NCBI RefSeq assembly: GCF_000378005.1
Contig: NZ_KB899040.1
Location: forward strand, 377,468-441,467
Reading direction: 5' to 3'
Length of the DNA: 64,000 bases
Origin: Coprothermobacter platensis DSM 11748
GTDB lineage: Bacteria; Coprothermobacterota; Coprothermobacteria; Coprothermobacterales; Coprothermobacteraceae
The position numbers and the translations under genes are program-made. This document shows positions 1-64,000 of the stretch, piece by piece. Below the pieces are notes generated by a model. That model was not told the DNA's origin. It was given only the letters and a program-made list of their open reading frames with translations, and did no database searches. How positions within the stretch are numbered: position 1 is the first letter of the stretch; every line of letters starts with the position of its first letter.

Positions 1-689
1 CTACTGCTGCCATGGGTAAAGGATTCGCCATTGCTTCGGCGGCGTTAACTGCATTAGCATTGTTTTCTGCGTTCAACAGCGCTGTAGGCTTGCAAGCGCT
101 GGACATTTCTGACCCGCGTGTGCTAACAGGTGTCATGATCGGTGCTGCATCTCCATTTTTGTTTTCTTCCATTGTCATAAATGCCGTTTCTACAACTGCG
201 TTTGTCATTGTTAAAGAAGTTAGACGTCAGTTCAAAGAGATTCCTGGTCTTCTATCTGGACATGCTGACCCAGACTATGTTGTATGTGTGAGCATTAGCA
301 CCAGCCACGCTCTAAAGAATATGGTCATTCCAGCCTTGTTGGCACTCATTTTGCCGCTGGCTTCCTATTTCTTATTGGGGGTAGCTGGGGTAGGTGGTGT
401 TCTCATAGGACAAACTGTGTCTGGTTTTGTAATGGCTATCTATATGGCTAATGCAGGTGGCGCTTGGGACAATGCAAAGAAACTAATAGAAGGTGGCCTT
501 TTAGGTGGTAAAGGTTCTGAGGCACATCATGCTGCCGTTATAGGCGATACGGTAGGAGATCCTCTAAAAGACACAGCTGGCCCTTCCATAAACATTCTTA
601 TGAAGCTGAGCACAGTTGTTTCTCTCATTCTTATACCTATTTTCGTAAAGATGGGCTTACCAGCACTAATAGATTTGATTGTTAAATAA
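1..689 (+). CDS. hppA: Membrane-bound ion-pumping pyrophosphatase, C-terminal part (5' end outside window)
   Basis: Integral membrane enzyme that hydrolyses pyrophosphate and pumps H+ or Na+ across the membrane. The reading frame is open from base 3, so this is the C-terminal ~228 residues of a ~700-residue family. The segment [10 protein letters not shown] near the start matches the conserved HppA stretch. Ala where potassium-independent enzymes have Lys points to the potassium-dependent subgroup (family knowledge). Further on, [10 protein letters not shown] and [18 protein letters not shown] are the conserved pyrophosphate-binding acidic loop near the C-terminus, followed by a last hydrophobic helix. 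The residues that separate Na+ from H+ pumps lie outside the window. The gene ends at a strong terminator shared with rnpB. Confidence 0.95.
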
Positions 690-720
690 AAAAAGCCTCC
701 AAGGAAGGAGGCTTTTTTTA
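690..720. terminator. Bidirectional intrinsic terminator between hppA and rnpB
   Basis: GCCTCC and GGAGGC form a stem around an AAGGAA loop, flanked by A-runs on the left and T-runs on the right. It can therefore end hppA on the plus strand and rnpB on the minus strand. Confidence 0.9.
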
Positions 721-730
721 TTTTTATATT

Positions 731-1097
731 AGTGAGCAGACAATAAGCCGAGTTCTGTCTCCACCAAGAATTGGTGGATGGCAACCATTTCTCTGGGCGC
801 ACTGTTGCCAATACGCTCAAGCGGCCTACCCGCCAGCTCGCCGAGCAGGGTCTCAGCTGGCTGCTTGGCCTTGCACCGGATGGGGTTTACCATGCCAGCA
901 CTGTCACCAGTACTGCGGTGGGCTCTTACCCCACCTTTTCACCCTTGCCAACTATTCCCCGATGGGGAATAGCGGCGGTTTGTTTTCTGTGGCACTGTCC
1001 TTGAGGTCGCCCTCACTGGGAGTTACCCAGCATCCCGCTCTGTGGAGCTCGGACTTTCCTCAGTCTCTATTTGACTGCGGTTGCCTCGTCTGCTCTT
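731..1097 (-). ncRNA. rnpB: RNase P RNA (bacterial type A)
   Basis: Catalytic RNA of RNase P, which matures tRNA 5' ends. On the minus strand the universal 5' core GAGGAAAGTCCGAGCTC lies at about 1045-1061 and the universal 3' core ACAGAACTCGGCTTAT at about 743-758. The outermost helix P1 can be seen directly: GAGCAGAC (1088-1095) pairs with GTCTGCTC (734-741). This sets the ends near 1097 and 731 and the length near 365 nt. The 5' ~75 nt overlap the 3' end of rsfS on the same strand. The terminator at 690-720 follows. The exact ends are inferred from P1. Confidence 0.95.
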
Positions 1098-1421
1098 AAC
1101 ATATTCTACCATGTTGTTCCAGTGGGACTCAATATCGTAATACTCTCTGGTTTTTTGTGTAAAGATGTGCACTACAACATCTCCCATGTCCACCAAAATC
1201 CAATCACCCGGATTGAAACCTTCAACTCTGTAATGGATGTGTCTTTCGTCGAGGAAATCCTCAAGAGCGTTAGCCAGTGATTGGCTGTGTATGAGCGAAT
1301 TTGCCGTGCACACAATAAAATAGTCAGCTACTGTGTCCAGAGAACTTATGTCGATTATTTTTATGTCTGTTGCCTGCTTATCATCAAGCAACTGTTGTAT
1401 ATCCTGCATGTCTTTATCCAT
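1023..1421 (-). CDS. rsfS: Ribosomal silencing factor RsfS (YbeB/Iojap family)
   Basis: Binds ribosomal protein uL14 and blocks subunit joining when nutrients are low. The 132-residue product carries family hallmarks such as DYFIVCTANSLIHSQSLANA and GDWILVDMGDVVVHIFTQ. ATG at 1421 follows AAGGAGG with good spacing. RsfS proteins are usually about 105-120 residues. Here the last ~24 residues (from about KSRRGNRSQ) are encoded by the 5' part of rnpB, so the tail sequence is constrained by the RNA. It lies directly downstream of nadD (6-nt gap), a common bacterial pairing. Confidence 0.93.
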   Translation of the reverse strand: MDKDMQDIQQLLDDKQATDIKIIDISSLDTVADYFIVCTANSLIHSQSLANALEDFLDERHIHYRVEGFNPGDWILVDMGDVVVHIFTQKTREYYDIESHWNNMVEYVKSRRGNRSQIETEESPSSTERDAG

Positions 1422-1427
1422 AAATGC

Positions 1428-2030
1428 CTATTCACCTCCTTTATAAAAAGGTATTTTATATAAGTTATGACTTTCTATGAACGACTGCACGGGTTCTGGA
1501 ACTAATAGTTTTATGGGTTTTTCTTCTTCACACCGTTGCCTTATGTAAGTGGAGGAAATATTCATTGGTGTCTTTTCCGTAAAAATAGCTGTTGCGTCAG
1601 GCCTATCCGTGATTATGGATCCTCTTGGAATGACTACAAAAATAGCATTTTCCACAAGGATATCATAATGTTTCCATAAATGTAGGTTTTCCCATTCATC
1701 ACTTCCAATGATGAAGTACGGTTTTTCACCGATGAGCGCTCTAACTTTCAAAAGGGTCTCGAATGAATAAGAAGGAGTACTGCTTCCTTCCAGTTCTGCA
1801 ACAACGAATCGTGGTTCTATTTGGAGCGCCAGCTTCAGCATTTGAGTGCGGTTTTCATAAGAGGCTTGTGGCTTCTGTTTGTGGGGTGGAACATTCGTTG
1901 GTATGAACCAAATAGAATCCAAAGGTACTGTTTCCATAGCCAAGTAAGCCATGAACAGATGTCCCACATGTACGGGGTCGAAAACACCAGATAATATGCC
2001 TATCTTAGAAGATTTCGAAGGCCTTATCAT
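1428..2030 (-). CDS. nadD: Nicotinate-nucleotide adenylyltransferase
   Basis: Transfers AMP from ATP to nicotinate mononucleotide in NAD synthesis. The N-terminal nucleotidyltransferase signature GVFDPVHVGHLFMA has the HxGH-type motif, and SSTYIRQR near the C-terminus is the second (ISSTxIR) motif. At 200 residues it has normal family length. It overlaps the end of obg by 26 nt on the same strand, suggesting translational coupling. The start at 2030 is chosen because the fold begins only about 10 residues later; the Shine-Dalgarno GGAG is rather far upstream. Confidence 0.95.
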   Translation of the reverse strand: MIRPSKSSKIGILSGVFDPVHVGHLFMAYLAMETVPLDSIWFIPTNVPPHKQKPQASYENRTQMLKLALQIEPRFVVAELEGSSTPSYSFETLLKVRALIGEKPYFIIGSDEWENLHLWKHYDILVENAIFVVIPRGSIITDRPDATAIFTEKTPMNISSTYIRQRCEEEKPIKLLVPEPVQSFIESHNLYKIPFYKGGE

Positions 2031-3264
2031 GTATGATCACAGTATCTCCTTCTTTTGCTCCCATGCGCCTCAGCATCTCTTCCAATCTACGTTTCTTTAG
2101 TTCATGCTGAATATACTGCAAATCCCAAGGTTTACTTGTATCATATCGTGATATATAGCGCGCCCATCGACCTTCCACAAGCCAGTAGTCGTCTTGACGA
2201 GTAACACTAAAATCATCTGGCAGAGGTGGTAGTTGCAAAATGGTTTTTTCTTCTTGCATTTGTGGTTCTTCATCAACTTGTGGGATTAGGGAAAACATTA
2301 TGTCGACAAGTTCCTTAGTCCCTTCTCCTGTTGCAGCGCTGGTTACTATGACGATCGATTCCAGCTTGGAAAATTCTTCTTTTAGAGACAATTTTTGTTC
2401 GTCATTTAGCAAATCAGCCTTGTTTAGAACCAGAATTCTCGGCTTTTTCAAGAGCGATTGGTCGTAGGCATTTAATTCCCCGAGAACAGTCTTATAAGCA
2501 TCTTCGGGGCTATTCCCATCAATACCTGCTGCGTCCAGAACGACGGCAATCACATAGCTTCTCTCAATGTGCCTTAAGAACGTAAGGCCCAAACCTTTCC
2601 CTTCATGTGCGCCTTCAATGAGCCCTGGCACATCACCGACTACCAAAGATTTTTCACCTTTTTTAACTATGCCAAGTACAGGGCTTTTTGTGGTAAAAGG
2701 GTAGGGGGCAATATCAGGTTTAGCCTTACTGATGACACTTATGAGTGACGATTTCCCAGCATTAGGAAGCCCGACCAGGCTTACATGTGCGATAAGCTTA
2801 AGCTCGAGTTTGAGATGCCTTACCTCGCCTTCATAACCCATTTCTCTAAAATGAGGTGTTCTGCGTGTTGGTGTTGCCATGTGGGTATTGCCTTTACCAC
2901 CTTTTCCTCCTCGAGCTACCAGTAATTTCATATCAGGTTTGTCCATATCTACGGTGGTATTTGTTTCTAAATCTGTCACTATTACGCCAACAGGTATGTG
3001 TATAAAGAGGTCACTGCCATCTTTGCCGAACTGTTTTTGGCTACGTCCTGGTTCTCCGTCCTCGGCAATAAACTCTTTTTTGTACTTAAAATCATAAAGG
3101 GTGAGCAAAGAGCTGTCAGCAACAAGGTAAACGCTTCCTCCTTTACCTCCGTCACCGCCATCTGGCCCACCTTTTTCTATGAATTTCTCATGACGAAAAG
3201 AGGCGGCTCCATCGCCGCCTTTTCCGCCATGAACAACTATTTCTGCCGTATCAATGAAAACCAT
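2005..3264 (-). CDS. obg: GTPase Obg/CgtA
   Basis: Essential GTPase for large ribosomal subunit assembly and stress control. The N-terminal glycine-rich Obg fold covers residues 1-158 (HGGKGGDGAASFRHEKF, GGKGGKGNTHMATPTRRTP). The G domain follows with P-loop GLPNAGKSS, DVPGLIEGA and NKAD. A C-terminal OCT domain ends in MLRRMGAKEGDTVIIHDKAFEIF. At 419 residues it has standard length. It lies 2 nt after rpmA, the usual L21-L27-Obg linkage. Confidence 0.97.
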   Translation of the reverse strand: MVFIDTAEIVVHGGKGGDGAASFRHEKFIEKGGPDGGDGGKGGSVYLVADSSLLTLYDFKYKKEFIAEDGEPGRSQKQFGKDGSDLFIHIPVGVIVTDLETNTTVDMDKPDMKLLVARGGKGGKGNTHMATPTRRTPHFREMGYEGEVRHLKLELKLIAHVSLVGLPNAGKSSLISVISKAKPDIAPYPFTTKSPVLGIVKKGEKSLVVGDVPGLIEGAHEGKGLGLTFLRHIERSYVIAVVLDAAGIDGNSPEDAYKTVLGELNAYDQSLLKKPRILVLNKADLLNDEQKLSLKEEFSKLESIVIVTSAATGEGTKELVDIMFSLIPQVDEEPQMQEEKTILQLPPLPDDFSVTRQDDYWLVEGRWARYISRYDTSKPWDLQYIQHELKKRRLEEMLRRMGAKEGDTVIIHDKAFEIF

Positions 3265-3266
3265 TA

Positions 3267-3530
3267 TTATTGCTGTGAGTTGTTAGAAACGACACTAACG
3301 AATTTCTTGCCGCCTTTCTTCTGGAACTCAACAACACCATGAGTTAAGGCAAAAAGCGTGAAATCTTTTCCTTGACCGACATTTCTGCCTGGCCAAAACT
3401 TATTTCCTCTCTGTGTGACAATTATGCTTCCGGGTTTTACCGGTTCTCCGCCATATACCTTTACACCAAGGTACTGGGGATTGGAATCTTTTCCATTTTT
3501 GGCGGAACCCCCGCCTTTGTGGTGTGCCAT
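3267..3530 (-). CDS. rpmA: 50S ribosomal protein L27 (bL27)
   Basis: Large-subunit protein whose N-terminal tail reaches the peptidyl-transferase centre. The 87-residue product starts directly with [13 protein letters not shown]. It has no cleavable N-terminal extension of the kind processed by the Prp protease in Firmicutes, and no prp gene lies between rplU and rpmA (gap of 5 nt). GGAGGG precedes the ATG. Confidence 0.97.
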
Positions 3531-3535
3531 TTCTT

Positions 3536-3853
3536 CTATCCCTCCGTCGTCACTGGTGTTTTAATGCTGTTTATTTTAAGTACGGTGTAGTGAATTCTGT
3601 GAGATTTTTTCCTGTGATAATTTACTTTTGATTTGAAACGCCATACATTAATCTTTCTTCCTTTGAATTGCCTCACTGTCTCATAATCAACTTTGGCATC
3701 TTTCACAGTAGGCGTTCCAATGAGTGTGGTGCCATCTTTTACCATGAGGACATTTATCTCTTCAGGTTTTACTTCGTCCCAGCCGGGCACCAGTATAGCA
3801 GAGCCCTCTTTGACTTTATACTGTTTTCCCCTAATCTCAAGTAAAGCGTACAT
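3536..3853 (-). CDS. rplU: 50S ribosomal protein L21 (bL21)
   Basis: The product is 105 residues, starts [17 protein letters not shown] and has the C-terminal [17 protein letters not shown] segment typical of bL21. A strong AAGGAGG precedes ATG 3853. It is the first protein gene of the rplU-rpmA-obg-nadD-rsfS-rnpB cluster and lies just downstream of tRNA-Ser, possibly in the same transcript. Confidence 0.97.
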
Positions 3854-3881
3854 ACGGCGTGAATCCTCCTTTTATATATTT

Positions 3882-3969
3882 TGGCGGAGGGGGTGGGACT
3901 CGAACCCACATGGCCCTTCCGGGCCGCCGGATTTCAAGTCCGGTGCCTTGCCAATTAGACTACCCCTCC
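3882..3969 (-). tRNA. tRNA-Ser (anticodon UGA)
   Basis: On the minus strand the acceptor stem GGAGGGG/CCCCTCC, T-arm GTGGG TTCGAGT CCCAC and an encoded CCA at 3884-3882 are visible. The anticodon stem CCGGA/TCCGG encloses the loop CTTGAAA, giving anticodon TGA (plus-strand TCA at 3934-3936). A long variable arm of about 18 nt makes it a class II tRNA, as expected for serine. Confidence 0.96.
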
Positions 3970-4070
3970 ATCTTTATCATTAGTATAATGACAGCACAAT
4001 ATATATTAGCACATCCCAAGCATTAACTGCAATCTAACCAAAGTAGTTTATTTTACCGCCATTTAAGTGC

Positions 4071-4673
4071 TTAGCCATTCTTTTCCCAAGGTAATGCAAG
4101 TCGGTTTTCTTTGCCATTGAGCAATCGGCTGATGTTCTCGTGATGTCTCCATGTGATGAAAGCCGCTAAAAAGAGTAATGCCCATGGTGTATATGGAAGC
4201 AAATAGCAGCCTACGGCAAAGGCAGCCCACAATCCCAGCAAAGATCCCAACGATACCCATCTTGTAATAATGAACGTTATACCCCACACAATAGCAAATA
4301 TGAGGGCAAACCGTATGTCGAATCCGAGAAGTGCGCCAAAGGATGCTGCAACACCTTTTCCACCTTTAAAATGCAGGAACGGAGATATGCAATGGCCAAT
4401 GATAGGTGACAAAAAAAGGATCCATTGCTGCGCAATTGAAAGATCACCAAAAAGGTGAAAGGCTAATAGGGCAGGGATAAGACCTTTAGACATATCGAAC
4501 AGGAATGTTACTAAAGCAAAGCTAACACCCATAACTCTATATACGTTTGTGGCGCCTATGTTTCCAGATCCAACCTTTGTTATGTCAATTCCACGTGTTA
4601 GGCCTATAATGTAACCAAATGGTAGAGCACCCCACAAATATGCTCCTACTACACATAGCCAGTAAACAATCAT
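4071..4673 (-). CDS. plsY: Acyl-phosphate:glycerol-3-phosphate acyltransferase
   Basis: Membrane enzyme making lysophosphatidic acid from acyl-phosphate and glycerol-3-phosphate. The 200-residue product shows the PlsY motifs GSGNIGATNVYR, HFKGGKGVAASFGALLG and the ITRWVSLGSL region, with about five hydrophobic helices. The start is ATG 4673, preceded by AAGGAGG. An upstream in-frame ATG at 4739 would add 22 basic residues with no ribosome-binding site. It is divergent from ctpA; the short inverted repeat TTAGAT-gta-ATCTAA (4739-4753) lies between them. Confidence 0.95.
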   Translation of the reverse strand: MIVYWLCVVGAYLWGALPFGYIIGLTRGIDITKVGSGNIGATNVYRVMGVSFALVTFLFDMSKGLIPALLAFHLFGDLSIAQQWILFLSPIIGHCISPFLHFKGGKGVAASFGALLGFDIRFALIFAIVWGITFIITRWVSLGSLLGLWAAFAVGCYLLPYTPWALLFLAAFITWRHHENISRLLNGKENRLALPWEKNG

Positions 4674-4802
4674 TCGTCGCCTCCTTTTATTTGTTTTTAT
4701 CCATAAATGTTTTTCTATTAAATTTTCTTCATATAACATTAGATGTAATCTAACTGCGCTGTGTTACACTTTACCATAAAAATATTAAGAAGGTGTTGAG
4801 GC

Positions 4803-6149
4803 GTGAAGATGGCTGAAAAAACACGGAAAATTGCGTTTATTTTGGTTTTGACCATGATTTTTTGGGTTTCACCTGCTCTTAGTTACTCAAATCACACTTT
4901 GCAGCTTTTTCCTAACAAAAGGACGGCTATAGTAGATGGGAAAAACTACACGTTGACGGCGACACCGTTACTTAGTGGAGGACGTTTGTTTGTGCCTATT
5001 CGTGATGTGTCGGATCTTTTGGGCATCACTGTGTCTTGGGATGCAAAAGTAAAAAAAGCGGTAGTTTCATATCCTTTTGTGCCTGATTTAACGGCTGAAA
5101 ATCAAACATTGAAAGAGAACTTACAAGACAGCCTATCTTACCTTCAAATCTTAGAGGATCCTCAAACAAATGCGCTTTTAACGACAATAAAAACGATAAA
5201 AGAGCAATATCTTTATCCAGAAAAAACGTCGTCGATAGCATATGCTGCAGCCAAAGGTGCGGTGGATAGTTTACAGGATGCATATTCGGGTTTTTATGAC
5301 CCTGTAGAAGCTAAGCAGGTTTTGGAGGCTGTACAAGGTAATTTTGTCGGTATAGGAGTTTATTTGCAGGAATCTAAAAGTGGTATTGTGATTGTGAAAG
5401 TTGTTCCAAATTCTCCTGCGGAGAAAGCAGGATTAAAAGCAGGAGACATCATAACAAAAGTAGATAATCAAGATGTTTCTCAATCATCCCTTGACATAGT
5501 GAGTGCACTGCTTAAAGGTGAAGAAGGCACTACCGTAAACTTGACCGTTACCCGTAGTGGGAAAGCGCTGTCTGTAACGGTTCAGCGGAAGAGTATTACA
5601 GTACCTACAGTTACGTTGAATATGAGTACGACTACCGTTGCGGTTATTCAGATCGATCAATTTACAGAAACCACGCCTACAGAACTAAAACAAGCTTTGC
5701 AGTCAGTTAAGGCACCTAAGCTTGTTTTAGATTTAAGAGGTAATCCAGGTGGGTTAGTGCAGTCACTCGTAGATATAGCTGGCATGTTTTTAGGACCAAA
5801 GCCTGTATTCGTTTACAGAGATAATCAACAAACAGCAACCATAGATGCTGAAGGCTCTCAGATCTATACGGGTAAGATGTATGTTCTTGTAGATAAGTAT
5901 TCAGCCAGTGCTGCAGAAATGCTTTCTGGTGCCCTCCAGGACAACAAGCGGGCCATTATCGTAGGTGAGAGAACTTATGGAAAAGGTGTGGGCCAGACAC
6001 TTTTCGACTTAGATGATGGTTCCTTACTGTACTTGACGACATTTGAATTCCGCACACCTACTGGAAAAACAATAAACAATTACGGTATTGACCCAGATGT
6101 GAAAATTGACCCTGCTACAGCATTGCAATATGTCCTCGGGCTTCCTTAG
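4803..6149 (+). CDS. ctpA: Carboxy-terminal processing protease (S41) with stalk-like N-terminal domain
   Basis: Secreted or membrane-anchored serine protease. Domains in order: signal peptide (about 1-29), a copper-amine-oxidase-like stalk domain with LFVPIRDVSDLLG (about 30-95), a linker helix, a PDZ domain (KVVPNSPAEKAGLKAGDII), then the S41 catalytic core. The catalytic Ser is in KYSASAAEMLSGAL, with the Lys/Gln partner region in GERTYGKGVGQT. The 448 residues fit this subtype. The start may be GTG 4803 (SD AAGAAGG) or ATG 4809 (SD GAGG). It is monocistronic by layout, divergent from plsY. Confidence 0.93.
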   Translation: MKMAEKTRKIAFILVLTMIFWVSPALSYSNHTLQLFPNKRTAIVDGKNYTLTATPLLSGGRLFVPIRDVSDLLGITVSWDAKVKKAVVSYPFVPDLTAENQTLKENLQDSLSYLQILEDPQTNALLTTIKTIKEQYLYPEKTSSIAYAAAKGAVDSLQDAYSGFYDPVEAKQVLEAVQGNFVGIGVYLQESKSGIVIVKVVPNSPAEKAGLKAGDIITKVDNQDVSQSSLDIVSALLKGEEGTTVNLTVTRSGKALSVTVQRKSITVPTVTLNMSTTTVAVIQIDQFTETTPTELKQALQSVKAPKLVLDLRGNPGGLVQSLVDIAGMFLGPKPVFVYRDNQQTATIDAEGSQIYTGKMYVLVDKYSASAAEMLSGALQDNKRAIIVGERTYGKGVGQTLFDLDDGSLLYLTTFEFRTPTGKTINNYGIDPDVKIDPATALQYVLGLP

Positions 6150-6220
6150 ACAATGAGCTATATAATTAAAGCCAGTAGGTGTGAATGGTTGCACACAATA
6201 GTGTGGGAGGTGTTCTGATT

Positions 6221-6979
6221 ATGAAGAGGGTTTTTACATTACTGTTGGTAGTGGGATTAATTCTTGTGGGCTGCGGTGGTCAGAAAACATCCAATACCCT
6301 ATCTGTGGGAACATCGGCAGATTTTCCTCCATTGGAATCCATCGATGAGAACGGCAATTTTGTGGGGTTTGATATCGACTTGATGAATGCTATAGCTAAG
6401 CAGATGGGTTACACCGTAAAATGGGAGAATTCTGACTTTGCTGGATTGGTTGCTTCAGTACAAACAGGCAAGTACGATGCAGTTATATCGGGCATGACCA
6501 TAACGGCTTCGAGGCAAGAAGAAGTAGATTTTTCTGACCCTTATTTTAGGTCTGACCAAGCCGTTGTTGTGCAGAACAGTAATACCACGATAAAAAGCCA
6601 AGCAGATTTAGCTGACAAAAAGATAGGTGTTCAGCTCGGAACTACAGGAGAAATGTTGGCTCGTAAACTGGTAAATGCCAATGGAAAAGTGTTTACGTAC
6701 GATAGCCCTGACCAAGCATTTTTGGACCTTAATACAGGTAGGCTTGACGCTGTGGTCAACGACTTGCCAGTAAGCAGCTATTTTTTGGAGAAAAATTCAA
6801 ACTTGCCATTACATATAGCGTTTGACATTCCAACGGATGAGTACTATGGCATTGCTGTGAAGAAAGGCAATACCGACCTCGTTACAAAAATCAATAAGGC
6901 ACTCGCTGAACTCAAGAGTGATGGTGAATATGCCAAACTGTATAAATCATGGTTTGGTCAAGAACCTCCAACACAGTAA
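6221..6979 (+). CDS. Polar amino-acid ABC transporter, substrate-binding lipoprotein
   Basis: Extracytoplasmic receptor of family 3 (SBP_bac_3). A lipobox in LILVGCGG makes it a lipoprotein. The motifs GTSADFPPLESIDENGNFVG (domain start), GFDIDLMNAIA and DAVISGMTIT are typical of glutamine/arginine-type binding proteins. ATG 6221 follows GGGAGG; the longer frame from 6185 would place extra residues before the signal peptide. It is first of a receptor-permease-ATPase operon. The exact amino acid cannot be read from sequence. Confidence 0.92.
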   Translation: MKRVFTLLLVVGLILVGCGGQKTSNTLSVGTSADFPPLESIDENGNFVGFDIDLMNAIAKQMGYTVKWENSDFAGLVASVQTGKYDAVISGMTITASRQEEVDFSDPYFRSDQAVVVQNSNTTIKSQADLADKKIGVQLGTTGEMLARKLVNANGKVFTYDSPDQAFLDLNTGRLDAVVNDLPVSSYFLEKNSNLPLHIAFDIPTDEYYGIAVKKGNTDLVTKINKALAELKSDGEYAKLYKSWFGQEPPTQ

Positions 6980-7031
6980 ATGGACGAGCTGTTAAATTCT
7001 AATCATTCTTTCATAGAAGAGAGGGCACATA

Positions 7032-7681
7032 ATGGATTTTAAAATAGATTTGTTGACAAATATCTTTCCGCTATTATGGTCCGGTTTCCTGACAACGCTG
7101 GGACTGACTTTTTCTTCTTTGATAGTTGGCTTGGTATTTGGCCTTCTGCTTGCTTTGATGAAGATTTCTTCAAACTACATTTTCAAGGCAATTTCTATCG
7201 TTTATATAGAACTCGTGCGTGGAACACCAGCTTTAATGCAGATAATGTTAGTTTACTTTGGTCTTCCCGCTTTAGGCTTTAATATAGACAGGTTGACGGC
7301 TGCGGTGGTAGCTTTAGGATTGAACAGTGCTGCCTATTCGGGAGAAATATTCAGAGCCGGTATTGAGTCTATTGAAAAAGGACAAATGGAAGCGGCAAGA
7401 GCTTTGGGTATGACAGGCAGCATGGCTATGCGACTAATCATTTACCTCAAGCCTTCAGGGTAGTCATACCACCTTTAGTTAATGAATTTGTGGCTCTTTT
7501 AAAAGATACATCGCTGGTTTCCGTAATCGGAGTCGCTGATTTAATGCTTAGAAGTAGAAACATGATTTCTTACACGGCGAACGTATTCACTCCACTTATT
7601 GGAGCATCTCTGCTTTATTTGTTGGCAACTATCCCAGGGTCTCAACTTTCTGGTTATCTGGAGAGGAGGTTCAAATTCTAA
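7032..7681 (+). pseudogene. Amino-acid ABC transporter permease, interrupted by a -1 frameshift
   Basis: HisM/GlnP-type permease. The first frame (7032-7463) gives the N-terminal ~138 residues up to the EAA loop (EAARALGMTGSMAMRLII) and then stops at TAG. The continuation is in another frame: ILPQAFRVVIPPLVNEF followed by ALLKDTSLVSVIG, ending at TAA 7681. One missing T in the short T-run at 7441-7443 explains the break; restoring it gives an uninterrupted 217-residue permease. It may be a real inactivation, a homopolymer sequencing error or a frameshift tolerated in vivo. The intact flanking receptor and ATPase favour an error or a very recent mutation. Confidence 0.9.
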
Positions 7682-7683
7682 CT

Positions 7684-8424
7684 ATGCCTCCAATATTAGA
7701 AGCAAAGAATATCGTGAAACGCTTTGGAAAACATGAAGTGCTCAAAGGAATAAGCGTGTCTGTGGAACCGCAGGAAATTTTAGTCCTTATGGGACCTTCT
7801 GGTGGCGGAAAAACAACCTTTCTTCGCACTCTTAACTTATTAGAAGAGCCGACATCGGGTGATATCTATTTTAAGGGGAAGAAGATTGATCCGCGTGGTG
7901 CTGACGCTAACATGTTAAGGAGAAAAGTCAGCATGGTCTTTCAGTTGTTTAACCTGTTTAACCATCTAAATGTATTGCAGAATATTACCATAGGACCTAC
8001 AAAAGTGCTTGGAAAGTCGCAACAAGAAGCCGAAGCTCAGGCTATGGAACTTTTGAAACGCGTTGGTTTAGAGGAAAAGGCAAAAGCTATGCCGTCTTCA
8101 CTTTCCGGTGGTCAGAAACAGCGTGTTGCTATAGCACGTGCTCTCGCCATGGAACCCGATGTCATACTTTTTGATGAACCCACATCTGCTCTTGACCCAG
8201 AATATACAAAAGAAGTACTGGATGTGATGAAAGAACTGGCGGAAGAAGGTATGACCATGGTGGTGGCCACTCATGAAATGGGTTTTGCAAAAGAAGTGGG
8301 CACCAGAATCATGTTTCTTGAAGATGGCCGTGTCATCGAAGAAGAAGAGGCTCGCACCTTTTTTGAAAATGGTCCTAAAACAGACAGGGCTAAGCAATTT
8401 CTATCGAAAATCCTTAAAGCTTAA
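7684..8424 (+). CDS. Polar amino-acid ABC transporter ATP-binding protein (GlnQ-like)
   Basis: Energises the uptake system encoded just upstream. The 246-residue protein has Walker [11 protein letters not shown]-loop [13 protein letters not shown], signature [16 protein letters not shown], Walker [15 protein letters not shown] and H-loop [10 protein letters not shown]. It starts 2 nt after the permease stop, with AGGAGG at about 7664-7669 as ribosome-binding site. The HisP/GlnQ group is clear; the substrate is not. Confidence 0.94.
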
Positions 8425-8442
8425 TCTTTTGTTTTAACTGCA

Positions 8443-8451
8443 TGTTATAAT
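8443..8451 (+). promoter_or_regulatory. Extended -10 promoter for the aminotransferase gene
   Basis: TGTTATAAT is a consensus extended -10. No good -35 lies 16-18 bp upstream, as expected for extended -10 promoters. Transcription would begin near 8458 and leave a ~30-nt leader with AAGGAGG before ATG 8488. Confidence 0.5.
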
Positions 8452-8487
8452 GATGTTGTCTCATGATTAAGTTAAGGAGGTAGAACT

Positions 8488-9705
8488 ATGGACGCCAAGA
8501 ACTTTATAAGCGAGCGCGGGGCGAGCCTCAAACCCTCCGCAATTAGAGAAATATTTAAATATTCTGGAGATCCTAATTTCATATCCTTTGCAGGGGGTTA
8601 TCCTGATCCAGATGTCTTTCCCATTGAACGGCTCAAAGAAGTAATGACAGAGGCTTTGGACAAATATGGAAAAAAAGGTTTGCAGTACAGCGCTACCGAG
8701 GGCGTACCAGAACTTCGACGTTACCTTGTTGACTTCATGGCTGAACATGAAAATGTTAAAGGCCAAGGGGAAGAAAACATCATTATAACAACAGCGAGCC
8801 AGCAGTCTTTGTTCTTAGTGGGTCTTGTTCTTATTGACCCTGGAGATGTGGTATTGGTGGAGGCGCCAACTTATTTGGGTGCTCTATCTGCCTTTGATCC
8901 GTTTGGTCCTGAATATGTTTCTGTTCCCACGGATGAAAATGGTGTCATTCCTGAAAAGCTTGAAGAAATTGTGCGCGATTTAAAGAAGCAAGGAAAACGT
9001 GTGAAGTTTCTCTATGTGATTCCGACGTTCCAAAATCCCGCAGGCTATACGCTTAGCTTAGAAAGGCGGAAACGCTTAGTTGAAATCGCCGAGAGGGAGG
9101 ATTTCCTACTTGTAGAAGATGACCCATATAGTTATCTGGTATATGAAGGAGAACGTCCGCCTTGCATAAAGTCTTTTGATACTAGTGAACACGTGGTCTA
9201 TCTAAGCACCTTTTCGAAAACATTTGTGCCTGGCTTCCGCTTAGGTTGGATTGTAGCGAACAAAGATATTATTAGACGCATCGCTATAGCAAAGCAAGGA
9301 GCCGACCTTTGCACCGGTGCATTCATGCAGTATGTCACGTACCTTTATATGCAAAAAGACTATTTCTTTGACCACATAGAAGCCATGAGAAAAATATATA
9401 AAGTAAAGCATGCTGCCATGTTAGAGGCACTGGACAAATACATGTCAGACATTCCTGGGGTATACTGGAGCAAGCCCAAAGGCGGTTTCTTCGTATGGCT
9501 GGTAGTACCTGAACAAGTTGATTGCGATCAGTTATTTGATAAGGCAATCGAGAACAAAGTTGTTTATGTACGTGGGTCAGCATTCTTTGCTAACGGCCAA
9601 GGTAAAAACACGGCCAGATTAAACTTTAGCCAACCAAAAGTTGAAGATATTGACAAGGGTATAAAGATCTTGGCTGATGTCATAAAACAAACGATAAACA
9701 AGTAA
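8488..9705 (+). CDS. PLP-dependent aminotransferase, class I (LysN/2-aminoadipate aminotransferase-like)
   Basis: Cytoplasmic fold-type I aminotransferase of 405 residues. It begins FISERGASLKPSAIREIFKY, typical of the MocR-like/LysN group without a DNA-binding domain. FAGGYPDPDVFP, YSATEGVPELRRYL, the YVIPTFQNPAGYTLS cofactor-binding Asn, DDPYSYL and the Schiff-base Lys in STFSKTFVPGFRLGWI are present. ATG 8488 follows AAGGAGG. Next to an amino-acid importer it probably serves amino-acid catabolism; substrate is uncertain. A terminator follows. Confidence 0.9.
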   Translation: MDAKNFISERGASLKPSAIREIFKYSGDPNFISFAGGYPDPDVFPIERLKEVMTEALDKYGKKGLQYSATEGVPELRRYLVDFMAEHENVKGQGEENIIITTASQQSLFLVGLVLIDPGDVVLVEAPTYLGALSAFDPFGPEYVSVPTDENGVIPEKLEEIVRDLKKQGKRVKFLYVIPTFQNPAGYTLSLERRKRLVEIAEREDFLLVEDDPYSYLVYEGERPPCIKSFDTSEHVVYLSTFSKTFVPGFRLGWIVANKDIIRRIAIAKQGADLCTGAFMQYVTYLYMQKDYFFDHIEAMRKIYKVKHAAMLEALDKYMSDIPGVYWSKPKGGFFVWLVVPEQVDCDQLFDKAIENKVVYVRGSAFFANGQGKNTARLNFSQPKVEDIDKGIKILADVIKQTINK

Positions 9706-9740
9706 TTTTTTTGCCTTGTAGTAACAGTGGACATGTTTGA

Positions 9741-9783
9741 GGAAGCTCTATCACTTCTGGATGGTGGAGCTTCCTTTTTTTAT
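9741..9783 (+). terminator. Intrinsic terminator after the aminotransferase gene
   Basis: GGAAGCTC (9741-9748) pairs with GAGCTTCC (9767-9774), followed by seven T residues. Confidence 0.9.
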
Positions 9784-9791
9784 TAGCTATG

Positions 9792-9819
9792 TTTAACCTC
9801 CTTTGTCACGACTTATAAT
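9792..9819 (+). promoter_or_regulatory. Candidate promoter of the SDR dehydrogenase gene
   Basis: TTTAAC (9792-9797), 16-bp spacer, TATAAT (9814-9819). The predicted start near 9826 leaves a ~30-nt leader containing the AGGAGG at 9841-9846. Confidence 0.5.
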
Positions 9820-9856
9820 ATTTAAAGATTCTAATAACAGAGGAGGTCTTGTGATT

Positions 9857-10606
9857 ATGCTGTTAGAAGGTAAGGTTGCAATCGTTACTGGTGGTGGTTC
9901 GGGTTTTGGTAGAGCAACTTCACTTCTTTTTGCAAAAGAGGGAGCCAAAGTTGTTGTAGTGGATTACAACGAAGAAGGGGCCAGACAAACAGCAGAAGAT
10001 ATTAAGAATGCTGGGGGACAAGCCATTTATGTAAAAGCTGATGTGTCTAAAGAAGAAGACGTCAAGCATTTCGTGGATGAAGCTGTTAAAGCTTTTGGAA
10101 AACTAGACATTATTTTCAATAACGCAGGTATTTACGTACCGGGAAATGCCGAAGAGCAGAAAACCGAAGATTGGGACAGAATTATCAATGTCAATTTAAG
10201 AGGTGTATTCTTCGGGTGCAAGTATGCGATTCCTGAAATGAAGAAGAATGGTGGAGGAGTGATCATAAATACGGCATCGGCAGCGGCCCTCATAGGTTTC
10301 CCAGAAGCTATTGCTTATGCTGCCTCAAAAGGAGGGGTGGTTTCCCTCACCAGAGCTGTGGCAGTAGATTTTGCCAAAGCGGGGATAAGGGCAAACTGCA
10401 TATGTCCTGGAACGTCTGAAACAGCAATTACAAAGGATGTTTTGGCTAACGAGCAACTACGCAATATGTTCTTGGCGCCCATACCTATGGGAAGATTTGG
10501 TCAGCCCGATGATATAGCAAAGGCAGCGTTGTTTTTAGCATCTGACCTTTCTGCTTATATTACTGGAGCTACCATTCCCGTAGACGGCGGATGGACCATG
10601 GCTTAA
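9857..10606 (+). CDS. Short-chain dehydrogenase/reductase (FabG/glucose dehydrogenase-like)
   Basis: NAD(P)-dependent oxidoreductase of the classical SDR family, 249 residues from ATG 9857. It has the cofactor motif TGGGSGFG, an Asp after strand 2 (VVVDYN, suggesting NAD+ preference), NNAG, catalytic Ser/Tyr/Lys in NTASAAALIGF and YAASKGG, and the usual PVDGGW end. The start is set by AGGAGG at 9841-9846; GTG 9851 is an alternative. It is flanked by its own promoter and terminator, so monocistronic. The substrate cannot be told. Confidence 0.9.
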   Translation: MLLEGKVAIVTGGGSGFGRATSLLFAKEGAKVVVVDYNEEGARQTAEDIKNAGGQAIYVKADVSKEEDVKHFVDEAVKAFGKLDIIFNNAGIYVPGNAEEQKTEDWDRIINVNLRGVFFGCKYAIPEMKKNGGGVIINTASAAALIGFPEAIAYAASKGGVVSLTRAVAVDFAKAGIRANCICPGTSETAITKDVLANEQLRNMFLAPIPMGRFGQPDDIAKAALFLASDLSAYITGATIPVDGGWTMA

Positions 10607-10622
10607 ACTACTGCTTGTATGT

Positions 10623-10674
10623 GAGTTTGGCACCAAACTCGCCTGCATTTACACAGTGGGCGAGTTTTTTTTGT
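10623..10674 (+). terminator. Intrinsic terminator after the SDR gene, with an alternative hairpin
   Basis: AAACTCGCC (10635-10643) pairs with GGCGAGTTT (10659-10667) followed by T-run. The upstream GAGTTTGG (10623-10630) can instead pair with CCAAACTC (10633-10640), which shares bases with the terminator stem. Confidence 0.85.
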
Positions 10675-10718
10675 TATAGCACGCTTATTTGGGCAAGAAT
10701 AACATTATGAGAAAAAGG

Positions 10719-11366
10719 TTAGTTAAGATCGGTTTGCAGACCTGTTACAGCCATGGACGTGTATTCGCAGATGTTTGTCACATAGTCGCCCATACGTTCA
10801 AGGTGTTTGGCTGCGAGCATTAAATCAATGGTCTCTTCTAACTTCAAACCTTCTTGACCGCTTCTAAGCCGTTTTTTTGCATCTGCGTAGATAGTATCAA
10901 GAACATCATCCTTCTTAGCTACTTGAGCAGCAGCTTCTGGGTCCCGATTTAAGAAAGCATCTATGGCTTCGCCAAGCATTTCTACCACAATTTCGCCCAT
11001 GCGCTTAAACGTCAATGCGTAAAAATCGTAGTTCTGGCTGGGCACAGTCGGGTCGATGGCAATGCGTGCTACGTTCATGGAGTGGTCTACAAGACGTTCT
11101 ATATCCTGAGCAATTTTTCCTATGATAATTACTGATGTAATATCCTCGGGGCACTCTCTGGCTGTCTGAAGTACGGCCTCTTGGATGCTCCTATTAAGTG
11201 CGTCCACCTTTTCATCCATGGCAAGTACACTATTTGCTTCGGCAGGATTCTTCTTCTCTACGGCTTCCAAAACTGCGATGCAAATGTCTCTTGCTAAAGA
11301 AGAAAGATAAATGAGTCTTTCCTCAAGCATATTAACTGCTGACTTCACAAAAAAATTATAACTCAC
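10719..11366 (-). CDS. phoU: Phosphate signalling protein PhoU
   Basis: Negative regulator linking phosphate uptake to the PhoR kinase. The ~215-residue product is all-helical with two repeated PhoU halves; RLVDHSMNVARIAI and LERMGDYVTNICEYTSMAVTG are the paired metal-binding E/DxxxD-type segments. The start is uncertain: GTG 11366 gives N-terminal MSYNFFVK, but a Shine-Dalgarno is weak, and ATG 11330 is possible. It follows the kinase gene after 18 nt. No pst transporter genes are nearby. Confidence 0.9.
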   Translation of the reverse strand: MSYNFFVKSAVNMLEERLIYLSSLARDICIAVLEAVEKKNPAEANSVLAMDEKVDALNRSIQEAVLQTARECPEDITSVIIIGKIAQDIERLVDHSMNVARIAIDPTVPSQNYDFYALTFKRMGEIVVEMLGEAIDAFLNRDPEAAAQVAKKDDVLDTIYADAKKRLRSGQEGLKLEETIDLMLAAKHLERMGDYVTNICEYTSMAVTGLQTDLN

Positions 11367-11384
11367 ACCCAGGGTGTTTATGCA

Positions 11385-12446
11385 TTAAGCTTTTTTAAGA
11401 GCGACATTTACCTTTAGACCATGTGGTTCGTTTTCTTCAAGCCAAAGCCTTCCATCGTGGAACTTAACAACTTCCAGAGCTATGCCTAACCCTAAGCCCA
11501 GTCCGTCAGCCTTGTTTGTGGCTCTGTAAAAGTCCTTAAAAACTTTTTCCTGCTGATCTTCAGGTATTCCTTCACCTTGGTCGGCAACTGTTATGACGAC
11601 ATTTTCTTCCTGTTCTGCCATGGTCACCGTTATTTTGGATTTTTCTGGGCTGTACTTGAGAGCGTTGTCCAGCAGATTAAGGAATAACGATTTTAACAAA
11701 CTCTTGCTGCCTACAACAAAAACATCGTTAGCAGGTAAATCTGCTTCGATAGAAACTTTTTTATTATCGGCCAATACATTCATTTGCCAAATCACTTCGC
11801 CGATTAAACTTCCCAAATTAACTTTGTCCATACGGTCGACTAAACCGCGATCCATTTTTACGAGAAGTGCCAAGTCACTGGTAAGTTGATTTAATCTGTC
11901 CATTTCGTCGATAATACGTCTTATCAAATCATTGCGCTGTTCTGTGTCATCCTCTTCTTCCAAAAGTTCAAGCATAAGCCTTATAGAGCTCAAAGGAGTT
12001 TTAAGTTCGTGCAGCATCTTCTGATAAAGTTCCACATCCTCTTTGCTGCTGCCATGGGCACATTCCTCAATAACGCCAGTAATTTCACTATCTGTTCTCT
12101 TCAAATGCAGATAATAAGAACGCTTTTCAGCAGAAGGCTTCAAATAAAATGGCGTAGACGATGTCCCATTCTCTCTGCACTCCTGGAGTGCATCAATAAC
12201 CTTGTGGTCTTTGAAAAGTTCATATAAGAATTTGTCCGTAGGCACATTTCCTACTAAAGACTCAAACTGCTTGTTGTAGTTTACTATGCGGAAATCACTG
12301 TCTAAGACGAATGATGGCACAGGCAAGTTTTCTAAAACGTTGGACGTGCTTTTTTCATCAGATTTATCTTCCACATTGACGGTGCGAAACAGAATTACAA
12401 CTGCTAATATCGCTACAACTGCGATTATTACGATACCAATATCCAC
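11385..12446 (-). CDS. phoR: Sensor histidine kinase, PhoR-like
   Basis: Membrane-anchored sensor of 353 residues. One N-terminal transmembrane helix (about 4-20) is followed by a PAS domain (about 40-130), HisKA with phospho-acceptor His146 in MLHELKTPLSSIRLML, and HATPase_c with N-box NLLDNALKYS, G1 DQGEGIP and G2 GLGLGIALEVV. The TM-PAS-kinase layout without a large outer loop, and the phoB/phoU neighbours, support a phosphate-sensing role. Its start overlaps the response-regulator stop by 1 nt. Confidence 0.88.
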   Translation of the reverse strand: MDIGIVIIAVVAILAVVILFRTVNVEDKSDEKSTSNVLENLPVPSFVLDSDFRIVNYNKQFESLVGNVPTDKFLYELFKDHKVIDALQECRENGTSSTPFYLKPSAEKRSYYLHLKRTDSEITGVIEECAHGSSKEDVELYQKMLHELKTPLSSIRLMLELLEEEDDTEQRNDLIRRIIDEMDRLNQLTSDLALLVKMDRGLVDRMDKVNLGSLIGEVIWQMNVLADNKKVSIEADLPANDVFVVGSKSLLKSLFLNLLDNALKYSPEKSKITVTMAEQEENVVITVADQGEGIPEDQQEKVFKDFYRATNKADGLGLGLGIALEVVKFHDGRLWLEENEPHGLKVNVALKKA

Positions 12447-13156
12447 TATTCTTTTCTTACCTCTCCGTTGAATTTATACCCAACCCCGCGTACGGTCAAA
12501 ATGTATTTGGGTTCATTTGGATTGGGTTCGATTTTGTCGCGCAGCCACTTAATATGAACGTCCAAGGTACGCTTATCGCCATAGTAATCGCTGCCCCATA
12601 TTTCGTTCAGCAAGTACTCTCTGGCGAGTACTTCTCCGGCTCTCGACATGAGTATTCTGAGAAGTTCGAACTGCTTCTTAGGTAGCAGGTATACGCGGTT
12701 GTTAACGCGTAACTCATGACCGCGAAGATCCAGTGCGATGTCATCGCAAACTAAACGACGTTCTCCCACGGTCTTTTTCATACCATAAGTTCTGCGCAAC
12801 ACTGCACGTACCCGAGCCACCAATTCTGGTAAGCTAAAAGGTTTCGTAATGTAGTCGTCAGCACCTAACTCTAACCCAAGAATGCGGTCAACTTCTTCTT
12901 CTCTTGCAGTAACAACGATTATTGGTGTGTCGTATTGGCTTCTAATCTCCTTTAAAATCTCTTTACCATCTACAAGAGGGAGCATGAGGTCTAAGAGCAC
13001 TAAGTTTGGCTGGTGGGCGTAGAATTTCTCCAACGCTTCTTTACCGTTCATTGCCTTGATAACTTTGAAACCTTCCTTTGTTAGCTTTCGTTCAATAGCA
13101 TCTAAAATATTTCTATCATCCTCCACTACAAGAATTGTTTCGGATTGATTCTCCAT
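12446..13156 (-). CDS. phoB: Response regulator, OmpR/PhoB family
   Basis: Receiver domain (residues 1-120) with phospho-acceptor Asp56 in LVLLDLMLP, conserved Thr in IIVVTARE and Lys in DDYITKPF. A winged-helix DNA-binding domain ends in RTLDVHIKWLRDKI and VRGVGYKF. ATG 13156 is preferred, since GTG codons at 13168 and 13165 sit within the GGTGGTGG-rich ribosome-binding region. Upstream, TTAACA-type repeats (about 13183-13204) recall Pho-box units, but the spacing is not the regular 11 bp. Confidence 0.9.
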   Translation of the reverse strand: MENQSETILVVEDDRNILDAIERKLTKEGFKVIKAMNGKEALEKFYAHQPNLVLLDLMLPLVDGKEILKEIRSQYDTPIIVVTAREEEVDRILGLELGADDYITKPFSLPELVARVRAVLRRTYGMKKTVGERRLVCDDIALDLRGHELRVNNRVYLLPKKQFELLRILMSRAGEVLAREYLLNEIWGSDYYGDKRTLDVHIKWLRDKIEPNPNEPKYILTVRGVGYKFNGEVRKE

Positions 13157-13263
13157 TTCTACCACCACCTTCTTCTTAATAATGTTAACTTAACACTGTT
13201 AAAATTTCAAGGGCAACCATAGTCCATGGGCCTGTTATACAATGTGTTCGAAGGTGATGCGTT

Positions 13264-14019
13264 GTGGTGAATGAAACCTCCGATTATGAAGCGGTTGCTC
13301 AATTGCTCAAAGAGAGCTCGCATGCCGTGGCATTGACGGGAGCGGGCATCAGCACTGAAAGTGGTATCCCTGACTACCGAGGACCAGAAGGCCTTTGGAA
13401 AAAGTATGACCCTATAAAGTATGTAAGCCGTTCCACTTTGTTATCAAGTCCTGACACGTTCTGGTCTTTCAATCTGCCCATGTGGATGGAATATAAAGCC
13501 GCCGAGCCTAACGTGGCTCATAAATTGCTGGCACGTTTGGAAGAAATGGGAATTGTGAAGGCCGTGATAACGCAAAATATCGATGGTTTGCACAAAAAGG
13601 CAGGTAACAAAAAGGTTTATGAAGTACACGGTACTCTCGATACTGTTACCTGCATGAGATGTCACAAGAAGTATCCTCTGGAGGAAGCCTGGAAACAATA
13701 TCAAAATGGTATCAAGGTACCCACATGTTCTGCTTGTGGAGGCATGCTTAGACCAGATGTGGTTTTGTTTGAAGACCCTATGCCTCCCCAATTTTTCGAT
13801 GCCTTAAATGAAGCAAAAGAAAGCGATCTTATGATCGTTATGGGGAGCAGTTTGGAAGTCTATCCTGTGGCCGAGCTTCCGTCTTTGGCACATAAATTAG
13901 TCGTAGTAAACTTATTAGCAACACCTTATGATGATAGAGCCGACTTTGTGTTTCATGAAAAGACAGGTGAGTTTTCAGAAAAGCTGGCACAAGTTCTTGG
14001 CATAATTGAAGAACTATAA
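13264..14019 (+). CDS. cobB: NAD-dependent protein deacylase (sirtuin, Sir2 family)
   Basis: Removes acyl groups from lysines using NAD+. The 251-residue product has the NAD motifs TGAGISTESGIPDYRG and ITQNIDGLHKKAG, catalytic His in EVHGTL, a zinc site with CMRC and CSAC pairs, and GSSLEVYPVAELP. It begins at GTG 13264 after AAGGTGA. The length and the Tyr-less active-site region fit a general bacterial deacetylase. It probably shares a transcript with surE (29-nt gap). Confidence 0.95.
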   Translation: MVNETSDYEAVAQLLKESSHAVALTGAGISTESGIPDYRGPEGLWKKYDPIKYVSRSTLLSSPDTFWSFNLPMWMEYKAAEPNVAHKLLARLEEMGIVKAVITQNIDGLHKKAGNKKVYEVHGTLDTVTCMRCHKKYPLEEAWKQYQNGIKVPTCSACGGMLRPDVVLFEDPMPPQFFDALNEAKESDLMIVMGSSLEVYPVAELPSLAHKLVVVNLLATPYDDRADFVFHEKTGEFSEKLAQVLGIIEEL

Positions 14020-14047
14020 ATAAATAAAAAATATTAAGGAGGTACAC

Positions 14048-14815
14048 GTGAAAATACTCATAGCGGATGATGACGGGATTTTCGCTGATGGAATCAATAT
14101 TTTGGTTTCTCGCTTACTAAAATGGGGTAAAGCTGAATTAACGGTTGTAGCTCCGGACCGTACGAAAAACGCTACAAGTCATTCTCTTACTTTAGACTCC
14201 ATTCTTAGATTGAGAAAGACGCACATGCCAAACGGGTTTGAGGGATTCTCAATAGTGGATGGTTCACCAGCAGATTGTGTCCTTGTTGGTTTAAACGACA
14301 TTGTCCCAGATGCCGATTTGGTAATCAGTGGCATTAATTTGGGCACTAATTGCGGCATAGATGTGCTTTATTCGGGTACTGTTGGAGCAGCGTCTGAAGC
14401 AGTAATCAATGGAAAGCCTGCCATAGCTATTTCTTCTGAAGGTATAGAGCGTCCTTTCTTAGAAAACAGCGCTGACATATTAGTTTCTTTGATGGAACAG
14501 GGGCTTCTAAACGTACTTAGCAAAGATTGGGTTATGAATATAAACGTACCTGCGTTACCCATGGAAGAAATAAAAGGAGTGGCTTGGGCACATATGAGCA
14601 AGCATGGGTGGACTAACAGGGTGCAAAGACGTGAGGACCCCAGAGGACAAGTTTATTATTGGGTAACCGGAGAACGGTCAAAAGGAGATGAAGGGCAAGA
14701 AGGAGATTACGAACTTCTTAATCAGGGTTTTGTTACACTTACGCCTGTGGGCTTAGATTTGACCAATTACAGCGTTATGCAGGAACTTTCAAAGCGCATG
14801 TTCTTCCACATATGA
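14048..14815 (+). CDS. surE: 5'-nucleotidase SurE
   Basis: Survival protein that dephosphorylates nucleoside monophosphates. The N-terminal metal site MKILIADDDGIFADGINIL, the APDRTKNATSHSLTL segment and SGINLGTNCGIDVLYSGTVG are diagnostic. 255 residues. GTG 14048 follows AAGGAGG. Its 3' end overlaps convergent trmB by 27 bp. Confidence 0.95.
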   Translation: MKILIADDDGIFADGINILVSRLLKWGKAELTVVAPDRTKNATSHSLTLDSILRLRKTHMPNGFEGFSIVDGSPADCVLVGLNDIVPDADLVISGINLGTNCGIDVLYSGTVGAASEAVINGKPAIAISSEGIERPFLENSADILVSLMEQGLLNVLSKDWVMNINVPALPMEEIKGVAWAHMSKHGWTNRVQRREDPRGQVYYWVTGERSKGDEGQEGDYELLNQGFVTLTPVGLDLTNYSVMQELSKRMFFHI

Positions 14816-15742
14816 TGGTGAGTTAACGTTTATTCTTGCTATATCGTTGGATAGTTCATGGGCAATTATCCAAATGAGTGCTTTCACATTTTCTGTTTTG
14901 AACACATCGCTGTGATTGTCTAACTTTACGATAAAACCATCTTCGTGGGATGCCACAGCCACATAAACGTGCTGTTGCAGAGAAACACCCACAAAGTCAT
15001 CGTCACTCACTATTGCTGGGATGAGCAATGTTCCTTCTTCGTTTTTGTAAGCAGGCCACATTCTTATTGTTCCAAAGTTTGTTTTAACGGTTTTCTCTCT
15101 AACTGTTCCTGTTATGTTTTTGATCACAGCGTGTGGCATTACAACCTCCTGTATTATGTATGGTTTTACCGAAACGTGTTTTGCCTTTTGCAGTGACACA
15201 GTATATATTCTCTTTCCTTGGTTTATCCATTTTTCTTCGTATTTTGTTCTTATCTGTACGTTATTCCTTATATGGTATGCACTAACATTGAATAAGCCAC
15301 TTTTTTGAGCATTGTTCATTGCTTCCTCTGCATACTGTTCTACGTCTGTTTGCAATGTAATAGTACCATTGTGTTTGAGACGTGAGCAATAAATCTGAAG
15401 TTTTGGCAAAGTAAAAAGTCTCCTGTCGGCATGTTTCTTTTCTGGCCATGGAAGGGGAAAGTTTACGAAAATATGGTCTATGGATTCTGGGGCAAAAAGT
15501 TCTCTAACGCCCCATACACCATCCATAAAAATCAGTGCTGTTCTATTCTTGTCTGCTGTTTTTAGAGCTTTCTCTATACTTACCAAAGAAACTTCAAAGC
15601 CGACTACTCTTTCGCCGGTTTCTACCAACTGTTCCATAAACTTACCGTTGCCAAATCCTATTTCTACTGCCAAGGGTCCATCATTGTCGAAAATACTGTC
15701 CCAGTCTAATGGGAGTAATTTATCCTGAGGTTTCAGAAGCAT
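14789..15742 (-). CDS. trmB: tRNA (guanine-N7-)-methyltransferase with C-terminal extension
   Basis: Makes m7G46 in tRNA using SAM. The methyltransferase core (about 1-190) has AVEIGFGNGKFMEQL, FEVSLVSIEKA, and the TrmB signature IFVNFPLPWPEKKHADRRL. An additional ~120-residue domain of beta-rich character follows. Such extensions are known in Thermotogales/Aquificales TrmB (family knowledge). It is downstream of the rhomboid gene after 15 nt. Confidence 0.93.
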   Translation of the reverse strand: MLLKPQDKLLPLDWDSIFDNDGPLAVEIGFGNGKFMEQLVETGERVVGFEVSLVSIEKALKTADKNRTALIFMDGVWGVRELFAPESIDHIFVNFPLPWPEKKHADRRLFTLPKLQIYCSRLKHNGTITLQTDVEQYAEEAMNNAQKSGLFNVSAYHIRNNVQIRTKYEEKWINQGKRIYTVSLQKAKHVSVKPYIIQEVVMPHAVIKNITGTVREKTVKTNFGTIRMWPAYKNEEGTLLIPAIVSDDDFVGVSLQQHVYVAVASHEDGFIVKLDNHSDVFKTENVKALIWIIAHELSNDIARINVNSPSYVEEHAL

Positions 15743-15757
15743 ACTTCCAACGTCTTT

Positions 15758-16435
15758 CTACCAGCGGTACGGTGCATCATAACGTTGGCTTTTTTCCCGC
15801 CTAATCAGCGGAAGAGCTATGAGACCAAACACTACACCGAAAACGAAACCACCTATGTGTGCCCAATATGCCACATAATCCATGGAGTTTAACAATGTTG
15901 GAAGAACATTGCCTTGGAAGAACCAGAAAAGAAGCCAAAACCATGCAGGTAATTCTATGATAGTTATAAAGAAAACTAAAAAGACCAATGATGCGATGCG
16001 AGCCCGCGGATAAAAGACAAGGTATGCTCCCATAACTGCCGATATAGCTCCTGAAGCGCCTATAAAGAAATCTGCACTGTTAGGCATCATAAATATGTGG
16101 GTCAAGCCTGCTACCATGCCGCCTATGAGATAAAAAGGAACATAGAATTTTCCTAAGTCAGATTCTAAGTTGTCTCCAAATATGTACAAGAACCACATAT
16201 TGGAAAGCAAATGATATAAACTACCGTGGAACCACATACTAAGAAACAGCAACCACCATGCGTTTATATCTAGGGGATTAACGCTGGTCATAGCTAAGAA
16301 CTTCTGTGGGCTTATGTAGTAAGAATCGGGAAGGTATGGCTGAACGAAAATATAAACCACAACATTGATGATGATTATTGCTATTGTCCAAAAAGGAAAT
16401 GTGCGGCGCCTATTTATATCGAATAGTGGGAACAT
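15758..16435 (-). CDS. Rhomboid-family intramembrane serine protease
   Basis: 225 residues with six or seven hydrophobic helices. Catalytic Ser is in FFIGASGAISAVMGAYLV and catalytic His in YVAYWAHIGGFVFGVVFG; SMWFHGSLYHLLSNMWFLYIF is the conserved helix 2 region. ATG 16435 lies inside the end of the upstream protease gene (26-nt overlap), so the two are probably co-translated. Confidence 0.95.
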   Translation of the reverse strand: MFPLFDINRRRTFPFWTIAIIIINVVVYIFVQPYLPDSYYISPQKFLAMTSVNPLDINAWWLLFLSMWFHGSLYHLLSNMWFLYIFGDNLESDLGKFYVPFYLIGGMVAGLTHIFMMPNSADFFIGASGAISAVMGAYLVFYPRARIASLVFLVFFITIIELPAWFWLLFWFFQGNVLPTLLNSMDYVAYWAHIGGFVFGVVFGLIALPLIRREKSQRYDAPYRW

Positions 16436-17252
16436 TGTCTAAAGACTCATCGCTCCTGGTATAAGATACTGACCGTTGAGATGCACCTGGTTGTGGATAC
16501 AGCATTAGCAGATCGAATACTTCTGAAGGGATGTTCGTATTTACATTTAGGTTTAAAGCTTTCGCCTGTTCAGGAAAAATCGGGTTATCATGGGTGAAGT
16601 GACCTTGACATAAAAGGTCTGCTACTTCTTCAGCCTTCTCATCATCCATGTGCTTATTCAGTAGATCTCTTACCGTGTTTTTTACTTGTTCCAGTGCTTT
16701 TTCGCTGATATCTGCCAGTATAAGTGTTTCGTCATCTACATTTTGAACGCCTTTTTCTTTTACTGCCCTAACGATGCTGGCTGCTGGCATGTTATTTATT
16801 TGTGGATCTAGCGGTCCTATCACAGCATGCTTATCCATGATGATTTCGTCTGCTGCTAAAGCGATAAGCGTTCCGCCGCTCATGGCGTAATGAGGTATTA
16901 TCACCGTTGTCTTGGCAGGATGGTTGTAAAGAGCCCTTGCGATTTGCTCTGCAGCCAAAACTAAACCGCCAGGTGTATGCAGCACTAAATCGATAGGGAC
17001 GTTAGGCGGTGTACTTCTTATAGCTGTTAGTACGGCTTCAGAATCCTCCATAGTTATGTAACGCGCTATGGGAACTCCCAATAAAGAAACATTCTCTTGC
17101 CTATGTATTAAGGTAATCAACCTTGAACGTCTCTTTCGCTCCAATTGGTGTATGACAGACTGCCTTGCGGCCTCAAGATAACGTTGATGTATGGCAGGAG
17201 ATAATGCTGAGAATATGACAATGAGCCACAATATGCTCCAGATAGCATCCAA
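16410..17252 (-). CDS. ClpP-class membrane serine protease (SDH/SppA-like)
   Basis: One N-terminal transmembrane helix (IWSILWLIVIFSALS) is followed by a crotonase-fold protease domain. Substrate-binding LVLHTPGGLVLAAEQIARAL and nucleophile Ser in HYAMSGGTLIALAADEIIMD match the serine dehydrogenase proteinase (SDH_sah) group. I place the start at TTG 17252, since AAGGAGG lies 9 nt upstream; the frame open to 17294 would include the ribosome-binding site in the coding sequence. About 280 residues. It is cotranscribed with the rhomboid and trmB. The function is probably membrane protein quality control. Confidence 0.85.
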   Translation of the reverse strand: MDAIWSILWLIVIFSALSPAIHQRYLEAARQSVIHQLERKRRSRLITLIHRQENVSLLGVPIARYITMEDSEAVLTAIRSTPPNVPIDLVLHTPGGLVLAAEQIARALYNHPAKTTVIIPHYAMSGGTLIALAADEIIMDKHAVIGPLDPQINNMPAASIVRAVKEKGVQNVDDETLILADISEKALEQVKNTVRDLLNKHMDDEKAEEVADLLCQGHFTHDNPIFPEQAKALNLNVNTNIPSEVFDLLMLYPQPGASQRSVSYTRSDESLDNVPTIRYK

Positions 17253-17304
17253 TGTTGTATTACCTCCTTTCAAATTAGTTGAATTATATAACATGAATCT
17301 ATTT

Positions 17305-17340
17305 GTTATGAATCATTAAAAATGATTTCAGAATCATAAC
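17305..17340. repeat. Nested inverted repeat between divergent ATPase and protease operons
   Basis: Outer arms GTTATGA (17305-17311) and TCATAAC (17334-17340) enclose inner arms AATCATT (17311-17317) and AATGATT (17321-17327). It sits just upstream of the ATPase -35 and between divergent promoters, so it may be an operator. Confidence 0.5.
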
Positions 17341-17349
17341 ACATAAACG

Positions 17350-17378
17350 TTGACTAAAATCCTTTAACGTTCTATAAT
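17350..17378 (+). promoter_or_regulatory. Sigma-70-type promoter of the ATPase operon
   Basis: TTGACT (17350-17355), 17-bp spacer, TATAAT (17373-17378). Expected +1 is about 17385, which coincides with the in-frame GTG start codons of the first gene and suggests a leaderless transcript. Confidence 0.8.
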
Positions 17379-17384
17379 GTGGGC

Positions 17385-17654
17385 GTGGTGAAGAGGTTTA
17401 GAAAAATAGAAAAAAAGAGACCTGTGGATGGTAATACAGGGCGTTTTTGGGCAGCGTTTAGCGATGCCTATACATTTGGCATAACATTACTTGTTTCTAT
17501 GGGGCTTTTTGGTGTTGTGGGCTACTATCTGGATGAGTGGGTTCATACCTTACCTACGTTTACGGTAGCTTTTATACTTATAGGTATTTACTTATCTTTT
17601 AGAGTGTTTATAAAAGATATTAATCGTCGAGGAAGGGTAAAAAATGGGCAATGA
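17385..17654 (+). CDS. AtpZ/AtpQ-like small membrane protein of the ATPase operon
   Basis: About 89 residues, with two hydrophobic helices (TFGITLLVSMGLFGVVGYYL and FTVAFILIGIYLSFRVFI). This matches the ATPase_gene1 (AtpZ/AtpQ) family, whose members help assemble the c ring or bind divalent ions. An in-frame GTG at 17379 overlaps the -10 hexamer, so I place the start at GTG 17385 or GTG 17388. No Shine-Dalgarno is seen. Its stop overlaps the atpB start by 11 nt. Confidence 0.8.
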   Translation: MVKRFRKIEKKRPVDGNTGRFWAAFSDAYTFGITLLVSMGLFGVVGYYLDEWVHTLPTFTVAFILIGIYLSFRVFIKDINRRGRVKNGQ

Positions 17655-18285
17655 ATTGACACTTTCGGTTAACAGTTTCTATTGGAGTTTTGTAGTTACT
17701 GCTATTCTTTGGGTTTTATGTTGGTATGTGGGTACTCAGGTTAAAAAAGGTAACACATGGACTTACGCCGTCATGGCTCTATGGAACTGGTTGATTTCTT
17801 ATGGCAGGCAGTTGCTTGGTGATTACGCGGAAGATGCGATGCCATTCTTGGTATCCTTCTTTGTCTACATCCTGACAGCCAATTGGTTGGGTTTATTGCC
17901 GGGCTTCATTGCCCCCACACGTGACCTCTCTGTTACGTTGGGGTTAGCTATTTTACTTCTGGTTTGGATACACGCATTTGCTATCCGAAAGATGGGCTGG
18001 AAAAAGTACTTGGGTGTGTTTTTCACGCCAGCTTGGTGGATGTTCCCTCTCAATTTGATGGAGCACATAACGCGTTTGCTCTCTCTTTCCGTCCGTCTTT
18101 ATGGTAACGTTTCTGGTGAACATTTGGCTGTAGCGGTTATTTCTTTATTAGTTCCGTTGATTGCACCTATTCCACTTATCGGTTTGAGTATGTTTACCGG
18201 TTTCATACAGGCATACATTTTTATGACTCTGGGTATGGCTTATACTGCTGAATTTTTAGAAGAAGGAGGTCTTTTACATGACTAA
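17644..18285 (+). CDS. atpB: F-type ATPase subunit a
   Basis: Membrane stator subunit forming the ion half-channels. The 213-residue protein has five or six helices and the conserved Arg in SLSVRLYGNVSGEHLAVAV, where Arg faces the c-ring carboxylate. ATG 17644 follows GAGGAAGGG. It overlaps the following atpE start by 8 nt. Confidence 0.95.
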   Translation: MGNELTLSVNSFYWSFVVTAILWVLCWYVGTQVKKGNTWTYAVMALWNWLISYGRQLLGDYAEDAMPFLVSFFVYILTANWLGLLPGFIAPTRDLSVTLGLAILLLVWIHAFAIRKMGWKKYLGVFFTPAWWMFPLNLMEHITRLLSLSVRLYGNVSGEHLAVAVISLLVPLIAPIPLIGLSMFTGFIQAYIFMTLGMAYTAEFLEEGGLLHD

Positions 18286-18517
18286 TGTTGTTGCTGCCAT
18301 CTTGTCGGCTGGGTGGCCTTTAGGTATTGCGGCTGGTCTGGCTGCGCTGGGCATGGGTATTGCTGCGGGTAAAGCGTTTGAGGCAATTTCACGTCAACCT
18401 GATGCATCAGGAGATATAAGAAGCTTGACGCTTATTGCTTTCGCTTTCATCGAATCATTGGTTATTTATGTTTTGGCCGTGGCGTTTCTTATGCTCTTCG
18501 TCAGACCAGGAGTGTAG
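18278..18517 (+). CDS. atpE: F-type ATPase subunit c
   Basis: 79-residue two-helix hairpin of the rotor ring. The loop is AISRQPDASGDIR. The ion-binding helix has Glu59, Ser60 and Tyr64 in FIESLVIYVLA, as in sodium-type and N-ATPase c subunits. The helix-1 Gln of sodium-type rings is replaced by Met26 in LGMGIAAGKA, so the ion cannot be called from sequence. GAAGGAGG precedes ATG 18278. Confidence 0.95.
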   Translation: MTNVVAAILSAGWPLGIAAGLAALGMGIAAGKAFEAISRQPDASGDIRSLTLIAFAFIESLVIYVLAVAFLMLFVRPGV

Positions 18518-18528
18518 AGTGATGTGTT

Positions 18529-19257
18529 ATGAGCTTTAGTTGGTTTTCACTCGCAGCTTCAATAATTAACTTACTTATTCTTTATTGGATACTTCAGCGC
18601 TACCTGTTTGGTCCGTTGCTAAAGATCATAAAAGATCAGCAGGATTCTTGGCTGAAACGTGAGAAGGATTTAGAGCAGAAAGAGCTACAGATCTCTTCTC
18701 GCGAAGAACAGGTAGAGCACGAGCGTCAGGAGTTAGAGTATGAAGTAAGAACGTATTATGAACAAGCCATGAAAGAAATCGAAGCATTTAAGGAAAGCGA
18801 ACAAGCCGATGCGCGGAAAAAAGCTGAAACGGTCTACCAGCAGATTGTAAACGCTGCTAAAGATGAGGCAAACCGTATTCGCCGTGATGCGCTTCAAAAT
18901 GTGGACGAAGTTATAAAAGATGCGGTAGCAAAAGTATATGATTCATTCTTTGGAGATGTAGGGCAAGGTAAGTTCATTGTGCTTCTTTTTGAATCACAGT
19001 TTGATAAGATAAAACCTCTTTTATCCAAGGACAGAGCCTATACTTTTGTAAGTTCTCACCCCCTCAATAATGACGAGCAAAATGAAGTTAGCCAACTGCT
19101 GGAACAAATAGGCGCTTCTGTGGATTCTTTTGAGGTGGATAAAGAGCTCATTCTTGGATTTAAGCTTTCATGGAAGGCAGAAATGGTTGAGTATTCTTTG
19201 GCTCAACAGATTAGGGATTATATAACTTTGGAGGAGGCAGGAACCATTGGAAGTTAA
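18529..19257 (+). CDS. atpF: F-type ATPase subunit b with delta-like C-terminal domain
   Basis: The 242-residue protein starts with one transmembrane helix (ASIINLLILYWILQRYLFGP), then a long Glu/Lys/Gln-rich coiled coil to about residue 140. The last ~90 residues resemble the C-terminal domain of subunit delta: FVSSHPLNNDEQNEVSQLL, then EVDKELILGFKLSWKAEMVE and SLAQQIRDY. The N-terminal delta domain, which caps the alpha subunits, is not visible. The same build occurs in the alternate/N-type F1F0 b subunit (about 246 residues, family knowledge). No atpH follows; atpA starts within its 3' end. Confidence 0.9.
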   Translation: MSFSWFSLAASIINLLILYWILQRYLFGPLLKIIKDQQDSWLKREKDLEQKELQISSREEQVEHERQELEYEVRTYYEQAMKEIEAFKESEQADARKKAETVYQQIVNAAKDEANRIRRDALQNVDEVIKDAVAKVYDSFFGDVGQGKFIVLLFESQFDKIKPLLSKDRAYTFVSSHPLNNDEQNEVSQLLEQIGASVDSFEVDKELILGFKLSWKAEMVEYSLAQQIRDYITLEEAGTIGS

Positions 19258-20702
19258 AAAATTGCCTTTCCAACTTACGGTCCAAAAACCGAAAATTGAA
19301 AAGAAGTTTTATGGGAAAGTGGTGGCTTATCGTGATGGTATAGCCACCATTGAAGGTTTGGGCAATATCGGTTATTACGAAAATGTACAGTTTGAAGGCG
19401 GAGCACGTGGTCTGGTTATGGACGTGGATTCACAACTGTGCTACGTCGTGGTCACTGATGGTGATGCGCACATTGACGAACTGTGCCTGGCTACAGGAAA
19501 CGTACCTGCCATCCCGGTGGGAGAAGAGGTGTTGGGTAAAGTTCTCGATCCGCTAGGTCGGATTTTGGAAGGAACATCGTTTACTCCTTCTCAACTTTAT
19601 CCTGTGGAAAGGCCTGCAAAACCTCTTTACGAGCGTTCACGTGTAAATGAGCCTGTAGAAACGGGTGTGGCTGCCATTGACATGCTCATTCCTGTTGGTC
19701 ATGGGCAGCGTGAACTCATATTGGGCGATAGACAAGTCGGTAAGACAACGTTAGCTACGGATATATTGATCAACCAAAAGGGAAAAGATGTTATAGGTGT
19801 TTACGTAAGTATTGGCCAAAAGGTTTCAGACACGGCTGCTATTATTAACAGCTTCAAGGTCAACGATGTTATGGATCAAGTAGTCATGGTTGTAGCTGCC
19901 GCAAGTGATCCTGCCATTGTTCGTTTCTTGGCTCCTTATGCCGGTGCTTCCATAGCTGAGTATTTTATGGAGCAGGGAAAGAAAGTTATCATTGTATATG
20001 ATGACCTTTCTAAGCATGCTGTGAGCTACCGTGAGCTCACTCTTATTCTGCGTCGTCCCCCTGGACGTGAGGCTTATCCTGGTGATATATTCTATTCACA
20101 TTCCAGATTACTGGAACGCGCTGCAAAGATAACAAACGGTGGTTCCATAACTGCTTTTCCTATATGTGAGACGCAGCTTGGCGACTTTTCTGCATACATA
20201 CCAACTAACTTGATATCTATCACTGATGGTCAGCTTTTCTTAGATAGTGGTTTATTCAATGCTGGTAGAAGGCCTGCAGTAAATATTGGGCTTTCGGTAT
20301 CTCGTGTTGGAGGATCGGCACAATATCCTGCGGTGAGGAAGCTTTCTTCTGGGCTGCGTTCTACACTGGCTCGTTACGATGAGCTTTCTGAATTTACAAA
20401 ATTTGGAGGGCGTTTGGATGATGCTTCTCAAAAAATACTGAACCGTGGGGAAAGAACAATAAGGTTGCTCATTCAGGGAGCCCATGAACTTTATAGTTCG
20501 GTGGAACAGGCGGCTTTGCTCGTCTTGCTCAACGAAGGCTATTTCGACAACGTGGAAGTGGGCCAGGTTAAAGAAGTTTGGAACAACATCAGAGAGTACT
20601 TGCGAACGCAGGTTCCTCAACTAAAAGAAGTCGATCTGCGTAAACCGTTAGATGAAGAAACAACAAAGTTAATACTCATGGCTGGAGAGAGGGCGAATCA
20701 AG

Positions 20703-23215
<2,513 letters not shown>

Positions 23216-23260
23216 TGATTCTAAAAATGTGCTGCAAATAAATACAATGCCGTTTCGTTG

Positions 23261-23289
23261 TTCATACCATATGGGCAATATGCCATAAT
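23261..23289 (+). promoter_or_regulatory. Candidate promoter of the molybdenum cofactor operon
   Basis: TTCATA (23261-23266), 17-bp spacer, CATAAT (23284-23289). The moeA ATG at 23296 is 7 nt beyond the -10, the position expected for +1. No Shine-Dalgarno precedes it, so the message may be leaderless. Confidence 0.5.
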
Positions 23290-23295
23290 ATCTCT

Positions 23296-24522
23296 ATGGC
23301 TTTTTTGAATTTGTTTGATCAGGGGAAGATAAAACAAATTGCCGAGCAATTGCCACATCCCTGCATAGAAAAGCAAAAACGGTCAGTATTAGATGCTTTG
23401 GGATATGTACTGGCGGAAGATGTCATTTGTGAAGAAGATATTCCTCCTAAAGCGCGTTCCGAAGTAGATGGTTACGCGGTCAGAAGCCGAGATGTAAAGG
23501 GAGCATCTGTGGAACGGCCTTCCCTTCTAACAAAGGTAGGGACAATAGCTGTGGATGAAGTTCCCACGTTTACACTGCTTCCCGGAGAGTGCGCGTACAT
23601 TCCCACAGGGGCAATTTTACCCCAAGATGCTGATGCTGTCGTTATGATAGAACATGCGGAAGAAAGTGGTAACTTTGTGGAAGTATTTAAGACTGTAGCT
23701 CCACTGGAAAATGTTATATCGCCTGGCGAAGATATGAAAAATGGTGATGCTGTGCTTAAGCAAGGTGATGTTATCGACGCTGCTGCAGTTGGCCTACTGA
23801 GCTATTTGGGGAAAACCGATGTGAGTGTTTATGCGCCACTGAGGGTGTATGTCGCGGCAACAGGTAATGAAATAGTAGAACCCAGTGAGGCTGCCCCTTT
23901 AGGTCGTTATCACGATGCAAACAGTTTCAGTGTAACTGCATTGCTTAATGACCATGGTTTTCTTGCGACGCGTGGTCCTATCATACCTGATGACATAACG
24001 TTGTTGAAGCAAACCCTTAAGGAAGCATCAGAACATTTTAATGCTGTAGTTTTCACAGGTGGCAGTTCGGCCGGTGTACGCGATTTGGTTGTGAATGCTT
24101 TAAGAGATGAAGGCGGAACTTTGATTGCGCATGGCTTTACCATAAAACCGGGGAAACCGACTATTATTGGTTCTATGGGCAGCAGCGTTTTCATAGGTCT
24201 TCCTGGTCATCCCATGTCCTGCTACGTTTCTGCTTCACTTATTCTTCTTCCGCTACTGCGTTCGCTGAGAAATGAAGAAATAAAACCTCTACCACTTCTC
24301 AAAGCTCGGCTAAGAACATCTGTCTTTTCTAAAATAGGCGTAGAAGAATGGATTCCCATGAAACTTGATTTTGACCATGCATCCGCAGAATTATGGGTTG
24401 AGCCTGTGTTTTCTAAATCTGCTATGGTTAGCAGTTTGGTAAGAAATGACGGATTTCTCAGGGTTCCTCCCGAAAAGGAGGGGCTGGAAATGGGAGAATT
24501 GGTGGAGGTACTGTTATTATGA
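23296..24522 (+). CDS. moeA: Molybdopterin molybdenumtransferase MoeA
   Basis: Inserts molybdate (or tungstate) into adenylated molybdopterin. The 408-residue protein shows SEVDGYAVRSRDVKGAS, GECAYIPTGAILPQDADAVV, FTGGSSAGVRD and the KPGKPTIIG/GLPGHPMSCYV metal-transfer loops of the MoeA family. First gene of the cofactor operon, followed by a second moeA overlapping by 4 nt. Confidence 0.93.
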   Translation: MAFLNLFDQGKIKQIAEQLPHPCIEKQKRSVLDALGYVLAEDVICEEDIPPKARSEVDGYAVRSRDVKGASVERPSLLTKVGTIAVDEVPTFTLLPGECAYIPTGAILPQDADAVVMIEHAEESGNFVEVFKTVAPLENVISPGEDMKNGDAVLKQGDVIDAAAVGLLSYLGKTDVSVYAPLRVYVAATGNEIVEPSEAAPLGRYHDANSFSVTALLNDHGFLATRGPIIPDDITLLKQTLKEASEHFNAVVFTGGSSAGVRDLVVNALRDEGGTLIAHGFTIKPGKPTIIGSMGSSVFIGLPGHPMSCYVSASLILLPLLRSLRNEEIKPLPLLKARLRTSVFSKIGVEEWIPMKLDFDHASAELWVEPVFSKSAMVSSLVRNDGFLRVPPEKEGLEMGELVEVLLL

Positions 24523-26363
24523 GCAATTCAAGAAAGATTTATTATAATGTGGTTTCTTTAGAAGAGGCTCGGCGCATTGCAGCCAGCCTTGCACCACAGA
24601 GAGTTACTGAAGTTGTTCCCACGCGTGTCGCCCTCAATCGTATCACAGCAGACCATGTTTTAGCTTCTCGTAACGTACCTCATTATGTGGCTTCTGCTTA
24701 CGATGGGTATGCAGTGGATGCTTCCGTAAGCTACGGTGCTTCTGAGAGTAATCCACGGGAACTTTTGACATATAGAGCTGTAAACACTGGTGATCCGCTT
24801 GAATCCAATGAGAACTGTGTTATTCCTTTAGAGGACGTAGTGGAACAAAATGGTAAGAAGCTCATTTTCAAAGCGCATGCTGAAGGAAACAATGTAAGAC
24901 AGATTGGTGAAGACGCTATAAAGGGCGATCTGCTGGTTCCTGCTCTGCACCGGCTTGAACCCATGGATTTGGCGCTTCTGCTTGCAGCTGGTGTTTTTAC
25001 TGTGCCAGTTATAAAAAAGCCCCGAGTTATTGTTATTCCTACTGGTGACGAAGTTGTTGCACCAGAAACAGATCTGGAAATAGGAAATATTCCCGAGACA
25101 AACAGTGTTTACATAACTGAAGAGCTAAAATATTATTTTGATTTTAGCGTTCTCCCTCCTGTAAAGAATGACCTCGAGGCATTGAAATCGGTTGTTGATG
25201 AAAACATTGGCAGTGCGGATATTATTATGACTATAGCGGGTTCCTCATATGGAGAGAAAGACGTTACCACACAGTTTCTTTCCGCTTCATTGGATGGTGA
25301 GGCAGATATTCTTCTACACGGTGTGAACATCAGGCCAGGGAAGCCTTTATGGCTGGGACGTTACAAGGGGAAACCCTTTGTGGCGATGCCCGGGTTCCCC
25401 GTATCTACTTGGGCTGTTTCAAACTTTGTCTTAGACGCTCTGTTGAAAGAATATTATGGTTTTATTCCTCATCCGTTCCATGATGTTTCTGCCTTAACGG
25501 GTCGGAAAGTTCCGTCTGAAGGTGGAGTTGTGGAGTTTGTCAGGGGCGTTATAGGCAAAGCCGCTGAGGGCATTTCTGTATTTATGCCACTAAACAGGGG
25601 AGCGGGAGCGATGTCCAGTGTCGTTAGCGCCAATGCCGTGCTTGCCATACCTGCCAACTCGGAGGGTTATATGGAAGGCACGAAGGTGAATCTGATGGCT
25701 CGGTATGAAGATTGGCCTTTATTGGTTGCATCTGATGACATTGCATTGAAATTCTTGCTCAGTGAATTGAGAAAACATGGAGTATTCATAAACTATGTAT
25801 TCACAGGTTCATCTACGGCTTTGCAACTTATCAAGCGTGGCTTTTCTGCCATAGCCGGTGCGCATTTGCTGTGCCCTGATGGTTCCTACAATACCTGTAT
25901 GGCACCGGAAGGTGCTATAAAAGTGCCTTTTGTTAAACGCCAGCAGGGATTCATGGTTAAGAAAAGCAATCCGAAACATGTTATGTCGGTTTCAGACTTG
26001 TGCCGCCCTGATATTGTCTTTGTTAATCGTGATAAAGGTTCTGGAACGCGTGTCTTATTGGATCATATGTTGCAGTTGGAAAAGGTGAACCCGGATGTGA
26101 TAAGAGGCTACGATCATGAAGAGGTTTCACATCTTCGAGTGGCCATGGCTGTGGAAAGCGGTGTAGCGGACGTAGGTTTGGGCATAAAGTTTGCCGCAGA
26201 TGTGGTGGGATTGGACTTCATTCCTGTTGTGGAAGAAGAATATGATTTGTTTTTCTTGCCCGATTATGCGTCTACGGCAGAAGATGTTCGGTCTGTTATG
26301 AATGATACAGCTTTTAAAGATACTATAGCGTCTATGGGTGGTTATACGCTCATAAGCGATTGA
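24519..26363 (+). CDS. MoeA fused to a periplasmic-binding-protein-like domain
   Basis: 614 residues. The first ~400 are a second MoeA (YDGYAVDASVSYGAS, GEDAIKGDLL, TGDEVV, IAGSSYGEKDV, GKPFVAMPGFPVSTWAV). The last ~210 resemble a PBP-like (LysR-substrate/ModA-type) ligand domain (LLVASDDIALKFLLSEL, VNRDKGSGTRVLLDHML, VADVGLGIKFAADVVGLDFI). MoeA-PBP fusions are known in Clostridia and archaea and may deliver or sense oxyanions. Two MoeA copies often go with use of both Mo and W (inference). Confidence 0.9.
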   Translation: MSNSRKIYYNVVSLEEARRIAASLAPQRVTEVVPTRVALNRITADHVLASRNVPHYVASAYDGYAVDASVSYGASESNPRELLTYRAVNTGDPLESNENCVIPLEDVVEQNGKKLIFKAHAEGNNVRQIGEDAIKGDLLVPALHRLEPMDLALLLAAGVFTVPVIKKPRVIVIPTGDEVVAPETDLEIGNIPETNSVYITEELKYYFDFSVLPPVKNDLEALKSVVDENIGSADIIMTIAGSSYGEKDVTTQFLSASLDGEADILLHGVNIRPGKPLWLGRYKGKPFVAMPGFPVSTWAVSNFVLDALLKEYYGFIPHPFHDVSALTGRKVPSEGGVVEFVRGVIGKAAEGISVFMPLNRGAGAMSSVVSANAVLAIPANSEGYMEGTKVNLMARYEDWPLLVASDDIALKFLLSELRKHGVFINYVFTGSSTALQLIKRGFSAIAGAHLLCPDGSYNTCMAPEGAIKVPFVKRQQGFMVKKSNPKHVMSVSDLCRPDIVFVNRDKGSGTRVLLDHMLQLEKVNPDVIRGYDHEEVSHLRVAMAVESGVADVGLGIKFAADVVGLDFIPVVEEEYDLFFLPDYASTAEDVRSVMNDTAFKDTIASMGGYTLISD

Positions 26364-26369
26364 GCAATC

Positions 26370-27305
26370 ATGCTTGATAGTTACGGCCGAAATATTGACT
26401 ACATAAGAATTTCCGTAACCGATAGGTGTAACTTTCAGTGCCTTTATTGTAGCCACCGTTTGGATGTCCTCCCACGTGAGCAAGTGCTCAGGTTTGAAGA
26501 CATATTGAACATTGTTAAAGCGGCGAAAGATCTCGGATTCAAAAAGGTTCGTTTGACTGGTGGTGAGCCACTTTTACGCCGCCACATCGAGCAATTGGTG
26601 GCCATGCTTCAGCCTGTGGGTTTGAGCATTCATATGACTACCAACGGTTACTTCCTCCATGAACTTTCCAAGCCCCTGTTTGATGCAGGATTAAATGGCG
26701 TGAACGTAAGTTTAGATTTTGTAGACGCTGAAAAATTCAGAAACATCACTAACGGCGGTCGTGTTGAAGATGTCATTGCGGGCATAGATAGTGCTTTGGA
26801 TGCAGGATTGAAAGTCAAATTAAACACGGTTTTTACTTCATGGCATACAACGGATGATATGAAACAATTGATCATGTTTTCCAAAAGTAGAAGCATACCC
26901 ATACGTTTCATAGAATTGATGCCAAAAAATGAATCGTCGTTCTCTGCCTTGTTTAGAAATATCTCTGAAGCAAAAGAAATGATGGGCGCGTTTACTAAAA
27001 TGACGGTTGAACAAGTGAGCGGTTCAGACGGCCCTGCACAGTACTTCGTAACAGAAGATGGCGTAAAGGTGGGTTTTATAAGTTTCTTTAATCTAAATCA
27101 GTGCAAACAGTGTAATAGACTCCGTGTTAGCAGTAACGGAACTATTTATCCGTGTCTTCTGAGCAATAAAAAGCTTGATGCTTTTGATGACATAAAAGCA
27201 GGTACAGATAAAACCAAAGAAGTATTATCAGAGGCCATTCTTATGAAACCTATTCATGGGAACGCCAATGAGGTGGGGCCCTATATGTCAGAGATTGGTG
27301 GTTGA
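26370..27305 (+). CDS. moaA: GTP 3',8-cyclase MoaA (radical SAM)
   Basis: First step of molybdopterin synthesis, producing 3',8-cH2GTP. The 311-residue protein has the radical SAM motif CNFQCLYCS (Cys-x3-Cys-x2-Cys), LTGGEPLLRRHI, and a C-terminal cluster with CKQCNRLRVSSNGTIYPCL. It starts 6 nt after the moeA-PBP stop. No strong Shine-Dalgarno is visible before ATG 26370. The C-terminal GG-type tail is present in modified form (MSEIGG), as expected for MoaA. Confidence 0.93.
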   Translation: MLDSYGRNIDYIRISVTDRCNFQCLYCSHRLDVLPREQVLRFEDILNIVKAAKDLGFKKVRLTGGEPLLRRHIEQLVAMLQPVGLSIHMTTNGYFLHELSKPLFDAGLNGVNVSLDFVDAEKFRNITNGGRVEDVIAGIDSALDAGLKVKLNTVFTSWHTTDDMKQLIMFSKSRSIPIRFIELMPKNESSFSALFRNISEAKEMMGAFTKMTVEQVSGSDGPAQYFVTEDGVKVGFISFFNLNQCKQCNRLRVSSNGTIYPCLLSNKKLDAFDDIKAGTDKTKEVLSEAILMKPIHGNANEVGPYMSEIGG

Positions 27306-27315
27306 TTATCCGAAT

Positions 27316-28551
27316 ATGGACACTTATGAAGAAATAACTCATGAATTAGATACAGCACCGTGGTTCGGTAGAACTCCTGAATTAACGCGTATGGACGCGC
27401 TTTTAGATGTTCTGGGCTTACCTCAATTTGGTACAAAGAACATCATCGTTACAGGTACAGACGGTAAAGGCAGTATTTGTAGTTACCTGCATTCTATCCT
27501 GAAACAGAACTATAAAGTGGGTCGTTTCATATCGCCGCATTTGGAAGAATGGACGGAACGAATAAGAGTGGGGGATGACGATATTCCCAAGGAGGATTTT
27601 GCTCGCCTTTACCTTAAGGTTATGCAAGGTGCTGAAAAAGCGCGTCCATTGTCGGGCGAAATGCCTACGGTCTTTGAACGTCTATTGGCTGTGGCGTTGC
27701 TTTATTTTCAAGAACAGCGTACCGATTGGAACGTAATCGAAGTTGGCATAGAAGGGCAGTATGATTCCACAAATCTGCTTCCCGCGAAAGCTGTGGTGGT
27801 TGCATCGGTGGGATTAGACCATATGCGTCTATTGGGCAATACTGTGCCTCAGATTGCGCATACTATCGCTTATGGTTTTAGGCCCCACAGTATCGCTGTC
27901 ATAGGGAACACAGACAAAGATGCTTCGGAAGTTCTTGAACGGCGAGCGCTGGAATATAAAGACTACGTATACCGTTATGGGCGCGATTATTGGTACGATA
28001 ACGGATTTTGTGGCTACGGAGGTAACATTCCATTTGAGATTAGCCTCAAGGGGGTTCATCAGTGGTACAATGCCTGCGCTGCCATACAAACAGTGCTTGC
28101 GCTTAATGGGAGTGCCTTGACGGTTAGCAAGAAAGACATACAGACGGGACTCAAAAATGCTTTTTGGCCCGGAAGGATGGAAACTCTTCGAGAGCATCCT
28201 TTGATGATTTTAGATGGAGCACACAACGCACATGCCGCAAAAGCGCTTAGAGAATCTCTGGACCTTTATTATCCAGGGAAAAAGTGGACAATCTTTTTTG
28301 CAGCCATGAAAGACAAAGATTGGCGATCCGTACTTCTGAATTTCATAGACATCGCTACTCACATATATGCCGTTCATATGCCTTATGAGAGGGCAGAAGA
28401 TCCATCCAATATAGTGAGTTATTTGAAAACGCAAGGTGTTTCTGCGTCTACCTGTGATGAGAGCGATGTACTGCGTTGCAAAGAAGACGCCTTGGTTTTC
28501 GGGTCTCTTTATTTAGTTGGTGATGTGAGGAGGTTGAACGATAATGCATGA
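27316..28551 (+). CDS. folC: Folylpolyglutamate/dihydrofolate synthase-like protein (FolC family)
   Basis: Mur-ligase-superfamily enzyme adding glutamate to folate or making dihydrofolate. P-loop VTGTDGKGSICSYLHS, FISPHLEEWTERIRVG, VVASVGLDHMRLLGNT and LILDGAHNAHAAKALRE-type motifs are present. From ATG 27316 the P-loop lies near residue 47, as in known FolC; GTG 27298 is an alternative start overlapping moaA. It sits inside the molybdenum cofactor operon between moaA and the moaC pair, an unusual place. Whether the link is functional is unknown. Confidence 0.85.
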   Translation: MDTYEEITHELDTAPWFGRTPELTRMDALLDVLGLPQFGTKNIIVTGTDGKGSICSYLHSILKQNYKVGRFISPHLEEWTERIRVGDDDIPKEDFARLYLKVMQGAEKARPLSGEMPTVFERLLAVALLYFQEQRTDWNVIEVGIEGQYDSTNLLPAKAVVVASVGLDHMRLLGNTVPQIAHTIAYGFRPHSIAVIGNTDKDASEVLERRALEYKDYVYRYGRDYWYDNGFCGYGGNIPFEISLKGVHQWYNACAAIQTVLALNGSALTVSKKDIQTGLKNAFWPGRMETLREHPLMILDGAHNAHAAKALRESLDLYYPGKKWTIFFAAMKDKDWRSVLLNFIDIATHIYAVHMPYERAEDPSNIVSYLKTQGVSASTCDESDVLRCKEDALVFGSLYLVGDVRRLNDNA

Positions 28552-29068
28552 GTTTAGTCATTTCAAAAATGATGAAGCCATAATGGTAAACATCGGTGAG
28601 AAGTTTCTTACCCATAGGCGTACAAAGGCAGTTCTTTTCGGAGCTCGGTTCAACAAACGATTGGCAAGAAAGGCCATGTCCCTTACTCATGAGTTTATCC
28701 CCATGGCACATCCTCTGCCCATGTCTCCCATGGATGCAACGTTTAAGAAAAACGGCAACATGGTTGAAGTAGAAATACATTGTGATTATAAAACTGGTCT
28801 GGAACTTGAATCGCTCATGGCATCCACAGGTTTCATGCAGGATTTGCCTTATCTTGGATTTGCTGCTGTCACGCATAAGGAAGGTGGGAAATCCGGCATT
28901 ATGGATAGAAAGATAGAGACTTACAAAAAGGGAGAAACCAGTTTGGATAAAGGTGTATGGTATCGTGTTGTAGGAAAAGGTTGGCTTAAGCTCACTGATC
29001 ATGGAGAAGAAAAAGTCTCTGATTTTGAACTTGAAGAGGGGGACATAATCATATGCAGCTTACAGTAA
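28544..29068 (+). CDS. MoaC-like protein A (His/Glu half of active site) with C-terminal extension
   Basis: Divergent homolog of cyclic pyranopterin monophosphate synthase. Residues 3-20 match the MoaC start (HFKNDEAIMVNIGEK). IPMAHPLPM gives His56 (E. coli His77), and YKTGLELES gives Lys83, Glu87 and Glu89 (E. coli Lys108, Glu112, Glu114). GGKSG (114-118) is kept. The YDMxKAV helix with the catalytic Asp/Lys (E. coli Asp128, Lys131) is deleted, and the Lys51 equivalent is Val30. About 50 extra residues follow, with a hydrophobic/acidic end (ELEEGDIIICS), of unknown fold. AGGAGG precedes ATG 28544. It overlaps gene B by 16 nt. Confidence 0.82.
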   Translation: MHEFSHFKNDEAIMVNIGEKFLTHRRTKAVLFGARFNKRLARKAMSLTHEFIPMAHPLPMSPMDATFKKNGNMVEVEIHCDYKTGLELESLMASTGFMQDLPYLGFAAVTHKEGGKSGIMDRKIETYKKGETSLDKGVWYRVVGKGWLKLTDHGEEKVSDFELEEGDIIICSLQ

Positions 29069-29583
29069 GTGCAAAAGGCACTGTAGCATTTAGACCTGAT
29101 AAATTCGAATTGGTTTCTTCAGAGAAACTGCCTAAGGGACCTTTTCTGGAAACAGCACGTTTATCAGCCTTTTTAGCGGCAAAACGTGATAGTTTCTTTG
29201 GAACAAAGGTTTTCATCAATCACATGGAGGTAAATCATCACTGGGGCCCTTCGGAACTCACCTTTACCGTACGAATGGTTGTCGATGGCAACTATGACGA
29301 CATAATACGAAGAGTATGGTTTGCAGCTTTTACATGTTGTATCACATGCTACGACATGGTAAAGGCTGTTGACCCTGATGCCATCATTGAGGATGTTTCA
29401 CTATTGTCAATAAATGACAAAACATTGCCTGTGAAGCCCTTACAACAGGTGAACCCGGTTTCCGATGTAGCGTTTTCTCCTACTGTCATCATCTCAGGTG
29501 GGAAAACTATTCATGCAGGAGCAGTTTTACCTAACCAGTCGAAGATATATGTGAGGTGCCTTGACCATGAACAATGCGAGTGA
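29053..29583 (+). CDS. MoaC-like protein B (Lys/Asp half of active site) with C-terminal extension
   Basis: Second divergent MoaC homolog, 176 residues. KGPFLETARLSAFLAAKR aligns with E. coli KGDVFATARIAGIQAAKR, giving Lys28 for Lys51. CYDMVKAVDPDAIIEDVSLL aligns with the YDMCKAV helix, giving Asp101 and Lys104 for Asp128 and Lys131. The HPL loop is replaced (VFINHMEVNHHW) and the GKTGVEMEA loop by VDGNYDDIIRR, so the His/Glu set is missing. A ~50-residue tail follows (FSPTVIISGGKTIHAG). The loss pattern is the mirror image of gene A. Confidence 0.8.
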   Translation: MQLTVSAKGTVAFRPDKFELVSSEKLPKGPFLETARLSAFLAAKRDSFFGTKVFINHMEVNHHWGPSELTFTVRMVVDGNYDDIIRRVWFAAFTCCITCYDMVKAVDPDAIIEDVSLLSINDKTLPVKPLQQVNPVSDVAFSPTVIISGGKTIHAGAVLPNQSKIYVRCLDHEQCE

Positions 29584-30076
29584 TAAAAACATGCAGTCAT
29601 CGTTAAGCTGTTGCATTCTCATATGCTCTGACAGAAGTTTTAGAGGTGAACGTGAAGACAAAACAGGACCTTTGCTTGTAGCAAAGGCAGAAGAGTTGGG
29701 TTATGCTGTAAAAGAGTTAAGAATACTACCTGATGAACGGCAATTGATCGCTGAACAAATTCGGCGTTGGTGTGAACTACCTGTTGACCTGATTTTAACA
29801 TCAGGAGGCACTGGGGTAGGGCCTCGTGACGTCACCCCTGAAGCTACCATGGATGTCGTTGATAGAGAAATTCCCGGGATTCCTCTTATGGCACTCATGT
29901 TTTCTCTTAAAAGCACACCAAACGCCGCATTATCGCGGGCTAAGGCTGGAGTTATACAACAAACCATAGTGGTGAATTTGCCGGGTTCACCAAACGGTGC
30001 TTCCGATATTTTCCAGCTTATCGACCCTGCGTTAAAGCATGCTATTCCAATTGTTCACGGGCAGATTATCGAGTGA
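29567..30076 (+). CDS. mog: Molybdopterin adenylyltransferase (MogA/MoaB family)
   Basis: Adenylates molybdopterin before metal insertion. Core motifs ICSDRSFRGEREDKTGPLL, LILTSGGTGVGPRDVTPEA and VVNLPGSPNGA are diagnostic. ATG 29567 is preferred, with GAGGTG 9 nt upstream; TTG 29561 is too close. About 169 residues. Last gene of the operon; convergent with the ROK kinase gene, which it overlaps by about 11 bp. Confidence 0.92.
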   Translation: MNNASDKNMQSSLSCCILICSDRSFRGEREDKTGPLLVAKAEELGYAVKELRILPDERQLIAEQIRRWCELPVDLILTSGGTGVGPRDVTPEATMDVVDREIPGIPLMALMFSLKSTPNAALSRAKAGVIQQTIVVNLPGSPNGASDIFQLIDPALKHAIPIVHGQIIE

Positions 30077-30935
30077 GACCTTGTTCTGCCAATGCTGCTG
30101 CACCGAGCAGTGCCGCATCTTTGAGATTACTTACCACCGTCTTTGTCTCCTTTAATGGAGGAAGTGCTCGCTTCTTGAACTCAAGAGCGTAAATGTCCTT
30201 CCAAAGGGGATAAGTACTACTGATGCTGCCGCCCAAAACGATTATTTCTGGGTTTAGTATGTTTGCCAATGATCCAGAGGCTACCCCCAAGTAATAACCT
30301 AAACGCTGATACAGATAAAGGGCTTCTTGGTCGCCGGCTCTGGCACGTTCATGTATTTGGACGCCGGTAACTTTTTCTCCTGTGCGGTCGTTGTACCACT
30401 TCTCCAATGCCCATCCACCTGCTAACGATTCTAAGCATCCTTCAGAACCACAAGTACAATTTGGCCCACCTGCTTCTATGACCATGTGTCCTATTTCCAG
30501 TGTTGCCCCTTGAGGGGAACGTAGAACTTCTCCGCGGTAAACAAAGCCGCCACCTATACCAGTTCCCAGTGTTATGCCCAGGAGCGCATGAGGTTCATTA
30601 TGAAATTCATACTTCCATACCCCCAGTGCAAAGATGTTCGCATCATTTTCTACAAACACTGGTATGTTCAGTTCATCGGCTACGAGTTTCCCCAGAGGGA
30701 AGTTTTCCCAACGCAAATTTCGTGCAAATATTACATTTCCTGTTTCATAGTTCACTTGGCCTGCCACACCTATGCCCACAGCATCTATTCCTCTGCCTTG
30801 GCCGTAGGATGCGATTAAACTCGCTATGTTTCCGTTTGGGCTGTTCAAGAACCTGTCTTTAGAAATCAATGTGCCATCTTGCATTACGCCAATATCTACT
30901 TTTGTTCCACCCACATCCACCGCAAGTACTTTCAT
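30066..30935 (-). CDS. ROK-family sugar kinase (glucokinase-like)
   Basis: Phosphorylates glucose or a related sugar. DVGGTKVDIGV (phosphate 1), ENDANIFALGVW, GITLGTGIGGGFV and the zinc motif in GHMVIEAGGPNCTCGSEGCLES define ROK kinases. 289 residues, no DNA-binding domain, so a kinase rather than repressor. AAGGAGG precedes ATG 30935. Sits 36 nt after the malic enzyme gene, perhaps the same transcript. Confidence 0.92.
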   Translation of the reverse strand: MKVLAVDVGGTKVDIGVMQDGTLISKDRFLNSPNGNIASLIASYGQGRGIDAVGIGVAGQVNYETGNVIFARNLRWENFPLGKLVADELNIPVFVENDANIFALGVWKYEFHNEPHALLGITLGTGIGGGFVYRGEVLRSPQGATLEIGHMVIEAGGPNCTCGSEGCLESLAGGWALEKWYNDRTGEKVTGVQIHERARAGDQEALYLYQRLGYYLGVASGSLANILNPEIIVLGGSISSTYPLWKDIYALEFKKRALPPLKETKTVVSNLKDAALLGAAALAEQGLTR

Positions 30936-30971
30936 TTTTGAATTGTTCCTCCTTTCGTTTTCACCACAATG

Positions 30972-32171
30972 CTACTTTTGTTCGCGACTAAGCCTCCAAG
31001 AAAGTTCATCTTTCCATTTTATGGTTTGTTTGCTATCTGCCTTGGAAGAAAAATGGTTCACTACACATTCAGCAATGTGTGCATGGACGTTTGAATCCAT
31101 AGCAGGTATAAGTTTGCCCTCACTTAAAGAAGATAGAGACAAACTACTGGCAATGTCAGTGCCTACTTCAGCATTATACTGCTTACGAGTGACCAGTAAA
31201 CCTAACATGAGACCTGGAAATATAAGCGAATTATTCACTTGGTTTGGTTCATCGGACCGTCCAGAAGCATATATGTCTACACCGACGTTTTCTGCTTCTT
31301 CTCGCGAAATCTCTGGAATGGGGTTGGCAAGCGAGAACACAGCTCTCGGCTTTTTCATATTCTTAATGTACTCTACAGGGAATACACCAGGGCCAGGTCG
31401 AGATGCGGCTATAAGTATGGATGCGCCTTTCAGCGCTTGTTCTAATGAATGCTTTTTGACCAGATTCGTTTTACGTAACAGTGATGACATCCAGTGATTG
31501 CTTGCATTATCTGAACCATATGTTTGGTCTTTATCTACGACGACCACGTTTCCCACATCACCAGTGAGAGCGTCCAACAGTTGGAGAAAGCCCATATTTG
31601 CTGATCCTGCGCCCAATAGTACGATTCTCTCGTCTTCTAACCTTAATCCCATCATCGTTACTGCAGACAAAAGCGCTGTAAGTATGACTATGGCGGTGCC
31701 TTCCATGTCATCATGGATGATAGGTATTTCCAAATCGTTACGCGCTGCTGTTAGCACATGAAAAGCATCTGGCTGCTTTATATCTTCTAAATTGATGCCT
31801 CCCAGAGATGGTTCAATGGCTCTTACGAAAGAAAGTATGCCTTCTTCAGATGAAGCCTTTATGCAAAGTGGCAATGCGTCTATCCCAGCATAGTACTTAT
31901 AAAGAGCCGCTTTTCCTTCCATCACAGGCAGACCTGCTTCCGGCCCTATATCGCCTAAGCCCAGAATACGTGTCCCATTGCTTATGACACCTATGGTATT
32001 CCATCTGTTTGTCAAGGACCAAACTAACTCTTTATCAGCGGCAATGTCTTGGCATGGTTGTGCCACACCTGGCGTGTAATAAACATGTAAGTTTCCAGAA
32101 ATGGGAACACGTACAGTCGTTCCCCATTTACCTCTATACAGTTTATGTAGAAAAGAGGGTGTTATTTCCAT
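30972..32171 (-). CDS. NAD-dependent malic enzyme
   Basis: Oxidative decarboxylation of malate to pyruvate and CO2. The 399-residue bacterial short form has TNRWNTIGVISNGTRILGLG, catalytic Lys in PVMEGKAALYKYYAGIDALP, metal-site IPIIHDDMEGTAIVILTAL and NAD site VLLGAGSANMG. It overlaps the upstream OadB-like gene by 10 nt, so the two are coupled. Confidence 0.93.
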   Translation of the reverse strand: MEITPSFLHKLYRGKWGTTVRVPISGNLHVYYTPGVAQPCQDIAADKELVWSLTNRWNTIGVISNGTRILGLGDIGPEAGLPVMEGKAALYKYYAGIDALPLCIKASSEEGILSFVRAIEPSLGGINLEDIKQPDAFHVLTAARNDLEIPIIHDDMEGTAIVILTALLSAVTMMGLRLEDERIVLLGAGSANMGFLQLLDALTGDVGNVVVVDKDQTYGSDNASNHWMSSLLRKTNLVKKHSLEQALKGASILIAASRPGPGVFPVEYIKNMKKPRAVFSLANPIPEISREEAENVGVDIYASGRSDEPNQVNNSLIFPGLMLGLLVTRKQYNAEVGTDIASSLSLSSLSEGKLIPAMDSNVHAHIAECVVNHFSSKADSKQTIKWKDELSWRLSREQK

Positions 32172-33340
32172 TTTCTCACCACGCTAAAAATCACGACTAA
32201 AACGAGCATAGCAAGTAAGCTCCTGCTAAAAGCTAACAAGCCAATTTCGAGAGGATTTGTTATACCTGAAAGGACTACCTGAAGCAAAAACGTACCTGCA
32301 AATACGGAGCCCAATTGGCCAGCCACATTGGCACTAACCGCGGGTAAGAGCAAAAATGTGGCTGGTTCCTTTTTTTGTGCGTACTTGTGTACAACTCGTG
32401 CTGCCATGGGGAATGCGCTGTTTCCTGCAGCACCCAGAGCGGGATTAAAGTTATGATCAAACAGGTGCATGAACTTTGCCACCAAAATACCTGCTGCAAT
32501 GTTTATTATGAACGCTAATAAGCCTATGCCCATGATTGCCAGTGTTTGGAGCTGGAAGAACGTCTCTGCTCTTATAGACCCACCTATAAGCATCCCTACG
32601 AAGATAGTAGCAACAGGTGCCAGTATTTCCTCGGCAGCTTCCTTAAGTGACAGCGTTTTACCATTTTCTTTAAGGAAATAACCGAAAACCAAAAAGCCCA
32701 AGAGTGGAAGTGACATGGGAGCAAGCAAACCTGCCGTAAGAATGACAATGAATGGGAAAACCATTCTTGCCGAACTGGATACTTCAGAATGCGCTGTAGT
32801 TTGAGCTTTTATTTCATTCTTTGTTACCAATCCTCTTAAAAGAGGTGGTATAAGCAAAGGTACGATGGAAACATAACTGTAAGCTGCCATGGATATCGTA
32901 CCTACCAAGTCTGGCTTCAGCTTGGAAGCCACATAAATGGATGTAGGGCCATCTGCCGTTCCTATGCTTGCTATGGATGCGGCGCTGGGAATATCAAACC
33001 CCATACTTATTGCAATAAAAAACGCTATGAAAATACCGACCTGTGAAAACAAGCCCAAAACCATGTAACTTGGATTAGCAATAAGTGGTCCGAAATCCAT
33101 CATCGCGCCTACGCCTATGAAGATGATGAGCGGCAACAATTCTGTCCTAATAAGCGCATCAAACATTTGATCCATGAGTCCATTCGGTTCGGCCAACGGG
33201 CTGTTGGGTATGTTTACTATGAACATGAAAAACCCAATGGGGATTAGAAGGAGTGGTTCCAAATCATACCGATATGAAAGATAAACTAACGCTAGCCCCA
33301 GAGCCATTAAAGCAATTTGCGACAATAGCAAACTGTCCAA
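32162..33340 (-). CDS. oadB: Sodium-translocating decarboxylase beta subunit (OadB/GcdB family)
   Basis: Very hydrophobic protein with about ten helices. GVGAMMDFGPLIANP, IGTADGPTSIYVASKL (conserved Asp loop) and NPALGAAGNSAFPMAARVV match OadB/GcdB/MmdB, the membrane Na+ pump of biotin-dependent decarboxylases. The start is TTG 33340, with AGGAGG 10 nt upstream (33351-33356). The longer frame to 33493 runs through the divergent gene. 392 residues. No alpha (carboxyltransferase), gamma or biotin-carrier gene is nearby; the partner gene is malic enzyme. Confidence 0.9.
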   Translation of the reverse strand: MDSLLLSQIALMALGLALVYLSYRYDLEPLLLIPIGFFMFIVNIPNSPLAEPNGLMDQMFDALIRTELLPLIIFIGVGAMMDFGPLIANPSYMVLGLFSQVGIFIAFFIAISMGFDIPSAASIASIGTADGPTSIYVASKLKPDLVGTISMAAYSYVSIVPLLIPPLLRGLVTKNEIKAQTTAHSEVSSSARMVFPFIVILTAGLLAPMSLPLLGFLVFGYFLKENGKTLSLKEAAEEILAPVATIFVGMLIGGSIRAETFFQLQTLAIMGIGLLAFIINIAAGILVAKFMHLFDHNFNPALGAAGNSAFPMAARVVHKYAQKKEPATFLLLPAVSANVAGQLGSVFAGTFLLQVVLSGITNPLEIGLLAFSRSLLAMLVLVVIFSVVRKWK

Positions 33341-33370
33341 GAATACAGCACCTCCTATGCTTACAAGAAG

Positions 33371-33382
33371 TATGTTAACATA
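33371..33382. promoter_or_regulatory. Perfect palindrome between divergent oadB and nucleotidyltransferase genes
   Basis: TATGTTAACATA, a perfect 12-bp palindrome in the 61-bp divergent spacer. It might be an operator or contain overlapping -10 elements (TAACAT on each strand). Confidence 0.35.
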
Positions 33383-33401
33383 GCAAAAGAGAGGTGAAAT
33401 C

Positions 33402-34148
33402 TTGAAATTTGTCATATTAGCAGCAGGAGAAGGCAAACGCTTAAAACCGCTTACTGAAGATCGGCCAAAAGCCATGGTCGAAGTTCTCGGCAAACCCTTG
33501 GTTCAATGGCAGATAGAAAGTTTACAACGTGCTGGTGCAAATAGCCATGACATAGCCGTGGTAGGTGGGTTCGGTTATGACGTTCTGAAACAGTTTTTGC
33601 TGGGCAAAGATGTACAGATACTTTACAACCCTTATTGGAGTGTGGCAAACAATGTCCTAACGGTGTATCACGCTTTTCAACAAATTGATGACGATATTGC
33701 CATAATAAACTCTGATGTTATCGCTCAAGACAACGTTTATGGGCTATTAACACCAAGTACAGAGCCTTATGCCGTGGTTGACGGAACGGTTAAAGCGGCG
33801 GAAGAGGAAATGAAAGTGAAATTGGAAAATGACAAGATTGTCGTTTTTTCAAAATTCATTGACCCTCTGGAATCTGCTGGTGAGTACATCGGATTTTCCT
33901 TCATTCCAAGGCGGCTCCGTTCAAAAATGCTCTCTATCATTGAAGGCATGTGGAATCGTGGAGAAGTGCAAAAATGGTACGAAGATGCTTTTAACATTCT
34001 CTGCCAGAGTCATCCCATGCTACCCATTTTTTGCGATGGCTTACTTTGGACAGAAATTGATACGCACGAAGATTTGGAAAGAGCGAAACACATCGCTACC
34101 GAATTAACCAGTAGCGATTCTTTGAGAGGTTTACCTAAGGATGTTTAG
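33402..34148 (+). CDS. NTP-transferase family nucleotidyltransferase (LicC-like)
   Basis: 248-residue enzyme joining NTP to a phosphorylated small molecule. The signature FVILAAGEGKRLKPLTEDRPKAMVEVLGKPLV and AIINSDVIA (metal-binding Asp) are visible. Short length and C-terminal WTEIDTHEDLERAK place it near CTP:phosphocholine/inositol-phosphate cytidylyltransferases rather than long sugar nucleotidyltransferases. TTG 33402 follows GAGAGGTG. The downstream glycerol-1-phosphate dehydrogenase starts before its stop (8-nt overlap), suggesting the dehydrogenase product could be the acceptor (inference). Confidence 0.85.
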   Translation: MKFVILAAGEGKRLKPLTEDRPKAMVEVLGKPLVQWQIESLQRAGANSHDIAVVGGFGYDVLKQFLLGKDVQILYNPYWSVANNVLTVYHAFQQIDDDIAIINSDVIAQDNVYGLLTPSTEPYAVVDGTVKAAEEEMKVKLENDKIVVFSKFIDPLESAGEYIGFSFIPRRLRSKMLSIIEGMWNRGEVQKWYEDAFNILCQSHPMLPIFCDGLLWTEIDTHEDLERAKHIATELTSSDSLRGLPKDV

Positions 34149-35187
34149 CAAAGCGGTTAGCTTACCCATATTTTGGGTTATCGGAGAGAACGTCATGGGT
34201 GATATAAAAGACGTTCTTTCCCAGTACAATATGGTTTTTCATCATCCTTTGGTTGTCACCGGCAGCGGAGCCACAGCGGTTCTGGGCGAGAAGTTTTTCT
34301 CCACATACCACCGTGTAGCTGTATCTACGAATCGCATAGCCGATGTGGAAAAAGTTAAAGCGGAGTCGCGTTCTGTTGGATCTGATTTGCTTATCGGTTT
34401 CGGTGGTGGCAAAGTCATCGATGTGGCAAAAATGGCTGCTACAGAGCTGAATTTGCCCTTCCTATCTGTACCTACTGCCACTAGCAACGATGCCGTAGCA
34501 TCGCCTGTAGCCGTCATCGATTTTGGTGATTATGTAAAGTCCATGGGTGCCATGGCTCCCATTGGTGTTGTGGCTGACTTGAACATATTACGTAATCAGC
34601 CAAAGAATCAATTCTTAGCCGGAATAGGAGACCTTTTTTCTAATTTATCGGCTTTGGAAGATTGGAAGCTTGCTTCCGAACGCGGTTTTGAACGTGTGGA
34701 TCCAGTGGCAGCTTACCTGAGCAGGAATGCCGTGGAAAATCTATTTGAGGCCATTGAAAACAACGATGATCTTTACCAAGCTTTAGTCGAAGGCTTGGTG
34801 GTTTCTGGAGTGGCCATGGTGCTTGCTGGCAATAGCAGGCCCAGCAGTGGAGCAGAACATCTGATTTCTCACGCATTGGATAAGTTTCCAAAGCATAGCT
34901 TGCATGGTTTGCAAGTGGGTGTAGCAGCGTTTTATACGTTGAGATTGCACGGTCTTGATTATCGTTATTACAGGTCGCTTTTAAAACGCATTGGTTTCCC
35001 CACCACTTTGGACGCATTAGGTGTTGACAAAGAAACCTTCATGCAAGCCATAGCCATTGCGCCTCAGACACGCACTGGCAGATACACCATTCTTAGCGAA
35101 GTAACGCCGGAGTTATTGGAGGAAGCGTACAACGAAGTTTACGGTGTAGGCTCCAGCATCAACGGGGAATTCTCTTCCCAGGATTAA
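34141..35187 (+). CDS. Glycerol-1-phosphate dehydrogenase (EgsA/AraM family)
   Basis: NAD(P)H-dependent reduction of dihydroxyacetone phosphate to sn-glycerol-1-phosphate. 348 residues. LIGFGGGKVIDVAKMAA (nucleotide loop), VPTATSNDAVASPVAVI, and metal-binding SSGAEHLISHALD with HSLHGLQVGV match the family. The enantiomer is archaeal-type but bacterial AraM/EgsA is known. Coupled to a cytidylyltransferase-like gene. Its 3' end overlaps a convergent transglycosylase gene by 75 bp. Confidence 0.88.
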   Translation: MFSKAVSLPIFWVIGENVMGDIKDVLSQYNMVFHHPLVVTGSGATAVLGEKFFSTYHRVAVSTNRIADVEKVKAESRSVGSDLLIGFGGGKVIDVAKMAATELNLPFLSVPTATSNDAVASPVAVIDFGDYVKSMGAMAPIGVVADLNILRNQPKNQFLAGIGDLFSNLSALEDWKLASERGFERVDPVAAYLSRNAVENLFEAIENNDDLYQALVEGLVVSGVAMVLAGNSRPSSGAEHLISHALDKFPKHSLHGLQVGVAAFYTLRLHGLDYRYYRSLLKRIGFPTTLDALGVDKETFMQAIAIAPQTRTGRYTILSEVTPELLEEAYNEVYGVGSSINGEFSSQD

Positions 35188-35898
35188 GTAGTTTTCGTAC
35201 AGTTTTCCTAAGATAGCACTTGCATATTGCTGAGTAGATGTGCCGGTTTTGTCATAAAGTTGGCTGCCTTCCTTTTTTATCTTTGCCACGCCGCCGTCGC
35301 CTGCAAAATATGCTACAAGACCCCAATAAGTGTTGCCGTCCCAATGCTGTATACGTTTTGATAAATAATACGTTCCTGCTTTAATATTGCTGCATATGTC
35401 CGTGGGGTCACTGGAAAGGCCCAACTGTGGCCTAAGTTCTTCGTATAGAGCTGGCATTATCTGCATCAGACCAGCTGCACCTTGTACGCTCTTTGCCTTT
35501 GGATTAAATCCACTTTCTTGTTCTATGACCGCTGTGGTGAGTAGTGGGTCAACATAATAAAGGTAAGAGTATTCTACAATGCAGCTACTCATAGTCGTTC
35601 TATCCTTATCACTAAGATTTCTATTAATGGCTGTTTTTAATGTAGATGCTTGAATACGCGCTTCTATGAGTTTACTGATTTCTTCTACTTTGAACACCGG
35701 AAAGGAATAAGCAGGGAAGTTATCCAGGTCTTTTGGCTTCAGTGTTCGTGAAACAACAGGTGAAAGTATGCTAACTATCACTGAGTGATCCAACGAATCC
35801 CAATTATTTTGAATCATGTGCTCCACATAAAAGCTGGCTACTAAAGCCAAAATAAGCAGTACCGTTATGACAGAGTGAACGAGTTTGCCACGAACCAC
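35113..35898 (-). CDS. Lytic transglycosylase (SLT domain), membrane anchored
   Basis: Cleaves peptidoglycan glycan strands. N-terminal anchor helix (VITVLLILALVASFYV), then an SLT domain with catalytic Glu in AVIEQESGFNPKAKS, GAAGLMQIMPA, and NIKAGTYYLSKRIQHW...GLVAYFAGDGGVAKI. 261 residues. GTG 35898 follows AAGGAGA and lies inside the end of the upstream nucleotidase gene. Confidence 0.93.
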   Translation of the reverse strand: MVRGKLVHSVITVLLILALVASFYVEHMIQNNWDSLDHSVIVSILSPVVSRTLKPKDLDNFPAYSFPVFKVEEISKLIEARIQASTLKTAINRNLSDKDRTTMSSCIVEYSYLYYVDPLLTTAVIEQESGFNPKAKSVQGAAGLMQIMPALYEELRPQLGLSSDPTDICSNIKAGTYYLSKRIQHWDGNTYWGLVAYFAGDGGVAKIKKEGSQLYDKTGTSTQQYASAILGKLYENYLILGREFPVDAGAYTVNFVVRFLQ

Positions 35899-37406
35899 CA
35901 GTTTTTCTCCTTTCTCGGACTAATTGTACCTTTTTCCGCCAAATATTGTTCGAAATAGTCTCTAAGCAGGGTAGGGGAATAAAACTCTATGGGTTGGTTC
36001 TTAAGCATGCCGAATCCACCAGCTCCTGAAGCTCTGTAACTGGTTAGGCTAACCCAGTAATTTTGCCTCTGATGGATTTCTGCTCCCATATATTTCGCTT
36101 TTCTCACCCTGCATCCCTCAGGCTCTGTCAGGTCATATATAACCTCCACACCACCTATTGTCTCAAAATTGTATGGCTTTACAAATGGATGCTTCACAGG
36201 TTTTACCCACTTGGGACTGATAGAAAGCAGATAATAATAACGGGCATTCCATTCCAGTGCCTTTTTAAGAGTGGCTCCACTTATTTTTAGAACTACAGGC
36301 TCGTTCTCAAAGGGGTATAAGTTGAAAGCGTCCTTGCGTGTGAGCCACCCTTTTCTAATTACTGCTGGTTCGAAAGGGGAAGTGGGGTGCATGGTTATTT
36401 CATTTTCTGTGGCATAGCGTAATACGTCCAAGTACAAGTTGGATACTGGTTCCGAAGAGATTTTCCATGTATCACTGACAAAGTCCTCTGAAGCAATGCC
36501 GATCACTTCATTTATCCAGTCGTTAATTTTCCTATGTTCGCCCCAAAACATATCCAGTATTGCCGGGTCATCTTCGACACCATATAAATCTACGTTTTGT
36601 ACATTTGTTATGCGGCCATCATTGATTTCAATTAAAGCGACACCACGGCCGTAAGATGCTGGTTGAAGGATTATGGTTTTGCCAACTTTTATTGGGCCGA
36701 AAGCCCTGTGTGTGTGACCAAAAACGATTACGTCAATGCCGGGGACCTTGGTAGCCAACGCGTAAACGAAATTCTCTTTTGATGATTCAGAAACTTTTCT
36801 CCGTTTTATTGGGTCATACTCTATTCCAGAGTGTGCAAGGACGACAATCGTATCGACCTGCTGGTCTTTTAATTGAGCGACTAACCTCTTTGCTACAGTT
36901 ATTGGATCATCAAAGCGAAGGCCTTTCCATTTCCATGGTAAATCGAAGTCTTCTATGGCAGGTGTCGTGAGTGCTATAACGCCTATGCTCTTATTTCCGA
37001 ATCGATATACCTTGAAAGGCAGCCACCGTGTTTGGTTTGTTGTTTCATCTTCAATATTGGCGCTCAGCAGTGGGAATCGTGATTGATTCTCAATTTCTTT
37101 TAAATATCTCAGTCCATAGTTGAATTCATGATTCCCCACAGCCATTCCGTTTAGTTCTAATTCGTTGTATGCTTCTACCACTGGATTGACTTTGTTGCCA
37201 AAAAACTTATGAGCGTAGAACGTTAAGGGAGAGCCCTGAAATGCGTCTCCGTTGTCAAAAAAGAGCGTGGGGTTCTTCTCGCGTTGTTTCTTTAGAAAGG
37301 TACTTACTTTTGTCAAGCCACCGGGGAATGCTTTTCCGTGCACGTAATCAAAGGGTAAAAGCTGGCCATGTAAATCTGTGGCAACTACAATGCTAACCGC
37401 CGACAC
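35865..37406 (-). CDS. 5'-nucleotidase/2',3'-cyclic phosphodiesterase-like metallophosphatase (UshA family)
   Basis: Two-domain nucleotidase of 513 residues. Metal site VATDLHGQLLPFD, DNGDAFQGSP, GNHEFNYG, VLAHSGIE and FGHTHRAFGP; the C-terminal substrate domain has YPFENEPVVLKISGATLKKALEWN and SYRASGAGGFGMLKN. No signal peptide is visible: the first metal motif starts at residue 8 or so. So it appears cytoplasmic, unlike secreted UshA. GTG 37406 starts 2 nt after the DegV stop. Confidence 0.9.
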   Translation of the reverse strand: MSAVSIVVATDLHGQLLPFDYVHGKAFPGGLTKVSTFLKKQREKNPTLFFDNGDAFQGSPLTFYAHKFFGNKVNPVVEAYNELELNGMAVGNHEFNYGLRYLKEIENQSRFPLLSANIEDETTNQTRWLPFKVYRFGNKSIGVIALTTPAIEDFDLPWKWKGLRFDDPITVAKRLVAQLKDQQVDTIVVLAHSGIEYDPIKRRKVSESSKENFVYALATKVPGIDVIVFGHTHRAFGPIKVGKTIILQPASYGRGVALIEINDGRITNVQNVDLYGVEDDPAILDMFWGEHRKINDWINEVIGIASEDFVSDTWKISSEPVSNLYLDVLRYATENEITMHPTSPFEPAVIRKGWLTRKDAFNLYPFENEPVVLKISGATLKKALEWNARYYYLLSISPKWVKPVKHPFVKPYNFETIGGVEVIYDLTEPEGCRVRKAKYMGAEIHQRQNYWVSLTSYRASGAGGFGMLKNQPIEFYSPTLLRDYFEQYLAEKGTISPRKEKNWWFVANSFTLS

Positions 37407-37408
37407 GT

Positions 37409-38215
37409 CTAAGGGTTCCCTTTTCGAACATAAGCAATGCCGTAAGCATTGTTTCCTACGAAAGCACCTATCACCGGGCTTGCCTGCAATAAATATGCTC
37501 CTTTTGAACGCGCCAGGGTAATAATGTCTTCATTCAAATCCGTATACGCCATGCCTACTGGGTAACTGTTATCGATATCGCTGGCTATTTCTTCTACGTA
37601 CTTTTTAAAAATCGTAAATGGGTTTCCTCTTTCGTTTCTTAACGGTTTTACTTCTCCACCTTTTACCTGGATAAGCGGAACAGTTTTCAACAGGCCTCCC
37701 ACAAAACCCGCAATAGTGGGAAGGCGTCCTAACCTAACCAAGTTCTGTAGCGTCGCTATTACCGCTATTACATTCACTCTATCTCTTAGTTTCATAAGTT
37801 CTTCATATGTTTCTTGCATAGTCTTTCCTTGTTTTCTTAGCTGAACGGCTATATGAGCTAAAACTCCGCCTCCTATGGAGGCGCTGAGTGTATCCATTAC
37901 CATAATGTTCTTTTCTGTTTGCAATGCAGCGCTTTGAGCTGATTGGACGGTGCCACTGAGTTTTGATGAAACGTCAAGAACCAATATATCTTTCTCCGGC
38001 ACCTTGTCAAATACTTCTTTAAAATCTTCTGGCGTTGGTTGGCTCGTAGTAAAGCTATTTACCACAGAGGACAAAATCTTGTAAAAATAGTCCCGTGTTA
38101 TCTCCACACGATCTTTTAAGAACTTTTCACCTATGCGTAGATAAACAGGAACGACACTGAGGGCAGGGTAATTTTCAAAGTGGTCAATCGCTGAGTCTAT
38201 CACAATGTGAAACAT
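37409..38215 (-). CDS. DegV family fatty-acid-binding protein (copy 2)
   Basis: DegV/FakB proteins bind a fatty acid for phosphorylation by FakA. 268 residues starting HIVIDSAID, with TSQPTPEDFKEVF (fatty-acid Thr/Ser site), VLDVSSKLSGTVQSAQ and GRLPTIAGFVGGLLKTVPLI. It is a paralog of the next upstream gene; no FakA kinase is in the window. Confidence 0.92.
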   Translation of the reverse strand: MFHIVIDSAIDHFENYPALSVVPVYLRIGEKFLKDRVEITRDYFYKILSSVVNSFTTSQPTPEDFKEVFDKVPEKDILVLDVSSKLSGTVQSAQSAALQTEKNIMVMDTLSASIGGGVLAHIAVQLRKQGKTMQETYEELMKLRDRVNVIAVIATLQNLVRLGRLPTIAGFVGGLLKTVPLIQVKGGEVKPLRNERGNPFTIFKKYVEEIASDIDNSYPVGMAYTDLNEDIITLARSKGAYLLQASPVIGAFVGNNAYGIAYVRKGNP

Positions 38216-38248
38216 CCCTTTGATGTTGCCCCCTTTCTTAGCGTGCTA

Positions 38249-39058
38249 TCATTCTTGTTTTTGTATGTAAGCTACAGCAAAAGTATTATTCCCTGTATAA
38301 GCACCCACTATGGGGTTTCCACGAGCCAGCAGTGCATTATGCTCTTTCACCAACTGTTCAATTTCCGGGACATAATCCGTGTACCCTATGATAAAGGGGT
38401 GAGAACGATCGGCATGTTTCTCCGCTTCATCTACGAGTTTTTTCAGAATATTGAATGGATTGCCGCGTTCATTCCGCACAGGCACGATGTCTCCTTCTCT
38501 TAATTCTACCAGTGGTTTTACTCTGAGCATTTCGCCAACTATCCCAGTAAAACGCGATATTCTACCAGTACGTACAAGGTTCTTCAACGTTGCTATGACA
38601 GGCGTAAAGCGAACTTGCTCACGAAGCACATACAGGTTTTTCACAACTTCTTCCATGGACATGCCCTTTTCACGCATGCTCATGGCTTCTAACGCCAACA
38701 CACCGGCTCCCATGGACAAGTTCCATGTGTCGAACACAGTGACGTTTTTATTGCTTTCCTGTGCGGCAGAAAGTGCAGAAGCGTATGTACCGCTCACTTT
38801 GGAGGTTATAGTCATAACAAGTACATCTGTTTCTTTTGCCGTTTCTATGGCAGATACGAAATCTTGAGGGTTTGGCTGACTGGTGGAAATGTGGTCATAT
38901 TCTGTAGGGAGTATTTCAAAAAACTCTTCTCGACTTATATCCACCATGTCTTTCAAAAGACGGTCTCCCACCTTTACATACAGCGGCACTATGGATAAAT
39001 CGTCGTAATGCATTCCTTCTGGCAAATCAATTGCAGAGTCGATTACGATGTGAAACAT
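38249..39058 (-). CDS. DegV family fatty-acid-binding protein (copy 1)
   Basis: 269 residues, HIVIDSAIDLPEG start, ISTSQPNPQDFVSAIE, VMTITSKVSGTYASALSA, GRISRFTGIVGEMLRVKPLV and HPFIIGYTD. Tandem copy of the DegV protein downstream, with clear colinear similarity, so a duplication that has diverged. GGAAGGAGG precedes ATG 39058. Confidence 0.93.
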   Translation of the reverse strand: MFHIVIDSAIDLPEGMHYDDLSIVPLYVKVGDRLLKDMVDISREEFFEILPTEYDHISTSQPNPQDFVSAIETAKETDVLVMTITSKVSGTYASALSAAQESNKNVTVFDTWNLSMGAGVLALEAMSMREKGMSMEEVVKNLYVLREQVRFTPVIATLKNLVRTGRISRFTGIVGEMLRVKPLVELREGDIVPVRNERGNPFNILKKLVDEAEKHADRSHPFIIGYTDYVPEIEQLVKEHNALLARGNPIVGAYTGNNTFAVAYIQKQE

Positions 39059-39080
39059 CCCGTTTGTTCCTCCTTCCGCC

Positions 39081-40373
39081 TTACGGCGTGAGTTTGTGGA
39101 GCATCCGCGGGAACGGTATAGTTTCTCTAATGTGGTCTAACTTGCATATCCATGCCACAGTACGTTCTAAACCTATGCCGAACCCTGAGTGGGGGACAGA
39201 GCCATAACGTCTCAAATCTAAATACCACTGGTATTGTTCTTCATTGAGATTGAATTCCTTCATCTTTTGCAATAGCAAATCATAATCGTGTATACGCTCG
39301 CTACCTCCAATTATTTCACCATATCCTTCTGGTGCGAGCAAATCAGCTGCTAATACGACATCCGGGTTTTCAGGGTCAGGTTGCATGTAGAAAGCTTTTA
39401 TCTTTGCAGGAAAATGTGTTAGAAACACAGGCTTATCAAAGTAATTTGCTAAAAATGTTTCCTCTGGTGAGCCTAAGTCATCTCCCCACTGTACATCAAA
39501 GCCATTCTTCTTGAGAAGATCTACAGCATCAGTGTACGTGATTCTGGGAAATGGAGGTTCCACTTTTTGCAATGGTTCTAACGGCCTTTCTAATATGGAC
39601 AAATCTGCTTCATTCTCACTTAGCACACGCTTTACAATGTATGTGACAAATTGTTCCTGAAGCTGAAGGTTGTCTTCATATTGAAACCAAGCCGCTTCCG
39701 GCTCAATCATCCAGAACTCGAGAAGATGACGTCTGGTTTTGCTCTTTTCGGCTCTAAATGTGGGGCCAAACGTGTAGACTTTGCCCAGAGCCATAGCTCC
39801 TGCTTCTGCGTACAGTTGTCCGCTTTGGCTCAAATATGCCTTGTCACCGTGATAATCTACTTCAAACAGTGTGGTGGTTCCTTCTGCAGCAGCTGTTGTT
39901 ATTATGGGTGTATCAAACCTGTAAAATCCGTTGTCGCTAAGGAACTGAATCATGGCATTTTCTATGGTGTTTCTTATGCGAAGTATGGCGCTTTCTCTTT
40001 TACTCCTTATCCAAAGGTGACGGTTGTCTTCTAAAAACTCGATGCCGTGTTCTTTTCTGCCCAATGGCCAGTCTTTTGTGGTATGGAACACTTCTAAGAA
40101 AGACGCATGAATTTCATAGCCGCCTGGTGCCCGTGGCTCACTTTTAGCAAGCCCACGAACAATGATAGAACTCTCTAAAGAAGCTTCATGAAGTTGGTTC
40201 CACTGTTCTGGTTCCAACTTTTCTTGTTCAAGAACAATTTGTATGAAGCCAGAACCATCACGCATTACCACAAAAGCTATTTTTCCCTTCTCTCTTTTTG
40301 TGTGAATCCAACCTTTAAGTTGTATTTCTTCGCCTTCGTGTCTTCCAACATCTTTTACGCTAACCGTTTCCAT
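39081..40373 (-). CDS. asnS: Asparaginyl-tRNA synthetase
   Basis: Class IIb synthetase of 430 residues. N-terminal OB-fold anticodon domain (IQLKGWIHTKREKGKIAFVV), then motif 2 in TFRAEKSKTRRHLLEFWMIEPE and motif 3 in HSGFGIGLERTVAWI. The FWMIEPEAAW segment and absence of an Asp-type insertion support AsnRS over AspRS. AAGGAG precedes ATG 40373. Confidence 0.93.
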   Translation of the reverse strand: METVSVKDVGRHEGEEIQLKGWIHTKREKGKIAFVVMRDGSGFIQIVLEQEKLEPEQWNQLHEASLESSIIVRGLAKSEPRAPGGYEIHASFLEVFHTTKDWPLGRKEHGIEFLEDNRHLWIRSKRESAILRIRNTIENAMIQFLSDNGFYRFDTPIITTAAAEGTTTLFEVDYHGDKAYLSQSGQLYAEAGAMALGKVYTFGPTFRAEKSKTRRHLLEFWMIEPEAAWFQYEDNLQLQEQFVTYIVKRVLSENEADLSILERPLEPLQKVEPPFPRITYTDAVDLLKKNGFDVQWGDDLGSPEETFLANYFDKPVFLTHFPAKIKAFYMQPDPENPDVVLAADLLAPEGYGEIIGGSERIHDYDLLLQKMKEFNLNEEQYQWYLDLRRYGSVPHSGFGIGLERTVAWICKLDHIRETIPFPRMLHKLTP

Positions 40374-40422
40374 CGTATCTCACACACTCCTTGCCGTCGT
40401 GTTCTCGTCTATCGTTTTATCA

Positions 40423-40851
40423 TCACATTATTTGGTTCTTTTGGTTCTTCGGAACCTCGAACCCTATGGGTTTTGCCTTCAATGCGGCAATCTGCGGAAT
40501 GAAATCGAAGGCTGCTGTTACTACAATCTGCATAGAGACTTGAAACTCCTCAAAGCTCAAATTCACTGTGGGGAAATCGCACACAAGCCGTATCATCCCG
40601 TCGTCAGCTATGGCAAACTTTGCCATGGCTATGCGGTAATTCATCTCAAAAAGCTGGTTAAGAAGTTCTTGGGACACGGTTTCTTCAGCCATCAGAGGTA
40701 CCTCGAAGCGCAAAAAGTTTTCACTAAGCATGAGCATGAGGTCCACTTCTACATTATCTTGGTGAAAAGGTATGACCCATTGTGCACCATTGTATTGGAA
40801 TTGGAGATTCAAAATTCTTAAGTATTCATTTACAATGCCTGGTGTGACCAT
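40423..40851 (-). CDS. YbjN-like domain protein
   Basis: 142 residues resembling the YbjN/type III chaperone-like fold: amphipathic strands, FLRFEVPLMA, LLNQLFEMNYRIAMAKFAIADDG and a helix near the end. Function is unknown; family members are often regulators or chaperones. AAGGAGG precedes ATG 40851. It lies 49 nt upstream of asnS on the same strand. Confidence 0.65.
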   Translation of the reverse strand: MVTPGIVNEYLRILNLQFQYNGAQWVIPFHQDNVEVDLMLMLSENFLRFEVPLMAEETVSQELLNQLFEMNYRIAMAKFAIADDGMIRLVCDFPTVNLSFEEFQVSMQIVVTAAFDFIPQIAALKAKPIGFEVPKNQKNQIM

Positions 40852-40894
40852 GGCTTTTTACCTCCTTTTAACATGTACTGATAGGCATTTATCA

Positions 40895-40924
40895 TTGCCA
40901 CATGATTGTTTGTTATATTATAAG
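40895..40924 (+). promoter_or_regulatory. Candidate promoter of the YfcE-like gene
   Basis: TTGCCA (40895-40900), 18-bp spacer, TATAAG (40919-40924); the -10 sits in the palindrome TATAAGCTTATA (40919-40930). GGAGGTGG follows before GTG 40956. Confidence 0.35.
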
Positions 40925-40955
40925 CTTATAAACTCTTGTCTGGAGGTGGCTTTTT

Positions 40956-41486
40956 GTGAAGATTCTAATTGCGTCTGACTTACATGGAAGCGTAACAGCT
41001 TTTCAAACCATACTTGATAGGGAACAGTTTTTTGACATGGCACTTCTGTTGGGCGACTATCTTTATCATGGGCCAAGAAATCCTTTGCCCCAAGGTTACA
41101 ACCCTATGGAATTGGTGAACGTCATTAATAGTTTGGACGACGCAGTATTGGTAAAAGGCAATGTGGATGCCGACATCGATCAAGAGCTCATAAAATGGCC
41201 TATGAGCCCGGTGGTGCATGTTGTACTGCCTGATGATGTACACATACTGGCACATCACGGAGATAAGCCGTTAATGGGAAAGTTTTACAAAGCACAAGCT
41301 GTTTTGTCCGGTCACACGCATATCAAAGTTCTGGAATACGACGATGAAGGGGTCCTGCGCATAAACCCAGGAAGCCCATCTTTACCTAAAGACAATGTGC
41401 CTTCTTATGCAGTTTTAGATGGGCTTCATGTCATGCTCAAGTCATTAGACGGCTCTGTATTAGCTGAACAAGACATCCTTAGCTAA
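40956..41486 (+). CDS. YfcE-type metallophosphoesterase
   Basis: 176-residue calcineurin-like phosphodiesterase. Metal motifs IASDLHGS, LLGDYLYHGPRNPLP, VKGNVDADID, AHHGDKP and LSGHTHIKVLEYDDEG correspond to YfcE. GTG 40956 follows GGAGGTGG. Convergent with asparaginase, 4-bp overlap. Confidence 0.92.
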   Translation: MKILIASDLHGSVTAFQTILDREQFFDMALLLGDYLYHGPRNPLPQGYNPMELVNVINSLDDAVLVKGNVDADIDQELIKWPMSPVVHVVLPDDVHILAHHGDKPLMGKFYKAQAVLSGHTHIKVLEYDDEGVLRINPGSPSLPKDNVPSYAVLDGLHVMLKSLDGSVLAEQDILS

Positions 41487-42532
41487 TGTAGATTCCATCC
41501 TGGGTCTATCTTTAGCTGTATGACTGGTTTTATATTTCCCACCAATTCTTTTCTGTGGTTTTCTACGGGTGGGCAATAAAGATGTTTTAGTGGCTCTTCG
41601 TTCAATTCTTCTGAAGATATAAGACCAAGCTGGCGTAGTACCTCTAAAGAAATTGCCCCCAAAGCTCTGCTGCTTCCATCTACGACTTTTATCCCAACAC
41701 CAATGCCTTTGCCAACGACAGAGATGAGTTGGACAGCTTCTGCTCCCCCTTTAGTTAAGAACGATCCATGGAACGCCAGCATGAACTCTGTATCGAAGCG
41801 TCCATGCCCAGCGATGAGATGTGGATATGTGGTCATGGCATTGATTACTTTTTTTGCTGGCTCTTGGTATTCTTGCGGAAGAACCTCTGGCTTTCCCAGT
41901 TTAGCAAATGCCAAGGCTGCATTAAACAACGGAACGCCAAACACGGGTACTCCACAGCCATCTATGCCAATATTAACGCGTTCTTTTGGCATTTCGAAAA
42001 AGGAAGAAACGACTTTTAAAATGCGCTGCTGCACGGGGTGATCAGGCAAATAATACGTTTCTACGGGCCAATTGTTGTAAACGCATTGAGCTAACATGGC
42101 CGTGTGTTTGCCTGAACAATTGTGAAATGCAGGTGTGAGGGGAATGTTGTTGATTTTGATATAATCTGCTGTTTGTTTATCGAAGGGTTCATGCATTCCA
42201 CACTGCAAGTATGTTTCATCAAGACCAATTTTCCCCAAAGCTGATCTCACCAGCGAAACGTGTTCCAAGGTACCTGCATGAGATGCGCACATTACAGCTA
42301 ATTCTTCAGTGGTAAATCCGTATTTTTCATCCAAATGATCCATGAGCAGAGGTAAAACTTGTAGCGGTTTTGATGCTGAGCGCAAAAACGTTACGCGCTG
42401 AGGTGATCCGGCGGAAGCAATCAATCTTCCTGAACAATCAACGACTACCGCATCTGCATAGTGAACACTTTCCACCAATTCGTTTCTTGTTACTACAGCA
42501 CCCAGAGTGGGTTGATTCGCATATTCGTCCAC
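41483..42532 (-). CDS. Asparaginase II family protein
   Basis: 349-residue L-asparaginase II type (distinct from AnsA/AnsB), with VVDCSGRLIASAG, TFLRSASKPLQVLPLL, CASHAGTLEHV, FHNCSGKHTAMLA, IDGCGVPVFGVPL and GKGIGVGIKVVDGSSRALGAI motifs. Serine-dependent beta-lactamase-like active site SAS-KP. GTG 42532 follows AAGGAG. Fits the amino-acid-catabolising theme. Confidence 0.9.
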   Translation of the reverse strand: MDEYANQPTLGAVVTRNELVESVHYADAVVVDCSGRLIASAGSPQRVTFLRSASKPLQVLPLLMDHLDEKYGFTTEELAVMCASHAGTLEHVSLVRSALGKIGLDETYLQCGMHEPFDKQTADYIKINNIPLTPAFHNCSGKHTAMLAQCVYNNWPVETYYLPDHPVQQRILKVVSSFFEMPKERVNIGIDGCGVPVFGVPLFNAALAFAKLGKPEVLPQEYQEPAKKVINAMTTYPHLIAGHGRFDTEFMLAFHGSFLTKGGAEAVQLISVVGKGIGVGIKVVDGSSRALGAISLEVLRQLGLISSEELNEEPLKHLYCPPVENHRKELVGNIKPVIQLKIDPGWNLH

Positions 42533-42637
42533 AGTATCACTCCTTGAGAATTATCGTTAAATCTCCGTTAAATTTTAGCACTTTTGCATGCAAAAAACGC
42601 TTTTGGATAAATGGTGAATTACGCATAGTAATATGAA

Positions 42638-42654
42638 GTATTATTAAGTAATAC
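42638..42654. repeat. Inverted repeat in asparaginase/radical SAM divergent spacer
   Basis: GTATTA-TTAAG-TAATAC. Near it, ATTACGCA and AATACGCA form an imperfect direct repeat (about 42618-42659). Possibly an operator; the remainder of the 225-bp spacer shows only the promoter listed separately. Confidence 0.35.
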
Positions 42655-42688
42655 GCAGCAAAATGGCGCATTGATTTCGCTATGGCAT

Positions 42689-42716
42689 TTGATACAGGAA
42701 TACATGGCTTTATACT
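42689..42716 (+). promoter_or_regulatory. Promoter of the radical SAM gene
   Basis: TTGATA (42689-42694), 16-bp spacer, TATACT (42711-42716). Start near 42723 would leave AGGAGG (42740-42745) in a ~35-nt leader before TTG 42758. Confidence 0.6.
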
Positions 42717-42757
42717 TGTTAATTGTGAATAATACACTGAGGAGGACACGAAAAACA

Positions 42758-43492
42758 TTGAATAATGAGCTGAGTTTGGGGGAACAAAAACAATCTTTAG
42801 TCTATGGTCCTGTTACAAGCAGACGTTTCGGTACAACGATTGGAATTGGCTTGGTTCCTTTAAAAGTTTGTTCTTTTGATTGTGTTTTTTGTGAACTTTC
42901 TGTACATACAAATGTTCATACATTGGAACGGAAGACTTATGTAAGTGTTGAAGAAGTACTCAGCGAGCTACGTAAATTCCCAACTCAGGAGGCCGACTAT
43001 CTTGCGCTTTCAGGGGCAGGAGAACCGTCATTGGCTGCGAATATGGGTGAGGTCATCGATGCATTGCATGCTAAATATGAAACACCCGTAATCGTGCTGA
43101 GTAATGGAAGTACCATTTACATGAAAGATGTACAAGATGAGTTAAGAAGGGCAGAGGCGGTAAAACTGACCTTTTCAACCATGGATGAACAAGCGTTTAA
43201 ACGGTTGAATCAACCGGTGGAAGGGCTTACTGCAAAAAAGGTCGCAGATGGCATTGAACAGTTTGCATCAGATTATGAAGGAAAGCTCTATTTTGAGGTC
43301 GTGGTTGTGAAAGGCATAAATGATGAATTGTCCGACGTTAGACGTACTGTAGAATTTTTGTCACGTTTCAACCCTTATCACATCGATATTAACAGGCCCG
43401 TGCGGCCTGGAACAGCACGTTATCTGGAGCTACCGGATCGCGCAGTTTATGAGCCGCTAACCGGTGAGTTTTCAGCTTTGCGTGTCTTTTAA
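42758..43492 (+). CDS. Radical SAM Fe-S oxidoreductase (COG0731-like)
   Basis: Radical SAM core with cluster motif CSFDCVFCEL (Cys-x3-Cys-x2-Cys), LALSGAGEPSL (GGE-like SAM motif), VIVLSNGSTIY and FEVVVVKGINDE. It resembles the archaeal/clostridial COG0731 group; the reaction is unknown. Start placed at TTG 42758 because the frame upstream contains the ribosome-binding site and promoter. About 244 residues. Confidence 0.82.
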   Translation: MNNELSLGEQKQSLVYGPVTSRRFGTTIGIGLVPLKVCSFDCVFCELSVHTNVHTLERKTYVSVEEVLSELRKFPTQEADYLALSGAGEPSLAANMGEVIDALHAKYETPVIVLSNGSTIYMKDVQDELRRAEAVKLTFSTMDEQAFKRLNQPVEGLTAKKVADGIEQFASDYEGKLYFEVVVVKGINDELSDVRRTVEFLSRFNPYHIDINRPVRPGTARYLELPDRAVYEPLTGEFSALRVF

Positions 43493-43508
43493 AAAAGCAG
43501 AAAAAGGT

Positions 43509-44033
43509 TCAATGCAGTTTAACCACTGATGGGTCAGCGGTGCTGGTAGCACAGACAGCGTAATCAAAGCCTGTTACTACCGGCACTTTTTCATCTTCAG
43601 AAAACATTTGCGCACTTGTCAATAATGAGCTTTGAGAGCTCGCTTTGTTCGCCGATTTGTCCAATGGCCAGCATATGGCAAACGTGTGTCCATCTTCCGA
43701 TTCATAAGCAAAAAATGTTTCTAACGTTTTTTGGTGGTTCCAGGGCCATGGTGTGGTTTTCTCGTAGTAGTTTGAAATGTCATCTGAAATGCTTGCTTGA
43801 GGCGATTCCGTACTTAACGCTTGAGAGCCCACAGGATATGTCCCATGGTCGATTTGATATAGTTCTAAATAATGCATTACTTTAGGCGACGAAGCCAACA
43901 ATGTGCTTACGTTTGCGCGTTGCCTTGAAAGTGTGTACGATGGATAAAGTGTCAGCGTTAGCAAAGAGATAATAGCCAACACAACCATTAGTTCCATTAA
44001 AGTGAAACCACGCTTCATTGAACTGCCAGACAC
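43509..44033 (-). CDS. Type IV pilin/pseudopilin-like protein
   Basis: 174 residues. Prepilin leader ends in MKRG, with cleavage before FTLMELMVVLAIISLLTLTLYP, including the +5 Glu; the hydrophobic helix follows, then a globular domain with DHGTYPVG. GTG 44033 has GGGAGG 7 nt upstream, so the leader probably begins MSGSSMKRG. No pilus assembly genes are nearby, so it is an orphan. Confidence 0.85.
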   Translation of the reverse strand: MSGSSMKRGFTLMELMVVLAIISLLTLTLYPSYTLSRQRANVSTLLASSPKVMHYLELYQIDHGTYPVGSQALSTESPQASISDDISNYYEKTTPWPWNHQKTLETFFAYESEDGHTFAICWPLDKSANKASSQSSLLTSAQMFSEDEKVPVVTGFDYAVCATSTADPSVVKLH

Positions 44034-44159
44034 AGTAACAACCTCCCACCATTTTTAAGCGATGAACGGGCTTCTAGCATGCCCGTGTGTGTAATAAGCC
44101 TCCTGGAAATACTGCTCCATTTTAACATGGCCTCAATAGGGAAGGTATTTACGCCTTTA

Positions 44160-44168
44160 TGTTATAAT
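44160..44168 (+). promoter_or_regulatory. Extended -10 promoter of the infC operon
   Basis: TGTTATAAT, the same extended -10 as at 8443. No good -35 is seen. Start near 44175. The stretch 44034-44159 between the pilin start and this promoter shows only the pilin gene's ribosome-binding site (about 44041-44046) and nothing else I can support. Confidence 0.6.
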
Positions 44169-44174
44169 CAAAGA

Positions 44175-44343
44175 CAGAAAAAGAAAAGTGGAAGTAGGCG
44201 CCGTGCCTCACCTATCGGCTGTAAAAGTTAGTGATGCTTGATAGGTTTATATGTTGAGGGCCAGTGGGTGCATACTTTCACCCACTTTTTTAATTTGTGC
44301 ATATGAAGTATGCAAAACCTTTTTCATAAGGAGGTAGAAGAAC
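44175..44343 (+). promoter_or_regulatory. infC-rpmI-rplT leader, candidate L20-type autoregulatory attenuator
   Basis: A ~170-nt untranslated leader. CCTATC (44211-44216) can pair with GATAGG (44240-44245). An intrinsic terminator follows (44263-44291). TGCATACTT (44269-44277) can pair with AAGTATGCA (44306-44314), which conflicts with the terminator stem and loop and could act as antiterminator. In Bacillus the same operon is controlled by L20 binding to its leader (established). Homology of this structure is not tested. Confidence 0.6.
44263..44291 (+). terminator. Leader terminator upstream of infC
   Basis: AGTGGGTG (44263-44270), loop CATACTTT, CACCCACT (44279-44286), then T-run. It lies between promoter and ribosome-binding site, so an attenuator. 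Confidence 0.85.
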
Positions 44344-44925
44344 ATAAGCAGTCCTAAGGATTTAGGTCCCAGGGTTAACGAGCAAATCAGATCGCCTAAA
44401 GTCAGGGTGGTCGACGAAAATGGAAAGCAAATGGGCGTTTTCATCACAGCAGAAGCTATTAGAATGGCACGCAGCAGAGGTTACGATTTGGTGGAGGTTG
44501 CTCCCACAGCTGATCCACCCGTGTGCAGGTTCATCGATTATGACAAGTACCGCTTTGAAATGGCGAAGAAAGCTAAAGAAGCGCGAAAGAATCAGACAGT
44601 CATTGAAGTGAAGGAGATTCGCCTTCGCTTAGGCACAGATGTACACGACATGGAAACAAAAATTAAGAAGATGAGGGAATTTCTGGAAGATGGAAACAAG
44701 GTAAAAGTAACCCTGCGTCCTAGAGGCCGAGAAAGGGCTCTTGAAGAGCAGATTCGTCAAAAATTGTTGTCCATTGCAGAAAAATTGTCTGACGTGGGAC
44801 AGATTGAACAAGATGTCCGCGCGGAAGGCAGAAATTTCTACTTTATGATAGGGCCGAAGAAAAAGAAGGAGGCAACTAAAGATGGGAAAACCGAAGAACA
44901 GCAGGACAGCGGAGAAACGCTTTAA
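44344..44925 (+). CDS. infC: Translation initiation factor IF-3, AUA start codon
   Basis: 193 residues: N-domain PRVNEQIRSPKVRVVDENG, linker KKAKEARKNQ, C-domain KEIRLRLGTDVHDMETKIKK. IF-3 proteins begin about 20 residues before the first ATG/GTG/TTG in frame (GTG 44407). AAGGAGG (44328-44334) is followed 9 nt later by ATA 44344, and an in-frame TAG at 44335 closes the frame upstream. Only a non-canonical start in that interval gives a complete N-domain. Non-AUG (AUU) starts are the known basis of IF-3 autocontrol. The 3' end overlaps rpmI by 44 nt. Confidence 0.9.
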   Translation: MSSPKDLGPRVNEQIRSPKVRVVDENGKQMGVFITAEAIRMARSRGYDLVEVAPTADPPVCRFIDYDKYRFEMAKKAKEARKNQTVIEVKEIRLRLGTDVHDMETKIKKMREFLEDGNKVKVTLRPRGRERALEEQIRQKLLSIAEKLSDVGQIEQDVRAEGRNFYFMIGPKKKKEATKDGKTEEQQDSGETL

Positions 44926-45076
44926 AATCACTGGTTCCGGAAAGTATATGTACCGTTCTGCCATGAACCACTTAAGAAGACATAAAAGTGCTTCCCGGCT
45001 TAGGAGACTAAAAGCACCAAAAGTCATCGATGAAACGTATTTGGGCCACGTACAAGATTTGTTGCCCAGGCCTTAG
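44882..45076 (+). CDS. rpmI: 50S ribosomal protein L35 (bL35)
   Basis: 64 residues, MGKPKNSRTAEKRFKITGSG start and MNHLRRHKSASRLRRLK, as in bL35. GAAGGAGG precedes ATG 44882, which lies inside infC in another frame. Confidence 0.95.
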   Translation: MGKPKNSRTAEKRFKITGSGKYMYRSAMNHLRRHKSASRLRRLKAPKVIDETYLGHVQDLLPRP

Positions 45077-45089
45077 GAGGTGTTCTTGA

Positions 45090-45446
45090 ATGCGAGTTAA
45101 AAGTAGTGTTACACAAAGGGCAAGACATAAGAAAGTACTAAAAGCGGCAAGGGGTTATTTTGGCTCTTCTCACCGCATTTACAGAAAGGCGCACGAAGCT
45201 GTTTTAAAAGCTGGTGAAGACTCTTTTGGAGGTAGGAGACAGCGCAAACGTGATATGCGCAGTCTCTGGATTACCAGAATAAACGCTGCTGCCAGAAACA
45301 ATGGTGTGACGTATTCTCATCTCATGCACGGTCTGAAAGCTGCAGGCATACAAATCGATAGAAAGATGCTTGCTGAACTTGCCGTGACTGACCCGGAAGG
45401 TTTTACCGCTTTGGTTGAGAAAGCCAAGGAGGCAGTAGCCGAATGA
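45090..45446 (+). CDS. rplT: 50S ribosomal protein L20 (bL20)
   Basis: 118 residues, [20 protein letters not shown] start, [20 protein letters not shown] and [20 protein letters not shown]20 is the usual autoregulator of this operon in Firmicutes. TAGGAGG precedes ATG 45090. Confidence 0.96.
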
Positions 45447-46459
45447 TGCAGGGAGCTGATGAGGTCGAAAACGTATCAAAATCTTTTGATGAGGACCTCC
45501 ACAGTCTGCCCTTAGAAGAACTTAAAAACAAGTACCTGTCGAAAAAAGGCTTGATTTCCAAGCTTTTGGAAAAAATCCCGACGTTGCCACCCCAAGAGCG
45601 TCGGGATTTTGGTAAATACGTAAACAATCTTAAAAAACACATAGAAGAGACCATTAAAGAACTCGAAACCGCAAATCAGACAAATGAAGTTAGTGGTGGA
45701 CGGCGTATCCTTTTTGACAACGATGTCACCTTAGAGGGCAAAAAACCGCCACTGGGTAACAAACACATTTTGTTTAAAGCACGTGATGAACTCATGGAGA
45801 TTTTTAAATCCATGGGTTTCAGTTTTTTTGATGGTCCTGAGTTGGAAACAGATTTCTACAACTTTGAAGCATTAAACTTTCCTCCTTACCATCCTGCTCG
45901 TGACATGCAGGACACGTTGGTTGTTGGAGAGAAAGTTCTGCGTACCCATTCTTCAGCCATGCAGGTCAGGGCTATGCAAACATGGGGCGTTCCCATAAAA
46001 GCCATTCTTCCAGGCAGAGTCTATCGTCGCGAAGAGGTTTCTGCACGTAAGTACCCAGTGTTTTATCAATTTGATTGCCTCGCTGTGGGAAAGACCATCG
46101 GAGTAGGGCATCTTAAGTGGACACTGGAAACATTCCTCAGCGCTTACTTCGAAAAAAATGTTACCGTTCGTTTCCGTCCCAGCTACTTTCCCTTTGTAGA
46201 GCCCGGCAATGAGGTGGATGTAAAGTGTGTCTTTTGTGATGGGAAAGGATGCAGCGTTTGTGGCGGAACAGGATGGCTTGAAATACTTGGCGCGGGTATG
46301 GTGCACCCAACCGTATTGGAATATGCTGGTGTTGACCCTGACCAGTTTAGCGGTTTTGCCTTTGGTGTGGGTGTCGACCGCATGGCCATGCTCAAATATG
46401 GCATCAACGATATACGCCTCCTTTATGAAGGGGACGTAAACTTTTTGGGGTCGCTTTAA
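45443..46459 (+). CDS. pheS: Phenylalanyl-tRNA synthetase alpha subunit
   Basis: 338 residues. N-terminal coiled coil, then class II catalytic core with [41 protein letters not shown] (motif 2) and [17 protein letters not shown] (motif 3). A CVFC...CSVC zinc-like segment precedes [13 protein letters not shown], seen in some bacterial PheS. ATG 45443 overlaps rplT by 4 nt. Confidence 0.95.
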
Positions 46460-46491
46460 CATGCTTGCGGACCTTGTAAACGTGGTGGTGA

Positions 46492-48789
46492 ATGTCGATG
46501 AGATTTAGCTTTAACCAACTTAAAAACTGCTGGATTGATGGCGAACATGTTTCCTGGAATGATGTCAGAGCTTACTTGGAAAAGCATTTGGAAGTTGAAG
46601 TAGAGGAAGAAACTCCTTTTGATGTAAATCCGTCTTTCTTTCTTAAAAGGGTGGTTTTTGATGACCCTTGTTATGTAACCTTAAATGATAGGAATGTTCT
46701 TCCCCTGCCAAACGAAAATCTGAGTAGTGTTCCAGCGGAGCCCCTTTACGTCCTTGTTGACCAGCAAAATGGTCGTCTGCTGAAGCAAGAAGACCTTCCG
46801 GGCTTGCCCGAAGGTTTTGATATTTTTCATGTTCTCCCTGGTGGTCTTCTTACTGTCAAGGGAGCCATGGAAGGGTCACTTCGCGACATTCTGCATCTTC
46901 CGGACATTTCCATAAAACTGAGTGTTTTGCCTAATCGTGGTGACTTGAGTCACCTTTATGGTTTGGCTCGGGAGATTGCGCTGGGCATGGGTCTTGTTTT
47001 AAAAGAACCAGAGCCGCACATCAGCTTTACTCCAGGCAACGGTCTTGTCACCATTGAAACAAAAGGCTGTTCTGCCTATGCTGGGCTGCTTGTGGAAGAT
47101 GTGCACGTAGAAGAAAGTCCTTTTTGGCTCCAGTATGACCTCATACGTCTTGGCCAGCGGCCCATTAACAACGTGGTGGACTTAACGAATTATTTCCTTC
47201 TTTACTATGGCCAGCCCATGCACGCTTTTGATTATGATAAATTGGAAGGCGGCCGCATTATCGTTAGGCAAGCAGCACAGGGTGAAAGAATTGTATTACT
47301 AAGTGACCAAGAATTTTCCTTAGATGAAAACTGCATGGTCATTGCTGACGCCAATAAACCTGTAGCTGTTGCCGGCGTTATGGGTGGTAAGTTCGCTTCT
47401 GTAAGTAATGAAACAAAACGTGTTCTTGTAGAAGTAGCAGCATTCCTTCCTTCTCAGGTAGCGAAAAGCTCTCGAAAGCTCGGCGTAAAAACCGATGCCA
47501 GCATGCTTTATGAACGTGGCGTGGCACCTTGTGGCCAGACGTCATTTGCCTTTCTTTTTGCGGAATTGATGCAAGAATTAGGAGCTGGCACAGCTAAAGG
47601 GCTTTGGTTTGCCGGGAAAGAAACTTCACAGAAAACAGTTCCGTTCAATGCAAAGCGCATTGTTACCTTGGCGTGTGCCAGTGAGAGCGATCTTGAGCAG
47701 ATGATACTCACAAAAAAATGGCGTGTGGATGAACAAAGCCAACAACTCGTTTTGCCCTCTTACCGATGGGACATTGTTCGAACGGAAGACTTAGTTGATG
47801 AATTGGTTAAGTTTGTGAGTTATGATGCTATTCCATCATTACCGTTGACAGAGTTTGTACCGTTCAAAGAAAAAGACTCCATAACCAAAGAAAATGAACT
47901 GCGCAAAGCGGCTTCCATATATTTTCAGGAAGTTTTCATGGTATCTCTTGTATCTGATAAGGACATGCAGAGTTTATCCAGTGAAATGCATTTTGATATG
48001 AAGCATGCTGTAAGCGTGGACAATCCTGTAAGCCGTGAACTGGCATTTTTACGGCCAACTTTGCTTGTAACATTGCTTAAAGCAGCTCAACTCAATCAAA
48101 ACCGTTTCCAAGATAATGTGCACATCTTTGAGATTGGTTCCGTTTTTGAGCGCATAAGTGATAATGATGTGTCAGAACGCAGACACATCGGCTTTCTTGT
48201 AAAAGGTTCCTATTTTGACAGTGCACCAGATAGACGCCAAGCGTGGACATACCGTGATTTTAAAGGTGTGTTAGAAAACGTCTTATCTCGCACTTATGGT
48301 TTGACTCTAAAATGGGAAAATGCTCCGGTAGATTGGGCTGATGCAGAGTCGTTTAGTGGTACTATTACCTGCCTTGGTCAAGTTGTGGGGCACTTGGGCC
48401 TAATAAAGCCTTCACTGTTAAAAGCTTTTGATGTACGTGGTCCCATCTTTGCTGCAGAGCTGGACATCGATGCTTTGCCTCTGCCAGGAGAAAGACAACC
48501 GCAGTTCCCGCTTCGTTTTCCACAAAGCTGGCGTGATTTTTCTGTGGTTATGCCCCAGTTTGAGCCGGTCGGAAAGCTTGCCACCCTGTTTGAAGGAGAA
48601 CCGCTGGTGAAAAGCTGGAGCGTGGTGGACATGTACCGTGGAGAAAAAATAGGTGCTGACGAGAAAAGTGTCACGGTGCGCATGTGGCTTGGCACGGATG
48701 AGCGCACGATAACCAGCGAAGAAGTAGACGAGGTTGCGAAACGTGTACTCACGAAATTGGAAAAGGCGGGCTGGCATTTAAGATCATGA
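46492..48789 (+). CDS. pheT: Phenylalanyl-tRNA synthetase beta subunit
   Basis: 765 residues. Divergent N-terminal region, then the B3/4 editing domain (LGQRPINNVVDLTNYFLLYYGQPMHAFDYDKL), B5 (VLVEVAAFLPSQVAKSSRKLGVKTDASMLYERG), catalytic-like core and C-terminal B8 anticodon domain (FPQSWRDFSVVM, KSVTVRMWLGTDERTIT). Slightly short against ~800. ATG 46492 or ATG 46498. Overlaps mutS2 by 4 nt. Confidence 0.95.
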   Translation: MSMRFSFNQLKNCWIDGEHVSWNDVRAYLEKHLEVEVEEETPFDVNPSFFLKRVVFDDPCYVTLNDRNVLPLPNENLSSVPAEPLYVLVDQQNGRLLKQEDLPGLPEGFDIFHVLPGGLLTVKGAMEGSLRDILHLPDISIKLSVLPNRGDLSHLYGLAREIALGMGLVLKEPEPHISFTPGNGLVTIETKGCSAYAGLLVEDVHVEESPFWLQYDLIRLGQRPINNVVDLTNYFLLYYGQPMHAFDYDKLEGGRIIVRQAAQGERIVLLSDQEFSLDENCMVIADANKPVAVAGVMGGKFASVSNETKRVLVEVAAFLPSQVAKSSRKLGVKTDASMLYERGVAPCGQTSFAFLFAELMQELGAGTAKGLWFAGKETSQKTVPFNAKRIVTLACASESDLEQMILTKKWRVDEQSQQLVLPSYRWDIVRTEDLVDELVKFVSYDAIPSLPLTEFVPFKEKDSITKENELRKAASIYFQEVFMVSLVSDKDMQSLSSEMHFDMKHAVSVDNPVSRELAFLRPTLLVTLLKAAQLNQNRFQDNVHIFEIGSVFERISDNDVSERRHIGFLVKGSYFDSAPDRRQAWTYRDFKGVLENVLSRTYGLTLKWENAPVDWADAESFSGTITCLGQVVGHLGLIKPSLLKAFDVRGPIFAAELDIDALPLPGERQPQFPLRFPQSWRDFSVVMPQFEPVGKLATLFEGEPLVKSWSVVDMYRGEKIGADEKSVTVRMWLGTDERTITSEEVDEVAKRVLTKLEKAGWHLRS

Positions 48790-51113
48790 GAGATGATTTA
48801 GCAAGCATTGAGTTTGACAAAATTGTTTCTCAAATAAAAGGTCGTGCGGCTTCTGATTATGGCCAGCGTTATTTGGATAGCCACCAACCATCTTCAGAAC
48901 GGGCACAAGTTGAAAAGTGGTTAAAAGAAACAGAGGAGGCATGGGAACTCATTCGGAAGAATGTAGACCCCTTTGTTTTTTATGTCCCTGATGTGGATTC
49001 CATTATTTCTTTGCTTGAAAAACAAGCATTCGTTTCCATAGAAGAATTTCTCTCTTTTGTTAAAGCGGTGGAAGTACTTACACAACTAAGAAATAAAGTC
49101 GGGCCCGAACAAGGGCTACTGGGCGGTTTGGCAAAACGCATAGTACCTTTGGACGATTGGGTTTCTGAAGTACGAGCTAAGGTTGACGAGAGCGGTTATG
49201 TGCGTGACGATGCCAGCAGAAAACTTAGCGATATAAGACGCGACCAAAAGCGTGTCCAATCAGAAATTCAAGAAAAGCTGCAAAAAGAAATGGACCGCTA
49301 CCAGCGGTTTCTTTCTGACCGCCTCGTAGTAAAACGTGGAAACCGTTATGCCATACCTGTCAAGAACTCTAATGTGTCGTCTGTGCGTGGCATCGTTCTC
49401 GACTGGTCTGGGTCAGGGCAAACAGCTTATGTAGAGCCTTTTGCTGTGGTGGATTTGAATAACAGGCTTGAAGAATTGCGGTTTTTGGAGGATCAGGAAA
49501 TACATCGCATTTTCCAAGATTTATGTGCTGAGCTGTATCCTGTCACTGAAGAACTTAAAACATCTTTGCGTATCCTGGCAGAAATCGATGCCAGCTACGC
49601 TAAAGCAAAATGGGGTTCTTCTGTGCGTGGTACATTACCCACCATTTCTGATGAAGGCACGGTAAGCATAAAAGGCGCACGTCATCCACTCATCCCGCAC
49701 GATAAAGTTGTTCCTGTGGACATCGTTGTTCCTTCGGGCAAAGTGGGTGTCATCCTGAGTGGACCAAACACGGGTGGTAAAACTGTTACATTGAAAACCA
49801 TCGGTTTGTTTGCAGCACTTTTAAAAATAGGTGCGCCTGTACCTGCTTTAGAAGCCCAACTGCCACTTTACGACAGCATTTTCACCGATATTGGTGATCA
49901 GCAGAGTATCGAAAGTAGCTTGTCTACCTTCGCGTCTCACATAGCACGTCTAAAGATAATTGTGGAAGAAGCTGACTCTGGTGATTTGGTGCTCATCGAC
50001 GAACTGGGCTCTGGGACAGACCCTGATGAGGGCGCAGCCATCGCCGAAGCGCTGGTGGATTTCTTAGTTCAGCGGCGGGTTCAGTTTTTCATAGCCACCC
50101 ACTTATGGCGCTTGAAAACACTGGCGGCAGATAGACCAGAAATATTAAACGCATCAGTGGACTTCGACTTGGCTAATCTGAAACCACTCTACAAGCTAAA
50201 CATGGGTGTTCCTGGCAGGTCTTACGCTTTAGAAATTGCACAAAAATATGGCATGCCTGATCTTTTCATAAATACGGCTCGATCCAAACTTTCAGAGGAC
50301 CACGAACGTGTGGAAAAACTCATAGAACAATTGCAGCAAAAAGTGAAGCACTATGAGGAGTTGGAAAAGGAAATCTCTAAATTGCAGGCTGAAGTTGAGG
50401 AAAAGAATGCAAAATTAACCAAAGAGTTGGACCAACTGGAGTCGCGCAAAGGAAAAATACTTGAGGAAACGCGTGCCAAAGCGAAGCGTATGCTTCAAGA
50501 AGCAGATGACCAGAGCAGGCAATTACTTAAAGAGCTGAGCCAGCAGAATAAGGCAAATCAGCGTGCTTATCAGATCCGTGAGCAGATTAAAAATATGCTT
50601 GATGAGGCAGTAAAAGAAGGTAATGGCACCGAAATCGTTGCAGGGCGTGGTCAAGAACCTGTGGTAATGGAAATCAGGGAAGGGGATACCGTCTACGTTA
50701 GCAAGTTCAAACAGTTGGGATTAGTACTTAGCCTTTCCGACGACACTGCTGAGGTTCAAATAGGACCTTTGAGAGCAACGGTTGCACGTAGTGAGCTTAG
50801 CAAAGCTGAGCCTAAAAGAGAACACCATCGCACATCCAATAGGGGCATTGAAGTGAATGTTACCGAGGATGTACCGATGAAACTGGAGGTACACGGGTTA
50901 ACGGTTGATGAAGCCTTAGAACGTGTGGATAAATACCTTGACCAGGCTTATGCTGCTGGCTTACCTTATGTTTACATCATTCATGGCAGGGGAACGGGTA
51001 CTCTTCAGCGTGCCATCCATGAGTACTTAAGAGAACATCCCCATGTCAGCCGATTCCGCTTCGCAGAACCTAACGAAGGCGGAACCAGCGTGACCATGGT
51101 TTATTTCAAATAA
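48786..51113 (+). CDS. mutS2: Endonuclease MutS2
   Basis: MutS-related ATPase suppressing recombination or rescuing collided ribosomes. 775 residues: core and clamp, ATPase with GPNTGGKTVTLKTIGL, DIGDQQSIESSLSTFASH, LVLIDELGSGTDPDEGAAIA; long coiled coil (about 520-600); C-terminal Smr nuclease domain with LEVHGLTVDEALERVDKYL and IIHGRGTGTLQRAI. Last gene of the infC operon. Confidence 0.96.
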   Translation: MRDDLASIEFDKIVSQIKGRAASDYGQRYLDSHQPSSERAQVEKWLKETEEAWELIRKNVDPFVFYVPDVDSIISLLEKQAFVSIEEFLSFVKAVEVLTQLRNKVGPEQGLLGGLAKRIVPLDDWVSEVRAKVDESGYVRDDASRKLSDIRRDQKRVQSEIQEKLQKEMDRYQRFLSDRLVVKRGNRYAIPVKNSNVSSVRGIVLDWSGSGQTAYVEPFAVVDLNNRLEELRFLEDQEIHRIFQDLCAELYPVTEELKTSLRILAEIDASYAKAKWGSSVRGTLPTISDEGTVSIKGARHPLIPHDKVVPVDIVVPSGKVGVILSGPNTGGKTVTLKTIGLFAALLKIGAPVPALEAQLPLYDSIFTDIGDQQSIESSLSTFASHIARLKIIVEEADSGDLVLIDELGSGTDPDEGAAIAEALVDFLVQRRVQFFIATHLWRLKTLAADRPEILNASVDFDLANLKPLYKLNMGVPGRSYALEIAQKYGMPDLFINTARSKLSEDHERVEKLIEQLQQKVKHYEELEKEISKLQAEVEEKNAKLTKELDQLESRKGKILEETRAKAKRMLQEADDQSRQLLKELSQQNKANQRAYQIREQIKNMLDEAVKEGNGTEIVAGRGQEPVVMEIREGDTVYVSKFKQLGLVLSLSDDTAEVQIGPLRATVARSELSKAEPKREHHRTSNRGIEVNVTEDVPMKLEVHGLTVDEALERVDKYLDQAYAAGLPYVYIIHGRGTGTLQRAIHEYLREHPHVSRFRFAEPNEGGTSVTMVYFK

Positions 51114-51132
51114 GAACAAATCTGTCTTTTTT

Positions 51133-51495
51133 TTAAACGTCTACTTCTTTGATGTCTTTTACGTTATTGTGTTCATCCATGATGAGTATGGTAGCTTTCA
51201 CCTGTTCTTGGGGTTCTTTTTGGGCGAAAGACATGATGATTACAGGGTCGCCTACCACTGCTAAACGTGCTGCCGCCCCGTTTAAGCCCACTTCTTTTGA
51301 ACCTGCCTCAGCAGGTATGAGGTATGTTTCAAAACGCTCACCATTTGACACATTAACGACCAAAATGCGTTCGTAAGGGACCATATTGGCTTTTTTTATG
51401 AGCTCTTCATCTAAGCTCAAACTTCCTTCATATTCTACGTTGCACACCGTTACCCTTGCATTATGAACTTTACTTTTCAATACTGTTATCGTCAT
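51133..51495 (-). CDS. panD: Aspartate 1-decarboxylase
   Basis: Makes beta-alanine for pantothenate. 120 residues; self-cleavage site Gly-Ser in VEYEGSLSLDEEL generates the pyruvoyl group. LNGAAARLAVVGDPVIIMS is typical. Last gene of the pan operon. Confidence 0.95.
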   Translation of the reverse strand: MTITVLKSKVHNARVTVCNVEYEGSLSLDEELIKKANMVPYERILVVNVSNGERFETYLIPAEAGSKEVGLNGAAARLAVVGDPVIIMSFAQKEPQEQVKATILIMDEHNNVKDIKEVDV

Positions 51496-51514
51496 GGCTT
51501 TTCGTGAATGACTT

Positions 51515-52372
51515 TCACTGCACCTCCATTACTAAATTGTCTATAAGCCGCACCTTACCTAAGAAAACGGCGGTGGCAATAATGATTTTGCCTTTTGTTT
51601 CTTGCATTAGCTGTAATGTATCATAATCAACTATTTGAAAATACTGTACTTTAAAACCTTTTTCAGCTAAATACGTGCTGCACGCCTTAACAATTTCTGA
51701 AACGGAACGTATGCCTTTTTCTTCTATAAGCTGTTTCGCCATCTGCAAGGATTTATAAATTGCTGCAGCTTTTTCGTGCTCTTCCTTTGTCAGATATGTG
51801 TTTCTTGAAGACAGTGCCAAACCTGATGGTTCACGAACGGTTGGAACAGGCACAATGTCAATGTCCATATTGAGGTCTCTTACCATTTCTTCAATGATGC
51901 GAAGCTGCTGAATGTCTTTCATACCAAAAAATGCTTTATCGGGGCGCACAATGTTGAACAATTTGCTTACCACCGTAACCACACCGCGAAAATGCCCGGG
52001 GCGGAAGCGTCCACACAAGTTATTATCTAAATTTCTAACATCGACAAAAACATCCACTTGCCGCGAATCTTTGGGGTACATCTGTTCTACCGTGGGTGCG
52101 AAAACATATTCCACACCGTGTTCTTCGCACAATTTTGCATCATGATCTAAGTCTCTGGGATACACCTGGTAATCTTCTGTAGGGCCAAACTGCATGGGAT
52201 TAACAAAATCACTCACAACCACAACGTCTGTTTGGGTTCGTGCCGCGTCTATGAGTGCCAGATGCCCTTCATGAAGGTAACCCATGGTCGGTACGAGGCC
52301 CACTGTTTTTCCATCATGTCTGGCCTCTGCTACCTTCTGTCTCATTGTTTTAACGTCTGTGATAATTTCCAT
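51515..52372 (-). CDS. panC: Pantothenate synthetase
   Basis: Joins pantoate and beta-alanine using ATP. 285 residues with VPTMGYLHEGHLALI, VSDFVNPMQFGPTEDY, GRFRPGHFRGVVTVVSKL, FFGMKDIQQL and LALSSRNTYL. AGGAGG lies upstream of ATG 52372. Confidence 0.96.
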   Translation of the reverse strand: MEIITDVKTMRQKVAEARHDGKTVGLVPTMGYLHEGHLALIDAARTQTDVVVVSDFVNPMQFGPTEDYQVYPRDLDHDAKLCEEHGVEYVFAPTVEQMYPKDSRQVDVFVDVRNLDNNLCGRFRPGHFRGVVTVVSKLFNIVRPDKAFFGMKDIQQLRIIEEMVRDLNMDIDIVPVPTVREPSGLALSSRNTYLTKEEHEKAAAIYKSLQMAKQLIEEKGIRSVSEIVKACSTYLAEKGFKVQYFQIVDYDTLQLMQETKGKIIIATAVFLGKVRLIDNLVMEVQ

Positions 52373-52410
52373 TTTTTATAGAAGCCTCCTGTAATGTCAA
52401 GCGGATAAAG

Positions 52411-53172
52411 TTACTTTACGTTTTCTTCTGCATCCTTTCTGTATGCTTCAGCCGCCGCTTTTAACTCATCTCTTAAGTTAACATATGCTTTGGCAAATGG
52501 CGGCCTGTTTTTTGTTAGCCCGATAAAATCATAAAGTACAAGAACTTGTCCGTCGCAATATGGTCCTGAACCTATGCCTATTGTAGGTATGTCGATGCTC
52601 TGTGTAATGGTTTGTGCCAATGGCGCTGAGATATTTTCTAAAACAATAGAGAAAGCACCAGAATCGCTGAGCGCTTTTGCGCTGCGTCTTAAATACTCTG
52701 CATCTGATACTTCCCGACCGCGTTTGCTATAACCCAGTAGTTTTCCACTTTGTGGTGTAACACCAATGTGAGCCATAACGGGTATGCCAATTTCTGTGAG
52801 TTTTCTTACCAAGTAGGCGATTTCTTCGCCGCCTTCCAGCTTAATTGCATCGCAGTTTGTTTTCTTCATTACGGCACCGCAGTTTCGCAATGCTTCTTCT
52901 AAACTCACTTGATATGACATAAAAGTCATGTCCGCAACCACAAACGTGTTTGGAGCTCCGCGTTTTACCATCTCTGCGTGGTAAATCATCTGATCCAATG
53001 TTACCGGCAACGTTGTGTCTCGGCCCTGCACCACGTTACCCAGTGAATCGCCCACAAGCAGGGCGTCAATCATGCCCGTTTCCTCTAGAGCATTGGCGAA
53101 GGAGTAGTCGTAGCATGTGAGCATCATAATCTTCTTTGTACCTTTAAGTTTCTTGAACTGTACTGCGTTCAC
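52411..53172 (-). CDS. panB: Ketopantoate hydroxymethyltransferase
   Basis: 253 residues with MLTCYDYSFANALEETG, LVGDSLGNVVQGRDTTLPVT, VVADMTFMSYQVS, VMAHIGVTPQSGKLLG and IPTIGIGSGPYCDGQVLV. GTG 53172 starts just after the upstream stop. Confidence 0.96.
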   Translation of the reverse strand: MNAVQFKKLKGTKKIMMLTCYDYSFANALEETGMIDALLVGDSLGNVVQGRDTTLPVTLDQMIYHAEMVKRGAPNTFVVADMTFMSYQVSLEEALRNCGAVMKKTNCDAIKLEGGEEIAYLVRKLTEIGIPVMAHIGVTPQSGKLLGYSKRGREVSDAEYLRRSAKALSDSGAFSIVLENISAPLAQTITQSIDIPTIGIGSGPYCDGQVLVLYDFIGLTKNRPPFAKAYVNLRDELKAAAEAYRKDAEENVK

Positions 53173-53175
53173 TGT

Positions 53176-53928
53176 TCATACATCCCCCTTCATAATAATA
53201 TTTGCCAGTAACGTGTAAACAATGGACCAATCACCCTTCAGCGCAGCTGCTTCAGCTTCTACCACCTTCAAATCTTTTCTTACTGCTGGTCCTGTTAAGC
53301 TTTCTTTCCCCATTTTAATGTAATTATCTATGGTAGTGGATACGATTTCCTTTACAAAGATTTCACGTTCGTCTTCTTTAAGACCTACTTCGTTAAGCAT
53401 TTCTCCACCTTTTATCATCAGTGCATCTACGTAGTTCGAAAGCAGCACGGCTGCGGTGTGGTAAAGAACTTTTTTGTCACTCTCTATTGTAAACAGCCTT
53501 AGCGGAATAAGGCGTGCCAAATCGCTGGCAACATCCAATGCGGTTTGGTCGCCTTCAAAGGTAGCGATGGCATCGTGAAGTAAGCTGGGGTCCTGACTTG
53601 GTATGGGCAGCCATGGGTGCAGAGATCCCACGCTATCAGCCATGCCGTTCAAAATACTTGATGAGTGAAACCCACTGGTATGTATAGCAACGGTGAATCT
53701 GCCCTTAAAGGTTTTTGCCACATCACTGAGCGCGCTATCGGTTACAGACACGAATGCCAGATAACCATTAACATCATCAGCATTTTCTATAACATTGCAC
53801 TGAACAGTTTGTGCAAGGGTTACTGCATGTTCCAGTGTTCTGTTCCACACCCTTAAGGTTCCAAGCTGTTTCAAAAATGGTGCAAAGGCTCCTGCAACAC
53901 GCCCCGCTCCAATAAGTACAACGTCCAT
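53176..53928 (-). CDS. Rossmann/DUF2520 oxidoreductase, candidate ketopantoate reductase (PanG-like)
   Basis: 250 residues. N-terminal NAD(P) fold begins VVLIGAGRVAGAFAPFLKQLG (GxGxxG-like), then SLHPWLPIPS, followed by a helical DUF2520-like half. No panE is in the operon, and this is its first gene upstream of panB, panC and panD. A role as the missing ketopantoate reductase follows from position; a non-PanE type (PanG) is known in other bacteria. I am not certain this belongs to that family. Confidence 0.75.
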   Translation of the reverse strand: MDVVLIGAGRVAGAFAPFLKQLGTLRVWNRTLEHAVTLAQTVQCNVIENADDVNGYLAFVSVTDSALSDVAKTFKGRFTVAIHTSGFHSSSILNGMADSVGSLHPWLPIPSQDPSLLHDAIATFEGDQTALDVASDLARLIPLRLFTIESDKKVLYHTAAVLLSNYVDALMIKGGEMLNEVGLKEDEREIFVKEIVSTTIDNYIKMGKESLTGPAVRKDLKVVEAEAAALKGDWSIVYTLLANIIMKGDV

Positions 53929-53939
53929 ATTAGCCTTAT

Positions 53940-53969
53940 TTTATAACGCTTTAGTCATATATAAAACAA
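53940..53969 (-). promoter_or_regulatory. Candidate promoter of the pantothenate operon
   Basis: On the minus strand TTGTTT (53969-53964), 18-bp spacer, TATAAA (53945-53940). Expected +1 near 53933 leaves only about 5 nt before ATG 53928. Confidence 0.45.
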
Positions 53970-53999
53970 TATATGAGCAAAAGCTATGAAATGTTGATA

Positions 54000-54030
54000 G
54001 CGTATCTTTCTATACGCAAACTTATATAAT
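54000..54030 (+). promoter_or_regulatory. -10 element and inverted repeat upstream of the acetamidase gene
   Basis: TATAAT at 54025-54030. GCGTAT (54000-54005) and ATACGC (54012-54017) form an inverted repeat over the place of the -35, so a regulator could block or replace it. GGGAGGCGA precedes ATG 54079. Confidence 0.45.
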
Positions 54031-54078
54031 AGAGGGAGTTAATCCTCATTTTAATAACTTCAGGGAGGCGAACAGTTT

Positions 54079-55383
54079 ATGGAGGAAAAGAATTTTAAGC
54101 CCGTAGTGTATGTGGACAAATTCACCGACGGCATTCTTGACCCAAATAAGGAGATGGAGTATTTCGTCAAAGATGAGGGCTACATTATTGCCAACACGGC
54201 TCCGGGTTGCTGGGGACCCATGATTACTCCAAAGCTGAAAGGCGGGCACGAGGTAGCAAAGCCTGTTTACGTGGAAGGTGCAGAAGTGGGGGATAGTGTT
54301 GCCATCTATGTTAAGGGGGTGCAGGTAACATCTTTAGCCACCGCTTCCGGGCACGACGTGGTTATGGAAGGTCGCTACGAAGGTGACCCATTCGTATTAA
54401 AGAAGTGTCCGAACTGCGGCACCGTTAGACCTGACACAAGGATTGAAGGCACAGGACCTGACGCCGTAAGATGTGCAGTCTGCGGTGCCGACGTTTCGCC
54501 TTTTAGGATAGAAAACGGTTACACTATTGTTTTTGACCACCAGAAGGGTATTGGCATCACAGTTTCTGAGGAAATAGCAGACCAGATTGGACAAGACCCA
54601 CGCTATTACATGCAGACACCGGCAAACTCTGTGCAAAATCCAGTGGTTGTCATGGCTCCACATGATTTGGTTGGTACGGTAGCGCGCATGCGACCATTTT
54701 TGGGTCAGCTTGGTTCTACACCATCGATTCCATTCCCAGATTCGCACAATGCAGGAGATTTTGGTCAACTGCTCATCAATGCTCCCCATGAATATGGTAT
54801 GACCAAAGAACAACTCGACGAACACAGAACCGATGGACACATGGATATAAAGATGGTTCGCCCAGGTGCTGTGGTGATTGTGCCGGTTAAGGTAAAAGGT
54901 GCAGGCATCTATGTGGGAGACATGCACGCCATGCAGGGCAATGGAGAAATTGCTGGACACACCACCGATGTTGCAGGCATTGCCACTTTGCAGGTGAAGG
55001 TGCTCAAAGGCGTTACGATTAAGGGCCCCATCATACTACCTAATGTAGAAGACCTTCCTGATGTTGCTAAGCCATTTAGCGATGAAGAAATGGATGCAGC
55101 TTATGGTCTTATACAAGCATGGGGGCAACAGCAGATAGAAGAAAGTTACCCACTCAGCTTTGTTGGGACGGGAGCCACCATAAATGATGCGACGGAAAAC
55201 GGTTTAAGACGTGCTTCAGAGTTCTTGGGCATACCTTATGGAGAAGTGCTTAACAGAGCCACTATCACAGGCGAAATTGGCATAGGTCGTTTGCCAGGCG
55301 TTGTTACGGTGACCATGCTTGTCCCTGAAGAAATTTTGGAGAGAAAAGACCTCATCACTTTAGTTGAAGAGAAATACAGATAA
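54079..55383 (+). CDS. Acetamidase/formamidase family amidohydrolase with zinc-ribbon-like insert
   Basis: Hydrolyses short amides to ammonia and acid. 434 residues, with NTAPGCWGPMI-type start, FPDSHNAGDFGQLL, and the family core GDMHAMQGNGEIAGHTTDVAG. An insert has two Cys pairs (C110, C113, C132, C135) in a zinc-ribbon-like pattern. Monocistronic between its own promoter and a bidirectional terminator. Confidence 0.85.
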   Translation: MEEKNFKPVVYVDKFTDGILDPNKEMEYFVKDEGYIIANTAPGCWGPMITPKLKGGHEVAKPVYVEGAEVGDSVAIYVKGVQVTSLATASGHDVVMEGRYEGDPFVLKKCPNCGTVRPDTRIEGTGPDAVRCAVCGADVSPFRIENGYTIVFDHQKGIGITVSEEIADQIGQDPRYYMQTPANSVQNPVVVMAPHDLVGTVARMRPFLGQLGSTPSIPFPDSHNAGDFGQLLINAPHEYGMTKEQLDEHRTDGHMDIKMVRPGAVVIVPVKVKGAGIYVGDMHAMQGNGEIAGHTTDVAGIATLQVKVLKGVTIKGPIILPNVEDLPDVAKPFSDEEMDAAYGLIQAWGQQQIEESYPLSFVGTGATINDATENGLRRASEFLGIPYGEVLNRATITGEIGIGRLPGVVTVTMLVPEEILERKDLITLVEEKYR

Positions 55384-55394
55384 AAAAAGTGCGT

Positions 55395-55430
55395 GTGGGT
55401 TGCAGGGCTTATGCCTGTGCAGCCCACTTT
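55395..55430. terminator. Bidirectional terminator between amidase and esterase genes
   Basis: GTGGGTTGCA (55395-55404) pairs with TGCAGCCCAC (55418-55427), one G-T pair. T-run on the right and A-run (55382-55388) on the left. The stem overlaps the last codons of the esterase gene. Confidence 0.75.
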
Positions 55431-56230
55431 ATGAATTTTCTGAAGTAGACTCTCCAATACTCTTCGCTGTGGGTAGCTAAGGGGTCCACCGTTAGCGTTG
55501 CATTTTCAGGACCAAGCTTTTCTTGAAGAAGCTTGCTTATACTTATGTTTGTGTTTAAGAAGCCTCTTGCTTCATCAGGTCTGTCGGGGTCTGTTACCTC
55601 GTTTCCGCCCACATACATCCACACCCTCAAAGGGTTTTCTATTTCCACTCTGCTTATGAAATCTGCCATCTCATCGTATGCGAAGAGCAATGCGGTAGAG
55701 AAGGCGCCTACTTTGGAAAATATGCCATTGTACTTGAGTCCCATGTAAAGGGAAATTAAACCCCCCATGGAACTGCCTGCCACTAAAGTATGCTCTCTGT
55801 CTGAGAGTGTTCTAAATTCTTCATCAATAGCGGGTTTTAGCGTGTCCACGATGTATGCAGAGTAGTCATCACCTTCGCCGTCCACCAGCACATAGTTCCA
55901 CGGATCATCAGGTGTTTCATAGATGCGGCACTGCCACGGGCAGTACTCATCCAACCGTTTAGTGCCTTCTGTGTTGCTGTCAATGCCAACGACGATGAAG
56001 CCATACTTATCACTGCCCATGTTGAACAGATCGTCCAACGTCTTATCGACCTGCCAAGAATAACCAGAAAGCACGCTGGGTTCAAAAAGATTTTGGCCAT
56101 CCTGCATATAAAGGACGGGATAACGCCTTTCCTGATTGCTAAAGTAATCTGGAGGCAGGTAAATCCTAACGGTTCTGCTCCTTCTAAGCTGAGGAATGCG
56201 TGTTTCTCTTATTATTAGCCGTTCATCCAT
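55409..56230 (-). CDS. Alpha/beta-hydrolase esterase (esterase D/PF00756 type)
   Basis: 273 residues. Starts with TVRIYLPPDYFSNQERRYPVLYMQDGQNLF, nucleophile Ser in VAGSSMGGLISLYMGLKY. No signal peptide, so cytoplasmic. The substrate is unknown; relatives act on feruloyl or siderophore esters. Confidence 0.88.
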   Translation of the reverse strand: MDERLIIRETRIPQLRRSRTVRIYLPPDYFSNQERRYPVLYMQDGQNLFEPSVLSGYSWQVDKTLDDLFNMGSDKYGFIVVGIDSNTEGTKRLDEYCPWQCRIYETPDDPWNYVLVDGEGDDYSAYIVDTLKPAIDEEFRTLSDREHTLVAGSSMGGLISLYMGLKYNGIFSKVGAFSTALLFAYDEMADFISRVEIENPLRVWMYVGGNEVTDPDRPDEARGFLNTNISISKLLQEKLGPENATLTVDPLATHSEEYWRVYFRKFIKWAAQA

Positions 56231-56266
56231 AGGTATAGCTCCCTTATGAGCAAAAGAAGGGCATCG

Positions 56267-59062
56267 CTAAATGTTTTCCCATCCCTGCATTAGCAGCTGG
56301 CGTCTCTCATCGTCATTAATGACCAGCGGGCAGGTCTCAAAATCCACGTGGCTTAGATGTTGCCTGTACTTCAGTTCAAACGGATGTTTGCTTTCGTCGC
56401 CAATTCCTTCTTCGTCAAGGGTTTCTCTTAGAATTTTCATAAGCTCTTCAGGTAAAACCGAGTTAACTCTGCCGATTACTTTTTCTTCTCCCATAATGCG
56501 CTCTAAGATCCTTCTTTGGACTTCTTCCTCTATGGTACCTGCGTAGTAAAGGTTGTAAACCCACACATCGTCAAACACTTGACCTTCACGACGGAGCCTT
56601 CCTATGCGCTGTTCGAGGCGGACCGGGTTCCAAGGCAAATCTACATTGATTAAGCTACCAAGCATTTGGAAGTTCAAGCCTTCACCTGCGGCATCTGTAC
56701 CTACTAAGAAACGGAGCTGTCTATTGGTTACCATGTCTTTGACATCGTTCCTGCTAAGTGGCTGAAATGCCCCTCCCTTAAACAGACCAGAACCATTGGC
56801 AGTTCCCGAATACAAACCAATGAGTCTATCGGGGAAATCTTCTGACAAGCTCCGTGCCACGGCCCTTGCTGTATCGTAATACTGTGAAAATATCAAGCAA
56901 CCTCGCTTTTCCCATTCCCCCGTGGAGAGAAGTTCTTTTATTTTTGTGTACTTTGGGTCTTTCTCCACTTGACCCTTCAAGAGTTTGATAATATCTTCAA
57001 GTACGCGCATTTCTTCTCCTTGTACTTGAAAACCGCTCGCGCTTCTTTGCAACTCCTCAAAATCTTCTATGTCTTCTTGCTCTGTTTGGGTGAGCATATC
57101 CGTGCTTATTGCACGTTTGTAATAGATTCTTTCTGCAGAATTCAGGCCTGCTTCAATAGAGCTTCCTAACCTTCTGAGTAGCAGCACTCGATAGAATCCT
57201 TTTGCACCTTGCCCACCCAATATATTCGTAAATTCAATTGCTTTTAGGTATGCTTTCTCCATATCTGGCGTCAAGTGTAAGCCGTTTTCCTGACCCTCTA
57301 CAAAATTAACCTTTATAGGAGTTAGGTAAAACTTACCTGTAGAGGGATCGATAGTTGTTTCCAGCATTTCTCTGCGTCTTCTTACGATACAGCGAATAAA
57401 AGGATTGTAATTTTCAAAGAAACGTTCTCTTACCAGCTGGTCAACTATCCCTTGAACTATGGGATCTAAGTTGTCAAAACTAATGTTCCTATTGTTTGAG
57501 CCCGTTATTCCAACTTCATTCTTCCTCAAGCCCATATGTGTTTGAAGCTCACCTATCAAAGGATGTTCTGAGGCTGGAGGGAGAGGATTTCTCATCCAGT
57601 TCCACGCCTCTCTACTGTTCCACCCTTGTGGGTATTTTCCTGTAATTATTTCAATTGCTTCTTTTGGATTTCTAAGCCACCGAGATGATGCATCTCCTAA
57701 AACCTTCTGGCAAACAAAAGGTCTATCATCCTTAGTCTTCCAGTTGCCATTTTCATCCTTGCATCCATCTCCACCTGCCAAAGCGTACAAAAGGTGCCAA
57801 ATTTCAGCAGGATCCAATTGTATCGGCGTGGCAGTAGCAAAGATCATTGTTTTCGTTCTCAGAGATATCTTATTGAGAAAAGCCATAAGGTTGTTTGGCG
57901 TGGCAGAGTAGGGGTCTGTTGGCTCTTTTACCCTCGCCTTATGTGCTTCGTCCACAATCACAGCAGCATATTCGTTACGCAGTAATTTTGACGACGGGCT
58001 GTTATCATCATCACTGCCGCTATGAACCACCATACCTTGAGAGATTATGGCAATTTTTCGCGGCGCACTGCCGATGTCGTGGTCGCGGTCCTCTGTGCCA
58101 TCTTCTAAGTGCCATCCTCTGCCGGTCCATGCGGCGCTCGGAATGCTCCACATGCTGTTAAGTTCGTCCTGCCACTGTTCTACCAATGGCTTAGGGACGA
58201 TGATTAGCACAGGCTTGTCGTCGTACAGTGCGATGAGCTCGGCAATTATGGCAAGCTGGGTTGTCTTACCCAAACCCACTTCGTCAGCCAATATATAGCG
58301 CGCCCCGCCCTGGGATACATGATCTTCAAAAGCCATCTTTATAAAATGTTTCTGATGGTTCCATAGAATATCTCCGCGTTTGTAGAAAGGTGATTCAATT
58401 ACAACGCTGCACGGCGAAACCTCACGTTTCTGATTAGCTCTCCAGTCTGCTAAGCTTATCTCTTGGCGTTTTGCAAGGCGTTCAATTTCCTGTTCTACTG
58501 CTTTAGAGAGTGGTACTGATAGCTCGTTATTCCAAAAGTAGTCAAATTCTTTTTGAACCCACTCAACAGCATCCTCCGATTCGTCTGCCCACAATAGCTC
58601 ATAATTTTCAGCCCACCCCGGTTTGGTCTCGTTCATGCTACCCAAGAACGCTACCTTGCTTCCATCTTTTCTCGTTATTACACCCGCTTTACCGTGTGCC
58701 AAACCATATATTGCTTGAGGAACTACTCTTACATCAAGCTTTCCACTACTTAGAAGGTCATAAAGTTTTTGAAACCTGCTCTGCATCTGAGGCAGATGTT
58801 TTTCTAAGTTTGCCTGTCGGAATTCCCGGAGCATCTCTTGCTCAACTAAACGAGCCACTTGAACATCCTCCGGCTCAACGTGCGAGTTGCATATAACTCT
58901 TACTCCGTTTTGTACGCTTTCTATTGCTTCACCAGCGACCTCAAGCACGGACGAACTGAAATACCCTGCGAGCCTGTCGTACCGCTGCGCATCGATAAGG
59001 TTTGGGTTAAGGAATGATTCCAGCAATGGTTTCTCACGAGACGTAAAACGTTTAATGCTCAT
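56267..59062 (-). CDS. PLD-like and SNF2-type helicase fusion, predicted phage defence
   Basis: 931 residues. N-terminal phospholipase-D-like module with His123-x-Lys125 and GSMNET (141-146) forms one HKD-type half-site. Then an SNF2/RapA-like ATPase: Walker A in DEVGLGKTTQ (260-269), VDEAHKA (370-376), C-lobe with FLVGTDAAGEGLNFQ and RLEQRIGRLRREGQ. GAGGTGA precedes ATG 59062. It is downstream of the DUF1156 methylase (12-nt gap), so in one operon. PLD-helicase proteins of this kind are found in defence islands. Confidence 0.88.
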   Translation of the reverse strand: MSIKRFTSREKPLLESFLNPNLIDAQRYDRLAGYFSSSVLEVAGEAIESVQNGVRVICNSHVEPEDVQVARLVEQEMLREFRQANLEKHLPQMQSRFQKLYDLLSSGKLDVRVVPQAIYGLAHGKAGVITRKDGSKVAFLGSMNETKPGWAENYELLWADESEDAVEWVQKEFDYFWNNELSVPLSKAVEQEIERLAKRQEISLADWRANQKREVSPCSVVIESPFYKRGDILWNHQKHFIKMAFEDHVSQGGARYILADEVGLGKTTQLAIIAELIALYDDKPVLIIVPKPLVEQWQDELNSMWSIPSAAWTGRGWHLEDGTEDRDHDIGSAPRKIAIISQGMVVHSGSDDDNSPSSKLLRNEYAAVIVDEAHKARVKEPTDPYSATPNNLMAFLNKISLRTKTMIFATATPIQLDPAEIWHLLYALAGGDGCKDENGNWKTKDDRPFVCQKVLGDASSRWLRNPKEAIEIITGKYPQGWNSREAWNWMRNPLPPASEHPLIGELQTHMGLRKNEVGITGSNNRNISFDNLDPIVQGIVDQLVRERFFENYNPFIRCIVRRRREMLETTIDPSTGKFYLTPIKVNFVEGQENGLHLTPDMEKAYLKAIEFTNILGGQGAKGFYRVLLLRRLGSSIEAGLNSAERIYYKRAISTDMLTQTEQEDIEDFEELQRSASGFQVQGEEMRVLEDIIKLLKGQVEKDPKYTKIKELLSTGEWEKRGCLIFSQYYDTARAVARSLSEDFPDRLIGLYSGTANGSGLFKGGAFQPLSRNDVKDMVTNRQLRFLVGTDAAGEGLNFQMLGSLINVDLPWNPVRLEQRIGRLRREGQVFDDVWVYNLYYAGTIEEEVQRRILERIMGEEKVIGRVNSVLPEELMKILRETLDEEGIGDESKHPFELKYRQHLSHVDFETCPLVINDDERRQLLMQGWENI

Positions 59063-59074
59063 CCCTTGTCACCT

Positions 59075-62056
59075 CTACATTCTGTCTGCAGAAACACGGT
59101 CTGCTATGTGTGAAGCTATCCGTGCATCATCTTTCCACTGTTCCATACCTACGACGTCTTTGAACTGAGCGATGTATCTTAATAGTTTCTCTATTTTGTC
59201 CTTTTTTGAGAAATACTGCAAACCGAATGTTTGCCTTAGCCACTCAAAACCTGCTTCTATGCCTAACAGTTCATCGTTTTCTTCTTCAGCTTTCTTTCGT
59301 GCCACATACAAGGCATTGAGCACAAGGAAGAGGTCTGTGCTTCTGAAAGGGTGCTCATTGCTTAAGTGTTCTTGACCCAGTTCCCATGCGGTTTTAAGCC
59401 TTGCCCTATTTGCTTTAGTATCAGCAAGCAGTTTATCGTAGTCTTCAACTTGCAAGGATTTGGATGTATCTTGGAATGCTTTCAGTTTCTTTTCTCCATT
59501 GTACTCAAGCTCTAAACCCCGAATGTAGTACTTTTCATAAGGACTTAGTCTGTTCCAAAAGTCTTTCATTTCGTCCAGGTCAAGGTTGAGTACCCTTAAG
59601 GTAGTAGGCAAGACTAAGCCGCTTGCGTACTGCCTCATATCGTCAATAAACTGCTCTATTTCTTTTTGGCTTGCCTGCAGGTTGTAAGAGGTCAGAACTC
59701 TAAGTGCGGCATAGCTCCCTGCCAGCTCGAAATCGGCAGGGCTAAACAGCGTACCATTTGCGTGTTTTTCAGCTTTCGTCATATCTTCTATTTGTTTTTC
59801 TATCTCTTTTCTTGTAGGCTGCCGGAGTTCTTGAGGGAAGGCAAGATCCTTGCGTGACTTCGGGTCTTTCTGGAGTATGATGGTAACCGTTGACTGCACG
59901 TAGTTACCTTCTTTTAAGCCGGCTGCCTCCGTTTCTGTGGAAACAGACCATGCATTTAGTACCTTCAAATTGGTTTGAAGAAGCATGTCAACCAGCATTG
60001 CGTAAACCTGGGTGCTTTGATGGGTGAACATGATAGCTACGTAGCCACCATCTATAGTGTTTTCTTCAATTTTTGTCAAAGCTTCGCCCAAACCAAACTT
60101 AAAGGCATCGTCCTTACCTTTTATGGCTTTGTCGCGCATGGAGGAGGTGTACCAATCGGGGAAAAGTTCTTTGAGCCATTTTTTGTCCCAAGCTAAGAAA
60201 AATTCTGATATTTCTTCGTAGTTCACAGCATCAGCATAGGGTGGGTCGGTGAGCCAGATGTGAGCAGAATAATTCAGTGCCCTTGCATCCTGTGTTTGGG
60301 CTGAATTTTCAGCAGGCTCAAAATACTTTTCAAGGCGTAAAAACCAAGTGCTTTCAAAAAAAGAAATGCCACGACATCCATAAACGTAAAGAGTGTTAAG
60401 CGCCTGGTTTGAGAATGTGTTTTCGGTTTTGTCACCGTACCTATTCAACATACATAGTTTCGATCCTCTGTCAGCGGCTCTATTAATTGCTAGCATCCCT
60501 ACGACCTTTTCTTCTTTTGTCTTAGCTTCTTTGTCTACCAGTTCGCTTAAAAGCCCAATCAGCAATAGTTGACGAGGGTTAAACAGTTGGTGCCAATATC
60601 TCCAACCACGCTCTCTTCGTAGCCTACTTGTCTCTTCACCATCTTCTATGCGTTCGCTTGGTATGTATCCCTTTTTCTGCCACTCATGGAAACGCTCACT
60701 GAGCAGCTCTATTACCTTTTGCTCACGCTCAAGGTCTTCTTCTGTCGGCTTAGCGTAGTACCAGTTGCCGTTTTTGTCAATCCACATAATGCAGTAAAGC
60801 CGCTCCTGAAAGACATCATCAGGTTTGGGCACAAACTCATCCTTTTCCCACTCTCTTAAGCCCCATTTTATGGTTCCATCAGGCAGCCTTTTGTCACCTC
60901 GTACCACTTCAGGTGCATTAGTGTGCCCACAGTGAGGGCATACAATCTTGCCGTTTCTTACAGTGGCGCTCTGCTCTGCCTCCTGCATTTCCTTAGCACT
61001 AACGTTGTTAACAATGTCTATATCAAAACTTCTCGATGTTGGGTTCTCTTTAAGCTTTGCTACCGTTTTCTTTTTCTGGCTTATCACCCAGGTAGGGGAA
61101 AGTGGTATACGCCATCCGCAGTCTGGGCAAACAACTTGGTTTAGGTAAATGTAAGCTTTTGCTCTGTGACCTTTGCTGTTATGTTCAATGCCCCACTCCG
61201 TTATCTGCTTACCAGCCAGGTCATAGACACGTTTTTGGAAATGTTCAAGCTCTTTGATTTTATCTTCAGGTAGAGAAAGCAAATTGATTGCTGCCCAGGT
61301 GAGTGCAGTGGCTAAGGGGTTCAAGTCTGATGCGTATGCGTTAAAGCCTAGACGCGCCGCTTCAAAGGGTATACTGCCACCACCGCAAAATGGGTCACCT
61401 ACAGTAGGCACTTCTCCAAAACGTTTCTTGCCCATTTGCTCTACAAATTCATGGTAACTGTGAGCGTTGGTGCCCAGATAGTCATTAATTTCTTTCCATG
61501 TTTCCTCGGTAAGGTTATCTACCTTGTCTAAGCTGTCACAGTAGCGTATTTGCAGGTCGTGGGGAAGACGGTGGAATACGTTAAGCTCTAATTCTTTTGC
61601 TTCTGTCTTGTCAATGGTGGCAAACGTAATCTTGAAATCTTTTGCTTTTTCCTCTTGTGTAGCGTCGTTAAACGCTTCGTCCGGGGGAAGGTGCGCAAGT
61701 TCGCTGTTAGAACCTGCATAGGTTACCTGCGCTCCATATTTAACCCTTTCTGCGTCGGACATGTAAAGATATTTAAGCCATGGCTCAATCGCTTGGTTCT
61801 TTCTTAAATCCAGCTCTCTTTCACCTAAGCCTAAGAGCTTTAGATAAATCTCAAGGTCTTTATCTTTTTCATTAGAGGCGGGCATGAGAATGCCAAGCAA
61901 GACTGCCCTGACGTAGCTTAAAGGCTTACGTCCCCACCATTTACCCAGTGCCGTGAGTATTTGCCCTGCACCAGCCTTTCTTTCTTTATATGCCTCTTGC
62001 GAGATTAATGTGGTAGGGAAAACATCCTCAATTACGCTTCTGTAATAATCGTTCAT
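59075..62056 (-). CDS. DUF1156-type DNA methyltransferase, predicted phage defence
   Basis: 993 residues. DUF1156 N-terminus includes GKWWGRKPLSYVRAVLLG. SAM motif DPFCGGGS (221-228) and amino-methyltransferase motif DPPY (604-607) point to N6-adenine or N4-cytosine methylation. Between them are Cys pairs C310/C313 and C373/C376, a zinc-like element. Such proteins are linked to DUF499 and DUF3780 in anti-phage loci (family knowledge). The target sequence is not readable. Confidence 0.88.
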   Translation of the reverse strand: MNDYYRSVIEDVFPTTLISQEAYKERKAGAGQILTALGKWWGRKPLSYVRAVLLGILMPASNEKDKDLEIYLKLLGLGERELDLRKNQAIEPWLKYLYMSDAERVKYGAQVTYAGSNSELAHLPPDEAFNDATQEEKAKDFKITFATIDKTEAKELELNVFHRLPHDLQIRYCDSLDKVDNLTEETWKEINDYLGTNAHSYHEFVEQMGKKRFGEVPTVGDPFCGGGSIPFEAARLGFNAYASDLNPLATALTWAAINLLSLPEDKIKELEHFQKRVYDLAGKQITEWGIEHNSKGHRAKAYIYLNQVVCPDCGWRIPLSPTWVISQKKKTVAKLKENPTSRSFDIDIVNNVSAKEMQEAEQSATVRNGKIVCPHCGHTNAPEVVRGDKRLPDGTIKWGLREWEKDEFVPKPDDVFQERLYCIMWIDKNGNWYYAKPTEEDLEREQKVIELLSERFHEWQKKGYIPSERIEDGEETSRLRRERGWRYWHQLFNPRQLLLIGLLSELVDKEAKTKEEKVVGMLAINRAADRGSKLCMLNRYGDKTENTFSNQALNTLYVYGCRGISFFESTWFLRLEKYFEPAENSAQTQDARALNYSAHIWLTDPPYADAVNYEEISEFFLAWDKKWLKELFPDWYTSSMRDKAIKGKDDAFKFGLGEALTKIEENTIDGGYVAIMFTHQSTQVYAMLVDMLLQTNLKVLNAWSVSTETEAAGLKEGNYVQSTVTIILQKDPKSRKDLAFPQELRQPTRKEIEKQIEDMTKAEKHANGTLFSPADFELAGSYAALRVLTSYNLQASQKEIEQFIDDMRQYASGLVLPTTLRVLNLDLDEMKDFWNRLSPYEKYYIRGLELEYNGEKKLKAFQDTSKSLQVEDYDKLLADTKANRARLKTAWELGQEHLSNEHPFRSTDLFLVLNALYVARKKAEEENDELLGIEAGFEWLRQTFGLQYFSKKDKIEKLLRYIAQFKDVVGMEQWKDDARIASHIADRVSADRM

Positions 62057-62070
62057 GCTAAAAATCCTTT

Positions 62071-62691
62071 CTACAATTCATAAGAATCTTGAGGAGGTTC
62101 AAACAGCTCAAGCTGTTTTATCTCTTCCTCGTTTACGGGGTTTTCCAACAATCCCCACTTTATACCTGTGCGCCAACCTTGCCTATCGTGAACGCCGCCG
62201 CTGGCTGCATTTACCAAGTCGTAAAGAAACCAGCGTTCTTCAGGCCTTAGCCCTCTCCAGTTGATTATTGCTTTAAGAAGCCTTATATCGTCTGGTTCTT
62301 CCACATCCTCTATTGCCCAAAATAGCAATGTAATTTCCTTACCCAGCAGCCAATGTATGGGGTTGTTTCCTACCTGCCATTTGCTTGTCTTGTATCCGTC
62401 TCTGTGAAGGCGGAAATTGAGGTCCTGCGTTAGGAATGGTTTTACCTTGTCAAATATGGATTGGCGAAGTTCAACCCTATGTCGGTTATTTATGGTTTGT
62501 CTAAAGTTTTCTGCTGCCAAATCCTCTTCGCCTTTCCAGTCGAAGCGCTCAACCACCCTTACGGGGTCCTTTTTATTCTTTGGTATTACCACCATAAAGT
62601 GGTGCAGCGTTTCCAGCGGTTCAAAGCCAAAACCGTAGGTCGGCCCCATGGGTGTTGGCTGTATTCTTTTCTGTTTCCTTGTAGAGCTCAT
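62071..62691 (-). CDS. DUF3780 family defence-associated protein
   Basis: About 206 residues with the family-like start PTYGFGFEPLETLHHFMVVIP and VERFDWKGEEDLAAENFR. ATG 62691 overlaps the DUF499 stop as TAATG, with GGGAG upstream; ATG 62706 is a possible alternative. Function unknown; constant partner of DUF1156 and DUF499. Confidence 0.8.
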   Translation of the reverse strand: MSSTRKQKRIQPTPMGPTYGFGFEPLETLHHFMVVIPKNKKDPVRVVERFDWKGEEDLAAENFRQTINNRHRVELRQSIFDKVKPFLTQDLNFRLHRDGYKTSKWQVGNNPIHWLLGKEITLLFWAIEDVEEPDDIRLLKAIINWRGLRPEERWFLYDLVNAASGGVHDRQGWRTGIKWGLLENPVNEEEIKQLELFEPPQDSYEL

Positions 62692-64000
62692 TAGTCTTGC
62701 TCCCATTCGGTAGAATCAAGGTTTTCAAACTTGAAGTTTGATTGACCGTTCACCCAACTGCTGAAATCTCTGCCATGTTCAAAGTAGATCGTTCTAATTT
62801 GGGCGCTGATATTCACCGAATCGTTTTCGTCGGTCTTAAGAAGATCCGACATTTTTTCCACAATGTCAAAAAGCTGGTCCGGTTTCTGATAGATTCCTTC
62901 TTTAGTCCGCAGATATATGGTCGCGTTCTGCGATGGTGTATCTGCCGTTATATAAGCCTCAGCTATTGAAGCATTGTATCTCGCTAATGTGTCTACCAAT
63001 GTTCTCAAATCTCTAAGGCTGGGAGCGGTTATGTATTTATCGCTCTTTGGGCTAAAGAGCAGTGGCTTGGCTTGGTCCACGTGCTTATCGACAGCTACGG
63101 TAGTTAGAGGTAAATATTCTTCTCCTTGTGGAGCTTTCACCTGTACTTGGCTTGCTTCTGTTGGAACGACCAGTTCCACAGCCGATGTAGCCTCTGAGGC
63201 AGTAAAAGTTTCTGTACTTGACCCATATTCATACACAAGCTTATCTACTTTCGGCAGGACCTTTAACTGCACGTGGATGTTACCGTTTTCATCGATGGTC
63301 TTTTCCGTCTGCTTGACCTTAATAGGGATGTTTATTGTAGTGGGGTCACCCAGCGTTTCACCAAAGGCTGGAATAATTGTAATTTGTGTGTTATTCTCAG
63401 GATTAATCGTGAGCTCGGTTAAATTAGTTTCCCTGTTTGCGTCTGAAATGTTTTCTAAACGGTTTCCGAATGTCCAATATATTGCGTCTGCGTCACGAGT
63501 GTATAGGCGTATTGTCACCGTTTCATTTTCAAAATCGTACTCCGCTATGTCGTAACTAAGGATTTCGGGAATCTTCTCTGGGCTCAATATGATAGTGTTT
63601 CCATCAATTTTCCACATGCCCTGTTGAACCATCCAGTGGATGAAGCCATCGAGCACGTTCATGTCATGCCAGATCCAACGAGGCAGCCTCGCCATGCGTT
63701 CTTTTATCTCGTTTGTGGTTATTTCCTTTCTGATAGATTGGTCTCCGAGGATAACGGTTCTAAACCTGTTTAGAAAATTTTCCATGTCTTCTGATTTATC
63801 GGCACTAAATTTGAAATACTTTTTCCCTTCCAGCGACTTTGTTATCACTACTGCCCCGTCTCTGTTGTTACCTTGAAGGATTTGCCATAGGTCGTCAGCC
63901 CTCTGATCACCTGCGCCTCTGAGCTGACCTTCAGGCAAGAACGAGCTCTGCATGGGGCCGCGAACGCCGCCGATGGAAGAATAGTCAATCTCTAACTCAT
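62691..64000 (-). CDS. DUF499-type protein, C-terminal part (5' end outside window)
   Basis: The frame is open to the right edge (upstream residues ...YSSIGGVRGP before Met 63953), so this is the C-terminal ~436 residues. No P-loop is seen here; the AAA ATPase part of DUF499 proteins would lie outside. The visible part is beta-rich with repeated strands (about 63100-63560) and ends WEQD. The assignment rests mainly on order: it precedes DUF3780 and DUF1156. Confidence 0.7.
   Translation of the reverse strand, partial: ELEIDYSSIGGVRGPMQSSFLPEGQLRGAGDQRADDLWQILQGNNRDGAVVITKSLEGKKYFKFSADKSEDMENFLNRFRTVILGDQSIRKEITTNEIKERMARLPRWIWHDMNVLDGFIHWMVQQGMWKIDGNTIILSPEKIPEILSYDIAEYDFENETVTIRLYTRDADAIYWTFGNRLENISDANRETNLTELTINPENNTQITIIPAFGETLGDPTTINIPIKVKQTEKTIDENGNIHVQLKVLPKVDKLVYEYGSSTETFTASEATSAVELVVPTEASQVQVKAPQGEEYLPLTTVAVDKHVDQAKPLLFSPKSDKYITAPSLRDLRTLVDTLARYNASIAEAYITADTPSQNATIYLRTKEGIYQKPDQLFDIVEKMSDLLKTDENDSVNISAQIRTIYFEHGRDFSSWVNGQSNFKFENLDSTEWEQD

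Follow-up and report, generated by a model that had tools for sequence, protein, structure and literature searches.

The window, a 64,000-nucleotide stretch of a Coprothermobacter platensis DSM 11748 contig (NZ_KB899040.1), contains a molybdenum/tungsten (Mo/W) cofactor operon in which two adjacent genes encode MoaC-like proteins, hereafter A and B. MoaC is an ancient enzyme of Mo/W cofactor synthesis, present in all domains of life, whose substrate, 3',8-cH2GTP, is the product of MoaA; to our knowledge, it has always been described as a homo-oligomer. The genes of the operon and the signal in front of B, all on the forward strand, are the following:

23296..24522, +: moeA, molybdopterin molybdotransferase (profile matches)
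24519..26363, +: second moeA, fused to a PBP-like domain (profile matches)
26370..27305, +: moaA, GTP 3',8-cyclase; both Cys motifs and a Gly-Gly at the C-terminus are present (283.7 bits against a cut-off of 284.05)
27256..28551, +: folC, folylpolyglutamate/dihydrofolate synthase, between moaA and A (profile matches; start as listed, the true start being probably downstream)
28544..29068, +: protein A, MoaC-family subunit of 174 aa with the H77/E112/E114/R26/K147-GGKSG half-site (Pfam, alignment with 29 ordinary MoaCs, orthologues in five further genomes)
29035..29042, +: AGAGGGGG, ribosome-binding-site-like, within A and 10 nt upstream of the ATG of B (sequence)
29053..29583, +: protein B, MoaC-family subunit of 176 aa with the K51/D128/K131 half-site (Pfam, core model matching MoaC structures, orthologues in five further genomes)
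29561..30076, +: mogA/moaB-type molybdopterin adenylyltransferase gene, directly 3' of B (profile matches)

As in the original prediction, the A/B pair lies in a cofactor operon with moaA and mogA, and the open reading frames of A and B overlap by 16 nt; the position of AGAGGGGG inside A suggests that translation of B is coupled to that of A. The order moaA-(folC)-A-B-mogA is common to both families of Coprothermobacterales that carry the pair. The presence of the folate gene folC inside the operon is peculiar to the family of the window and absent from the second-family locus L028. The cofactor operon of the second family is extended by a radical SAM gene resembling lipA (lipoyl synthase), which lies 3' of mogA and overlaps it (L028 11361-12335; L029 1546-2508). 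A search of Rfam families near the operon gave no molybdenum or tungsten cofactor riboswitch.

Family membership and predicted structures

Profile searches place both proteins in the MoaC family, as had been proposed from an alignment by eye. A and B score 31.4 and 47.8 bits, respectively, with the Pfam MoaC family (PF01967), above its curated cut-off of 27, as do their orthologues, and Pfam gave no family besides MoaC for either of them. The match of A is confined to the middle of the protein (residues 45-94). Neither reaches the cut-offs of the NCBIfam MoaC equivalogs (TIGR00581, NF006870, and NF008999), the best scores being 48.3 against 171 for A, and 47.8 against 162 and 46.2 against 141.5 for B. 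In sequence comparisons with solved structures, the match of A to MoaC is limited to residues 44-95 (best 2ohd, E = 1.5e-7), and that of B covers nearly its whole core (4fdf, E = 2.9e-9). The MoaC fold is ferredoxin-like with an extra helix, and its solved structures include those of Escherichia coli (1ekr, 4pyd, and 4pya), Mycobacterium tuberculosis MoaC2 (4fdf), and Thermus thermophilus (2ide and 3jqm). The core of the predicted B structure has mostly pLDDT values of 70-88, dropping below 50 from residue 126 on, and the best structure matches of this model are all MoaC (4fdf, with E = 1.5e-9, 4pyd, and 4pya). The AlphaFold prediction for A (two sequences) is poor, with a pLDDT of 43, and does not by itself establish its fold.

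Active-site residues and the dimer interface

We aligned six A and six B proteins with 29 ordinary MoaCs, two of the latter from the same phylum. Positions follow the E. coli MoaC sequence, whose numbering agrees at the key positions with the titles of the PDB entries 1eks (D128A) and 4pya (K51A). The segments of A and B relevant to the active site, together with the C-terminal tails, are the following:

28583..28618, +: A residues 14-25, M-V...K20...R25, equal to E. coli M15-V16-K21-R26, invariant in ordinary MoaC and missing from B (alignment)
28709..28711, +: A His56, equal to E. coli His77 and to M. tuberculosis MoaC2 His88, the residue of the partner chain (alignment; chain from PMC3602415)
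28793..28810, +: A T84-G85-L-E87-L-E89, equal to E. coli T109-G110-V-E112-M-E114 (alignment)
28877..28897, +: A K112-E-G-G-K-S-G, equal to the E. coli K147-S-GGKSG loop, in all A and in no B (alignment)
28898..29065, +: A tail, 56 aa, weakly resembling the MoaC beta1-alpha1-K51 loop segment (weak profile matches)
29134..29136, +: B Lys28, equal to E. coli Lys51 and M. tuberculosis MoaC2 Lys62 (alignment)
29353..29364, +: B D101-M-V-K104, equal to E. coli D128-M-C-K131 and containing the equivalents of M. tuberculosis MoaC2 Asp137/Lys140 (alignment)
29413..29580, +: B tail, 56 aa, of low model confidence (pLDDT <50 from residue 126)

Six catalytic residues (K51, H77, E112, E114, D128, and K131) are 100% conserved in the 29 ordinary MoaCs. 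H77, E112, and E114 are kept in 6/6 A proteins and K51, D128, and K131 in 6/6 B proteins, with zero crossover: in none of the six genomes does an A or a B carry all six on one chain, each having three and its partner the other three. The original assignment of H56, E87, and E89 in A, of K28, D101, and K104 in B, and of the loss of H77, E112, and E114 from B stands in this alignment. It had also counted K83 of A, the equivalent of K108, which does exist but is a poor marker: K108 does not belong to the columns with 90% or higher conservation in ordinary MoaC, has Tyr in its place in the A proteins of the second family and, not being invariant, should not be counted in the partition. Likewise, A has indeed lost K51, D128, and K131, but not the whole YDMxKAV helix as had been thought, since the N-terminal half with E112 and E114 remains; the C-terminal part is deleted in the A proteins of the window's family and present in those of the second, with D128 replaced by Ala and K131 by Asp.

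The partition is wider than initially reported, as M15-V16-K21-R26 and K147-x-GGKSG are kept by A only. Considering a column as kept when fully conserved throughout the six A or throughout the six B proteins, the 48 columns conserved at 90% or more in ordinary MoaC comprise 17 kept in A only, 8 in B only, 1 in both, and 22 in neither. The ionisable invariant columns kept are H6, K21, R26, H77, E112, E114, K147, and K151 in A, and K51, D128, K131, and K67 in B, the last of these being kept in most A proteins too; the only one that varies is D17, which is Asn in three A proteins. Ionisable columns were retained far more often than the others (12/13 vs 14/35, Fisher p = 0.001), and the columns kept by A and those kept by B cluster in five blocks along the chain (shuffling, p = 0.001). 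This pattern of retention and clustering across six A and six B proteins excludes chance as the cause of the partition. When complementarity was tested simply across the full set of 48 conserved columns, the result was p = 0.07 (p = 0.036 with a looser criterion), a weak value because many structural residues are missing from both proteins, the signal residing in the catalytic residues. C76 and M113, near-invariant in MoaC, are absent from both A and B; the MoaC-MOSC protein of genome G008 (see below) has Thr at the first of these positions, so that C76 is not strictly required.

An essential aspect of the original proposal was that the residue sets of A and B lie opposite one another. In the M. 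tuberculosis MoaC2 structure, Lys62, Asp137, and Lys140 of one chain touch the modelled ligand together with His88 of its partner, which agrees with the contacts in the GTP-bound T. thermophilus enzyme, and the sheets of the two chains merge into one of eight strands, three such dimers making the hexamer (PMC3602415). K28, D101, and K104 of B align exactly on Lys62, Asp137, and Lys140, and the F-I-P-M-A-H56-P stretch of A corresponds to the LIPLCHQ loop that contains His88 (PMC3602415). Hence B supplies the residues of one chain and A the His of the other; the split follows the chain boundaries, and a complete site needs an A-B pair. The long helix of B is unbroken over residues 81-106 in the predicted model, which would leave its E112 and D128 ends about 24 Å apart (16 residues x 1.5 Å), too far for a shared site made by one chain. 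E112 and E114 therefore seem, from this model, to belong with H77 on the partner chain, where we also infer the N-terminal segment (R26) and the K147/GGKSG loop to lie. Across A and B all six catalytic residues are present, as expected of a two-subunit cyclic pyranopterin monophosphate (cPMP) synthase, with E112/E114 and the GGKSG loop presumably facing the B residues.

The same data bear on the possibility that just one of the proteins, for example B, catalyses the reaction despite its missing residues and that its partner has a regulatory or structural role, such as that of a scaffold for MoaA or MogA. B does outscore A in the Pfam MoaC search and its core models well, both proteins carry additional tails, and a single-copy MoaC diverged at the K51 loop exists at locus L086 (see below). 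We nevertheless consider this possibility improbable: the residues that B lacks (H77, E112, and E114) and those that A lacks (K51, D128, and K131) are all invariant in the 29 ordinary MoaCs, K51 and D128 are the sites mutated in solved structures (4pya K51A and 1eks D128A), and a mere scaffold would have no reason to retain exactly the residues missing from its partner through more than 70% divergence.

Distribution and divergence in Coprothermobacterales

Among the nine genomes of our phylum set, the A+B pair occurs in four of the family of the window (G000, the window's genome, G001, G002, and G004, the Coprothermobacteraceae MAG Ch108) and in two of the second family of the order (G005 and G006). 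A near-identical A fragment at the edge of a G006 contig, beside moaA (L030 1-339, contig C244), is probably the same locus split by assembly or a strain variant. A and B are the only PF01967 matches in the window's genome, in line with the earlier surmise that it has no standard moaC, and the same search found no ordinary MoaC in G001, G002, G004, G005, or G006. The estimated 91% completeness of the window's genome leaves a gap that is closed by G001, a single contig estimated to be 99% complete. The less complete G003 (68%) gave no match to the MoaC pair.

The second-family proteins are only 27-29% (A) and 19-23% (B) identical to those of the window, and the partition is identical: A has FIPMTHPIP and TGMEVE and has lost the K51 loop, and B has TPKGD and LLDMFKSV, with H77, E112, and E114 replaced. 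The conservation of the same partition at such divergence supports the A-B reading. Loss in the second family is mostly by substitution, whereas the window's family has deleted the corresponding segments; as useless parts have been shortened by deletion in the latter, the second family looks less decayed. The third family of the phylum (G008), which serves as outgroup, has two ordinary MoaCs, one of them fused to a MOSC domain. The two G008 moaC genes lie on different contigs (L032 5249-6169 and L033 3666-4109), and we did not find MoaE in this genome (93% complete).

A and B are under purifying selection, with dN/dS values of 0.02 (A) and 0.10 (B) between G001 and G002, compared with 0.13 and 0.26 for the neighbouring folC and mogA, and contain no internal stops. 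These values contradict the idea that they are decaying pseudogenes or an assembly artefact, an ordinary moaC being missing from the assemblies. Such an idea might be prompted by the 91% completeness of the window's genome and the heavy divergence of the sequences, but the pair is intact in six genomes of two families, including the single-contig G001, so that we give it almost no credit. In phylogenetic trees, the A proteins of both families form a single clade (98% and 90% in two analyses); the B proteins remained ungrouped in the free tree, although a B clade or an A+B clade was not rejected and had a higher likelihood when constrained (p-AU 0.69 and 0.77). Branches are long (1.5-5 changes per site), too long for the tree to date the split.

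Other genes indicate a need for the reaction. MoaE was found in 7/7 genomes of the order, G003 among them, MoaD-like proteins in 5/5 genomes tested (one match in the window's genome ending about 40 nt before the MoaE match), and 3-4 AOR-like (aldehyde:ferredoxin oxidoreductase) genes in each of the six A+B genomes. Together with an intact MoaA, they imply that the cofactor pathway is present and, judging by gene content, it looks active along with its consumers. Since this pathway needs a cPMP-making enzyme and no other MoaC was seen, A+B are the only candidate. The very fast divergence from ordinary MoaC apparent in the branch lengths, as well as scores far under the NCBIfam equivalog cut-offs, could also be read as signs that the heteromer has left MoaC chemistry for a related pterin or nucleotide, the true cPMP synthase being an unrecognised non-homologous enzyme. 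This seems very improbable, even more so than catalysis by a single partner, because the pair retains all six catalytic residues, in each of the two families its genes are found between moaA and mogA, and the pathway requires a MoaC for which no other gene was found.

A candidate heteromeric cPMP synthase and its relation to known MoaCs

A and B very probably constitute a heteromeric cPMP synthase of Coprothermobacterales that arose by duplication of MoaC and reciprocal loss of half-sites. Neither of the contrary results that could be checked, an ordinary moaC elsewhere in the genome or residue sets that do not face each other, appeared. In the scenario that we favour, duplication of an ordinary homo-oligomeric MoaC would have been followed by loss of the K51 loop and of the D128/K131 end of the long helix in copy A, and of the N-terminal segment, the H77 loop, E112/E114, and the GGKSG loop in copy B. 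The active sites of ordinary MoaC are situated at dimer interfaces, where K51, D128, and K131 are supplied by one chain and H77 by the other. An A-B dimer would have one empty site and one complete site, formed by K51, D128, and K131 of B with H77 and, presumably, R26, E112/E114, and K147-GGKSG of A. Homodimers, whether A-A or B-B, would have no complete site, which is strong reason to predict an obligate hetero-oligomeric enzyme, both complex formation and catalysis being predictions. The complete site would convert 3',8-cH2GTP into cPMP for the tungsten/molybdenum cofactor. If the trimer-of-dimers architecture has been retained, the stoichiometry is probably A3B3, a hexamer with three sites rather than six. 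A more far-reaching version, which we find rather unlikely, would make the A3B3 cPMP synthase obligate throughout the order, with half of the ancestral sites dead and the vacated pocket, like the lineage-specific tails, put to new use, for example in docking MoaA and passing on the unstable compound that it makes, or in regulation of the enzyme.

The C-terminal tails noticed at the outset (then put at about 50 residues) are real and span about 56 residues in each window protein and about 95-108 in the second family. Pfam detected neither MOSC nor any other known domain in them, and the B tail does not match the MoaC profile. In the A tail (WYRVVGKGWLKLTDHGEEKVSDFELEEGDIII), residues are spaced as in the MoaC beta1-alpha1-K51 loop (AKGxxK...GDV), Glu or Ala taking the place of Lys51. 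As a relocated copy of this segment it is statistically weak: hmmsearch gives 0.0 to 1.9 bits, with 1-47 of 1000 shuffles equally good, and hhalign a probability of 7%, though beating 200/200 column shuffles. The low-confidence A model shows only strands in the tail and has the beta1 strand at its normal place, and the tails of the second family do not match the beta1-alpha1-K51 segment.

The arrangement appears to be rare. MoaC-family matches occur in 228 of 386 surveyed genomes, among which genuine weak matches without a strong one are restricted to Coprothermobacterales and no further split MoaC was seen. Weak matches in G107 and G286, examined by eye as possible further splits, were discarded as ribosomal protein S11-like and biotinyl-domain-like frames. 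In 389 genomes of a differently centred set searched with an A profile, the MoaC matches, taken as a whole, mostly span the ordinary domain. Two divergent MoaCs were noticed along the way. One is the single-copy MoaC encoded next to moaA in L086 (G138, ~1459-1924), which has seemingly lost the K51-Gly-Asp loop (SQKAQQELALTIRL) and retains H77, E112, E114, D128, and K131. The other is a 383-aa protein of L090 (G254, minus strand, 1212-2361) with a degenerate MoaC-like domain (34 bits) and a C-terminal hydrophobic stretch; G254 also carries an ordinary MoaC. The initial remark that no description of such a split was known agrees with the open-access literature, where we found no MoaC heteromer and no paper naming MoaC together with Coprothermobacter.

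A natural split of this kind separates the half-sites, so that each can be mutated alone without the doubling imposed by symmetry, and makes it possible to ask which chain serves which step of the unusual formation of the pyranopterin ring. It also shows, in a clean natural example, how duplication can lead to complementary losses where subunits meet, and the two families have reached different stages of decay. In genome annotation, A and B would pass as a pair of weak or fragmentary MoaCs, and the pathway would be scored as doubtful.

The formation of heteromers by duplication of homomers is a general phenomenon (PMC7480870), and A and B resemble the cases described there in that a duplicated homo-oligomer would have become a hetero-oligomer, an outcome for which we found no MoaC example in open-access papers. 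The nearest MoaC relatives in the phylum, the MoaC-MOSC protein and the second MoaC of G008, a sister lineage, likewise represent two moaC genes in one genome, but differ in that each has the full catalytic set and they are located on different contigs. Whereas ordinary MoaC is the product of one gene and forms a homo-oligomer in which every chain carries all the residues, in Coprothermobacterales two genes encode reciprocal halves of the site, each extended by a C-terminal tail.

Follow-up and report, generated by a model that had tools for sequence, protein, structure and literature searches.

A divergent leader, most likely of the L20 type, precedes infC-rpmI-rplT in Coprothermobacter platensis

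Feedback by ribosomal protein L20 acts on transcription in Bacillus subtilis and on translation in Escherichia coli. In B. subtilis, L20 binds the junction of helices H1 and H2 of the leader, according to the account in PMC6097659, and the attenuation mechanism, in which L20 favours the terminator, is outlined there and in PMC10931766. In E. coli, the operator combines a long-range pseudoknot with an irregular hairpin, and L20 feedback is exerted on rpmI-rplT, not on infC, as summarised in PMC10931766. L20 leaders are stated in PMC7247131 to preserve two features of the rRNA site, an AA dimer and two adjacent G-C pairs; this also holds for a deltaproteobacterial motif that is described there as built on another scaffold.

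Here, we describe a leader directly upstream of infC-rpmI-rplT, whose products IF3, L35 and L20 were confirmed by Pfam, in a genome of 1.42 Mb from C. platensis. The closest named relative of its IF3 is that of Coprothermobacter sp. UBA10526 (91% identity). The window, that is, the whole stretch of DNA analysed, spans 64,000 nucleotides and contains the following features:

44160-44168, plus strand: extended -10 promoter element TGTTATAAT, read directly, with TATAAT at 44163-44168
44188-44202, plus strand: antiterminator 5' strand GUGGAAGUAGGCGCC, which takes in AA (44192-44193) as well as the 5' strand of H1
44196-44208, plus strand: helix H1 of the candidate L20 site, AGGCG/UGCCU with a 3-nt loop, aligned to helix 1 of model R2
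44210-44246, plus strand: helix H2 of the candidate L20 site, ACCUAUC/GAUAGGU (44210-44216/44240-44246) with invariant CC/GG pairs
44263-44291, plus strand: intrinsic terminator, an 8-bp stem (44263-44270/44279-44286) and six U (44286-44291)
44267-44281, plus strand: antiterminator 3' strand, spanning the terminator loop, with part of the left arm before it and the first bases of the right arm after it
44296-44327, plus strand: 32-nt insert, an alignment gap in relatives L002, L003 and L004, holding 44306-44314 and 44317-44324
44328-44335, plus strand: infC Shine-Dalgarno site AAGGAGGU, read directly, 8 nt ahead of the AUA start
44344-44925, plus strand: infC (IF3; Pfam IF3_N, IF3_C), its AUA start inferred from Shine-Dalgarno spacing
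44882-45076, plus strand: rpmI (L35; Pfam Ribosomal_L35p), overlapping the end of infC
45090-45446, plus strand: rplT (L20; Pfam Ribosomal_L20, 1.3e-44), encoding the likely ligand

The leader resembles the B. subtilis-type L20 leader (RF00558) in the operon, in its place before infC, in the core AAG..H1..CUC(G/A)CCU..AGG, in the leader terminator and in having two alternative folds. It differs in H1, which is AGGCG/(U,C)GCCU here and AGAAGC/GCUUCU there, and in a score below the gathering cut-off of Rfam. With the E. coli operator it would share L20 feedback on rpmI-rplT, but it lies before infC and carries a terminator. Like the deltaproteobacterial motif it has the AA dimer and the adjacent G-C pairs; that motif is described as built on another scaffold. 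By our own mapping, the AA and the CC/GG of the leader are the letters meant in the parts of PMC7247131 that deal with the rRNA site. The AUA start is similar to what is seen in rare-start-codon control of infC, a separate layer outside the leader.

Transcription would be expected to start at about 44175, judging from the putative extended -10. By eye, TGnTATAAT is also found ahead of the leaders in L002, L004, L005 and L006; in L003 the promoter stretch reads as N and hence lies outside this comparison. At the leader promoter a good -35 was not seen, and the site is absent from the promoter-scan list. Within the operon, the last 44 bases of infC (44882-44925) are shared with rpmI, which is read in another frame, an arrangement suggestive of translational coupling. 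Divergent from the operon, on the minus strand, a frame at 43509-44033 begins with what looks by eye like the N-terminus of a type IV pilin (GFTLMELMVVLAIISLL), and a class A RNase P RNA is encoded at 729-1096, minus strand (307.7 bits).

Nine genomes of the phylum were sampled, and infC was found in eight. L002 and L003 are from the same genus as the window, L004 is from the same family, L005 and L006 from the same order, and L016 and L017 from more distant members of the phylum. Leader family f1 comprises the window and genomes G001, G002 and G004; family f2 comprises G005 and G006. L002, L003 and L004 retain GUGGAAGUAGGCGCC, GCCUCACCU, AGGU and a terminator whose loop and right arm contain UACUUUCACCC. 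L005 and L006 retain AAG and CACCUCC/GGAGGU; the letters of their terminator hairpins differ, with energies of -9.6 to -9.9 as against -10.8 to -11.8 kcal/mol. L016 and L017 retain AAGUAGA(A/G)GC / GCUUCUCACC / GGGU and are close to leaders from outside the phylum. In the infC leaders of these two, no terminator was found by script; control there may be translational or take another form. Both (L016:1366-1500 and L017:2030-2160, minus strand) have a 5' GGGAAA and, a little ahead of the ribosome-binding site, a UUUCCC with which it could pair, a putative pairing that would perhaps serve translational control.

The initial annotation had placed a terminator at 44263-44291, between promoter and ribosome-binding site. 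It is present as described and is kept, together with its U-tract, in all four genomes of the family that yielded infC (the window, G001, G002 and G004); a fifth family genome, G003, is 68% complete, gave no infC match and is outside this count. A pattern scan alone found six terminator-like sites where shuffled sequences gave 4.2 on average, which is near chance, and the case therefore rests on comparison and conservation. The fold of the leader was moderately better than that of dinucleotide shuffles (z -1.97; 3 of 200 shuffles as good).

Searches with RF00558 (L20_leader), which the initial annotation had proposed, gave an end-to-end alignment and a score below threshold. At the gathering threshold, Rfam reported no L20 leader in the window. 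At low threshold, model positions 1-127 aligned to 44186-44299 with 26.2 bits (E 0.012; 1.2 kb, 4227 families), far short of the gathering score of 58.7 bits. Genome-wide, the leader was the top match (E 0.00313; next match 24.8 bits); rescaled by arithmetic to the roughly 350 bases that precede infC, counted on one strand, this E-value becomes about 4e-7. The top match in G004 (632169-632266, 24.8 bits) is likewise found immediately ahead of infC, and a direct search of the leaders of G001 and G002 gave 26.0 and 29.7 bits; in a multi-genome search these two were not among the matches listed, and other places were. With Rfam at E <=1 over 16 of 33 loci, RF00558 appeared only in the window, L002 and L003.

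How much such scores mean can be judged from 145 genomes, in which the cut-off was passed in one and many matches fell at about 26 bits. Thirty of these loci were fetched (L034-L063). infC stood behind the match in 11, all outside the phylum and with 33.7-61.2 bits; no IF3 match was obtained in L042 (37.1 bits, close to the end of its contig) or in 18 others, all of them at or below 33.7 bits. Scores of about 26 bits are thus mostly chance. Ten of the 11 outside infC leaders also stay below the cut-off. The gathering score is a limit of the database rather than a mechanistic feature, and the Rfam model is narrow.

Two covariance models were built independently of the phylum. R1, made from six leaders outside Coprothermobacterota, had its best window match at 44185-44246 (E 0.79), missed the leader of L004 and gave its sole matches in L005 and L006 elsewhere than at the leader. 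It was too narrow, and R2 was built from 11 outside leaders only. With R2 the leader was the best match in the 64-kb window (15.4 bits, E 0.048). Across the eight infC loci of the phylum, R2 gave six matches at E <=10, the window included, all at the leader and with 15.4-25.4 bits; the leaders of L005 and L006 were missed in this search. The core of the L20 site (H1, H2 and junction) was recognised by R2 only in searches confined to infC loci or to the window, the E-value for the window being 0.019-0.048.

Genome-wide, R2 scored only 150 candidates per genome. The best match was the infC leader in G007 and G008 only; in the genome of C. platensis the leader was not significant and not among the matches listed. 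Leaders of family f1 that reach up to 22.8 bits directly were likewise not listed, and the genome-wide search was therefore not used as a negative. One match in the genome that carries the window (L066, 20.7 bits) exceeds the 15.4 bits of the leader; it lies antisense in a nadE-like gene (named by eye) and was taken as chance. The leader is thus recognised by place and score, not by score alone.

Covariation was assessed in an alignment, A7, of 17 leaders, 11 from outside and six of the eight from within the phylum, with L005 and L006 left out. Paired cells amounted to 97.3% against 83.8% in shuffles (0 of 500 as high), cells with two-sided changes to 26 against 7.6 (0 of 500) and pairs changing on both sides to 6 against 3.9 (15 of 500), figures to be read with the reservation that A7 favours structure because it was fitted to the model. 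One helix 1 cell of the window that was counted as paired is sterically impossible (1-nt loop). When partners were slid as a control, 34.6-52.6% of cells paired and the covariation score was at most 0.173, against 0.426. Both helices covary, as the initial annotation had asked of relatives: two-sided changes occur in four of six pairs of helix 1 and in two of five pairs of H2. The latter contains the CCTATC/GATAGG helix noted initially, which is part of ACCTATC/GATAGGT and whose pairing is maintained by compensatory changes.

The AA (44192-44193 in the window) and the CC/GG are present in all 17 rows of A7 and can be made out by eye in L005 and L006 as well. A MAFFT alignment, A3, had lined up a different AA for L001 (the window) to L004; its invariant columns were discarded and A7 was used. 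By eye, the leader showed no convincing primary-sequence match to the L20 site in the 23S rRNA of its own genome. Apart from the full 23S rRNA gene (814239-817263), the genome has three partial matches to the 3' part of the 23S model only (G000:C1:1001390-1002018, L077), perhaps a second copy that is broken, incompletely represented or only partly matched.

Identity as an L20 leader, suspected in the initial annotation, is backed by the operon context, the sub-threshold full-length RF00558 alignment, the independent model, covariation and the conserved candidate recognition letters. The statement that no sequence identity to the known leader could be seen was too pessimistic, as AAG(N)AG and CUC(G/A)CCU/AGG are common to the window and the Rfam consensus.

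In the minimum-energy fold of the window, 44188-44202 pairs with 44267-44281 through 14 pairs with one mismatch. This antiterminator excludes both the terminator and H1. With terminator hairpins set by hand for all f1 and f2 leaders, a fold in which the 5' end pairs with the terminator left arm and loop, H2 being intact, was the minimum in six of six; it was ahead of the best terminator fold by 3.8-7.9 kcal/mol at 37 °C and by 0.4-5.3 at 65 °C. Against shuffles of the 5' segment, the duplex was matched in 6 of 1000 cases for the window and in 3 of 1000 for G004; the other four were weak (50-183 of 1000). Families f1 and f2 have the same arrangement in different letters, which argues for function. 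In leaders from outside the phylum with a terminator found by script, the antiterminated fold was the minimum in two of nine and not in the other seven; a strong default-ON bias may therefore be particular to f1 and f2. For L036, L045, L016 and L017 the script returned no hairpin, and for L005 and L006 it picked wrong ones.

Altogether, a divergent L20 leader very probably controls infC-rpmI-rplT by transcription attenuation. The parts, their conservation, covariation and mutual exclusion were computed; that L20 binds, which way the switch works and that termination actually takes place are inferred. As long as L20 is occupied by 23S rRNA, 44188-44202 would pair with 44267-44281, the terminator would be blocked and the operon transcribed (default ON). 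Excess L20 would bind the H1/H2 junction at the AA and the CC/GG of H2 and keep H1 closed, thereby withdrawing the 5' strand of the antiterminator. The terminator could then form, and transcription would end before infC. Closed H1 corresponds to the terminator state and open H1 to the antitermination state.

The initial annotation had assigned the antiterminator differently, to a 9-bp pairing of the terminator loop (44269-44277, TGCATACTT) with 44306-44314 (AAGTATGCA) downstream of the terminator. The complementarity is indeed exact, but the pairing is not conserved, its 3' partner being missing from L002, L003 and L004; in the minimum-energy fold, 44306-44314 forms a small hairpin of its own with the preceding bases, and because it is transcribed after the U-tract it would come too late for the termination decision. 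With a conserved competitor upstream, 44306-44314 is a very improbable antiterminator. We also give very little credence to an unregulated terminator that is constitutive or ends upstream transcription, as might be suspected from a terminator scan not above chance: a promoter-like extended -10 precedes the terminator, the 5' end can pair with the terminator's left arm and loop in six of six leaders and in two sequence versions, and the nearest long upstream frame, 43509-44033, is oppositely oriented.

A terminator/antiterminator pair alone is neutral with respect to its ligand, and the attenuator could answer to another signal, such as IF3, L35 or the translation of a leader peptide. A 28-codon frame starting at AUG 44251, with a weak GAUAGGU ahead of it, reads through the terminator; no other frame that opens between promoter and terminator exceeds 27 codons, and by eye none of these has a strong Shine-Dalgarno site. 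The conserved part, however, is the L20-type core AAG..CUCACC..GGU, common to 11 leaders outside the phylum, and a signal other than L20 appears improbable.

Control by L20 through attenuation may be accompanied by effects of the 32-nt insert. Its bases 44317-44324 are predicted to pair with the ribosome-binding site and to hide the infC start region; the predicted unpaired probability of this site is 0.01-0.36 in the window and 0.22-0.97 in L002-L004. The insert was considered as a repeat element and rejected, the genome holding no second full copy and a best other match of 21 bases. By Shine-Dalgarno spacing, infC starts with AUA in the window, L002, L003 and L004, with AUC in L016 and L017 and with UUG in L005 and L006. 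The AUA start is no surprise: a candidate AUA, AUU or AUC follows a Shine-Dalgarno-like site in 23 of 32 infC loci, some of them ambiguous, infC of Staphylococcus aureus also starts with AUA according to PMC13009471, and the start in B. subtilis is given as ATT in PMC6097659. A wider picture is doubtful but conceivable: an L20 attenuator in all eight infC-bearing genomes of Coprothermobacterota examined, in three sequence versions, two of them default-ON, and, in the species of the window, an insert hairpin that hides the infC ribosome-binding site and, with the AUA start, adds a translational layer atop the attenuator.

In the open-access literature, a scope outside which most subscription papers lie, no paper linking Coprothermobacter with an L20 leader was found. 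Coprothermobacter, whose phylum at NCBI is Coprothermobacterota, was formerly counted among the Firmicutes, and an earlier survey may therefore have included it. The L20 leader RNA has been called narrowly distributed to Firmicutes in PMC6097659.

The leader is ordinary in kind, most likely a real, divergent L20 leader, and its modest interest lies in the phylum and in the corrected antiterminator. It would extend the well-studied L20 feedback switch to a separate phylum, Coprothermobacterota, and divergent leaders of this kind could help to widen the Rfam model and to indicate which letters are apparently indispensable to the L20 site.
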